Shown: positions 1-29,821 of the stretch, in pieces
Numbering within the stretch: position 1 is the stretch's first letter
Layout of the letters: each line of letters starts with the position of its first letter
Virus record (IMG/VR): IMGVR_UViG_3300031539_000211
Location: 1 to 29,821 of that record
Strand: one strand, 5' to 3'
DNA: 29,821 nucleotides
Source of the DNA: a virus
The notes under the pieces: model-generated
What the model was told of the DNA's origin: nothing
Database searches by the model: none
What the model saw: the letters and a program-made list of their open reading frames with translations, nothing else
Translations under genes and position numbers: made by a program

Positions 1-569
1 CCGGCGGCGCCAGCACCCTGCCATTCACCAAAGGCCGTAAGGCCCATCAGGGAGTGGGCCAGCGTGCCGTCCATCATGTAGTGCATCAAGTCGTCATCCT
101 GCACTGGCGCGTTGTTGTTGAACAAAACCTTGCGCGGGCCGGTCACGTCGGCGATGGTCGGTGTGCCTGACAGGTCATAATACCAGGGCACGTACTTGTA
201 CAAGCTGGCCAGGTCCTGGTCGATTTTGTCGGCGAGCGCGTAGGCTGCCGGACGGACGTGGTCCTCGATGATTTTCTCGCCCGTGTAAGACAATTCCTGA
301 TCGGTCAGACCAAATTTGACTTCTTGCCACTGGTTAAGCGTGATGTCCACGTACTCCGTTGCGACTGCCACGGCGGTTGCTGGGGCGCTTGCGGCCGTGA
401 ATACCGACGGCCTTCTGATACTGATCGTCTGGCCTTTGCCGAACGTTCGCCGCTCGGCGTCGTAGCCCCGGTGAATGCGGCCGGCCAGTCCCAACGCCTT
501 CTCAAGAGCAATCAAGCCTTCTTGAGCGTAGAATATCGGATCATATTTCCCTAACACATTTGTTGCCAT
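1..569 (-). CDS. Major capsid (coat) protein, P22 coat-like, partial
   Basis: The N-terminal 189 codons of a major capsid protein; the frame is open to the left edge, so the C-terminus lies outside the window. It starts at the ATG at 569, preceded by AAGGAA. The visible protein begins MATNVLGKYDPIFYAQEGLI. It then carries KGQTISIRRPSVF, an alanine/threonine-rich stretch, YVDITLNQWQEVKFGLTDQE and HVRPAAYALADKIDQDLASL. This order (KGdTISvRRP, then VTLN..vdFkLTDkEL, then PAA..LA..iD) is what I know from the P22 gp5/coat family. It lies directly downstream of the scaffold-like gene, as expected for a head module. Recognition is by motif pattern only. The alternative would be another HK97-fold coat family. 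Confidence 0.82.
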   Translation of the reverse strand, partial: MATNVLGKYDPIFYAQEGLIALEKALGLAGRIHRGYDAERRTFGKGQTISIRRPSVFTAASAPATAVAVATEYVDITLNQWQEVKFGLTDQELSYTGEKIIEDHVRPAAYALADKIDQDLASLYKYVPWYYDLSGTPTIADVTGPRKVLFNNNAPVQDDDLMHYMMDGTLAHSLMGLTAFGEWQGAGAA

Positions 570-591
570 GTTTACGGTTCCTTAAATCAGG

Positions 592-1434
592 TTATGTTTC
601 AGCAATTTGCAGGGTAGTCCCTGCTTTGGCGGCCGCTTCTTTCGCGGCGCGATACAGTTGCGGGTTCGTCGCATTCTCACGCGAGATAATGTGTTGGCCC
701 GCTCTTACCACGGGTGTGTGTGCGCCTGTAGCGCCAGTTCCCGTAGCGCCAGTGCCTGGGAAAAATGCTGCAAAAGAATCGATGCCCTTTAACTCAGCGA
801 CATGCTCCTCGACCGTCATAGGTTCAACAGAACCGCTTTTGTTGGTCAACTTAACGTTGCCCTGTTTGTCGCGGATCATCAGCTTTATGTCGCCGTTCTC
901 TTGCAGTTCAGGTTTGGTCACAGTGTCCAGGTAGTAGCTCAAATTCGGATTTGCCCCGACCTTTGCGATTGCAGCGTTAATTTCTGTCGCCTTGGATTTG
1001 TTCACGGCAGCCGTCTTCCACTTGTCCACGTCAGCTTTTTGCTTCTCAATTTCTTTTCTGAGAATCTCAGCTTCTTGCGCAGATTTTTCCTTGAACTGGT
1101 TAACGGCGGCGTCTATTTGTGCCTTGCTCTTGTCGTCGAACTTTCCGTTCGCAAACTCCTCAAGCTTGGCAATCGCATCCCTCGCCTTATCTGGCTCGAT
1201 CCCTTCATATCGCGACTCAAATTCCTTGAGTTTTTTCTCCGCACCTTTTGCCCTATCCAGGGTTTTCGATAATGAAGATTTCAAGCCAAGAACATCTTCA
1301 AGAGCAACGCCATTGACAGACTCTACATCCAGCCTGAACATTCCGTTATCCTGCTGGGTATAAAGGGACTTCAGTTCAACAGTTCCTGTCAAACCTTCTA
1401 ACGCTTTTTGATTTACTTCGGCTAAAACTGGCAT
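592..1434 (-). CDS. Capsid scaffold-like protein
   Basis: A 280-residue protein between the MuF-like gene and the coat gene, the usual place of the scaffold. The ATG at 1434 follows GAAAGGAA. The central part (about residues 55-150) is charged and heptad-like, rich in Lys, Glu and Ala (KSSLSKTLDRAKGAEKKLKE onward), consistent with a coiled coil. The C-terminal third has a glycine/threonine-rich linker (TGATGTGATGAH) and an Ala/Lys-rich tail. No protease motif is visible. The function is inferred from position and coiled-coil composition. I do not recognise a named family beyond phage scaffold/minor structural proteins. Confidence 0.7.
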   Translation of the reverse strand: MPVLAEVNQKALEGLTGTVELKSLYTQQDNGMFRLDVESVNGVALEDVLGLKSSLSKTLDRAKGAEKKLKEFESRYEGIEPDKARDAIAKLEEFANGKFDDKSKAQIDAAVNQFKEKSAQEAEILRKEIEKQKADVDKWKTAAVNKSKATEINAAIAKVGANPNLSYYLDTVTKPELQENGDIKLMIRDKQGNVKLTNKSGSVEPMTVEEHVAELKGIDSFAAFFPGTGATGTGATGAHTPVVRAGQHIISRENATNPQLYRAAKEAAAKAGTTLQIAET

Positions 1435-1562
1435 CTTGTGATTCCTTTCGGCATTCCGCCTTTTAGAAGCGTTCCGCTTCCGAGCATTCCGCCCTGACTA
1501 CTGTATCTACCGCGGGTCACGCGCCCGCCTTTTACTTTCGCTTGGAGCTGGTCCAAGCTCGG
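1435..1562 (-). other. 128-bp intergenic stretch with small hairpins
   Basis: This gap separates the MuF-like gene from the scaffold gene. It contains a perfect 6-bp stem with a 3-nt loop (GAAGCG-TTC-CGCTTC, 1467-1481) and two copies of GCATTCCGCC. After the MuF stop (TGA at 1563-1565) the same frame stays open until a TAG at 1422-1424. It encodes a Gly/Arg-rich peptide including KGGRVTRGRYSSQGG. There is no good ribosome binding site for it, so I do not call a gene. Confidence 0.4.
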
Positions 1563-2633
1563 TCAATGTTTCTTGGCCAGCTCCTTGAGCGTTAACGTCC
1601 TATTCTGTCGGTCGATGAAGTCATTTAGCTTGAGTTGACCGGAACGGAACATCCTGCCGCGAGACACGCCCAGCGCCTCATCTTGAATTTCTGCCGTTTG
1701 CTTTTTGAGCCATTCCGGGTACGTCGTCGTGTCGGCGACCTGCCCGTTCATCGACGCCCGTGTGCTGGCCGGCGCCTCTTTGGCGTCAATGCCCAACTCC
1801 TTCCAGGACCGTAAAACTGGCGCTGACGTGCAGCGGCACGAGTAGTGCGCTGGAATAGCAGGCATCTCGCCAACGGGATAGACCTTGCCATCGAGATTCA
1901 TACATTCTACGCATGTCCTGGAGTCAAGTGTCGCTAACCATTGGATCCCCTTGATCACATCGGTATTGGCTGCATAGACCTCGTCGCGTGCCAAGTGCGC
2001 GACGTTGCTCACGCTCGTCCGCACCACGGCTCGGAGACTGTGCCGGCTGGCGTTGAGAATCCCGTCCGAGTATTGAGCCGCCCGCGTCCCCTTGATCCGC
2101 CGCACAATTTTCTCGATCCCCTCGCCTTCAATCATACCCATTTGAATCTGCCGGTTAATCGCAAACGCGGTGTCCTTCGACAGCTTGCCAAACCATTCCT
2201 TGACGAGCGCGCCTTCCATCGGCTGCTGCGTGATGAGGGAGTTGAGTATGGCACTGCTCGGCGCTACGAAGTCCCAGGCTATGGGATTGACCTGCTCCAG
2301 GGTCTTAATGAGCCATGACGATTCGACGTTGGTGAAATCGCGGAGTTGCTCGTACAGCTTGGCTTCCATTGCCTTGTAGTGTTCGCGTATCAGCTCGCCA
2401 TTGTGTTTGAACAGCGTCTGGAGTTGCTTAGACGCTCCGGTGACGCGCTGCAGACTGCTCTCGATCTTGGCCATCAGCTCGGGCTGCATTTCGCGGTTGA
2501 ATTGGGCCATGACCTGCTCGACCAACTGCGTCTTGTACCGCTCCAGATAGAGGGCGTGACGAATCGCTCGGTCGGCGACCATCTCATTGACGGTCTGCGG
2601 AAGCTCGCTCAGTTTGTCAGCGCCGATGGGCAT
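1563..2633 (-). CDS. Phage Mu F-like minor head protein
   Basis: A 356-residue minor head protein located immediately after the portal gene. Near residues 235-270 it has the diagnostic MuF C-terminal pattern: TLDSRTCVECMNLDGKVYPV, followed by PAHYSCRCTSAP. In this family these paired Cys/His residues are characteristic. The preceding region (about residues 170-230, RQIQMGMIEGEGIEKIVRRI and VRTSVSNVAHLARDEVY) is the usual helical part before that motif. The ATG at 2633 directly abuts the portal stop and has GGAGG eight bases upstream, inside the portal gene, so translation is probably coupled. Family members are incorporated into the prohead with the portal; the exact role here is inferred. 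Confidence 0.88.
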   Translation of the reverse strand: MPIGADKLSELPQTVNEMVADRAIRHALYLERYKTQLVEQVMAQFNREMQPELMAKIESSLQRVTGASKQLQTLFKHNGELIREHYKAMEAKLYEQLRDFTNVESSWLIKTLEQVNPIAWDFVAPSSAILNSLITQQPMEGALVKEWFGKLSKDTAFAINRQIQMGMIEGEGIEKIVRRIKGTRAAQYSDGILNASRHSLRAVVRTSVSNVAHLARDEVYAANTDVIKGIQWLATLDSRTCVECMNLDGKVYPVGEMPAIPAHYSCRCTSAPVLRSWKELGIDAKEAPASTRASMNGQVADTTTYPEWLKKQTAEIQDEALGVSRGRMFRSGQLKLNDFIDRQNRTLTLKELAKKH

Positions 2634-4061
2634 TTAGTCCTCCAGTTCTGTGCCAACTCCCACCATGCCCAATGCCGGCCCTTCGGCCTCGATATCACTA
2701 ATCTCAGTCTCGACATTGACCGTCTCTGAGAGTATCCCTCGCCGCTTGACCTCGCGCAGGAACGTCAGACGTGACAAGTCGCTGGCCTGCCGCATTTTGA
2801 TGAGGTTGGCAATGTCCTCCGCTGCTCGCAGCCAGAGTGCAAAGTCATTGAACACATCCGCCTTGAAGTCCTCGGGCAATTCGACCTTGACCCACTCCGC
2901 TGCCAGCTTGTAGGCCCGGTACAGCAGACCCTCAAGCGTTATGACCCAGGCTTGGATATCGGAATTGGCCCGGGACTCGTCAATGCTCTGGCCGGTCGCC
3001 GTCTGTGTCCCCGTCACACGGGTAAATGGTTGCAGCCCCAGCATAACCATCTCTTCTTTCAGATCGGCGAGATCCTTGGCGCCGGCTTCAATCGCAGCCC
3101 CGCTATGCTCAACAAATTTCACGTCCGCGTTGGGATTCAGCGTAGAAATAAGTTGATTCGGACCCAAGGCAATGCCCTTGGTCTGCTCTTCATCGAAGCC
3201 TTTGACGAACAACGTCGCCGTCCGCGCGACGTGCAGGCAATTAGTTTGGTCGCTCTCGCTCTGAAAGTGTTTGCGGTTGCGTTCGGCCAGCTCTTTGAGC
3301 GGCGGCTCGCCGGTCAAGAATCCGGTCTGATTGCTGTAGGCCGTTACCAGGGGCACTTTGCCCAAGCTGTTCTTCCCGTCTTTCACGACGACGTACTCCT
3401 TGTCGTCGCCCTGTTTGGAATAAAGCCTCCATTGTTCGGGCTCGATGACCCGCACGTAGTGGACTTGCTTTTCGCCCCATTCCCCATCGGGTTCGGTTTT
3501 GGTCTCAGCGATTCGTATTTGTGTCAGCACGGGCTTGCCCGAGGCGTCCTCTTGCGTCCGCCAGCCGATGAGCTGGTCGGGCCTGACGTGAATCAGCCGT
3601 GGCCGGTAGCCCGCCGTTCTCTCTTGCTGCAAATTGGGCTTACTGCCGTCCTCGCTGACAGTAATGGGATAGTCGATGAGTACGTGTGTCACGCCGCGAT
3701 TGACCAAGTCCGCAAAGCAGTCTTTTGCCAACGCGCCCAACGCATTGCCCTGCCCGTCCACGTCGTCGGCAATGCTATCCAGCGGCTCGGTCAGTTCTCC
3801 CTGGATTGTTACCGGCCTGCTGAACGGCTTGCTGCAAATGGACTTGAACGTATCGGAGTAGGCGCCGAACAGACTGGAATTGGTCACGCGAATTTGGTAG
3901 TGGTTGATGTCCTCTTTCGGAAACTTGGGCAGATAGGTCGCCGCCCTGGCTCGCATGGCTTCGGAACCGGCCAGCAGATCATCAATCAAGCTCCATTGAC
4001 ACCTCATCGCATTATAGGCCCCGCACGGTGTATCCACTTTTGCTTCTTGTGTGTTTGCCAT
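2634..4061 (-). CDS. Phage portal protein
   Basis: A 475-residue protein between terminase and the MuF gene, where the portal is expected. It forms the dodecameric DNA channel at one capsid vertex. Recognisable features are an N-terminal Y..R...YLPKFPKED block, RPVTIQGELTEPLDS (about residue 85), GVTHVLIDYP (about 125) and a C-terminal SRANSDIQAWVITLEGLLYRAY-type helix. These resemble the DUF4055-type portal group as I remember it. The start ATG at 4061 follows the 57-residue gene at a short distance and begins MANTQEAKV. Length is typical for portals. Assignment to portal is good; the subfamily is less sure. Confidence 0.82.
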   Translation of the reverse strand: MANTQEAKVDTPCGAYNAMRCQWSLIDDLLAGSEAMRARAATYLPKFPKEDINHYQIRVTNSSLFGAYSDTFKSICSKPFSRPVTIQGELTEPLDSIADDVDGQGNALGALAKDCFADLVNRGVTHVLIDYPITVSEDGSKPNLQQERTAGYRPRLIHVRPDQLIGWRTQEDASGKPVLTQIRIAETKTEPDGEWGEKQVHYVRVIEPEQWRLYSKQGDDKEYVVVKDGKNSLGKVPLVTAYSNQTGFLTGEPPLKELAERNRKHFQSESDQTNCLHVARTATLFVKGFDEEQTKGIALGPNQLISTLNPNADVKFVEHSGAAIEAGAKDLADLKEEMVMLGLQPFTRVTGTQTATGQSIDESRANSDIQAWVITLEGLLYRAYKLAAEWVKVELPEDFKADVFNDFALWLRAAEDIANLIKMRQASDLSRLTFLREVKRRGILSETVNVETEISDIEAEGPALGMVGVGTELED

Positions 4062-4067
4062 TGTCTT

Positions 4068-4241
4068 TTACACCTTTGCACTTTCGATCTCTTGTTGGGT
4101 TCGCGCCTCCACGATGACGCCCTCGCGGACCAATACGCTCAGACGCGCCTCTTCGATGTCACTCACGATCACGTCCTGGACATCCTGCCGGCGTTGCGCC
4201 TGCTCTAAGGCGGATGTTCGTTCGACTTTCTTGCAGCCCAT
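4068..4241 (-). CDS. Small charged protein, 57 aa, unknown
   Basis: A 57-codon gene between the portal gene and the membrane-protein gene. Its ATG at 4241 has a clear AGGGAG eight bases upstream; the stop TAA is at 4068-4070. The product begins MGCKKVERTSALEQAQRRQD and ends EARTQQEIESAKV. It is charged and probably helical, with no cysteine pairs or membrane segment. The spacing to both neighbours is tight, which supports it being translated as part of the head operon. Function unknown. Confidence 0.65.
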   Translation of the reverse strand: MGCKKVERTSALEQAQRRQDVQDVIVSDIEEARLSVLVREGVIVEARTQQEIESAKV

Positions 4242-4259
4242 AGCGGCTCCCTGAAAACC

Positions 4260-4547
4260 TTATTGCCGGATCACTTTGAGCATCGCTTCCTGACTCGTCA
4301 GGATCTTCTGCTGGATGATGGTCTGCGTAGCGATGTCCCTCTGAATACTTTCAATATCTTTGTTCATACCGATAATCGCATCTTTATTGGTCTCGGCCAT
4401 AAGGTGGTATTTGGCGTCGTCTTTGCAGTTTGCTTCGACCGCGCCAGCAATCTGGGATGCGTTCCACACCGTAGCGGCCAGTGTCAGCAACAAACCGATG
4501 ACCGCAATAATGCCCAAGGTCCATTTCAGTCCGCCATTTGTTTTCAT
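4260..4547 (-). CDS. Small membrane-anchored coiled-coil protein
   Basis: A 95-residue protein with one N-terminal membrane segment (about residues 8-28, LKWTLGIIAVIGLLLTLAAT) followed by a polar helical domain with repeated acidic/lysine heptads. Only a weak purine-rich ribosome site (AGAAAG) precedes the ATG at 4547. Single-span plus coiled coil is the architecture of inner-membrane spanins and some holin-associated proteins, but its position between large terminase and portal is not the usual lysis cassette. I regard lysis or membrane attachment as a guess. No named family recognised. Confidence 0.6.
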   Translation of the reverse strand: MKTNGGLKWTLGIIAVIGLLLTLAATVWNASQIAGAVEANCKDDAKYHLMAETNKDAIIGMNKDIESIQRDIATQTIIQQKILTSQEAMLKVIRQ

Positions 4548-4567
4548 CTTCGTGGTAGTCTTTCTAT

Positions 4568-6028
4568 TTAACCTGCTTGTCGTACATTCAACGTGTAGCG
4601 TTTTGTCAGTACGCGGTAGCGCGTTTCGTCCGCAACATGGTCCTCGGTCTCTGTATCTACGTCGTCCGTGTTGCGGCTGTCACGCGGAAGCGCCGGCACC
4701 GTTCGGATGAATTGCCGGCAGGTATCGAACACATAGAGGCCCGGCCCTTCCCCGACAACGCAGTTCTTGAATCGCTTGCGCATGAGTTCCCATCCGTTTG
4801 TGCGGCTGCCGGCTTTCTTGTCGGAGGGGTTCCATCGAACGCCGAGCTTCGCCATGTCCTCGGCAATGCACATGCCGTTTTGCGTAGAGAAGATCGAGGA
4901 ATCGGCCGAGCCCGGGTGAATGCGCCGGCCCAGCACCTTCTCGAAATTGACGATCTTTCGCGCCACCTCGACGGCCAACTCTTTTGTCCCTTCGTCCGGC
5001 TTGCCCGTCCAGCCGTACAACTCAGCGATGCGGAACAGATCGCCGCGCTGCGTGCTGCGTATGGTGCCGCCCGGCAATCTCACATCGCTGCCGTCCGACT
5101 CGGCCCAGAAGCCGACGGCATAGGGCTTCGAGCTGCCCCAGTCGAAAGAGCGGTCGATATACCAAGTTTCCGGGATCTCGAAGGGTTGCACCACGTGAAC
5201 ATCGGGGTCCCACACGTCATCGAACATGCCGCCAGCAACGATGTTCCAGTCGCCTTCGAGCCATGCCTTGCGGCGGACGCCAGTTTGTGATTTGAGCATC
5301 TTGACATAGGCCGGATCGTTCTGCAGGACAATCAGATTCTCCGAGATAGACCCGTGAACCGCAACCCGTTCGATGCCCTCATCGTCCCGCACAACTATTC
5401 CCCGCGGCGCTGGGTCGATGAATCGCATCTTTACCCAGTTGTGGCCAGTTCCGTATGGATTGCATGTCGCCCGAAAGTGACGCGGAATATTGGGATTCGT
5501 GGACCGACAGACCGTTCGCATCGCAATATAGAATTCGTCATTGGGCCATAGCGTCAACTCATCAAAGCCGATCCAGGGATATTCGTGACCGTGGTAATTC
5601 CAGTAGTCGTCCATGTTCTTGCCGTAGCGGAACAACAGCATTTCGCCGTCCGGCCATACCCAGCGGTGGTCTCCTTTGTTGTACTCTGCCCCTGGAAAAA
5701 TACGCCTAAACCATTTCTTCGATTTGACAATCAATTCTTCCAAGTCGGGATATTGCCTGCGGAATATAATACCCTTCCAATCCTCCCCGTAATCTCTCCC
5801 AACAAACTGCGCGAAGTCCATCAGCAGAGCATCGCTCTTGCCGGGCCCGCGTGTCCCCTCGTAGAGGCACTCGAAAATCGGACAGGCCCCAAACGCCTGC
5901 TGGCTGCCGGGCTGGGGCGCCCAGACTACGCTGGGTCCGTCTGCTCTTTCGCCTCGCCGTTGCCGTTGGCGACTCGGTCTTTGTAAAACTGTAGCCATGC
6001 TTCCTTGTCCATCGGCGGCGCTGTGCAT
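4568..6028 (-). CDS. terL: Terminase large subunit
   Basis: The packaging motor ATPase and nuclease, 486 residues from the ATG at 6028. The Walker A is GTRGPGKS (residues 58-65) and the Walker B is IGFDEL. The nuclease domain shows DWGSSKPYAVGFW, SADSSIF and a C-terminal acidic/His block, DTETEDHVADETRY, typical of the RNase H-fold nuclease. Start choice is uncertain: the ATG at 6028 has AAGGG upstream but gives a 103-base overlap with the small terminase. The ATG at 5998 has AAGGA only three bases away. The conserved domain begins near residue 50, so both fit. It acts with the small terminase just upstream and the portal downstream. Confidence 0.95.
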   Translation of the reverse strand: MHSAADGQGSMATVLQRPSRQRQRRGERADGPSVVWAPQPGSQQAFGACPIFECLYEGTRGPGKSDALLMDFAQFVGRDYGEDWKGIIFRRQYPDLEELIVKSKKWFRRIFPGAEYNKGDHRWVWPDGEMLLFRYGKNMDDYWNYHGHEYPWIGFDELTLWPNDEFYIAMRTVCRSTNPNIPRHFRATCNPYGTGHNWVKMRFIDPAPRGIVVRDDEGIERVAVHGSISENLIVLQNDPAYVKMLKSQTGVRRKAWLEGDWNIVAGGMFDDVWDPDVHVVQPFEIPETWYIDRSFDWGSSKPYAVGFWAESDGSDVRLPGGTIRSTQRGDLFRIAELYGWTGKPDEGTKELAVEVARKIVNFEKVLGRRIHPGSADSSIFSTQNGMCIAEDMAKLGVRWNPSDKKAGSRTNGWELMRKRFKNCVVGEGPGLYVFDTCRQFIRTVPALPRDSRNTDDVDTETEDHVADETRYRVLTKRYTLNVRQAG

Positions 6029-6483
6029 AGGACGCCCGATCCCTTGATCTCGCCGCTGTGTTGAATGTGCTGAGTGTTCTGCCAGTATTTGGCCATGCGA
6101 TTGAAGAGGATCACGCAGTTGGCCCCAACGTCCGGGGGCATGTGCTTGGTGACTTTTTTGATCACGCGACGCTGGTTGCCGGTCTGTGCCTGTTGACGCT
6201 GGTTGCTCCCATCTGTGATCTCGGTTGTGATTTCGTCGTAGTCGTACCCGTTGGCGCGTTTGAGTAGGTTGTTGACAGCCAGCGCGCCGATGTCCTGTTG
6301 GGCCTTGCGGATATGCTCACGAAACTCCGGCTTGGTCGCCTTGTAATGCTCCCACGTCGAAACGCCCACGCCGAGGCTCTTAGCGATGCTCTTCTCCGTC
6401 ATGCCGCTGCGCATCCAGCCCATGATCACATCGAGGTTCGGCTCGATGTGCGTCCCGTATTTGCTCGCCCGGCGCCCACTCAT
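5926..6483 (-). CDS. terS: Terminase small subunit
   Basis: A 185-residue DNA-recognition subunit of the packaging terminase. The N-terminal part (residues 15-70) is a helix-turn-helix: IMGWMRSGMTEKSIAKSLGV followed by STWEHYKATKPEFREHIRKA, the common small-terminase pattern. The C-terminal part contains CVILFNRMAKYWQNTQHIQH. It lies directly upstream of the large subunit and overlaps it. Its ATG overlaps the preceding gene's TGA in an ATGA junction (6480-6483), so expression is likely coupled. Confident from the HTH pattern and context. Confidence 0.88.
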   Translation of the reverse strand: MSGRRASKYGTHIEPNLDVIMGWMRSGMTEKSIAKSLGVGVSTWEHYKATKPEFREHIRKAQQDIGALAVNNLLKRANGYDYDEITTEITDGSNQRQQAQTGNQRRVIKKVTKHMPPDVGANCVILFNRMAKYWQNTQHIQHSGEIKGSGVLCTAPPMDKEAWLQFYKDRVANGNGEAKEQTDPA

Positions 6484-6680
6484 TCAATCGCCCTCCGCAA
6501 GGCGAACAGGTTCCCATCCTGAAATTCCTTGAGGTCGGCGATGCACATATTCTTGAGTTCGGCCTGGGTATCGTCGGTCGGTTCGATGCTCAAGAGGTTG
6601 CGCATAGTCTCATTGATGCTGTTCTCCGCCGACTCCAGCGGGAACATATTGACGTTCGGATTGTCGCCGTCACTGGCCAT
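6480..6680 (-). CDS. Small acidic protein upstream of terminase, unknown
   Basis: A 66-residue acidic protein (MASDGDNPNVNMFPLESAEN at the start) ending in an ATGA overlap with the small terminase. The ribosome site before the ATG at 6680 is poor. The coupling to terS and the codon pattern favour a real gene. It has no cysteine motif or membrane segment. Function unknown; small acidic proteins next to terminase are common, but I cannot assign it. Confidence 0.6.
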   Translation of the reverse strand: MASDGDNPNVNMFPLESAENSINETMRNLLSIEPTDDTQAELKNMCIADLKEFQDGNLFALRRAIE

Positions 6681-6758
6681 GACCAGTTTTACGGCAGAAA
6701 GGGGGGAAATGCTTGAGTTGAGAGTGGCTATAGGGCGTATGTGGGAAGGGTTTGTGCG

Positions 6759-7003
6759 TTACTTCCTCACTACTTCGAGGGTAAGTCCGTTCTGTGACAT
6801 TGGACACTTTGCCATGATTTGGTTTTCAGAGACTCGCCGAAATCTCTCAGACCCGAATTGGGATAGTAACTTAGTGCAAAAATCCCCCAACCTATCCGCC
6901 AAGATTTTTTTGCCTGTGTCCACCATGTCTTGAACAGGGTTGGCTTCCAAGGAAATCGGGAACCATTGCGGCGCGTCAGATCAATCTCAAAGATAAAAAC
7001 CAT
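6759..7003 (-). pseudogene. Small gene apparently broken by a -1 frameshift
   Basis: A strong AAAGGAG precedes the ATG at 7003, which opens as MVFIFEIDLT. After about ten codons this frame changes to implausible, Trp- and Lys-rich sequence. The overlapping frame gives APQWFPISLEANPVQDMVDT and continues sensibly to a stop at 6759. Joining the two near 6972-6976 (one base short) gives a coherent product of about 81 residues. No slippery heptamer is present at the junction. A deletion or sequencing error is therefore more likely than programmed shifting. Function unknown. Confidence 0.55.
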
Positions 7004-7048
7004 ATCGTTGCTCCTTTCGCCCCATATCCTACCCCGATTGTTTCATAG

Positions 7049-7540
7049 CTATAGCACCTTGGACGGCTTGAGGATAAGCCTGAAAGAGCGAACGGTTGTT
7101 GGTGCATCGACCATCTGAATCTCGTAAGGCTGTATCCCCGTCGCTTCGATACCGTGCAGGGCCGCTTCCAGCAGAGCAGCGTTGAGCTCTTTCTGTGCCT
7201 CGTGGATTCTCTTGATGATGAAGGGATCGCACTCGGCAGATTCGAGCCGCTCGGTTGATTCGGATGCATCAATCGCAGACAGTCTGGTCCTTAGTATTTC
7301 ATGGCATACGGATTCTGGGTGTATGCTGTCTTTATGGTCGAGGGCTGCGACTACTCGCCTGAGAAGTCTGACGGCGTCGTTTGAGTTGTTTTCCAGTGAA
7401 ACGGAATGGCAAAGGTACGCCGGATAGGGGGGAAAGACAAACGGATCTTCGTCCTCGCTATGAATGAAGACCCTGCTATCTTCAACGCCCTGCTCTTCCG
7501 CTGCCTTTTTCAATTCGCCCCAGGTAATATCTCTGCTCAT
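7049..7540 (-). CDS. Hypothetical protein, 163 aa
   Basis: The ATG at 7540 has AAAGGG upstream. The protein begins MSRDITWGELKKAAEEQGVE, has a Pro/Tyr-rich segment (FVFPPYPAYLCH, about residue 34) and then a long helical region. The start resembles small phage proteins in which a short helix is followed by a beta hairpin, but no family is recognised. No zinc ligands or membrane segments are seen. It lies in a run of unassigned genes upstream of terminase. Confidence 0.65.
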   Translation of the reverse strand: MSRDITWGELKKAAEEQGVEDSRVFIHSEDEDPFVFPPYPAYLCHSVSLENNSNDAVRLLRRVVAALDHKDSIHPESVCHEILRTRLSAIDASESTERLESAECDPFIIKRIHEAQKELNAALLEAALHGIEATGIQPYEIQMVDAPTTVRSFRLILKPSKVL

Positions 7541-7579
7541 AATTCAACCCTTTCAGTAGTCTATTCTTTGTTCGTGATT

Positions 7580-7930
7580 CTACTCCGATTGCTGTACCTC
7601 TGCCAGGAATAAACGCAGCCCCTGGCTCGATTCTCTGACTCGCCGCCGCAGGATATTGGCGAGCTTCGTCTTTCGCTTGCCGCTGCGCAACGCGGCGATT
7701 ATATCCTCGGCGTCCTTGAACGATAACACAAGCCCCTCGATGGGTTCTGTCTTGTCGAGGTCATTGAGGATCTCCCAGAGATTAGCGTTCGTCGTCGTCA
7801 TGGCGCTAATGAGCTTGTTGCGGCACTCTTTGCAGTGCTTCTTCTCGCCGTCCATCATCCCGAGCTTGTACGCCGACGTGACGGCGTCTTTGAGTTGCGG
7901 GTCCAGCATCCCTGCTTTTATCTTGGCCAT
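7580..7930 (-). CDS. Hypothetical protein with HxxC-xxC motif, 116 aa
   Basis: The ATG at 7930 gives MAKIKAGMLDPQLKDAVTSA, with GGTGG upstream; a TTG at 7945 would add five residues. The product contains KKHCKECRNKL (about residue 31), a possible half zinc site, and a basic C-terminus (GKRKTKLANILRRRVRESS). The helical, basic composition would fit nucleic-acid binding, but no family is recognised. It follows the 126-residue gene by 24 bases. Confidence 0.6.
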   Translation of the reverse strand: MAKIKAGMLDPQLKDAVTSAYKLGMMDGEKKHCKECRNKLISAMTTTNANLWEILNDLDKTEPIEGLVLSFKDAEDIIAALRSGKRKTKLANILRRRVRESSQGLRLFLAEVQQSE

Positions 7931-7954
7931 ACTCGGTTCCACCAAAGCGTTAGC

Positions 7955-8335
7955 TTATCTGTGAAATCGTCCACTTGCAAGACCAGTATCTCTGCGCAAC
8001 GAGCTTTCGACCGCGGCGTCCAGCCCTCGCAGAATTTCCTCGATCAGCGGCCGCATCCTGCACGGCCCCGTCGCCGTCAGCAACTCGGTAATGACCGCCG
8101 TTAGTGTAAACAGCTCTTCCCAATTCAGATCGGCCAGCGTTATCGACGGCAGGCCCGGCCGCGTGGTGTCCAGAATCCAGTGCGAGCTTAGATGCAACTC
8201 CATCGCCACGGCCCGAACCTGCGGATTGCGATGCCGTGTCGCCAGCCGGATAATCGCCGTAAGCTGGAGGAACACGGGAGGCTCCATGCCACAGAGGGAA
8301 ATGCGTTCACGTCTGTCATCAACGATAACTGTCAT
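7955..8335 (-). CDS. Hypothetical protein, 126 aa, coupled to radical SAM gene
   Basis: The ATG at 8335 overlaps the stop of the radical SAM gene (ATGA, 8332-8335), so I use this start rather than the longer open frame. The product begins MTVIVDDRRERISLCGMEPP and is largely helical, with LFTLTAVITELLTATG in the middle. Translational coupling suggests it is made together with the radical SAM and AAA+ proteins. No recognised domain. Confidence 0.6.
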   Translation of the reverse strand: MTVIVDDRRERISLCGMEPPVFLQLTAIIRLATRHRNPQVRAVAMELHLSSHWILDTTRPGLPSITLADLNWEELFTLTAVITELLTATGPCRMRPLIEEILRGLDAAVESSLRRDTGLASGRFHR

Positions 8336-9087
8336 ATTGATCGGCTCTCCGTGTTCTTGAATTTGACGCCCTTGAGGTATTCGGCCAAATCGGTCTTCAC
8401 ATAGTAGGGGACACCGTAGCTTTCGCAAAGCCTGATGGCATCCGTTCCAAATTGCCGCCAATCGGTATCACTGCTTCGATGATTGAGCTTGCCGATTTTG
8501 TAGAGGTCCACTATCTTGTGAGTCTCTTCGATGCACATCAGAGATTCATCGGGGTCCAGCACTGGTTCGAGAGAAACCCATGTCGTAAGCCCCTGTTTCT
8601 TCGCCGCTCGTATCGCCCGGATTCTGTCCGAAGGCAAGGCGGCGCCGGGTTCAATCTCAAGAGACTTGCCGTCGTCCTGAAGATAGGTCAACGTCGTAGC
8701 GAAAGCGTCATTGGGTCCGTAGAGGTCAAAGTCTCGCAAGGCCCGCGTGCCAGCTTTCGTCAGGATCTGGAAGGGAATTTTATGCTCTCGCAGAATCAGT
8801 AGGGCCTCCCGCGTGATACCCATTTCCATGTCTCGCGGTGGATATGGGTCACAGGTAAAGCAGAGAAGTAGCCGTTTCTTCGTCCCCGCAAATTTGATGC
8901 AGTCTTTTCGTAGCTCTTCCAAAATTGCACGCCGGGGCGTAGCGTTAGCGTGAAATTCCTTTGTAGTCTTGTGGAGTGCATTCGGGACGTAGCAGTAAGC
9001 ACACCCGTGAACGCACCCGCTGAAGAGATTACAGGCCAGCCAGGAATACTCCAGGGCCCGGCCTTTTGGTTCGTAGATCACCGACAT
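8332..9087 (-). CDS. Radical SAM protein, spore photoproduct lyase-like
   Basis: A 251-residue radical SAM enzyme. The cluster motif is CVHGCAYC (Cys25, Cys29, Cys32), the CxxxCxxC that binds the 4Fe-4S cluster and SAM. Further family-like segments are LLCFTCDPYPP, IPFQILTKAGTRALRDFDL and TTWVSLEPVLDPDESL. These match what I know of SplB/Rv2578c-type proteins (spore photoproduct lyase relatives), often annotated as DNA repair photolyases. The ATG at 9087 has AAAGGAG eight bases upstream; a longer frame starting at 9156 overlaps the AAA+ gene and lacks a site. It sits just after the clamp-loader-like gene, under the promoter at 9792-9820. The substrate is unknown. Confidence 0.85.
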   Translation of the reverse strand: MSVIYEPKGRALEYSWLACNLFSGCVHGCAYCYVPNALHKTTKEFHANATPRRAILEELRKDCIKFAGTKKRLLLCFTCDPYPPRDMEMGITREALLILREHKIPFQILTKAGTRALRDFDLYGPNDAFATTLTYLQDDGKSLEIEPGAALPSDRIRAIRAAKKQGLTTWVSLEPVLDPDESLMCIEETHKIVDLYKIGKLNHRSSDTDWRQFGTDAIRLCESYGVPYYVKTDLAEYLKGVKFKNTESRSI

Positions 9088-9101
9088 AGAATCAACTCCT
9101 T

Positions 9102-9743
9102 TCAGATATTCCCAACTTCGATTTTCTGCAACATCTGACGCATATTGTTTTTGCATTCAGCCGCAAGATGAAGATATGCCTGCATCGACTGGCCATCCAG
9201 CCCTTCTGCCTTGGCAATCTCTCTTGCTCGCCGGGCAAAGGCCCGCGTCACATGTGAGTTATTGGCCAGCGACAAATAAACGCACCGACTCAACAGCGGC
9301 CCTGCATCGAGTTGTTGCTCAAACAAACCAGTTTGACCGGCCTTCGTCGTGGTGAAAACAAAAACGACATGATTCGGAAGACGTTCGAGCAGCCCGAGCA
9401 AACGGCGAATCATCCATACTCGAAGGCCGTGGGCCTCGTTGATGATATAAGCGCGCCCGCCCTTGCCACCGCCATACAAGTGCATGTTGCGCTCGATATT
9501 CTCAAAGACCTCAAGAGTAAATGCCTCGCCGCTATCGTACTCCTCAACGAACCAGTCGTCGGCGATCTCTGCCGCCAATAACCGGCCAATCGTTGTTTTG
9601 CCTGTCCCTGAATGGCCGCATATCCAGAAGGCCCGCCCGCCGATCCCTTTTTTCTTGAGTTGCCTGATCTGATTGACCACGGCCATCTGTCCCTTGACAT
9701 CTGCCCAGCGTTTCGGTCGATAGGTCTCGTACAATGCGTTCAT
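9102..9743 (-). CDS. AAA+ ATPase, clamp-loader small-subunit-like
   Basis: A 213-residue protein resembling RFC small subunit/DnaX. It begins with the typical LYETYRPKRWADVKGQ, then Walker A GHSGTGKTT (residues 43-51) and the Walker B region AYIINEAHG. Sensor 1 is VFVFTTT and there is an SRC motif (PLLSRCVYLSL), which in clamp loaders holds the arginine finger. The helical lid follows, but the collar domain is missing, so it is about half the usual length. The Walker B acidic Asp position is Asn (NEAH rather than DEAH). The ATG at 9743 has GGAAGGAAA upstream and a promoter lies 50 bases further. Confidence 0.85.
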   Translation of the reverse strand: MNALYETYRPKRWADVKGQMAVVNQIRQLKKKGIGGRAFWICGHSGTGKTTIGRLLAAEIADDWFVEEYDSGEAFTLEVFENIERNMHLYGGGKGGRAYIINEAHGLRVWMIRRLLGLLERLPNHVVFVFTTTKAGQTGLFEQQLDAGPLLSRCVYLSLANNSHVTRAFARRAREIAKAEGLDGQSMQAYLHLAAECKNNMRQMLQKIEVGNI

Positions 9744-9791
9744 GTTTCTTTCCTTCCAAAAGTAGCTAGTAAATCGTTCATAACTACCTAT

Positions 9792-9820
9792 ATCATAACG
9801 ACTTAGAGTACTTTTGTCGA
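9792..9820 (-). promoter_or_regulatory. Sigma70-type promoter
   Basis: On the minus strand TCGACA (9815-9820) and TATGAT (9792-9797) are separated by exactly 17 bases. Each matches the -35/-10 consensus at five of six positions. A-tracts just upstream (TTTATAAAAAAAGCATAAAA, about 9835-9860) could act as an UP element. It lies 49 bases upstream of the AAA+ start and would drive the AAA+/radical SAM pair separately from the upstream operon. Confidence 0.7.
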
Positions 9821-9872
9821 GGAAAAACTGCTGCTTTTATGCTTTTTTTATAAACCTGCATAGGAACAATCT

Positions 9873-10439
9873 TTACGGCAACACAAAACTGAAATAGTTC
9901 TTTCGCCCATCCGCGGTAGAGTACATTTTGACCTGTTTTATGCGATTATCGGCCAGCCAAGCCAGCAATTTGGCCCGCCCGTTGCGATAGAAGAGCGTAG
10001 GTATCTTCTGAACCATAGTCCGCGTGTAACCCAATTCGGTCAGCATCGCGTAGGTCAAGCAACCCATAACGGATTGAATAAAAGTGCCAAACACAACAGC
10101 GCCGGGCCTTCGTGGTTTGAGCAGAACCAGCTTCATTGCACCCAAGTCGGTTCCGTAGGCATCCAAGTCAATCACATCAAACTTGCGGAGGTCCATGCTG
10201 GACAGAAACTTTCTGTTGTCACCGACCAAATGCAGTTTGCCTAAACTCGGCTTGCGGTCTAACGAGAGTACGTGCAGACGTTTGTCTCTTGCCTGCCTCT
10301 GAACTTCGCGCCATATCAAACCGTCACCAGAGAAGCAATCCAGAACATCAAGCTCAGAGCCCTCCGGCAGATTATCCATGCGGAGCCGGACCTTCATTTC
10401 TAAATAGCTGTTGTCGGTTTTAGTTGCTGCCTTGTTCAT
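9873..10439 (-). CDS. SAM-dependent methyltransferase-fold protein
   Basis: A 188-residue protein with a Rossmann methyltransferase pattern. Motif I is VLDCFSGDGLIW (about residues 32-43), the acidic motif II is LSLDRKPS, and motif IV-like is DVIDLDAYGTDL. The last resembles the D-x-D-P-Y/F-G of Trm1-type N2-guanine methyltransferases, with Ala in place of Pro. The C-terminal half continues through FGTFIQSVMGCL. It overlaps the ParB-like gene upstream by 20 bases. Its substrate (DNA, tRNA or protein) cannot be told from the sequence. A catalytic change at the Pro may mean altered chemistry. Confidence 0.65.
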   Translation of the reverse strand: MNKAATKTDNSYLEMKVRLRMDNLPEGSELDVLDCFSGDGLIWREVQRQARDKRLHVLSLDRKPSLGKLHLVGDNRKFLSSMDLRKFDVIDLDAYGTDLGAMKLVLLKPRRPGAVVFGTFIQSVMGCLTYAMLTELGYTRTMVQKIPTLFYRNGRAKLLAWLADNRIKQVKMYSTADGRKNYFSFVLP

Positions 10440-11013
10440 ACTCGATGCCCTCTATGGCAATAATTTTCTCAAGATGCTCTTCGATACGTGCAAATAATTC
10501 CGGCGGAAAACTCAAGAGCACATGGGTTTTTTTGTAAGGCTTGAGGTCCCATTGCTTATAATCAAGCTCTCGACCCTCTGTGGTCATATCGTCCAATCGC
10601 TCAGTGACTTCCACCGGAATTTCAATCGTACTCAAATCCGGCCATTCTATCGAAGCTACAAAAGCGTCGAAACCGATGTCTGTGACCTTGCCGTACTGTG
10701 ACACGTAGCCGAGTAGCCTGTCTTTGGCCTGGTCAAGATTCTCGGCCTCGATATCACAGACAGGAACCTTGCCGCGCGGCAAACTCCAGCCATCAGCCAG
10801 CATGGCGTCGAGAACGCGCTTGCGCTGTGTGCCATCCAGAATCTTATTCTGCCAGACAAAGAACGGGGCGTCGAAGCCTTTGGTCTCAATGCGCTTTCGC
10901 AGCTTGGCGAAGTTCTCAGGGGACAGGTCCTTCAAGTCGCCCTGAATGATTTCGAGCTTTGACAGCAACTCGAGGCGTGAACCCTTACAGGCAATTTTGA
11001 TTTCGTTTTTCAT
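10420..11013 (-). CDS. ParB/Sulfiredoxin-domain protein
   Basis: A 197-residue protein whose N-terminal half has the ParB-N pattern: GDLKDLSPENFAKLRKRIET, then FFVWQNKILDGTQRKRVLDA. In that family GxxR-like residues bind CTP or nucleotide, and phage versions often partner DNA modification genes. The rest (VCDIEAENLDQAKDRLLGYV) fits the following helical segment. The ATG at 11013 forms an ATGA overlap with the HExxH gene and is preceded by AAAGGTG; the longer frame is rejected. No methyltransferase domain is fused, but a methyltransferase-fold gene overlaps downstream. Confidence 0.75.
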   Translation of the reverse strand: MKNEIKIACKGSRLELLSKLEIIQGDLKDLSPENFAKLRKRIETKGFDAPFFVWQNKILDGTQRKRVLDAMLADGWSLPRGKVPVCDIEAENLDQAKDRLLGYVSQYGKVTDIGFDAFVASIEWPDLSTIEIPVEVTERLDDMTTEGRELDYKQWDLKPYKKTHVLLSFPPELFARIEEHLEKIIAIEGIEYEQGSN

Positions 11014-11363
11014 TTTAGCACCTTTTCCAAACGTACAACAATCGCTTCCCACTCCTCATTTAAGTCCGTCGTTTCAATATAACGCGATGCTCCCAACCAG
11101 TGCAACCGGTGCAGCAAGAGGTGTATGGCCTCATGCTTGGCGTGGGACTCGGGGCCGGTATCGGCCTGAAGTGACCTGCCAATCAGTTTCGTAGTCAGAA
11201 ACACGTCTGCCATTTTGCCATCTTCCCTGATGACAATGTGGGCATACTCGTTATCAAAATATTCATGGAAGAAGGCAATAGAGTATTGCGTCAGGCCGAG
11301 CAGATGCTGCCACCGCAGAAACTCCTTCTTGAAGCGATTGAAATAGGCTTTCGATATTTTCAT
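11010..11363 (-). CDS. Putative zinc metalloprotein with HExxH motif
   Basis: A 117-residue protein with HEAIH (His77, Glu78, His81) in the helix AKHEAIHLLLHRLHWLG, the gluzincin-type zinc motif, and a further conserved-looking Glu (EEWEAIVVRLE) near the C-terminus as a possible third ligand. Upstream beta-strand-like segments (YSIAFFHEYF, AHIVIREDGK) resemble the small SprT-like phage metallopeptidase group. GGAGACAG precedes the ATG at 11363. It is coupled to the ParB-like gene by ATGA. Protease activity is inferred from the motif only. Confidence 0.7.
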   Translation of the reverse strand: MKISKAYFNRFKKEFLRWQHLLGLTQYSIAFFHEYFDNEYAHIVIREDGKMADVFLTTKLIGRSLQADTGPESHAKHEAIHLLLHRLHWLGASRYIETTDLNEEWEAIVVRLEKVLK

Positions 11364-11441
11364 CGTTTATCTGTCTCCGAACAAAGTCGCTCCAGCCCAG
11401 CCCTGGGCTTGACCAGGCGGGAGCTTTCAAAAAGAGAAACA

Positions 11442-11642
11442 CTATGAGTCATCTTCGCCGTCCATAACAAATATGGGTTCCCATTGTCTCGGCAGTCCGT
11501 CGTGCCGGCGTTCCTCGTAGGCGATACGCTCGGCTAGTACCCGCGGCTCTTTGGCGATATCCACATCCGCGCGATAGGTATTGACTCGCAACCTCCATGT
11601 CGCAATGAAGCGTACTCCGGTCCAGATCAAGCTCGATGCCAT
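11442..11642 (-). CDS. Hypothetical protein, 66 aa
   Basis: The ATG at 11642 has GAGAAGG ten bases upstream, overlapping the end of the previous gene. The product contains RADVDIAKEPRVLAERIAYE and ends FVMDGEDDS. A competing open frame (11449-11661) covers the same bases but gives a less protein-like, Arg/Cys-rich sequence. No family recognised. The downstream gap (11364-11441) holds a 7-bp inverted repeat, AGCCCAG-CC-CTGGGCT at 11394-11409. Confidence 0.5.
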   Translation of the reverse strand: MASSLIWTGVRFIATWRLRVNTYRADVDIAKEPRVLAERIAYEERRHDGLPRQWEPIFVMDGEDDS

Positions 11643-11657
11643 GCGTAAGTGACCTTC

Positions 11658-11978
11658 TCACAACTTCGTCAGCAGTACTGTGAGCAACTTCGTAATGACA
11701 GCCTGGACGGCCTTGCGCTCGACGCGAACCCGCTCGGCCCTACTCTTGCTCATGGCCCTGAGCCACTCTCGGGCCCGCTTATCGTCGGCCAGCCGCTCGC
11801 TTGTAGTCATGCGTTTGCGCACCGCCCGGTACCATGAGACTTGCGACTGTGCGTATAGGGCGCTTCTCACGATGTCCCAGTTCGACTCGTTGACCCATCG
11901 CATCAGCACCGGCAGATAGAGGCGGGCCAAGTCTTGCTGGCCGAAGGGTAAGTCTGCAATGAATTGTTTCGTCGTCAT
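11658..11978 (-). CDS. Hypothetical helical protein, 106 aa
   Basis: The ATG at 11978 follows a strong TAAGGAG. The protein begins MTTKQFIADLPFGQQDLARL and is Trp- and Arg-rich and helical (RWVNESNWDIVRSALYAQSQ; ERLADDKRAREWLRAMSKSR), ending in a hydrophobic tail, AVITKLLTVLLTKL. The tail could be amphipathic or membrane-associated. No named family. It is located in the small-gene run next to the holin-like gene. Confidence 0.65.
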   Translation of the reverse strand: MTTKQFIADLPFGQQDLARLYLPVLMRWVNESNWDIVRSALYAQSQVSWYRAVRKRMTTSERLADDKRAREWLRAMSKSRAERVRVERKAVQAVITKLLTVLLTKL

Positions 11979-11995
11979 GTATTCTCCTTACTTGG

Positions 11996-12334
11996 TTACC
12001 AAATGTTACATTTTTTCATCCACGGTTCGATCCCGTTCCTGCACCAGATATCAAACCAGTAACCCATGTAAAACCCGTAACGAAACTTGAAACTGTGAAG
12101 ACAATTCTGAACGGTCCAGACCTTCTTGCAGTCTTTTCGCGGAGCCGCTTCAATCGTCCTTCCTTCAGAATCGCAAGAACGAATCTTCCATGAACCCGGA
12201 CACACACCATTGGCAACATAGTAAGTGTGCGGCCAGGTATCAGTCTTCAATGTAACTTTGTCACCGAGGTTAATTCTGAACATCCACTTGAAACTTAGCC
12301 AAACTATTTTTAGCCAGTAATAAGCCCGGGTCAT
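11996..12334 (-). CDS. Hypothetical Trp/Cys-rich protein, 112 aa
   Basis: The ATG at 12334 overlaps the upstream stop (ATGA, 12331-12334). The N-terminus, AYYWLKIVWLSFKWMFRI, is aromatic and hydrophobic and could be a signal anchor. The remainder is beta-strand-like with five cysteines (VCPGSW, SCDSEG, KDCKKVW, NCLHSF, WCRNG), suggesting an exported, disulfide-bonded protein. It is coupled to the holin-like/lipobox gene, so an envelope role is plausible. No family recognised. Confidence 0.6.
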   Translation of the reverse strand: MTRAYYWLKIVWLSFKWMFRINLGDKVTLKTDTWPHTYYVANGVCPGSWKIRSCDSEGRTIEAAPRKDCKKVWTVQNCLHSFKFRYGFYMGYWFDIWCRNGIEPWMKKCNIW

Positions 12335-12876
12335 GGCGTCACCCCCAGGCTATTGGGCTCAGCGACGATGACGCCCATCCACGTTTGCATTTCGGCCGCC
12401 ATATTCGCCAGTCCCTGAGCGCACTGGTTGGGGTCCGCGATGCACTGCTCGTTCCAGTCCTGCACGCGCACGTTGAACATTTGGAACTCAAGCTGCTCGG
12501 CAGGACTGAGAATCTTGTCGGCACAGCCGGCGACGAACAGCCCGCAAAGGACCAGGATGATCGGCAGGAAGGGTCTGCTCTTCAGGCCGACTGTCTCCAA
12601 TATGCCGGCCACCCAACTATAGCCGCCCGAGGCCGACCAGCCGAGAATGACGCCGCCTAAGAGCCAACTCGACTGGCCCGTAGCGCGAAACACGGCCATC
12701 GTCACGGCGATACTGAGCAGCGGCAGCAGCGGCTTTCTCAGATCGTCGGTGAACCAGGCGAAGCCAGTGAGAATCACCTTAGCCAGCTCCACGAACAGGG
12801 CTACGCCTATCGTCAGAACCATCATCGCGTAGGTGATTGTCACGCCTTCAATGTTTTGGGTTAGTGTTGTGTCCAT
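12331..12876 (-). CDS. Holin-like membrane protein with internal lipobox
   Basis: A 181-residue protein starting MDTTLTQNIEGVTITYAMMV, with AAAGGAG upstream of the ATG at 12876 (an earlier start at 12921 has no site). It has about three hydrophobic segments in the first 100 residues (TYAMMVLTIGVALFVELAKV, LLPLLSIAVTMAVF, WLLGGVILGWSASGGY), like phage holins. It then has a basic stretch followed by FLPIILVLCGLFVAGCADK, which looks exactly like a lipoprotein signal with a V-A-G-C lipobox. The polar tail (about 55 residues) has more cysteines. It may be a fusion of a holin and a lipoprotein, or hold an internal start. Confidence 0.65.
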   Translation of the reverse strand: MDTTLTQNIEGVTITYAMMVLTIGVALFVELAKVILTGFAWFTDDLRKPLLPLLSIAVTMAVFRATGQSSWLLGGVILGWSASGGYSWVAGILETVGLKSRPFLPIILVLCGLFVAGCADKILSPAEQLEFQMFNVRVQDWNEQCIADPNQCAQGLANMAAEMQTWMGVIVAEPNSLGVTP

Positions 12877-12928
12877 AAATCTGTGCTCCTTTCTGATAAA
12901 CGTTTGTGTCTGTTTGCTCATTCTTCGG

Positions 12929-13465
12929 CTATTTGTCTTGATTTGCTTTTGATTCAGGCTGGAACAATCGCAAGGTATCGGCCGTCGATAGCTCCTTAAG
13001 TTTGCGCTGCTGAATCGTCTCGATAAGGCGCTGCGGCGCCTTCGTCTGGCTGAAGAGCATTATCACGTTCATGATACTGAGCTTGGCCGCCAGTATGGGT
13101 GTGACGTCTTTGCCGTTTATGGCTTGCCCGATCTCTTTGGCCCTGCGTTTGATGGTTCGACGCACGTGCTCGCGCGTCTTATCGGCAGCGCCCTCATAAT
13201 CGTCGCTGCGTTTGATGCCCGTATTCTGCACCGCCTCTAAGAGAATTTTGTGCTCGTTCTGGACGAGACGGCGAGCCGTTGCTAACAGTCCCCTGGCGTC
13301 CTTTTGAACGTCCCGGCCAATGGCCGCCGAAAGCTGCTGGTAGCTGGCCAGCTCATTGCCTTCTTTGATGAGCGCTGTCTCCAGGACGTTGTAGAGAATC
13401 CTCGCGTCACTCGATAGCTCAAACGGCCCCCGCCGCTTCGCCTCTGTTTTTTGTTTCTCTGCCAT
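12929..13465 (-). CDS. Hypothetical helical protein, 178 aa, with pentamer-array leader
   Basis: The ATG at 13465 has GAAAGGAG upstream, and directly beyond that lies the AACNN array (13493-13671), which would form the 5' leader. The product begins MAEKQKTEAKRRGPFELSSD. It has a possible winged-helix segment (ELASYQQLSAAIGRDVQKDA, about residues 38-57) followed by long helices. The C-terminus is polar. DNA or RNA binding is a guess from the HTH-like stretch. No named family. Confidence 0.65.
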   Translation of the reverse strand: MAEKQKTEAKRRGPFELSSDARILYNVLETALIKEGNELASYQQLSAAIGRDVQKDARGLLATARRLVQNEHKILLEAVQNTGIKRSDDYEGAADKTREHVRRTIKRRAKEIGQAINGKDVTPILAAKLSIMNVIMLFSQTKAPQRLIETIQQRKLKELSTADTLRLFQPESKANQDK

Positions 13466-13492
13466 GATAAGGCTCCTTTCAAAAAAAGACTT

Positions 13493-13671
13493 AACTTAAC
13501 GCAACGTAACCGAACGCAACTGAACTCAACAGAACTCAACATAACTGAACAAAACGAAACGAAACCCAACGCATTTTGTTTCGTTCGCCCTCGAAAGACG
13601 AAACTCAACGCAACCTAACGTAACAGAACCCAACTAAACAGAACGTAACCGAACTCAACCAAACACAACTT
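13493..13671. repeat. AACNN pentamer array A (two blocks and a core)
   Basis: On the plus strand, 16 consecutive five-base units of the form AACNN run from 13493 to 13572 without a break. They are followed by a 29-base non-repeat spacer with the core attttgtttcgttcgccctc (13573-13592). Another 14 consecutive AACNN units run from 13602 to 13671. The second block is offset by one base from the phase of the first. The transcript of the downstream gene would read NNGUU repeats. AACGAAAC (13553-13560) and GTTTCGTT (13578-13585) form an 8-bp inverted repeat spanning the end of block 1 and the core. No known repeat family. Confidence 0.95.
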
Positions 13672-13686
13672 ACGCATGTCACTCTA

Positions 13687-14292
13687 TCACTCCAGCATCG
13701 TCTTGACGCGGAAGTTCTCGGCGCTGTACCTGCCGAATTGCCCGCCATTGCCCACGCGCATGCCGAGCAGGCCGATGAACTTCCCGCTAAACACCACGTA
13801 CTGTTCGACCTTATCCATGTGACTCAAGAGGACGGGGTCCAGTACGATAATCTCGGCTTTCGCTTTCCACTGTGCGATGATGGGAAAGATTCGCGTCACT
13901 TGTGCCCCTTTGGGCTTGCTCGGCTGGGCTGGCACCAACATGGGCGTCCCCTGGATGTCCTTTGCCTTGATACCGAGCTGCAAGGGTTCGATCACCATGA
14001 TTCCGGAGGCGAAGTGTTTGCTGTATGTCGCCTGCCCCTTGCCCGGAACCTTCTCGCTCAAATACTTCGCGGTATTCGCCAGCGTTTTTTTGAGGGCAAT
14101 GTTCGGAATGAACAGACAGCCCTGGTCATCGACGTGCATCCGCTCTCTCCAGGCGCGTTCTTCCTTTGCTTCCGGGGATTCGCCCTCCATGTCGGCGCTC
14201 ATAATCCGCTTGCCGTACAGCAGCGGCCCTGCGGAGACAAGGTCACAACACAGCACTACCGGCGTCATCGTTTCTACTTTTTCTTTAGCCAT
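13687..14292 (-). CDS. Hypothetical protein, 201 aa, flanked by pentamer arrays
   Basis: The ATG at 14292 has AAAGGAG eight bases upstream; the start eight codons earlier lies before the ribosome site and is rejected. The product begins MAKEKVETMTPVVLCCDLVS. It has a middle segment ATYSKHFASGIMVIEPLQLG, a beta-rich half and a glycine-rich end, GLLGMRVGNGGQFGRYSAEN. Similar G..R...GG..GRF endings occur in a common phage early protein group of unknown function and, loosely, in RAMP-fold proteins; I offer this only as a resemblance. It is bounded by AACNN arrays on both sides. Confidence 0.65.
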   Translation of the reverse strand: MAKEKVETMTPVVLCCDLVSAGPLLYGKRIMSADMEGESPEAKEERAWRERMHVDDQGCLFIPNIALKKTLANTAKYLSEKVPGKGQATYSKHFASGIMVIEPLQLGIKAKDIQGTPMLVPAQPSKPKGAQVTRIFPIIAQWKAKAEIIVLDPVLLSHMDKVEQYVVFSGKFIGLLGMRVGNGGQFGRYSAENFRVKTMLE

Positions 14293-14317
14293 TTTGGTAC
14301 TCCTTTCGATTGTCAAA

Positions 14318-14521
14318 AACTGAACTTAACTTAACGCAACTAAACAAAACCCAACTCAACAGAACTCAACCTAACGGAACAAAACCAAACTCAACGGACC
14401 TCAACCCATTTTGTTTCGTTCGCCCTCGGTTCAAAAGACTTAACTTAACGCAACATAACCGAACGCAACTGAACTCAACAAAACACAACATAACTGAACG
14501 AAACGAAACGCAACGTAACAT
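14318..14521. repeat. AACNN pentamer array B (two blocks and a core)
   Basis: On the plus strand, AACNN units run from 14318 to 14407 (18 units, one degenerate: 14398-14402 reads acctc). The same core as in array A then follows (14408-14427 attttgtttcgttcgccctc). A short spacer ends in gactt, and 16 more perfect AACNN units run from 14442 to 14521. Block 2 aligns unit for unit with block 1 of array A, and both are preceded by an A-run and gactt. It forms the leader of the 201-residue gene. The remaining bases to 14592 show nothing recognisable. Confidence 0.95.
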
Positions 14522-14592
14522 AGCCTGTTTCTTTCAAGCCATCACCCAAAGTCTATTGTCCTATCCGCCGCCTTTCTTATCGCCCGGCCCGT

Positions 14593-14982
14593 TTACGATT
14601 CTTCCTCACCATCGAACGGCATTTTCAGTTGCTTCTCTTCCTCGCTCATCGGACGTTCGCTAATTACTTCCCCGGTGTCTTCTCGCGTCACTGTGACTTT
14701 CAAGGTAGAATAGTTTTGCGTAAGACTGCACCGCACAGACCGGAAGGCATACTTGTCACGCACCAGGTTCTTTTGTACGCGAGTCGCCGCTTCTTTTGCT
14801 TCGATCTGGGCCTTGAAGTCCGACTTTATTTTCTGCTGCTCGTCTTCCAGCATTTCGATTTCATCGAGACTCCGCGCCAAACAATCCGAGGCTTCCCGGA
14901 TTTCCTGGTCCGTCAACTGGCACTTGAGCGTTCGTGTTTCGTGTGTCGTTTTGATTGCGTCTTGCTCTTTCGTCCTTGTCAT
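14593..14982 (-). CDS. Coiled-coil protein, 129 aa
   Basis: The ATG at 14982 (MTRTKEQDAIKTTHETRTLK) has AAAGGA upstream; an earlier in-frame start lies before that site. The central region (ASDCLARSLDEIEMLEDEQQ and the Lys/Glu-rich segment after it) is a predicted coiled coil of about 50 residues. It is followed by a beta-rich end (RSVRCSLTQNYSTLKVTVTR) and an acidic tail, MPFDGEEES. It overlaps the 3' end of the RusA gene by 122 bases. Function unknown. Confidence 0.65.
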   Translation of the reverse strand: MTRTKEQDAIKTTHETRTLKCQLTDQEIREASDCLARSLDEIEMLEDEQQKIKSDFKAQIEAKEAATRVQKNLVRDKYAFRSVRCSLTQNYSTLKVTVTREDTGEVISERPMSEEEKQLKMPFDGEEES

Positions 14983-15445
14983 AGTACAGATCCTTTCTTT
15001 CTTCCATCGTTTCGATAGTGACATATACGCCGGGCTTTTCCTCGCCTCGGCAGTAACGTTTTTCTGTGACTTGCTGCACCACTTGGGAATCGTCGCGCCA
15101 GACGATCCCCGTCAGGGCGTCCTCGACGGCTCGGGTCAGTTTGGTCAGGTCGGGCACCGTCGTCGCGTGCTGTGGCGCCGATGATTTGAGCACGCCTTCA
15201 TTGCGGCCGCTCCCGTAGTGATTCTTCGGTCTGGGCTTGACAAACGCCAGGGATAGACGAACCGCCTCAGTCACTGGCACCATCCGGTTCGTCTCCTTCA
15301 TCGCAAACCACTTGACACTGTTCATCCACTCCTTTGTTTTCGGATTCGCGTGCGTCACGATGATCTTGCCCGTATTGGCGTTCTTGAAGGCACTCTTACT
15401 GCCGGCAGAGCGAGCCATTCCGGGGATGAAAAATTCAAGTCTCAC
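14861..15445 (-). CDS. rusA: RusA-family Holliday junction resolvase
   Basis: A 194-residue endonuclease that cleaves Holliday junctions. It starts at a GTG (15445) with AAAGGGG upstream; the GTG overlaps the preceding stop. The family core is visible: an N-terminal beta strand MRLEFFIPG, KPRPKNHYGSGRNEG, and the acidic active site in PDLTKLTRAVEDALTGIVW followed by RDDSQV (compare D-x-D-N-xxKALxDALnG..w.DD.Qv). The conserved Asp is kept at the first position and in the RDD pair; the second core Asp is Leu/Thr-shifted. The C-terminal 55 residues extend past the usual end into the next gene. Confidence 0.88.
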   Translation of the reverse strand: MRLEFFIPGMARSAGSKSAFKNANTGKIIVTHANPKTKEWMNSVKWFAMKETNRMVPVTEAVRLSLAFVKPRPKNHYGSGRNEGVLKSSAPQHATTVPDLTKLTRAVEDALTGIVWRDDSQVVQQVTEKRYCRGEEKPGVYVTIETMEERKDLYYDKDERARRNQNDTRNTNAQVPVDGPGNPGSLGLFGAESR

Positions 15446-15642
15446 GTTTGCCCCTTTCTGGTCCTGGCCCGCGCCGCCCTACTGTCTGCTAAGGCTTGCG
15501 CTTTGGCCTTCTCGTACTTAGCCTTGCACCTGTCGCAAATCCAGTTACCATCAGAGTCGATAGTGCCGACCTCATCGTCGGGCCGATACGCCAGTTCTGG
15601 TGGGTGAATGCCGTAAATCGAATCCCAATAACAGAGCCTCAT
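15442..15642 (-). CDS. Small protein with single CxxC, 66 aa
   Basis: The ATG at 15642 overlaps the upstream stop (ATGA). The product begins MRLCYWDSIYGIHPPELAYR and has a zinc-knuckle-like segment NWICDRCKAKYEKAKAQ (about residue 33), followed by a basic Ala/Arg tail. Only one CxxC pair is clear, with Cys4 as a possible partner. It sits immediately before RusA and is translationally coupled to it. Function unknown. Confidence 0.6.
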   Translation of the reverse strand: MRLCYWDSIYGIHPPELAYRPDDEVGTIDSDGNWICDRCKAKYEKAKAQALADSRAARARTRKGQT

Positions 15643-16568
15643 GATGTCGTCTGCCCTCCCAGGGCCTGCTCAAGTTCCTTCTTGCGGGCGTCCCAACCGC
15701 AGTTACACTCTGGGTGTTCATCTTCCGTAAGCCATTCGACTTGACAACCAATTGCGTGACTACCGCGTTCGAGCAGTTCCCGCTCCAACTCCGCTATCCG
15801 CTCGGCCTGGGCCAGAATCTTATCCTCTTGCTCGATACAACGAATCCCGCCGCTCTCGGTTTCGCAATCCGTTTGATCGCGCAATCGCTTGTTCACGGCG
15901 GTCAGGCGAATACATTCTTGTTGCACATCCAGTAAAAGCGAACCCGCCCCTTCTGCTTCAGCTTTGAGAATCTTGTTCGCGGCCTCTAATTGGTCATTGC
16001 GAGCGACCAGCTCAAACCAACAATTCAAGTTCTCGCCGCAACTTATGCAGCAGCCATCTTCGTCCACCTTTGTTTGTACGCTATGGGAGCAACAACCGGA
16101 GACGACAGCCTCTTCCAATGCGGCTATCCGCTCGGCCTGGGCCTTGTTCTCCTTCGCTAATTCAGTCGCCATTTTTTTGTAAAGCCGTTGCGATGCTGAC
16201 GCAGGTTCTTGTGCCTTGGCAAGTTCGGCGGTCAGGCGGTCGATCTCGTCACAACCTTTAGCTAATTGCCCTGCCAATCTTCTAACAAGCCAATGCCCCG
16301 CTTCCAGTGTTTTGGCTGGCTCGTTTAGGTAAATCTCTCGAATTTCCGCACACTCCGCACGAAAGTTGCTCGGCTCCGGCTCGGCCTTCGCGGATTCGAG
16401 CAGGGAAAGGGCCTTTTCTAAAAAATGACATGCCTCAAACAGTAATTGCTCGGCCCCTGTTGGAGTTTGTTCTACCGCTCTAAGGGCCTCGTATGCTTTT
16501 TTGCCCATACGAACAACGGCCTTAGCCTCATTAAGATTAATCGCTTTGTCTATCAGTTCCTGGTTCAT
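15639..16568 (-). CDS. Coiled-coil protein with Cys cluster, 309 aa
   Basis: The ATG at 16568 has AAAGGGAA upstream. Much of the protein is heptad-like. The segment AQAERIAALEEA (about residue 143) recurs as AQAERIAELERE (about residue 251), a short internal repeat. Between them lies a Cys cluster, SGCCSHSV then DGCCISCGENLNC, which could bind zinc. The C-terminus has another pair, CNCGW. This is a typical uncharacterised phage early protein; a structural or scaffolding role among replication proteins is only a guess. Confidence 0.65.
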   Translation of the reverse strand: MNQELIDKAINLNEAKAVVRMGKKAYEALRAVEQTPTGAEQLLFEACHFLEKALSLLESAKAEPEPSNFRAECAEIREIYLNEPAKTLEAGHWLVRRLAGQLAKGCDEIDRLTAELAKAQEPASASQRLYKKMATELAKENKAQAERIAALEEAVVSGCCSHSVQTKVDEDGCCISCGENLNCWFELVARNDQLEAANKILKAEAEGAGSLLLDVQQECIRLTAVNKRLRDQTDCETESGGIRCIEQEDKILAQAERIAELERELLERGSHAIGCQVEWLTEDEHPECNCGWDARKKELEQALGGQTTS

Positions 16569-16603
16569 ATTTGGTTCCCTTTTTTATTAGCTTCTTGAAA
16601 ATC

Positions 16604-17026
16604 TTAAAACGGCAAGCTCTCTGATGCTGCTTGCCCAATATGTACAGGCTCTTGGTTTGTGTGCGACTTAGGTGTCATTGTTGTCTTGCGTGAGAGATAC
16701 AAGTCAAGGAACTTCCGGGTCTTATTGTCCGGTCCCTCCAAAATCTCATCGAACGCCAGATCCCGCAATCTCATCGACTCCTGCCGAGTGCCTATATACC
16801 GCTCCCGCACGGCTGGCTCATTCCAGTGTCGGATGATGATATGCCCATCGCCGTAGCCTACGTCGTAGCGGTCCCTGACCCGGCCGGCCTCAGTCTCTAT
16901 CGCCTCCCGATCGATTTTTTCCCAGCTTGGCGCCCGGCAGAACCACTTCACCCCTCGGTGGCTGAGCGAGCGACTGATCTCATAGGCCAGAAATATCTCT
17001 TTCGCAATCTTCTCCGGTTTAGGCAT
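16604..17026 (-). CDS. Hypothetical protein, 140 aa, next to initiator
   Basis: The ATG at 17026 has AAAGGGA upstream and overlaps the initiator stop by eight bases. The product begins MPKPEKIAKEIFLAYEISRS and contains YDVGYGDGHIIIRHWNE and a basic segment, NKTRKFLDLYLSRKTTMTPK. It ends ASESLPF; a hydrophobic-Pro-Phe tip after a polar region recalls the tip of single-strand DNA-binding proteins, though it is much less acidic. No named family. The context is replication. Confidence 0.6.
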   Translation of the reverse strand: MPKPEKIAKEIFLAYEISRSLSHRGVKWFCRAPSWEKIDREAIETEAGRVRDRYDVGYGDGHIIIRHWNEPAVRERYIGTRQESMRLRDLAFDEILEGPDNKTRKFLDLYLSRKTTMTPKSHTNQEPVHIGQAASESLPF

Positions 17027-18014
17027 GTTGCTTATCCCTTTCTGCTCGTGGTCGATAACCCAGCTCCTCTTTCACTCGGGAGAAAAACACCGCCAGCGGC
17101 TTGCGGCCAGTCTTGGACTCCTCGGCGATTTGTAGAATAGCGGCACTGCTGGTCTCACCCTGTTGGTCCGCCCAATGCTGGAGGTTCCACAGGGCGGTCA
17201 GGTCTTCCTTCGTCTTGGGGCCCAAGAGTTCTCGAAGCTTGTTTCCGAAACCGAGACGAGACGAGGCCGAGGACGATGACGCGCGAGCAATTGCCGAATC
17301 AGACGTTGCGTCGGCAGGTGGGTCGTCGGAGGTTTGTCCCTCGCGCGCGCGCGCGCGCGCACGCGTAGTTTCGTTTAGTTCCGTTTCGTTTCGTTCTCGT
17401 TTCGTTTCGTTCTCGTTATATAAGCGTCCTGGAGCCTTATATAACACTCCAGAATTTTCTGGAGAATGGTCATTTTTATTACCCATATTCACACTCTCCA
17501 GATTTTTCTGGAGTTTTACCCTGTTTTCGGTATCAATATCGCCGTTTGTTAATTTCGGTAATCCAGCACCTGTGTTATTGGTTGCACTTTCTTTATCTAT
17601 CTTACCGCTCTCCAGAATTTCCAGGAATTTCTGGAATGGGACTTCTTCCATCCAGCCGACTGTTGGATTTGTGAGAATCTCAATGGCAAATTGGACCCTA
17701 TCGAGTGGCTTTCGGCAGATCGTTGCGACCTCTTCGACAGTGGCCGGACGGCCCCGATGATTGAGCAATGCACCTCGCTTTTCCCCCTTTTCGCAAGCGG
17801 CGATTTCGAGGAATTTTTGGAAGAGTCCAAAGACCTCATAGTCTCTGTCGCCGGCCAGCATTTGCATGGCCAGGAAGCCGGCTCCCTGGGAGCGTCCGTG
17901 AACCTTAGAGCGGATGTATTCCAAGGGCCTGTTGCGCAACTTGTCGCCGGGTTTGGCGGGCTGGCCTTTCTCGTTGACTTCGTAGCGCTCTAACCATTCC
18001 GTGATGACGTACAT
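17019..18014 (-). CDS. Replication initiator-like protein with in-gene origin
   Basis: A 331-residue protein from the ATG at 18014, which has GGAGCAAGG upstream (a GTG at 18029 lacks a site). Residues 1-150 look like a phage initiator N-terminal winged-helix region (HRGRPATVEEVATICRKPLD, about residue 87). The segment FQKFLEI occurs twice (about residues 65 and 124). Residues 150-245 are a low-complexity linker that contains the origin-like DNA repeats. The C-terminal 85 residues are helical (ETSSAAILQIAEESKTGRKP). Architecture and position before a helicase gene resemble lambda O-type initiators. The assignment is by context and motif, not by a named family. Confidence 0.65.
   Translation of the reverse strand: MYVITEWLERYEVNEKGQPAKPGDKLRNRPLEYIRSKVHGRSQGAGFLAMQMLAGDRDYEVFGLFQKFLEIAACEKGEKRGALLNHRGRPATVEEVATICRKPLDRVQFAIEILTNPTVGWMEEVPFQKFLEILESGKIDKESATNNTGAGLPKLTNGDIDTENRVKLQKNLESVNMGNKNDHSPENSGVLYKAPGRLYNENETKRERNETELNETTRARARAREGQTSDDPPADATSDSAIARASSSSASSRLGFGNKLRELLGPKTKEDLTALWNLQHWADQQGETSSAAILQIAEESKTGRKPLAVFFSRVKEELGYRPRAERDKQHA
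17342..17365. repeat. Alternating (CG)n tract
   Basis: Nineteen bases of uninterrupted alternating C and G (17342-17360), followed by acgcg. It encodes the Arg-Ala-Arg-Ala stretch of the initiator linker. Such tracts can flip to Z-DNA under negative supercoiling. Confidence 0.9.
17368..17417 (-). repeat. Pentamer array C, opposite orientation, in coding sequence
   Basis: GTT occurs at 17368, 17373, 17378, 17383, 17388, 17393, 17399, 17404, 17409 and 17415, so every five bases with two six-base steps. On the minus (coding) strand this is the same AAC-every-five-bases pattern as arrays A and B, but inverted relative to them. It encodes a Asn-Glu-Thr/Lys/Arg-rich linker. Five-base periodicity does not match codons, so the period is a DNA or RNA property. 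Confidence 0.85.
17447..17464. repeat. Iteron 1, perfect 18-bp palindrome
   Basis: ctccagaattttctggag: two perfect 8-bp arms around a central TT. It encodes Pro-Glu-Asn-Ser-Gly in the initiator. A further half-site, CTGGAG, lies at 17429-17434. Confidence 0.85.
17496..17513. repeat. Iteron 2, 18-bp palindrome
   Basis: ctccagatttttctggag differs from iteron 1 at one position and starts 49 bp from it. It is read in a different codon frame (Leu-Gln-Lys-Asn-Leu-Glu), so the shared sequence is conserved as DNA rather than as peptide. Confidence 0.85.
17610..17634. repeat. Iteron 3, extended imperfect palindrome
   Basis: Begins ctccagaattt, as in iteron 1, continues ccaggaattt and ends ctgg. The whole 25 bases form an imperfect palindrome with CCAGAA/TTCTGG-type ends. 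Confidence 0.65.
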
Positions 18015-18033
18015 GCGTCCTTGCTCCACTGTT

Positions 18034-19431
18034 TTATACTGTTGCTTTTTCCTGCTGCCGCTTCTGAATTTCCAATCTGAAAGCTGACTTCCACTGGCTG
18101 TTGTCGAAGTTCTCGACCGCCCACCGCAGATAGCCGGTGGGGACCTCGCTGATGGGCTGATCTTTGTGTTTGCCGAAGGGGATCACTAAGGTCTCATCGT
18201 TGCTGGGAATCGGTCTGGCTTTGACGCTTTCAAGTTCCGTACCAGTCGTCACGTCCACGCCCGTCAACGGGCCCACATTCGACTTGAGCCGCCACATGCC
18301 GTTGCCGTTGCGGTCATAGAATACAAACGTCTCTATCCGGCCAAACCGTGACACATTGTCGGTCAGGTCAATTAGCTTGCAGTTCTTCTTTCCGGGATAT
18401 GGGCGGATCCCGCGGCCGACCATCTGATAGTAAAGCCCTACCGACTTCGTGACCCTGCCCAGAATGATGCAGTCGAGCTCGGGATAATCGAATCCGAGAA
18501 CAAATATACCCACGTTGACCACACATCGGATCTCGCCGCTGCGGAATCGCCAGATAACAGTCTCCCGGTCGTCTTTGCTGGTCGTAGCAGTCACGGTCCG
18601 GCAAGACACGCCCCGCGATTTCAACTTCTCGACCACCGCTTGCGACTCGCTCACAAACGGCGTGAACGCGAGAATGTGCTTCGAGGACTCTTTCACGACT
18701 TCCGCGACGATCTTGTCGGGGATGCTCTTCTGCTGGTTGTATCGCTCCAGGGAAGCGTCATCGTATCCCTGCCCCGTACTATTCGACCGGATTTCACGCG
18801 AATCGTAGTCGGCACAAAGCGAGTAATGGATGGTGCTTAAATAGCCAGCCTCGAAGAGTTCTGGTAGTTGCGTCACGTGGGCAATACGCGAGAAGATTCG
18901 CGGCCTCGTTCGCGTGAGGATACGGCTCTCGGCCACCGGCTCACCCATCTGGTCGCGGTAGCTTCTAAGCCTGTATGGAGTAGCCGTCAGGCCAATCGTC
19001 GGCAGGCCCAGGTGTGAGATAAACTCTTCGTACTGCCCGCCTTTGGAGTTGACGCGGTGGCACTCGTCCACAATCACCCGGTCGAAGGCTTCGAAGGCGT
19101 GCTTGCGTTTGATGATCGTCCCGATAGTGGCGAAGGTCACTTGGCCTATGGTCTTTTTGTTCATGGACGCGGAATAGATGCCGATGTCCCGGACGCCATA
19201 GCACTTCATCTTAGCGAGGTTCTGTTCGAGGATTTCTTTGGTGGGCTGGAGAATGACTGAGCGACCGCCGGCCCGCTGCGCTATCTCGCTGATGATGAGG
19301 GATTTGCCGCTGCCCGTCGGCAGTACGAGGATGCCGTTTTTGCGGGTATTCAATGCGTCGAGACCGGCACTGACAGCCGCTTCCTGATAGGGGCGTAGTG
19401 TAAAAGCTTGCATGGCGTTTTGTTCGTTCAC
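18034..19431 (-). CDS. Superfamily 2 DEAD/DEXH helicase
   Basis: A 465-residue SF2 helicase. It shows the Q-motif-like LRPYQ (residues 12-16), Walker A LPTGSGKS (37-44), motif II VDECHR (121-126), motif III GLTATPYR and motif VI YYQMVGRGIRPYPGKK. This is the short UvsW/RadD-like phage type. The last 60 residues (LVIPFGKHKDQPISEVPTGY and on) form a small domain resembling DUF3820. I choose the GTG at 19431 because it forms a GTGA overlap with the upstream stop and has GGAGGG eight bases before it; the longer open frame has no site. It probably unwinds DNA in replication or recombination, next to the initiator. Confidence 0.92.
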   Translation of the reverse strand: MNEQNAMQAFTLRPYQEAAVSAGLDALNTRKNGILVLPTGSGKSLIISEIAQRAGGRSVILQPTKEILEQNLAKMKCYGVRDIGIYSASMNKKTIGQVTFATIGTIIKRKHAFEAFDRVIVDECHRVNSKGGQYEEFISHLGLPTIGLTATPYRLRSYRDQMGEPVAESRILTRTRPRIFSRIAHVTQLPELFEAGYLSTIHYSLCADYDSREIRSNSTGQGYDDASLERYNQQKSIPDKIVAEVVKESSKHILAFTPFVSESQAVVEKLKSRGVSCRTVTATTSKDDRETVIWRFRSGEIRCVVNVGIFVLGFDYPELDCIILGRVTKSVGLYYQMVGRGIRPYPGKKNCKLIDLTDNVSRFGRIETFVFYDRNGNGMWRLKSNVGPLTGVDVTTGTELESVKARPIPSNDETLVIPFGKHKDQPISEVPTGYLRWAVENFDNSQWKSAFRLEIQKRQQEKATV

Positions 19432-19646
19432 GGCTTTGCCCTCCATTTGAACCATCCTTCGACGGCCAGAATCAGGAATATGGCGTCACGCGCCACGAGG
19501 CTCCAGATGCCCGTCTGGGCGTGGATCACTAAAGTTAGGCTGTTTGATACCAGCCACACTAAAAAACACACCCTGAGCCGCCTGTTGTTCAGGATCACCC
19601 CTGTAATGGCGAGGATGGTCGAGATAGTGCCGATGAGTTCAATCAT
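19428..19646 (-). CDS. Small three-span membrane protein, PnuC-like fragment
   Basis: A 72-residue hydrophobic protein. The ATG at 19646 forms an ATGA overlap with the C5-methyltransferase-like gene; the longer frame is not supported. Three membrane segments are visible: IELIGTISTILAITGVIL, VCFLVWLVSNSLTLVIH and ARDAIFLILAVEGWFKW. The W..SN.......G....RD..FL.L...G...W pattern resembles the C-terminal part of PnuC nicotinamide riboside transporters, which occur in phages as short proteins. It is too short to be a full transporter. It is coupled to the helicase start by GTGA. Confidence 0.65.
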   Translation of the reverse strand: MIELIGTISTILAITGVILNNRRLRVCFLVWLVSNSLTLVIHAQTGIWSLVARDAIFLILAVEGWFKWRAKP

Positions 19647-20206
19647 GGATTGCTTTCGAAAAAAGCCCGTGCGAAACCGGGCGGGGTAATCGAGCGTTGA
19701 AGTTTCCAACTACTCGACATCTTCGCTGTTCGGTCCCGCTTGCCGGGTGTACCGAGAAGAACGGGACGGTGGGCAATGCCAACCGACTGCGGTGATGTGA
19801 AGCTCCCCCATAACCAGGTACGTTTCGTCCAGGCGTCCCCAAACCACCAGGGATCGAATTTATAGCAAGGCTCTCCCAGATAGTCCTTGAGTCGCCCAGT
19901 AGGGTTCTCGATAGCCCACCATGCAGGTTTACATCTATGAATAATTCTCAGGCAGGCATCGACTATACTCAGACCATCCAGTAGCGCACTTGGGCCTTTA
20001 TTTTTCCACCATCGCGCGCCTACTCTGGCAAAGTGGTCACACGGCGGAGCGGCCAGAATCCCATGCACATTCTTCGGTGGGATGTAGAGCCTGACATCGT
20101 GCTCCGGCAATGTGATAAGCCTTACATCATATCCCGCGTCCCTGTACGGCTTCGACCAGGCCCCGGTTCCGCCACACAAATCAAGGATGATTTTGTCTTG
20201 GTTCAT
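19643..20206 (-). CDS. Short C5-cytosine methyltransferase-like protein
   Basis: A 187-residue protein with motif I LDLCGGTGAWSKP (residues 8-20), motif IV AAPPC (Cys56 as the catalytic candidate), motif VI AIENP (98-102) and motif VIII-like TKRTWLWG. The target-recognition region and motifs IX-X of Dcm-type enzymes are missing, so it is about half-length. Such short Dcm-like proteins are common in phages and may need a partner or act differently. The ATG at 20206 is chosen for its ATGA overlap with the PAPS-reductase-like gene and AGAAAGGG eight bases upstream. Confidence 0.75.
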   Translation of the reverse strand: MNQDKIILDLCGGTGAWSKPYRDAGYDVRLITLPEHDVRLYIPPKNVHGILAAPPCDHFARVGARWWKNKGPSALLDGLSIVDACLRIIHRCKPAWWAIENPTGRLKDYLGEPCYKFDPWWFGDAWTKRTWLWGSFTSPQSVGIAHRPVLLGTPGKRDRTAKMSSSWKLQRSITPPGFARAFFESNP

Positions 20207-20238
20207 TCCCATAACCCTTTCTGGCCCTGCCGGGCCTC
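20200..20238. repeat. Junction repeat J1, copy 1
   Basis: 39 bases spanning the end of the PAPS-reductase-like gene and the start of the C5-MTase-like gene. They include the ribosome site and ATGA overlap. 38 of 39 bases match the copy at 20985-21023; the only difference is ataacC versus ataacG. Confidence 0.95.
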
Positions 20239-20991
20239 CTTCACCGGAACGCCCGTCTCGTTCGTGGTTACAGCATCCCTGTTCAGCCACCATTGCCAAT
20301 ATGCCTCAGCGGAACCGTAAACATCTTTCGCCGGGTTATAGGTTGCTTTAATCGCCCGTTCCCAGGCCCTTGCTATCTGAGGCCAGCGTTGTATGTGCTT
20401 TTCAACGTCGCGGACCATCGGGCAAAGCACACACCCAAGTCGGGTAAACCCCTCTGCGTACAACGAGCAGACTTTTATTTCATGGCCCCGGATATATGAC
20501 CAGACATCATCGGTTGACCAATCAATGATGAGATTGAGGTATCGCTTGCTGATATCCTTGTAACAGGATTCGACCATGCCCCGTGCCGACCGTGCCGAAC
20601 TTTCGGCCCATCGGATGCCGGTAATAACCAAATGGTCACGCCCGCCAGATTCTTTTTGAGTCTCACAACAGTATCGCAAGTTGCGTCGTGGTGGGCACTG
20701 CTTTCGTTTTATGAGTTGCCACATCGTATGCTTGGGCCGGTGAATCTCCACATCAGGCTGCTCTTTGACATGCCGTACAACCTCCGGTGGGTCTGCCGTT
20801 GTCAACGCATGATGGGCTGTGTATTTCACCCCAGAACGCCGGACAAGGTCAAGAATGACATCGGAGTCTTTCCCCCCAGAATAGGCAACGTAATATCCGT
20901 CGTCAGCCATGTTCAAGGCAGATTCCTCAAACATGTGCAAACGCTCAATGGCAATCTGTTCCAGCGATTTGCCGAAAAGTATCTGGTTCAT
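20203..20991 (-). CDS. PAPS reductase/DndC-like ATP pyrophosphatase
   Basis: A 262-residue PP-loop protein: SGGKDS (residues 38-43), then YCCETQKE and later RLGCVLCPM, cysteines that in DndC-like proteins can hold an iron-sulfur cluster. The C-terminal half has YGSAEAYWQWWLNRD. Phage members annotated as PAPS reductase often sit beside DNA methyltransferases and ParB-like genes, so sulfur transfer or DNA modification is possible. The ATG at 20991 overlaps the ASCH stop (ATGA). The tail EARQGQKGLWE is shared with two neighbours. No complete dnd operon is visible. Confidence 0.82.
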   Translation of the reverse strand: MNQILFGKSLEQIAIERLHMFEESALNMADDGYYVAYSGGKDSDVILDLVRRSGVKYTAHHALTTADPPEVVRHVKEQPDVEIHRPKHTMWQLIKRKQCPPRRNLRYCCETQKESGGRDHLVITGIRWAESSARSARGMVESCYKDISKRYLNLIIDWSTDDVWSYIRGHEIKVCSLYAEGFTRLGCVLCPMVRDVEKHIQRWPQIARAWERAIKATYNPAKDVYGSAEAYWQWWLNRDAVTTNETGVPVKEARQGQKGLWE

Positions 20992-21023
20992 TCCCATAAC
21001 GCTTTCTGGCCCTGCCGGGCCTC
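20985..21023. repeat. Junction repeat J1, copy 2
   Basis: Spans the end of the ASCH gene and the start of the PAPS-reductase-like gene; 38/39 identical to copy 1. The coding sense gives ...RQGQKALWE stop and the next MNQ. Confidence 0.95.
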
Positions 21024-21350
21024 TACAGGAAAGTCAACATCAAAGAATCCCTGCGAACCCTTGACGGGGAAAGCATCTATTCGCCGAACATTGCTGAGAA
21101 TCCATGCCCAGGCTCCAGGGTAAACCTCACAGCATGCGCGTTCCTCGTGGATTGTGCTCATTTTCACGCACGCTCGCACCGTGACAATGCAGAGGGCCTT
21201 GCCACATGCCAAATTACCCACCCGCGGCTTCTTCGTGCTGCAAATCAATAAATCGCCACGATAGGATGTCGGCCATGACCGCGTCTCAATTGTTTTTTTA
21301 CCCGATGCGATCATGCTAGCCCAGGGCTGCCAAAGTGATATAGCTTTCAT
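20988..21350 (-). CDS. ASCH domain protein
   Basis: A 120-residue protein beginning MKAISLWQPWASMIASGKKT followed by IETRSW, the signature start of ASCH domains (a PUA-like beta-barrel thought to bind RNA or modified nucleotides). GDLLICSTKK and YPGAWAWILSNVRRI follow as expected. The ATG at 21350 overlaps the methyltransferase stop (ATGA) with GGAG upstream. The last residues, VEARQGQKALWE, match the tail of the two flanking genes. The role next to modification enzymes is unknown. Confidence 0.85.
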   Translation of the reverse strand: MKAISLWQPWASMIASGKKTIETRSWPTSYRGDLLICSTKKPRVGNLACGKALCIVTVRACVKMSTIHEERACCEVYPGAWAWILSNVRRIDAFPVKGSQGFFDVDFPVEARQGQKALWE

Positions 21351-22828
21351 TTTGTTGCTCCAAACAAAGCCTGCTGGCCCTGCCGGGCCTCGTCTGCCGT
21401 CATTCCCGTTTCGCCTTGCAGCACTCGCCATTGGGCCTGCTCGGTGATGTAGTTGCCGTTGATCTCAATGCCGGTGTAGTTGCGCCCGAGCCTTGCCGCG
21501 ACCATACCCACCGTCCCTGAGCCAAAGAACGGGTCCAGCACTAAGGCCGGGACGGGATCGCCCGCGTTACAGTTGCAGGTGGGCCGCCAGCCGAGGGTCT
21601 TGGTGTCAGCGACTAATCCAAGTGTATTTTCGCGTCTGGCGTAATCTGTGCCGTCATAATCAGCCTTGTTACGCACATTTCGATTCGCTCTTGCTGGATG
21701 TTCCCGCAATTCGCCTTTGCTAATGATTCTCGCCCACGGCGCGCCGCAGCTCGGGCAGCAGCCCTTCTGGGAAGTAGAGACCTTGATGCAGGGTTCGACC
21801 AGGGCCTCCGGGAAGGTAGCGTAATGGCTGCCCTTGTATGCCTGGGGATTGATAACCCATACGTCGCGGAGGTTGCGGCCGCTGTTTTCTCGATAGCCTT
21901 CTTGTGCGCGATTCTCTTCGTGTCCGGCCGTTTTTCCTGTATCAAAACGACTTCCGGCCGCTCCCTTGACTTGTTCTTCTTTCACCGCCTCCATGTCGCA
22001 GAAATAATGGGGGCTTTTGGTCAGCATGAACAGGTACTCGTGCGCCTTGGTGCAGCGCCACGAGCCTTTGCGCAGCACGTAGCCGCCGTTCGGCTCGCAC
22101 TTTGGACAGCCGGGACAGTCTTGCCACTCGGCTTTAAGAGACATATCAAGTCTTGTGCTGCCATTTTCACAACCTGGGACACGAATCATATTATCGCCCG
22201 CCCCATTAGGTTTGTCGCGTGATGGTCTTTTCTTCACTTTCACCCTGCACCGCTCCCACCGCCAGCCGTTGACGCTTTCGGGCATGGTCGAGCCGCTGTA
22301 CTTCTCGCAGAATGACAGGGCCTTGGCCCAAATGACATCCGAGCGCAACCACCAGCCATCGGCCTGCAAGGCAAACGCCACCCGCCAGGGCAAGCCGAGA
22401 AGGTCTTTCGCTTTGAAGATTTCATGCCGAGCGTCATCAGGGGCTGTCCAGCCGGGTTTACCGATTTCCTGATGGGGCTTGCTGATACTTTCGTTTCTTT
22501 CAAAGCGGGCCTTCTGTTTTTCCGAACCACCGTGAGCACTTCGACCTTTGCCGCCCCATAGCTTGTCCCCGTAATTCAGCCACAGCACGCCGTCGGGCCG
22601 CAGGACGCGCCGGACCTCGCGGAAGCCGACCACGAGCTTTTCGATGTGCTCCTCGGGCGTCCTCTCAAGGCCAAGCTGGCCTTCGACCCCGTAATTGCGC
22701 TGACCCCAGTAGGGAGGAGACGTGATACAGCAGTGGAATCTATCCGATGGCAGGGTCTTGAGCGTCTCGACCCAATCCCCACAGATGATCTTGTTGACGA
22801 ACTCGTTTTCAAATTCTTCCGGCGTCAT
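21347..22828 (-). CDS. DNA N4/N6 methyltransferase, beta-class order
   Basis: A 493-residue adenine/cytosine amino-methyltransferase. The catalytic motif TSPPYWG (residues 36-42) comes first, with the SAM-binding motif FFGSGTVG near residue 440, which is the beta-class order. Between them is a long target-recognition region with two possible zinc sites (CPGCPKC about 245, CCPSCGAPW about 370). LDPFFGSGTVGMVAARLGRN and YTGIEI are typical. It ends EARQGQQALFGATK, with a clamp-motif-like QQALF. The ATG at 22828 has GAGAGAAAG upstream. It probably protects phage DNA from restriction; the target site is not readable. Confidence 0.92.
   Translation of the reverse strand: MTPEEFENEFVNKIICGDWVETLKTLPSDRFHCCITSPPYWGQRNYGVEGQLGLERTPEEHIEKLVVGFREVRRVLRPDGVLWLNYGDKLWGGKGRSAHGGSEKQKARFERNESISKPHQEIGKPGWTAPDDARHEIFKAKDLLGLPWRVAFALQADGWWLRSDVIWAKALSFCEKYSGSTMPESVNGWRWERCRVKVKKRPSRDKPNGAGDNMIRVPGCENGSTRLDMSLKAEWQDCPGCPKCEPNGGYVLRKGSWRCTKAHEYLFMLTKSPHYFCDMEAVKEEQVKGAAGSRFDTGKTAGHEENRAQEGYRENSGRNLRDVWVINPQAYKGSHYATFPEALVEPCIKVSTSQKGCCPSCGAPWARIISKGELREHPARANRNVRNKADYDGTDYARRENTLGLVADTKTLGWRPTCNCNAGDPVPALVLDPFFGSGTVGMVAARLGRNYTGIEINGNYITEQAQWRVLQGETGMTADEARQGQQALFGATK
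21374..21391. repeat. Junction repeat J1, partial copy 3
   Basis: ctggccctgccgggcctc, 18 bases identical to both full copies, at the 3' end of the N4/N6 methyltransferase gene just before the ASCH start. Confidence 0.9.
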
Positions 22829-22871
22829 CCGTGACTTTCTCTCCGCACTGTAGGCACTTCGTCTTATTCAT
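22809..22871 (-). CDS. 20-residue zinc-knuckle mini-ORF (possible leader peptide)
   Basis: ATG at 22871 to TGA at 22809-22811, encoding MNKTKCLQCGEKVTDDAGRI. A CxxC pair is present. The start is preceded by GACGAGGCGACG, nearly the same junction sequence as before the 53-residue zinc gene. It overlaps the methyltransferase start (22828). It may be a real mini-gene, a leader peptide coupling translation, or a truncated cassette. Confidence 0.4.
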   Translation of the reverse strand: MNKTKCLQCGEKVTDDAGRI

Positions 22872-23060
22872 CGTCGCCTCGTCAAACCTCTGGAATTTTA
22901 GCTTCACACTCGGAGCACACATAAACATAATGCCCCTCACGGTCGTCGTAGTATGTCGGATAACAAGTAACTCTCCGCAGCTTGCGGTGTTTATGGCAGA
23001 AATTACATCTTGTAGGCTTTCGTCTTCTATCTCGTTTGCTCATCTTGCCCTCGTCAAACC
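22869..23060. repeat. Junction repeat J4, two copies
   Basis: catcttgccctcgtcaaacc (23041-23060) and catcgtcgcctcgtcaaacc (22869-22888), 17 of 20 identical. They lie on each side of the 53-residue zinc gene and each includes an ATG and its ribosome site. Confidence 0.7.
22882..23043 (-). CDS. Small two-CxxC zinc-ribbon protein, 53 aa
   Basis: The ATG at 23043 (MSKRDRRRKPTRCNFCHKHR) is preceded by GAGGGCAAG and overlaps the previous stop in ATGA. CNFC and CSEC (YVYVCSECEAKIPEV) form a treble-clef/zinc-ribbon-like pair about 27 residues apart, with a basic N-terminus suitable for nucleic-acid binding. The longer open frame upstream (to 23238) reads through a different gene in the wrong frame and is rejected. 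Function unknown. Confidence 0.7.
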   Translation of the reverse strand: MSKRDRRRKPTRCNFCHKHRKLRRVTCYPTYYDDREGHYVYVCSECEAKIPEV

Positions 23061-23205
23061 ATCTGCCAATGCGTGTCGGTCCCAGGCGCTCAGCGGCACG
23101 GCCTGTTCCTTTCGGCGCTCGCGCTCCGTCTGCGCGGCCTTTGCGAGCTCCTTGATAGTCGGCGGGGCCTTGGGAACGCGTTTTTTTGCGGGGGAAGGGG
23201 TTCAT
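23040..23205 (-). CDS. Small basic protein requiring a +1 shift at an A7 run
   Basis: The ATG at 23205 overlaps the upstream stop (ATGA, junction J2) and opens MNPFPRKK. Seven adenines follow in the coding sense (plus-strand T7 at 23181-23187). Staying in frame gives low-complexity sequence that runs into the next gene. Skipping one A gives RVPKAPPTIKELAKAAQTER, then AVPLSAWDRHALADGLTRAR, and a TGA that overlaps the next ATG exactly as elsewhere in this region. The total would be 54 residues. Either ribosomal or polymerase slippage at A7, or a one-base homopolymer error, explains it. Function unknown. Confidence 0.6.
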
Positions 23206-23438
23206 TTCGGCTTGCCCCCGGCGCCACAGCTTTGGCATATCCTTCGCCCACGATTGCCTTTATTCGTTATCGGCCGGAAGGCATACCTCTTAACCTTTGT
23301 CCCGCACAATACACATGGCTCGCCTTTGCGCCGGCGCAGCTTGGCGAGAGTCCAAAGTTGGGACCCGTACCGCAAACTCGCAACGCCGATCACTTCATCG
23401 TTTAACCGGGTTTTGATTGTATAATCCGTTTTGCTCAT
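23202..23438 (-). CDS. Small zinc-finger protein, 78 aa
   Basis: Begins MSKTDYTIKTRLNDEVIGVA. It contains two CxxC pairs, PCVLCGTKVKRYAF and RRICQSCGAGG, separated by a basic stretch, which suggests one zinc site. It ends GGKPK, encoded by junction repeat J2. The ATG at 23438 overlaps the upstream TGA. The beta-hairpin before the first Cys pair is typical of small phage zinc proteins. No specific function. Confidence 0.7.
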   Translation of the reverse strand: MSKTDYTIKTRLNDEVIGVASLRYGSQLWTLAKLRRRKGEPCVLCGTKVKRYAFRPITNKGNRGRRICQSCGAGGKPK

Positions 23439-23677
23439 TTCGGCTTGCCCTCGGCGTTGAGCCGGTCGAGAAAATCGGCGATGTCATGGCACTGTCCGGC
23501 ATCCAATCCTTCGTAGATTCTTCGTCCCGAAAATTCCCATAGTTTGCGCTTCTTGTTAAACTGAACCCGGCCCAAAAACTGCTCCTCAATCTGTTCCTGA
23601 GCGTAAGCGAGATACGCCGTCTCATTGTCGTAAAGTTCCTCATCCTTGAACTCGACGTGTTCGTACTCCAGTTTCAT
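23435..23677 (-). CDS. Hypothetical acidic protein, 80 aa
   Basis: The ATG at 23677 (MKLEYEHVEFKDEELYDNET) has GGAG nine bases upstream, inside junction J2. The product has FLGRVQFNKKRKLWEFSGRR in the middle and ends DRLNAEGKPK, the J2-encoded tail also seen in the next gene. No domain recognised. Confidence 0.65.
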   Translation of the reverse strand: MKLEYEHVEFKDEELYDNETAYLAYAQEQIEEQFLGRVQFNKKRKLWEFSGRRIYEGLDAGQCHDIADFLDRLNAEGKPK

Positions 23678-23690
23678 TTCGGCTTGCTCC

Positions 23691-24164
23691 TTAATAAGCA
23701 TAGGAACTCTTTTCGCTCAGACACGCTCCGCACAGTATTTTATGGCGCCAGTAGCGCGGTAATTCCGGCCAATCAGTCCCCGACTCAGCGGCACAAATAA
23801 CGCCTTCGCGGTCACTCAGAAACAATTTGCCGCAAGCGTCGCACAGTTCGATCTCATCTGTGATGAGGTTGGCGTGCTCTTGCAAATGATAAAAAATAAC
23901 CCATGCTTTGCGGCGGCTCAATTTTAGTTCCTCGCGCAAGAATTTCCATACGCCTTCGGCTACCACGAGTTTCTCAGCGTTGTCGTCCCGATGTTTGCGG
24001 TCTTCGGAGTTTCGCGGGTTGAAGGCTTTACAATGTGACGCCGCTGTCTCTTGCTTGGTTTCTGCAAACCAGTAGCAGTAGAACCGATTGCACGAAGAAC
24101 AATGGTCGTCTCCATGTTGCCAGCAGTCACCGCACTTTCGATTCTCTTTGTTTTTCGTTTTCAT
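23691..24164 (-). CDS. Cys-rich zinc-binding protein, 157 aa
   Basis: The ATG at 24164 has AGGAG upstream. N-terminal cysteines CGDC, CSSC, CYWF and HCKAF (residues 11-45) make one probable site; CDACG and CGAC in the C-terminal half (about residues 108 and 147) make another. Between them is a helical segment, EGVWKFLREELKLSRRKAWV. The pattern suggests a nucleic-acid-binding zinc protein, but I do not recognise a family. Confidence 0.7.
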   Translation of the reverse strand: MKTKNKENRKCGDCWQHGDDHCSSCNRFYCYWFAETKQETAASHCKAFNPRNSEDRKHRDDNAEKLVVAEGVWKFLREELKLSRRKAWVIFYHLQEHANLITDEIELCDACGKLFLSDREGVICAAESGTDWPELPRYWRHKILCGACLSEKSSYAY

Positions 24165-24187
24165 TGCTTTTTCTCCTGAATCCTCAC

Positions 24188-24427
24188 TTATTCCAGATTC
24201 ATTTGCTCAATCAATCTGTTCAGACGCTCATGCCATCCAAAAATGGCCCCATAGATTTCGGGCGGTGCTGTCTCTGACGCCTGTTCGTACAATAGTTCCA
24301 GCCCTTCTGAAATTTCTTGCAGTTCATTGGTGTAAGGAATTCCGGTAGCCATCAGTTTCCTTTCTCGATTCGCTTGAGTACGTAGGGCAGCACCCAGGTT
24401 ATTAAGCTGTTTTATTGAGTCGCGCAT
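24188..24427 (-). CDS. Hypothetical helical protein, 79 aa
   Basis: From the ATG at 24427 (MRDSIKQLNNLGAALRTQAN) the product is helical and ends LNRLIEQMNLE. An alternative ATG at 24352 has a much better ribosome site (GAGAAAGGAAACTG) that belongs to junction family J3 and would give 54 residues, MATGIPYTNELQEISEG onward. The sequence cannot decide between them; a site-based choice would favour 24352. Function unknown. Confidence 0.5.
   Translation of the reverse strand: MRDSIKQLNNLGAALRTQANRERKLMATGIPYTNELQEISEGLELLYEQASETAPPEIYGAIFGWHERLNRLIEQMNLE
24348..24367. repeat. Junction repeat J3, outlying copy
   Basis: gccatcagtttcctttctcg, the J3 sequence with ttt in place of tcaccgc. It places GAGAAAGG before an ATGGC start, as in the other copies. 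Confidence 0.6.
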
Positions 24428-24444
24428 AGTTGGAATCAGTCGCC

Positions 24445-24918
24445 TCAAAAGTTTGTATGTGCAAATTCGCCGAAGTATTCTTTCGCCGCGGCGTCGTATG
24501 CTTGGGCCGCTTCGGTCTCGGAATCGAAGTAGCCGAGAAGGGTTTCTCGTCCTTTCATCTTGATTCGGGCTCGCCATTTAGCAGCACCCCAATGCCATGA
24601 CACGCCTTTGAATTTTGACGTTCCTTTTCGTGGCCTTCCGTTCTGGTGATTTTGTGCCGTGGTCGCGCAACGGAGATTATTTCGCCGGTTGTTCAGACCA
24701 TCGCCGTCTTTGTGGTCGGTCTCAAAGCCGGACGGGGGCTGCAAGATTTCCCGGTGCATAGCGATCAGTGTCCGCTTGCCTTTTTTGCGGGACGTGGTTC
24801 GCACGGCATACCAGGTATGATGCGATTTGCACGCACGCCACTTCCACCGACTCAGCCAGTCATAGTCAGCATCGTCAACGATGGTTGCTTTACCCCGTGT
24901 AAGTTTAATCTCCTTCAT
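24445..24918 (-). CDS. HNH endonuclease with AP2 DNA-binding domain
   Basis: A 157-residue homing-type endonuclease. The HNH motif is MHREIL...ETDHKDGDGLNNRRNNLR (residues about 57-85) and the AP2 domain is SKFKGVSWHWGAAKWRARIK, then LGYFDSETEAAQAYDAAAKE (about 103-150). This pairing is common for free-standing mobile endonucleases in phages. The ATG at 24918 has GGAG six bases upstream. It lies among the small cassettes and may itself be a mobile insertion that spreads by cleaving cognate DNA. Confidence 0.92.
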   Translation of the reverse strand: MKEIKLTRGKATIVDDADYDWLSRWKWRACKSHHTWYAVRTTSRKKGKRTLIAMHREILQPPSGFETDHKDGDGLNNRRNNLRCATTAQNHQNGRPRKGTSKFKGVSWHWGAAKWRARIKMKGRETLLGYFDSETEAAQAYDAAAKEYFGEFAHTNF

Positions 24919-24947
24919 GTTCATCTCCAAAAAAAATAGGTGAGCGG

Positions 24948-25589
24948 CTAATGTTCATGCTTCTCGATAGGCTCAAGGACGAGAGCCAGCACCCAGGGGT
25001 TGTCTCCCCATCGCTCGCCGGGCTTCGGATGAAGGCGGTCCCAGAGCATAGCGAAATTCTCTATTGAAGTCCGGTTCGCATATTCATGATCGCCATCTTT
25101 ATACTCAGCGATACCCTCTGCTCTTGCGTCAATGATGCTGATGTCCTGCACGCGTTCGACTCGGACGCCAGTGACTTCCCGCCAAATGCGAGCAAACTTT
25201 TTCGGCATGAAACGGCCGGTACGTACCCTGCCCATGTGCTTGTCGCGTTTCCAACCTAAGTGGTCGGGGAACCAGATATTGATGCCGACAGGAATAGCCC
25301 GTGGCGGTACGGAATCATATTGACGGTCTGCCGCCCAAGTCTCTTTAGCATAGAGGTGGTCCCCGACCCGATAGCGGGATTCTTTGCCAATTTCTTTGGA
25401 CAAAAATTCTGCCGTGCATGAATTAAGTTGCACTTTTTTGGTTCGCCAGGACCAGCCTGCGGCTTTTAAGCCATTGCGCTCTTCCCAATTCGGTTGTGGT
25501 TTAATTAATCGCCGCGTCTGCGTCTTTCGGTTATCGAGAAACGCCTGAGCCATTGCCTCACAAGTATTCAATCCCAGTTCGCGTGCCAT
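24948..25589 (-). CDS. ASCH-like phage protein
   Basis: A 213-residue protein. FLDNRKTQTRRLIKPQPNWE near the N-terminus, then YRVGDHLYAKETWA and MPKKFARIWREVTGVRVERV form the well-known phage ASCH-like pattern (rKTqTRR...vGD.lyvrEtW...mP...sRi.l.i..vrverlq), with a C-terminal PWVLALVLEPI strand. The ATG at 25589 has AGAAAGGCGGTG (junction J3) upstream and overlaps the previous stop by one base (TGATG). It is possibly involved in handling modified nucleic acid; the substrate is unknown. Confidence 0.8.
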   Translation of the reverse strand: MARELGLNTCEAMAQAFLDNRKTQTRRLIKPQPNWEERNGLKAAGWSWRTKKVQLNSCTAEFLSKEIGKESRYRVGDHLYAKETWAADRQYDSVPPRAIPVGINIWFPDHLGWKRDKHMGRVRTGRFMPKKFARIWREVTGVRVERVQDISIIDARAEGIAEYKDGDHEYANRTSIENFAMLWDRLHPKPGERWGDNPWVLALVLEPIEKHEH

Positions 25590-25789
25590 CAGTCACCGCC
25601 TTTCTCGCTTGCATCGCGCAGTTGGCATATTAGATGAACAACGGCCTCAATGGCCTTTTCTCTGTCAGGCGTTTCGTCGGCCACTGCAAAACCACAAGAC
25701 AAATCAGACTCCAGTATTTGAGAGGCGACCCCTTTGGCCCATTTAGCATAGGAAAATCGTTTGATATGTTTCGCTCGTTCACGCGCCAT
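25589..25789 (-). CDS. Hypothetical protein, 66 aa, J3 cassette
   Basis: The ATG at 25789 has AAAGGACGGTGACTG upstream (junction J3); the product begins MARERAKHIKRFSYAKWAKG and ends RDASEKGGD, the J3-encoded tail. Its first codons (MARE) match those of the next gene at the peptide level. Helical and basic at the N-terminus. No domain recognised. Confidence 0.65.
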   Translation of the reverse strand: MARERAKHIKRFSYAKWAKGVASQILESDLSCGFAVADETPDREKAIEAVVHLICQLRDASEKGGD

Positions 25790-25968
25790 CAGTCACCGTC
25801 CTTTCTCGAACAATCGGGACATACCCATTTGCCTTTGATTTTTCGCCAGCCATCGTGTCGCAGAATCTGGACGAACAATTTCTTCGTCGGCTCGCTCCAC
25901 TGGAACCAGAACGCGCAGCGAGAACACCAAGCCGTATGTTCCGTCATGATTTTGCCCTCACCCGGCAT
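25789..25968 (-). CDS. Zinc-ribbon protein, 59 aa, J3 cassette
   Basis: ATG at 25968 to a TGA at 25789-25791 that overlaps the next start (TGATG). The product begins MPGEGKIMTEHTAWCSRCAF and ends WVCPDCSRKDGD. CSRC and CPDC about 31 residues apart form a probable zinc ribbon. The ribosome site is the J3 junction (GGACGGTGACTGATC). An internal ATG at codon 8 is possible. Too short to assign a function. Confidence 0.7.
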   Translation of the reverse strand: MPGEGKIMTEHTAWCSRCAFWFQWSEPTKKLFVQILRHDGWRKIKGKWVCPDCSRKDGD

Positions 25969-25970
25969 GA

Positions 25971-26165
25971 TCAGTCACCGTCCTTCCGCTGGGTATTTTC
26001 TTCGCAAGCGATCCAACCGGCGGCGAAGGTCCTCTCAAGCCGATTCTTGAGGTAGATGTCATTGGCCTCTAAGGGCTTCGAGTTGAGGGTGTTGGCCTTG
26101 CACAAAAACTGGCCTTGTTCACTCTGAAAAAACTCGTCGTGTGCTTTTTTGAATGGTGTTTCCAT
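25971..26165 (-). CDS. Hypothetical protein, 64 aa, J3 cassette
   Basis: The ATG at 26165 gives METPFKKAHDEFFQSEQGQF; a GTG at 26174 would add three codons. AGGTGACTGAT, a shortened J3, lies upstream. The product has FAAGWIACEENTQRKDGD at its end; the A.GW.A pattern is common in small phage proteins of unknown role. No zinc site. Confidence 0.65.
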   Translation of the reverse strand: METPFKKAHDEFFQSEQGQFLCKANTLNSKPLEANDIYLKNRLERTFAAGWIACEENTQRKDGD

Positions 26166-26174
26166 ATCAGTCAC

Positions 26175-26372
26175 CTATGAAATTTTCAGGGAGATTTTGA
26201 CGGTTTTCCCGCAGTTTACACATTTTTGCTTTTTCCCTTCCTTGGTACTAATCGCAATGGAATCTACACCCTCTCCTTCCCAATTATAGATTTGGTGGTC
26301 AGTTGTTTTAATAACTGTGTAAAAACCACAAGTATCCCCGCAGTCAGGGCATTTGTATTGAGCCTTCGCCAT
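26175..26372 (-). CDS. Zinc-ribbon protein, 65 aa, J3 cassette
   Basis: Starts at the ATG at 26372 behind AGAAAGGCGGTGACTG (J3). CPDCGDTCGFYTV and KCVNCGKTVKI form two CxxC pairs about 43 residues apart, a zinc ribbon with a long insert (YNWEGEGVDSIAISTKEG). Small phage zinc ribbons of this kind usually have no assigned function. Probably nucleic-acid binding or structural. Confidence 0.7.
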   Translation of the reverse strand: MAKAQYKCPDCGDTCGFYTVIKTTDHQIYNWEGEGVDSIAISTKEGKKQKCVNCGKTVKISLKIS

Positions 26373-26848
26373 CAGTCACCGCCTTTCTCTTCTGTCGCAC
26401 TACAGAAGCCGGGCAGGGCTTTCTGGAAGCCCCGAGCCTGCAAACTCTCATAGAATGTCTGCTTGTGCGCACGGTCGAACAGGTAGGGCAAAAAGACTTC
26501 CAGAACGTCAACCTGGGCAAGTTCCACCATTGCCATCTGCGCATCGACCCAATCCGCCAGAATCTTCCACGCCGTGCGCTCCGCCTGCTGAGTAATGTGT
26601 TTGTAGGTGTCCTTGCGCGGTCTGCGTACCTCAGCCCGCAGCACCTTCTCGGCAGCCGCAATCCGGGCAGGAAGGTGAAACGGCAATTCGATTCCGTTGC
26701 TGTGAATGATAAAGGCAATCGACGCCACCCTGCCGTCGGCTGTGTATTCCTTGAGGATTTGCCTGGCCCCATGACGCGCCAGTTTGTCCTCAATCCAGCT
26801 TATCGACCGACTGGCCGATACCTGACTGGTGTAGTTTTTTAGTGCCAT
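26372..26848 (-). CDS. Conserved phage early protein, 158 aa
   Basis: The ATG at 26848 has GAAAGGAG upstream. The pattern SWIEDKLARHGARQILKEYT, then GIELPFHLPARIAAAEKVLR, then AERTAWKILADWVDAQMAMV and VFLPYLFD is one I know from a widespread phage early protein family of unknown function, often near recombination genes. It ends SATEEKGGD, the J3-encoded tail. It is the first gene after the tandem terminators and the structured gap. Confidence 0.7.
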   Translation of the reverse strand: MALKNYTSQVSASRSISWIEDKLARHGARQILKEYTADGRVASIAFIIHSNGIELPFHLPARIAAAEKVLRAEVRRPRKDTYKHITQQAERTAWKILADWVDAQMAMVELAQVDVLEVFLPYLFDRAHKQTFYESLQARGFQKALPGFCSATEEKGGD

Positions 26849-26867
26849 TTGACTCCTTTCAAAGGTT

Positions 26868-26889
26868 GCCGCAGATCACCCGCTGCGGC
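26868..26889. promoter_or_regulatory. Leader hairpin before the 158-aa gene
   Basis: GCCGCAG (26868-26874) and CTGCGGC (26883-26889) form a perfect 7-bp stem with an 8-base loop, just upstream of the GAAAGGAG ribosome site. No U-run follows, so it is not a terminator. It may protect or regulate the leader. Confidence 0.5.
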
Positions 26890-27010
26890 GCCGGGTTTAA
26901 GGAGTTATGAAAACCTCAAGGCCGGAGTTTTCCGCCCACTTGCCGGCTGGGGCTATGTGGAGATAACAGTCTCAACTTTTCAAGGCCATCGTCCGCGTTT
27001 TCCTTTCTTT

Positions 27011-27073
27011 CAAAAAAGCCGGCAGCGCGGGTCGCTACCCCGCGTATCGGCCAGCGCACTTCTTCGCTGCCGG
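27011..27073 (-). terminator. Branched rho-independent terminator candidate
   Basis: CCGGCAGCG (27019-27027) pairs perfectly with CGCTGCCGG (27065-27073), with an inner GC stem (GCGGG/CCCGC). On the minus strand it is followed by C and TTTTTT (27012-27017). It follows the recT/nuclease operon. Confidence 0.7.
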
Positions 27074-27090
27074 TCGTATTCACGTGTCAG

Positions 27091-27144
27091 AAAAATCAGG
27101 GCCGGGTTGACCCTTTTTGCCGAAGTAATCAAGCCCCGGCCCTG
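27091..27144 (-). terminator. Terminator-like hairpin after the nuclease gene
   Basis: CAGGGCCGGG (27097-27106) and CCCGGCCCTG (27135-27144) form a perfect 10-bp inverted repeat with a 28-base loop, nine bases after the nuclease stop. On the minus strand A and TTTTT follow (27091-27095). The long loop makes it a weaker terminator. Together with the next hairpin it may instead act in antitermination. Confidence 0.6.
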
Positions 27145-27152
27145 TCACGGCC

Positions 27153-27872
27153 TTACAAAAACGTCTTGATAAACAGCGATTCCTCAATGTCCTTGCGCAC
27201 CATCTTCTTGTCCATGTTGTCGGACGAACAATGCAGTAGGTGGATCTCCCGGCATTGGCTCAGGTTACAAAACTCCTTCACGTACCGTTTCGCCACACGC
27301 CATTCGGTATGAGAGACGAGCAGTCGCTCGGCCAGCGTCTCGTTGATCTCCTGTCGCTCCACGCGTCCGGCCAATACGTCTTTGTCGTAGCTGGCCGAGA
27401 TGGCAATGATATCGAACGCGATACCGAATCGCTGCGTGATGTGCGAGGTGTCGGTGACGAAAAAAAGGTTCTCATCCCCGGCATTTTCGTGGACGATGAA
27501 CCCCAACGGCTCCTTCGCATCGTGGTGGACCGCGAAGGGGAATACCTCGAACGTCTCGCTGATGGCAAATCGTTCCCCGTCTCGGATGGTGTGCGTCCGT
27601 CGATGCAGGTGCAGCGACTCTTCAATCCCCAGGAATGTGCCTTCGCTCGCATAGACATCAATCCCAGCCTTTAGGATATTCTCAACGCCCTGGCTGTGGT
27701 CCTTGTGTTCGTGTGTGACCAAGCAACCGTCGATAGCCGTCAGATCGTACTTGAGGGCCTTCTGGAGTTTCTTCCACGTCACGCCGCACTCAATGAGCAA
27801 CCGCCTCCCGTTGGCCGCGGTGACGGTGTAAAAGTTGCCCGAGCTCGATGAGTAGAAGGTCTCAAACGTCAT
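27153..27872 (-). CDS. Metallo-beta-lactamase-fold nuclease, RecT partner
   Basis: A 239-residue MBL-fold hydrolase. Strand-loop SSSSGNFYTV opens the fold. HEHKDH (residues 54-59) is the HxHxDH dinuclear metal site; later ligands are likely FVTDTSH (Asp/His) and LLHCSSDN (His). Members of this YycJ/WalJ-like group sit beside recT in many phages and are thought to provide the 5'-3' exonuclease that makes single strands for annealing. The ATG at 27872 overlaps the RecT stop (ATGA), so the two are made together. Nuclease polarity is inferred from family context. Confidence 0.87.
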   Translation of the reverse strand: MTFETFYSSSSGNFYTVTAANGRRLLIECGVTWKKLQKALKYDLTAIDGCLVTHEHKDHSQGVENILKAGIDVYASEGTFLGIEESLHLHRRTHTIRDGERFAISETFEVFPFAVHHDAKEPLGFIVHENAGDENLFFVTDTSHITQRFGIAFDIIAISASYDKDVLAGRVERQEINETLAERLLVSHTEWRVAKRYVKEFCNLSQCREIHLLHCSSDNMDKKMVRKDIEESLFIKTFL

Positions 27873-28954
27873 CGGTAGTCCCCGGCCTCGTTCTGGTCGC
27901 CGTTAGCCTCTGGATTCAGGCAGATTTGGAGCGTGCCACAGCCTGGGCATTTCGCTACGCTGTTATTCGGCCCCGTCATCGCCGGATCATTGAATGTCAG
28001 TCCGCACCCGGCGTTTCGACAGAGATACTTGAACTTGGGGATTTCAGTCGTTGGCGACTCAGTGGTAGTCGTCTTCTTGCCTTTGCCTCTGGTTCGCTTC
28101 TTATCTTCCGCTGCTGGCGGCAGAGATTTACCGTTCTCGAAGTTAGCATCGACCGGGTCGCTGCCCAGGTCGGCGGCGATGAACGCGGAGGCGTCCGTCG
28201 AAGCCTCGTCAAACGTATCGCGGTCGGCGGTGATCATCTCCTGCATTTCAATCGACATGACGCCATAGCGCTTCAGGCATCGCAGCAGCACGGTCTTGTT
28301 GCCCATCGGGATCGGGTCCGTGGACCACGGTGAGGCTTTCTTGCCCGCACTCACGTCGTACTGATAGGCTTTGCTGTACCGCCGGGCGTGGGCCATGACT
28401 TCGGCATGAGTCATGTAGTCGGATTTCTCAAACCCGGTAATCAGTTTGAAATACACGTAGTGTCCGACGACATCTCCGTCCGTGCGCTTGTCGCTGTACC
28501 GTAGTTTGAACGTGTCCGGGTCATTGAACGTCACAACACCGGTGATCGGGTTGTGGCTCTTGAGTTCGTCGCGGTAGATTTCCGAGCAATGGATGGTTTG
28601 ATACTGGCCCGAGCGTATGCACAGTTGAATGACCCCGCGATACATGATTTGAAAGACCGCTTCCTGGCCATAGGGGACAATCGCCGCATGGCCCAGGGCC
28701 GGGTCAATGGCTAAATTCACGGTCGCTGCACGCATCGCCGCCCGGCAGACGCTGCCTGGATTCTGTCGGGCAACCTCCAGTAGTTGTTTGCTGCTGCCGA
28801 CGACGTTGATAATGGAATTGATGAACGCCCCGGACCGCTTGCCCAATACGTCCTCGAATCGCTTTTTGATCGACTCGTCGGACAAATAACCCTTCATAAT
28901 TCCCAACGGTCCTGCCGGTCGTTTCTGAATTTCACCTGTCTCTGTCTGTGTCAT
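27869..28954 (-). CDS. recT: RecT-family single-strand annealing protein with zinc tail
   Basis: A 361-residue RecT protein. FINSIINVVGSSKQLLEVAR, NPGSVCRAAMRAATVNLAID, GHAAIVPYGQEAVFQIMYRG and VIQLCIRSGQYQTIH follow the RecT/RecT_Lis pattern (nP.S...A...aa.lgL.....lg.a.lvPy...a.fqigyrG...l..rsG). It promotes annealing of complementary strands during phage recombination. After a Lys/Thr-rich linker the last 50 residues contain CRNAGCG and CPGCG, a zinc ribbon that ordinary RecT proteins lack. The ATG at 28954 has AAGGAAGGAAA upstream. Coupled to the nuclease. Confidence 0.93.
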   Translation of the reverse strand: MTQTETGEIQKRPAGPLGIMKGYLSDESIKKRFEDVLGKRSGAFINSIINVVGSSKQLLEVARQNPGSVCRAAMRAATVNLAIDPALGHAAIVPYGQEAVFQIMYRGVIQLCIRSGQYQTIHCSEIYRDELKSHNPITGVVTFNDPDTFKLRYSDKRTDGDVVGHYVYFKLITGFEKSDYMTHAEVMAHARRYSKAYQYDVSAGKKASPWSTDPIPMGNKTVLLRCLKRYGVMSIEMQEMITADRDTFDEASTDASAFIAADLGSDPVDANFENGKSLPPAAEDKKRTRGKGKKTTTTESPTTEIPKFKYLCRNAGCGLTFNDPAMTGPNNSVAKCPGCGTLQICLNPEANGDQNEAGDYR

Positions 28955-29207
28955 GGTTTTCCTTCCTTTCGTATTCTTTTATTCTTGCTCTTGCGAGCAG
29001 CCAAAAAACCCAACTTGCCGCCTTGAGAATTTCAAGGGTAGTCTTGTACTCAAAGTTCTTCTCGAAATCGTATTTTTTGAATTCAGCACTATATTGCGGT
29101 GCATTTCTGCACATCTGACTGGTTTTCAGATGCAATTGCAGAATATCATCTAACAACGAATTCAATCGGTCGCGTCTTTTCTTCAGCGTGGCCCGCGTTG
29201 CTTTCAT
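28932..29207 (-). CDS. Small helical protein between ATPase and recT
   Basis: A 91-residue basic protein starting MKATRATLKKRRDRLNSLLD at the ATG 29207, which overlaps the ATPase stop (ATGA) and has GAAGGTGG upstream. It ends with a hydrophobic stretch, AASWVFWLLARARIKEYERK, probably a helix, and overlaps the recT start by 23 bases. No family recognised. It is co-expressed with the recombination genes. Confidence 0.65.
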   Translation of the reverse strand: MKATRATLKKRRDRLNSLLDDILQLHLKTSQMCRNAPQYSAEFKKYDFEKNFEYKTTLEILKAASWVFWLLARARIKEYERKENHDTDRDR

Positions 29208-29821
29208 GCTGCTACCACCTTCTCTGCGACTTCGATTGTCAATTCGCTCATGCCCTTCTCGGCGTACAATTCGATCACCTGTGACCGGGCCTCTAACGGC
29301 AGGGTCAGCGATTCGGCGTGGTCAATCCATAAAGGTACGCTGATACCGTAATGCTCCGACAGGGCATTGATGACATCGACGCCCGCGAGGATCTGCTGGC
29401 CCGTTGACATATCCATATAGGGCACGCCGTTGAGCATCGCCTCGCACGTATCCTCGATACTGCCGTTGAGGTTGTAGTTGAACAGCTTGAACTGCACGTG
29501 CGTGAACCTGCTGTTGACGGCCTCTTCGATCAGGCGGCTCTCGGCGGCCTTGTACTGGTCGATCTCGGCCAACTCCCGGTCAATGTCGGCGATCTTCTGT
29601 GCAAGGTCTTTTTCTTTGGCCTCCAACTCGGCAATACGGGTCTTGTCGGCCTTGGCGCGGTCGGCTTGGGCGAGAGCTGTATTGACCTTATCGAGTTCTC
29701 GCTGGGCTTCATTCTTCCGGCTCTCGATAGCATCCAGTTGTTCGGTGACGGGGGCGCCGATTTCGGCTTTAGCCTTCTCGATCTGCTCGGTCAGTTTGCA
29801 CCACTCGGCATCCTGCGTCAT
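29204..29821 (-). CDS. SMC/RecF-like ATPase, C-terminal part (runs off the edge)
   Basis: At least 205 residues, in frame to the right edge, where an internal Met codon happens to lie; the N-terminal Walker A is outside. The first 100 residues are a coiled coil (ESRKNEAQRELDKVNTALAQ and on). The end has the ABC-ATPase signature and Walker B-like region MSTGQQILAGVDVINALSEH followed by VPLWIDHAESLT, as in phage SMC/RecN-like ATPases (...SkGEki.aglDii......ipiFiDnaEsl). It belongs to the recombination module with recT. Confidence 0.75.
   Translation of the reverse strand: MTQDAEWCKLTEQIEKAKAEIGAPVTEQLDAIESRKNEAQRELDKVNTALAQADRAKADKTRIAELEAKEKDLAQKIADIDRELAEIDQYKAAESRLIEEAVNSRFTHVQFKLFNYNLNGSIEDTCEAMLNGVPYMDMSTGQQILAGVDVINALSEHYGISVPLWIDHAESLTLPLEARSQVIELYAEKGMSELTIEVAEKVVAA

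Follow-up and report, generated by a model that had tools for sequence, protein, structure and literature searches.

Two neighbouring minus-strand genes in a viral DNA stretch of 29,821 nucleotides (IMG/VR record IMGVR_UViG_3300031539_000211; hereafter the window) are preceded by arrays in which the triplet AAC returns every five bases, and the question is what such arrays encode and what reads them. AAC was found at five-base spacing at 13493-13572 (16/16 units), 13602-13671 (14/14), 14318-14407 (17/18) and 14442-14521 (16/16), so that the window holds four AACNN blocks of 16, 14, 18 and 16 units, 63 of 64 of them perfect; this bears out a preliminary description that had counted arrays of 30 (16 + 14) and 34 (18 + 16) units with one imperfect. 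The exception, at 14398-14402, reads ACC, or GGU in the RNA sense. The pattern (AACNN)6AAC had 38 matches on the plus strand of the window and 0 on the minus strand, the reversed control pattern had none, and a scan of triplets at periods 4 to 12 over the whole window gave no runs comparable to AAC at period 5. Because the genes lie on the minus strand and AACNN on the opposite strand, RNA from the arrays reads GUUNN.

In RNA order, and all on the minus strand, the first predicted guide tract is B2 (14442-14521, 16 GUUNN units), upstream of a 201-residue gene (13687-14292, called vipr below). It is followed by the junction between the array B tracts (14408-14441), with the core CGAGGGCGAACGAAACAAAAT in RNA sense at 14408-14428, and by predicted tract B1 (14318-14407, 18 units including the imperfect one). 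Predicted tract A2 (13602-13671, 14 units) lies directly 3' of the vipr stop and is joined through the array A junction (13573-13601) to predicted tract A1 (13493-13572, 16 units, homologous to B2), upstream of a 178-residue gene (12929-13465, called vap below). The same core of 20-21 bases (ATTTTGTTTCGTTCGCCCTCG at 13573-13593 and 14408-14428) sits in both arrays, as the block-core-block layout first described would have it. Array B stops just before the Shine-Dalgarno sequence of vipr (14300-14306) and array A just before that of vap (13473-13479), both AAAGGAG and both read directly from the sequence, and the earlier placement of the arrays immediately upstream of these ribosome sites was therefore correct. 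The array A junction is hairpin-capable, as its core can pair with an adjacent GUUUC unit, although weakly (-8.8 kcal/mol, z -1.9). A shorter core, (G)AGGCAAACGAAATAAATG or GGTAACGAAATAAAT, lies beside the tracts of three related loci (L121, L128 and L130), and relatives have GUUAAGUUAAGUU at tract ends, then the ribosome site, as well as constant AA-AA end units in their tracts. Promoter and terminator scans stayed at chance level. On the plus strand at 17342-17417, a (CG)n tract is followed by GTTTC/GTTCTC repeats inside the minus-strand gene 17019-18029; these repeats form no degenerate guide array, and the GTTTC repeat (17368-17417), lying within this gene of the opposite strand, does not belong to the system.

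Searching viral contigs for (AACNN)9AAC brought up 92 stretches. About half of the contigs held simple perfect pentamer repeats, as might suit neutral satellite DNA or a slippage product with no function. The window arrays, however, are degenerate at NN and, the one unit aside, perfect at AAC, and comparison of the homologous tracts A1 (13493-13572) and B2 (14442-14521) revealed 9 differences, all within the 32 NN positions, with every AAC base (48 positions) unchanged (p about 1e-4 by a hypergeometric test). Since the differences are confined to NN, the triplet is under selection and not decaying. Read as NNx codons, A1 and B2 give similar peptides with changes of the V/I, R/K and S/T kind, and the two are apparently versions of one guide. 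Among the Vipr loci surveyed below, moreover, a single triplet is used in all arrays of a locus, always in the vipr sense, and a functionless satellite is accordingly a very improbable account. The scan also yielded about 30 other viral loci with degenerate AACNN/GUUNN arrays, often several per locus, positioned between genes with AAC opposite to the gene strand; in one exception (L085) AAC is on the sense strand. Since many independent contigs share the layout, the arrays are not an assembly artefact, and with AAC conserved, the concern that they might be missing from relatives or decaying neutrally has fallen away.

Some loci are arranged differently. CRISPR-like rows of GUU tracts of 10-13 units were seen at L040:7043-7673, L080:87-377 and L084:6420-6656; in AAC order most of these tracts end in AACCG and many are spaced by 4 bases, and beside them are encoded a long Vipr and a further family of 172 residues (10 loci). 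This layout is unlike that of the window. At L131:4698-4945, after every ATT/GTT tract comes an inverted repeat that looks perfect (tgaggcctct...agaggcctca), possibly a tail or terminator.

The preliminary description had proposed a search for gene families linked to the repeat. When proteins of array loci found by the repeat alone were clustered, one family was present in 29 of 33, and its member in the window is the 201-residue gene between arrays A and B. This bears on the idea that the arrays are bound by RecT or by some other filament recombinase, in favour of which it could be said that RecT is encoded in the window and that, as first suggested, such a protein covers about five bases per subunit. 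RecT lies at 27869-28954, 13 kb from the arrays, the array-linked family across contigs is Vipr and not RecT, and the triplet shifts between loci along with Vipr residues; recombinase binding can hardly be credited as the explanation. The surmise of a filament-forming partner survives to the extent that five bases per subunit fits, with the adjacent RAMP protein, Vipr, as the partner in place of RecT. The neighbour of RecT, at 27153-27872, has a metallo-beta-lactamase fold and resembles anti-Pycsar Apyc1 weakly (2.9e-8, below the cut-off); it is possibly an anti-defence gene.

The identity of the 201-residue protein was established through profiles. As a single query it found no phage relative and no PDB match, and the link to SUSP1 Vipr needs the profile for that reason. 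The family profile matched the solved SUSP1 Vipr 36pp_D with E=1.9e-37, with Csm5 as runner-up; conversely, an HMM built from five named-phage Viprs matched the window protein at 1e-8, and a Vipr HMM built without the window member matched it at 4.6e-59. The AlphaFold2 model of the window protein has a pLDDT of 92.5, and the best 50 PDB matches in a fold search of the prediction are all chains of type III/VII CRISPR complexes. The modelled fold is that of a Cas7/Csm3 RAMP protein, and no other fold appears among these matches. The 178-residue protein has a counterpart family encoded in 69 of 104 Vipr loci, a median of 131 nt after vipr. An HMM of that family from which the window and the named phages had been left out still matched the window gene (1.9e-35), and it also matched the gene that comes after vipr in SUSP1 (1.5e-9); by this profile homology the 178-residue gene encodes an accessory protein of the SUSP1 vap1 family.

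VIPR (Viral Interference Programmable Repeat) was described in April 2026 for the SUSP1 and P. fulva clades as a phage RAMP protein together with vrRNAs of GGY/NN repeats that silences competing phages (bioRxiv 2026.04.26.720920; PMC13142463). In DNA recognition by vrRNAs one base is skipped per unit, a gapped code with the target rule NN-x-NN-x, in which x usually falls at the codon wobble position (PMC13142463). The window shares with these systems a RAMP protein of some 20 kDa encoded by the phage, a period-5 RNA of fixed triplet and variable NN, tracts of similar length (9-16 units published, 14-18 in the window) both upstream and downstream of vipr, and the vap1-family partner. It differs in that its triplet is GUU (63 of 64 units, with one GGU) and not strict GGY, though GUU keeps the first G and third pyrimidine of GGY, and in that its tracts occupy the vipr and vap leaders and are paired via the short conserved core. 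The main text of the preprint allows "a related consensus" besides GGY (fig. S17), and GUU may already be listed there (PMC13142463). The preprint also describes arrays interspersed with hammerhead ribozymes (PMC13142463), unlike the window and 11 related loci, in which no hammerhead or other Rfam ribozyme was found. In VIPR, moreover, the guide RNA is expressed and copurifies with Vipr, and it has an invariant, structured 3' tail; what can be set beside that tail here is the shared core with its weak hairpin and, in relatives, the constant AA-AA end units. As controls, Vipr homologues were examined in eight named phages, SUSP1 among them, and in all eight GGY/NN arrays lie next to vipr; for the further Vipr homologue of phage Medea1 there was no GKY array within 2.5 kb on either side. 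A Felixounavirus-type vipr was also noted at 91688-92272 of GU169904.1, a record named Staphylococcus phage SA1, a label that may be wrong. From the Vipr homology and fold, the vap1 family and the period-5 arrays together it follows that this is a VIPR locus, and the window very probably encodes a phage VIPR system with a GUU scaffold, whose NN guides would recognise double-stranded DNA and silence competitor genes. The earlier remark that these arrays fit no known class of phage repeat was fair, given how recently VIPR was described, and has been overtaken in that the class exists.

If the tracts are guides, their dinucleotides should carry information. Across GUU arrays, NN best fits codon positions 1-2, with a delta logL of +12.5 over all phases and +51 over positions 2-3; this is the best phase in 18 of 24 GUU loci (bootstrap 0.97), and the NN of arrays with other triplets also fits it best. 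In intergenic DNA of the GUU-array loci the codon 1-2 model is strongly disfavoured (-874), and for the window alone, with 44 units, the test is flat. The NN pairs thus look like the first two positions of codons, indirect signs that agree with the published one-base-skip rule. No natural target emerged: when the 317 guide tracts detected were compared with 1.76 Mb of fetched loci at skips of 0, 1, 2 and 4, no match was significant, and gapped patterns (A1/B2, B1, A2, and guides from L080/L084 and L022) run in five scans against viral contigs found none, every match stopping where the scanned pattern stops. Thirteen contigs matching "DDITYGIIN" were rejected as targets, belonging to one phage tail-gene family and being counted as one event.

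The codon-like dinucleotides also weigh on a cis-acting reading, by which Vipr would coat its own and the vap mRNA by the ribosome site and repress translation, as T4 gp32 or TRAP does, with NN devoid of guide information. That the tracts stop just before the vipr and vap Shine-Dalgarno sequences, in the window and in relatives, speaks for it. Yet NN is codon-like, unlike intergenic DNA, tracts also occur downstream of vipr and may form sets as large as a dozen, and the published vrRNAs are guides (PMC13142463), so that leader repression as the whole explanation appears unlikely; autoregulation could exist in addition to a guide role. The best reading of the arrays is as guide RNAs, in place of the origin, nucleoid element or simple riboregulator suggested at first.

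TRAP (trp RNA-binding attenuation protein) binds (G/U)AG-NN leaders, a triplet plus two spacer bases beside mRNA ribosome sites, much as in the window, but it has another protein fold and its spacers hold no target information; no TRAP homologue was found among the window genes scanned, and the idea of a TRAP-like ring was dropped when the RAMP family emerged. With Cas7/Csm3 of Class 1 CRISPR-Cas (types III and VII) the likeness is in the RAMP fold and in subunits that line a guide RNA, whereas the window guide would be gapped, two bases of every five, and not contiguous; the window has no CRISPR repeat-spacer arrays, and there was no CRISPR-family match among its genes scanned. TIGR-Tas likewise has tandem guide RNA arrays encoded by phage, but it uses a Nop-type protein and another repeat form and is unrelated to the window locus. 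Elsewhere in the window are a phosphoadenosine phosphosulfate reductase-like gene (20203-20997; phrog_424, 4.9e-35), of a kind that is sometimes part of DNA modification or defence, and a radical SAM protein (8332-9156; Pfam 1.6e-10).

For the VIPR reading, the fixed triplet itself proved variable. A protein-only search with window-type Viprs gave 88 further loci, most of which have degenerate arrays of period 5 in the vipr sense. In a survey of 104 Vipr loci, triplets were called by automatic de novo detection near vipr, and 22 of the 104 showed none by the criterion used. The triplets are GUU, GGC, GAC, CGC, CAC and CUC, with rarer ones besides. On the tree there are about 26 triplet changes in the window-type clade, and GUU needs eight, at least three of them on well-supported branches; on this phylogeny GUU arose at least three times among Viprs. 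Loci with V120 in Vipr have G at base 1 in 37 of 38 cases, and those with other residues have C in 18 of 19 (raw 55/57), a covariation that is to be taken as a lead because its well-supported independent contrasts are only two. R177, in the presumed G-loop, accompanies G at base 2 in 27 of 28 cases, yet is also present in 13 of 31 others, and in a close set of 76-78% identity GGC to GAC accompanies S25 to G, with L140 and L134 as exceptions. The covariation between the triplet and these residues, which sit in two loops predicted to face the RNA, is a strong lead that falls short of proof, as there are few independent contrasts. We lean, if only slightly, towards the fixed triplet being a fast-evolving code read by Vipr (V120 for base 1, R177 and S25 for base 2), with GUU systems silencing by the one-base skip; were the triplet such a protein-read code, natural VIPRs would therefore be mutually orthogonal.

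The mechanism envisaged is as follows. The arrays would be transcribed as GUUNN repeats, and Vipr subunits, one per five nucleotides, would line the transcript as a filament, each holding on to one GUU and leaving its two variable bases exposed. A tract of 14-18 units could carry 28-36 bases of information in its NN pairs, which together would read double-stranded DNA by the rule NN-x-NN-x, with one base skipped per unit, so that a competing phage or satellite might have one of its genes silenced with the assistance of the vap1-like protein. The leader-embedded guides would presumably be processed from the transcript, and the four tracts could supply up to four guides.

In summary, the VIPR reading explains a repeat class that resembled nothing known and places it in a newly described programmable DNA-recognition system that has been proposed to precede CRISPR. 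The diversity of triplets suggests a ready set of orthogonal VIPR systems, and the switching of the scaffold triplet between close relatives makes the reading of RNA by Vipr directly testable.

Follow-up and report, generated by a model that had tools for sequence, protein, structure and literature searches.

A recurring stop, ribosome-site and start junction joins arrays of unrelated small genes in uncultivated phages

Results

The gene array in the window

The window analysed here, which is the whole stretch of 29,821 nucleotides from IMG/VR virus record IMGVR_UViG_3300031539_000211, contains a run of genes, all on the minus strand, whose boundaries share a recurring sequence of 16-17 nt that ends one mini-gene and starts the next (Table 1). 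This sequence, J3, has the core AAAGGCGGTGA[C/A]TGAT on the minus strand and is found at five consecutive gene boundaries within positions 25585-26390. An exact 22-mer (GAGAAAGGCGGTGACTGATGGC) spans the first and fifth copies, for which the chance expectation is 0.00, the third and fourth copies have the form GGACGGTGACTGAT, and when GGTGACTGATGG was searched with up to two mismatches, nine matches were obtained against 2.05 expected, a number reached in no shuffle. The five consecutive junctions that had been noticed in a sequence-only reading of this DNA are thus confirmed beyond chance, and its coordinates proved right, the weaker sixth copy being a decayed J3. A search of Rfam with window positions 23000-27200 gave one sub-threshold chance match only, and no curated RNA family was found for J3.

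Table 1 Genes and J3 copies of the window array, in the order of the minus strand.
Feature	Position	Strand	Remarks
Conserved phage protein, 158 aa, first array gene	26372..26848	-	phrog_17260, E 6e-9
J3 copy 1 (GAAAGGCGGTGACTGAT)	26371..26387	-	Boundary of 158-aa gene and 65-aa zinc ribbon; exact 22-mer
65-aa zinc ribbon	26175..26372	-	Low GC
J3 copy 2, partial (only GGTGACTGAT)	26166..26175	-	Boundary of 65-aa zinc ribbon and 64-aa METPFKK gene
64-aa METPFKK cassette	25971..26165	-	Homologue in L036 J3 array, 40% identity, E 4e-11
J3 copy 3 (GAAGGACGGTGACTGAT)	25970..25986	-	Boundary of 64-aa gene and 59-aa zinc ribbon
59-aa zinc ribbon	25789..25968	-	Two CxxC pairs in sequence
J3 copy 4 (GAAAGGACGGTGACTGAT)	25788..25805	-	Boundary of 59-aa zinc ribbon and 66-aa gene
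66-aa protein, no assigned function	25589..25789	-	No Pfam or phrog family match
J3 copy 5 (GAAAGGCGGTGACTGAT)	25588..25604	-	Boundary of 66-aa gene and 213-aa ASCH-like gene; exact 22-mer
213-aa ASCH-like protein, last gene with intact J3	24948..25589	-	phrog_874, E 2e-37
HNH/AP2 endonuclease gene	24445..24918	-	PF13392, E 2e-8; phrog_99, E 7e-38; between ASCH-like gene and decayed J3
37 nt, tentative remnant of ASCH-like 3' end	24362..24398	-	76% to 24961-24997; directly before decayed J3
J3 copy 6, decayed (GAGAAAGGAAACTGATG; GGTG lost)	24350..24366	-	Precedes 54-aa ORF starting at 24352

The gene of the 65-aa zinc ribbon has a GC content of 0.41 (gene mean 0.54, sd 0.04). Anti-phage defence models gave no matches to the cassettes, the array DNA had no direct relatives among annotated phages, and the ASCH-like gene, when used as bait in IMG/VR, retrieved the same virus only, of which the only other record found is identical over 9.4 kb. 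The 213-aa protein, which had been described as ASCH-like, is related to an ASCH-like protein of another array phage (L174) that scores just below the ASCH cut-off, whereas Pfam does not call ASCH for the window protein itself. The 158-aa protein has relatives in IMG/VR at 38-56% identity, and no J3 array was found behind the gene in the closest of these among the matches listed. Two of its relatives (L004 and L005) carry a repeated junction of their own (CGTGGTTYCGAAAATTGAGGTTTGAGTCATGG) at about 3420-3450 and 5017-5047, before two different genes, and repeated junctions are therefore not limited to J3.

On the other side of the array lies the pair described earlier as RecT and a nuclease. 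The adjoining RecT is real by profile match, but its neighbour is an MBL-fold hydrolase (phrog_392) and not a classical exonuclease. This hydrolase (window 27153-27872) also resembles the anti-Pycsar protein Apyc1, with a score (E 3e-8) that falls short of the Pfam cut-off. A phage-type tyrosine integrase is located about 9 kb from the array in the 43.5-kb record, no serine recombinase was found in this record, and no cassette integrase was found linked to the array.

At the opposite end, the 37-nt stretch before the decayed J3 reads in frame like the 3' end of the ASCH-like gene (WVLPYVLKRIEKGN, followed by a stop). In the simplest reading, the endonuclease gene may have entered near this 3' end and parted the ASCH-like gene from the sixth junction, which is offered tentatively because such brief matches between two copies can arise by chance.

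J3 as a junction of stop, ribosome site and start

The segment AAAGGCGGTGA is presumably nearly complementary to the 3' end of 16S rRNA (the general anti-Shine-Dalgarno tail). Four of the window's five copies have a predicted rRNA pairing of -17 to -18 kcal/mol, the median of other window genes being about -8, and throughout the array genomes J3 gives the strongest predicted pairing (median -16.9 kcal/mol, against -8.2 for other genes). Across phages, the stop could be assigned for 32 copies, and in 23 of these the TGA of J3 terminates the upstream gene, with the tails KGGD, KGGE and KDGD, and the following start codon overlaps this TGA (TGATG) or comes within a few nucleotides. Because J3 joins stop, Shine-Dalgarno and start in this manner, gene ends carry the ribosome site of the next gene. 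A role as translation junction appears well supported by these features, and we infer that translation may be coupled across J3.

The tails EKGGD and KDGD, which had been proposed to be dictated by the repeat, are found in four of the five upstream genes, and the exception is the 65-aa zinc ribbon, which ends in ISLKIS with its own TAG stop before the second copy. Two further readings are disfavoured, namely that the array is a diverged tandem gene duplication or that the KGGD tail peptide itself is selected. Either would agree with the observations that adjacent junctions are most alike and that those 23 of 32 copies share one phase of the stop. However, the tail peptide is not the reason for J3, because J3 was kept at 26166-26175 where the upstream gene stops before it, and no similarity could be detected when the window cassettes were compared with one another, which speaks against duplication and bears out the earlier description of the cassettes as unrelated. 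We consider both readings highly improbable.

J3 is more than a generic ribosome site

Another explanation is that J3 copies are merely convergent strong ribosome sites with a stop/start overlap. The near complementarity of the core to rRNA would be expected from it, TGATG is a common coupling arrangement, and AAGG and GGAG are also used at other starts of the array genomes. However, the centre base of J3 is C, not A, T or G, and rRNA pairing prefers A. Among 30 J3 starts in the array genomes, C was present at the centre in 22 and A in none, in contrast to 5 and 11, respectively, among 191 other starts (Fisher p 4e-6). In IMG/VR, the 17-mer with C was found in 62 stretches and occurred in multiple copies in 14 of them, whereas the perfect-pairing 17-mer was found in 38 stretches and never in multiple copies (p 8e-4, which is optimistic as related contigs were counted separately). 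The CTGAT end is also kept in three J3 copies in which it has no stop or start role. J3 is not simply the best ribosome site, and convergence is a disfavoured and improbable explanation.

The junctions are also organized locally. All eight highly similar junction pairs of the window belong to three local clusters, each with a junction sequence of its own (permutation p = 0.0005): J1 around 20.2-21.4 kb, J2 around 23.2-23.7 kb, and J3. The J3 17-mer was present in at least 80 stretches of bacterial and archaeal genomes (257 Gb), which is close to the chance expectation of 60 from simple arithmetic, and an array was found in none of them.

The two other families were recorded as follows. Copies of J1 (window 20199-20238, 20984-21023 and 21352-21391; up to 40 nt, 98% identical) end a PAPS-reductase-like gene and an ASCH gene and start the genes that follow. 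Their shared tails are GQKALWE, GQKGLWE and GQQALFGATK, in which we presume a resemblance to the sliding-clamp binding motif. The defence-related BrxP model also recognizes the PAPS-reductase-domain protein (window 20203-20991; E 4e-21). J2 (GCAAGCCGAAATGA) lies at three consecutive boundaries (23201-23218, 23434-23451 and 23673-23690), and two upstream genes end in GKPK.

J3 arrays in other phages

Scans of IMG/VR revealed J3 arrays in several contigs of uncultivated phages. The terminases of the window virus and of a group of array phages represented by L176 are of different types, as judged by the closest isolate phages, and J3 arrays therefore cross phage lineages. For example, J3 precedes six consecutive genes in L174, and the third cassette of L036 is homologous to the window METPFKK cassette (Table 1), also stands behind J3 and has the same TGATATG start spacing; in both of these arrays, a zinc-ribbon gene, of weak similarity, is found just before the METPFKK-type cassette. 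Since the J3 copies of L222 and L174 vary in sequence, some neighbouring copies share short homology only. An upstream extension, AAGCCCT, gave no general signal as part of J3 and characterizes a subfamily only (L174, L175, L036 and L222). RecT was found in one of the eight array records, that of the window, and most of the records are fragments.

Cassette C as bait confirmed the window virus alone, cassettes A and C gave no matches to isolate phages by tblastn, and a 30-nt blastn query of J3 with the upstream extension gave weak single matches to isolate phages, several at portal genes, and no arrays. As a separate observation, a 21-nt coiled-coil repeat, GAGCGAATCRAAGAGCTTGAG, which encodes ERIKELE, is located within different cassettes of L222 (5487-6037), L036 (4175) and L176 (5607) and is absent from the window, and the fusion proteins of L176 and L222 have a zinc-ribbon domain in common; exchange therefore also extends to the inside of genes.

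Cassette turnover at the terminase locus

Nine contigs of one related group have cassettes between the small and large terminase genes, and at this same locus most of them contain differing J3-joined cassettes. These are A-B-C-D in L036, E-A-F in L176 and L020, X-Y-Z-D-TM in L222, B in L226, B'-G in L083 and L057, A'-F' in L049, and a deletion derivative of the L083 type in L225. Cassette A was also found in L174, a different phage (64%). Between L036 and L049, cassette A is 91% identical, compared with 74% for the small and 79.5% for the large terminase, and it therefore has its own, more recent history. This match continues up to and including the final base of J3 and goes no further, because the next genes in the two contigs are unrelated. 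L226 can be read as L036 minus A, joined within J3. Similarity blocks start or stop at J3, but the two youngest deletions observed (89 bp and 275 bp; L083 compared with L057 and L225), whose flanks are about 99% or more identical, have no J3 breakpoints, and repeats at cassette ends also attract alignment ends.

The sequence-only reading had presented the locus as a tandem array of swappable mini-genes next to a RecT/nuclease pair able to recombine short homologies. Its first part is upheld by tandem, unrelated genes whose content and order differ between relatives, and by a junction that would allow translation of a cassette whichever one precedes it; the cassettes are not identical in all relatives, and similar junctions are present in uncultivated phages with unrelated terminases. 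The recombination role of J3 and RecT, on the other hand, is weakened by the occurrence of RecT in a single array record, by the position of the youngest deletions observed away from J3 and by the short homology between some neighbouring copies in L222 and L174.

Discussion

It is not settled how phages come by and trade their many small genes of unassigned function; conserved boundary sequences are one proposal, but at many module boundaries none is seen. In the J3 arrays of several unrelated phages, a gene boundary and an expression signal fall together with a candidate homology for recombination, and turnover of cassettes is visible.

We favour the explanation that J3 is a translational junction which probably serves also as short homology for cassette turnover. 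It would be a composite gene junction of tailed phages, made up of the final codons and stop codon of the preceding gene, an extended Shine-Dalgarno sequence and an overlapping or adjacent start. Any cassette could then follow any other and be translated, most likely via coupled re-initiation, as each gene ends with a ribosome site for whichever gene follows and the cassettes are thereby interchangeable in order. With the same 16-17 nt at every boundary, annealing or template-switch recombination would find short homology there, and cassettes could be gained, lost and moved between phages with their reading frames intact. J3 would be the likely crossover site, and RecT may take part in the turnover. 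More tentatively, and with somewhat greater doubt, we propose that J3 could be an integrase-free, translation-level cassette junction by which unrelated phages trade small genes, homology and expression signal being the same 17 bases.

Alternatively, J3 may be a purely regulatory start-associated sequence on co-regulated genes, acting as a translation signal or as a site for a phage or host factor, with turnover by illegitimate recombination from which the J3-keeping products survive. The ribosome-site position of J3, which resembles that of the start-associated sequences of Cluster K phages, the conservation of its core beyond plain pairing and the youngest deletions away from J3 agree with this explanation. 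However, other small-gene runs of the same genome have their own run-confined junctions, which a single motif would not predict, and cassette similarity ends exactly at J3. We regard a purely regulatory role as unlikely but plausible. That J3 connects different sets of mini-genes in unrelated uncultivated phages suggests that it is a plug by which small genes are gained, lost and swapped. In practice, J3 also provides a simple tag with which further small accessory genes of phages can be found by sequence.

Comparison with known systems

No description of the J3 junction was found in the literature searched, in which few subscription papers were covered. Several known systems share features with it. 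Integron arrays are rows of small genes that can be exchanged and that all end in one type of site, and J3 arrays are likewise tandem small genes that end in a common site. Unlike attC, J3 is asymmetric and showed no attC-like palindrome on inspection, and no integron integrase is linked to it.

In lambdoid phages, conserved boundary (linker) sequences have been put forward as places where homologous recombination occurs (Susskind and Botstein 1978, Clark et al. 2001, as cited in PMC3233612). On that account, J3 resembles them as a short conserved sequence at module boundaries and fits the older proposal of boundary recombination, but the linkers mostly differ from boundary to boundary, whereas J3 recurs as a single sequence from one boundary to the next.

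The start-associated sequence (SAS) of Cluster K mycobacteriophages is a short repeat near starts with the 13-bp consensus GGGATAGGAGCCC (PMC3203893), and a similar motif, GGGAAAGGACCCC, is found in Microbacterium phages of Cluster EF (PMC7302621). Like SAS, J3 is short and asymmetric, occupies the place of the ribosome site in some of the genes, in one orientation and mostly before ATG, and is conserved beyond rRNA pairing (C centre and CTGAT end). In contrast to both SAS forms, the J3 core does not match the SAS consensus, and J3 takes in the stop codon of the upstream gene and, in many cases, the start codon, joins consecutive small genes and spans phages with unrelated terminases.

The promoter early stem-loops (PeSLs) of T4-type phages reportedly bring about the shuffling of genes (Arbiol et al. 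2010, Comeau et al. 2014, as cited in PMC4503421 and PMC3950731). As far as these citing accounts describe them, J3 is similar in being a repeated expression signal between small genes that is tied to shuffling, since cassette content differs at the homologous locus. PeSLs combine a promoter with a terminator stem-loop, whereas J3 has neither stem-loop nor promoter character and would by its sequence act at the level of translation; adjacent genes overlap or lie a few nucleotides apart at J3, which leaves no room for a promoter and stem-loop, so that J3 is not of the PeSL type. Because both sequence and architecture differ, J3 belongs to neither SAS nor PeSL, and by analogy it may be viewed as a translation-level counterpart of the T4 PeSLs and the start-associated sequences of mycobacteriophages.
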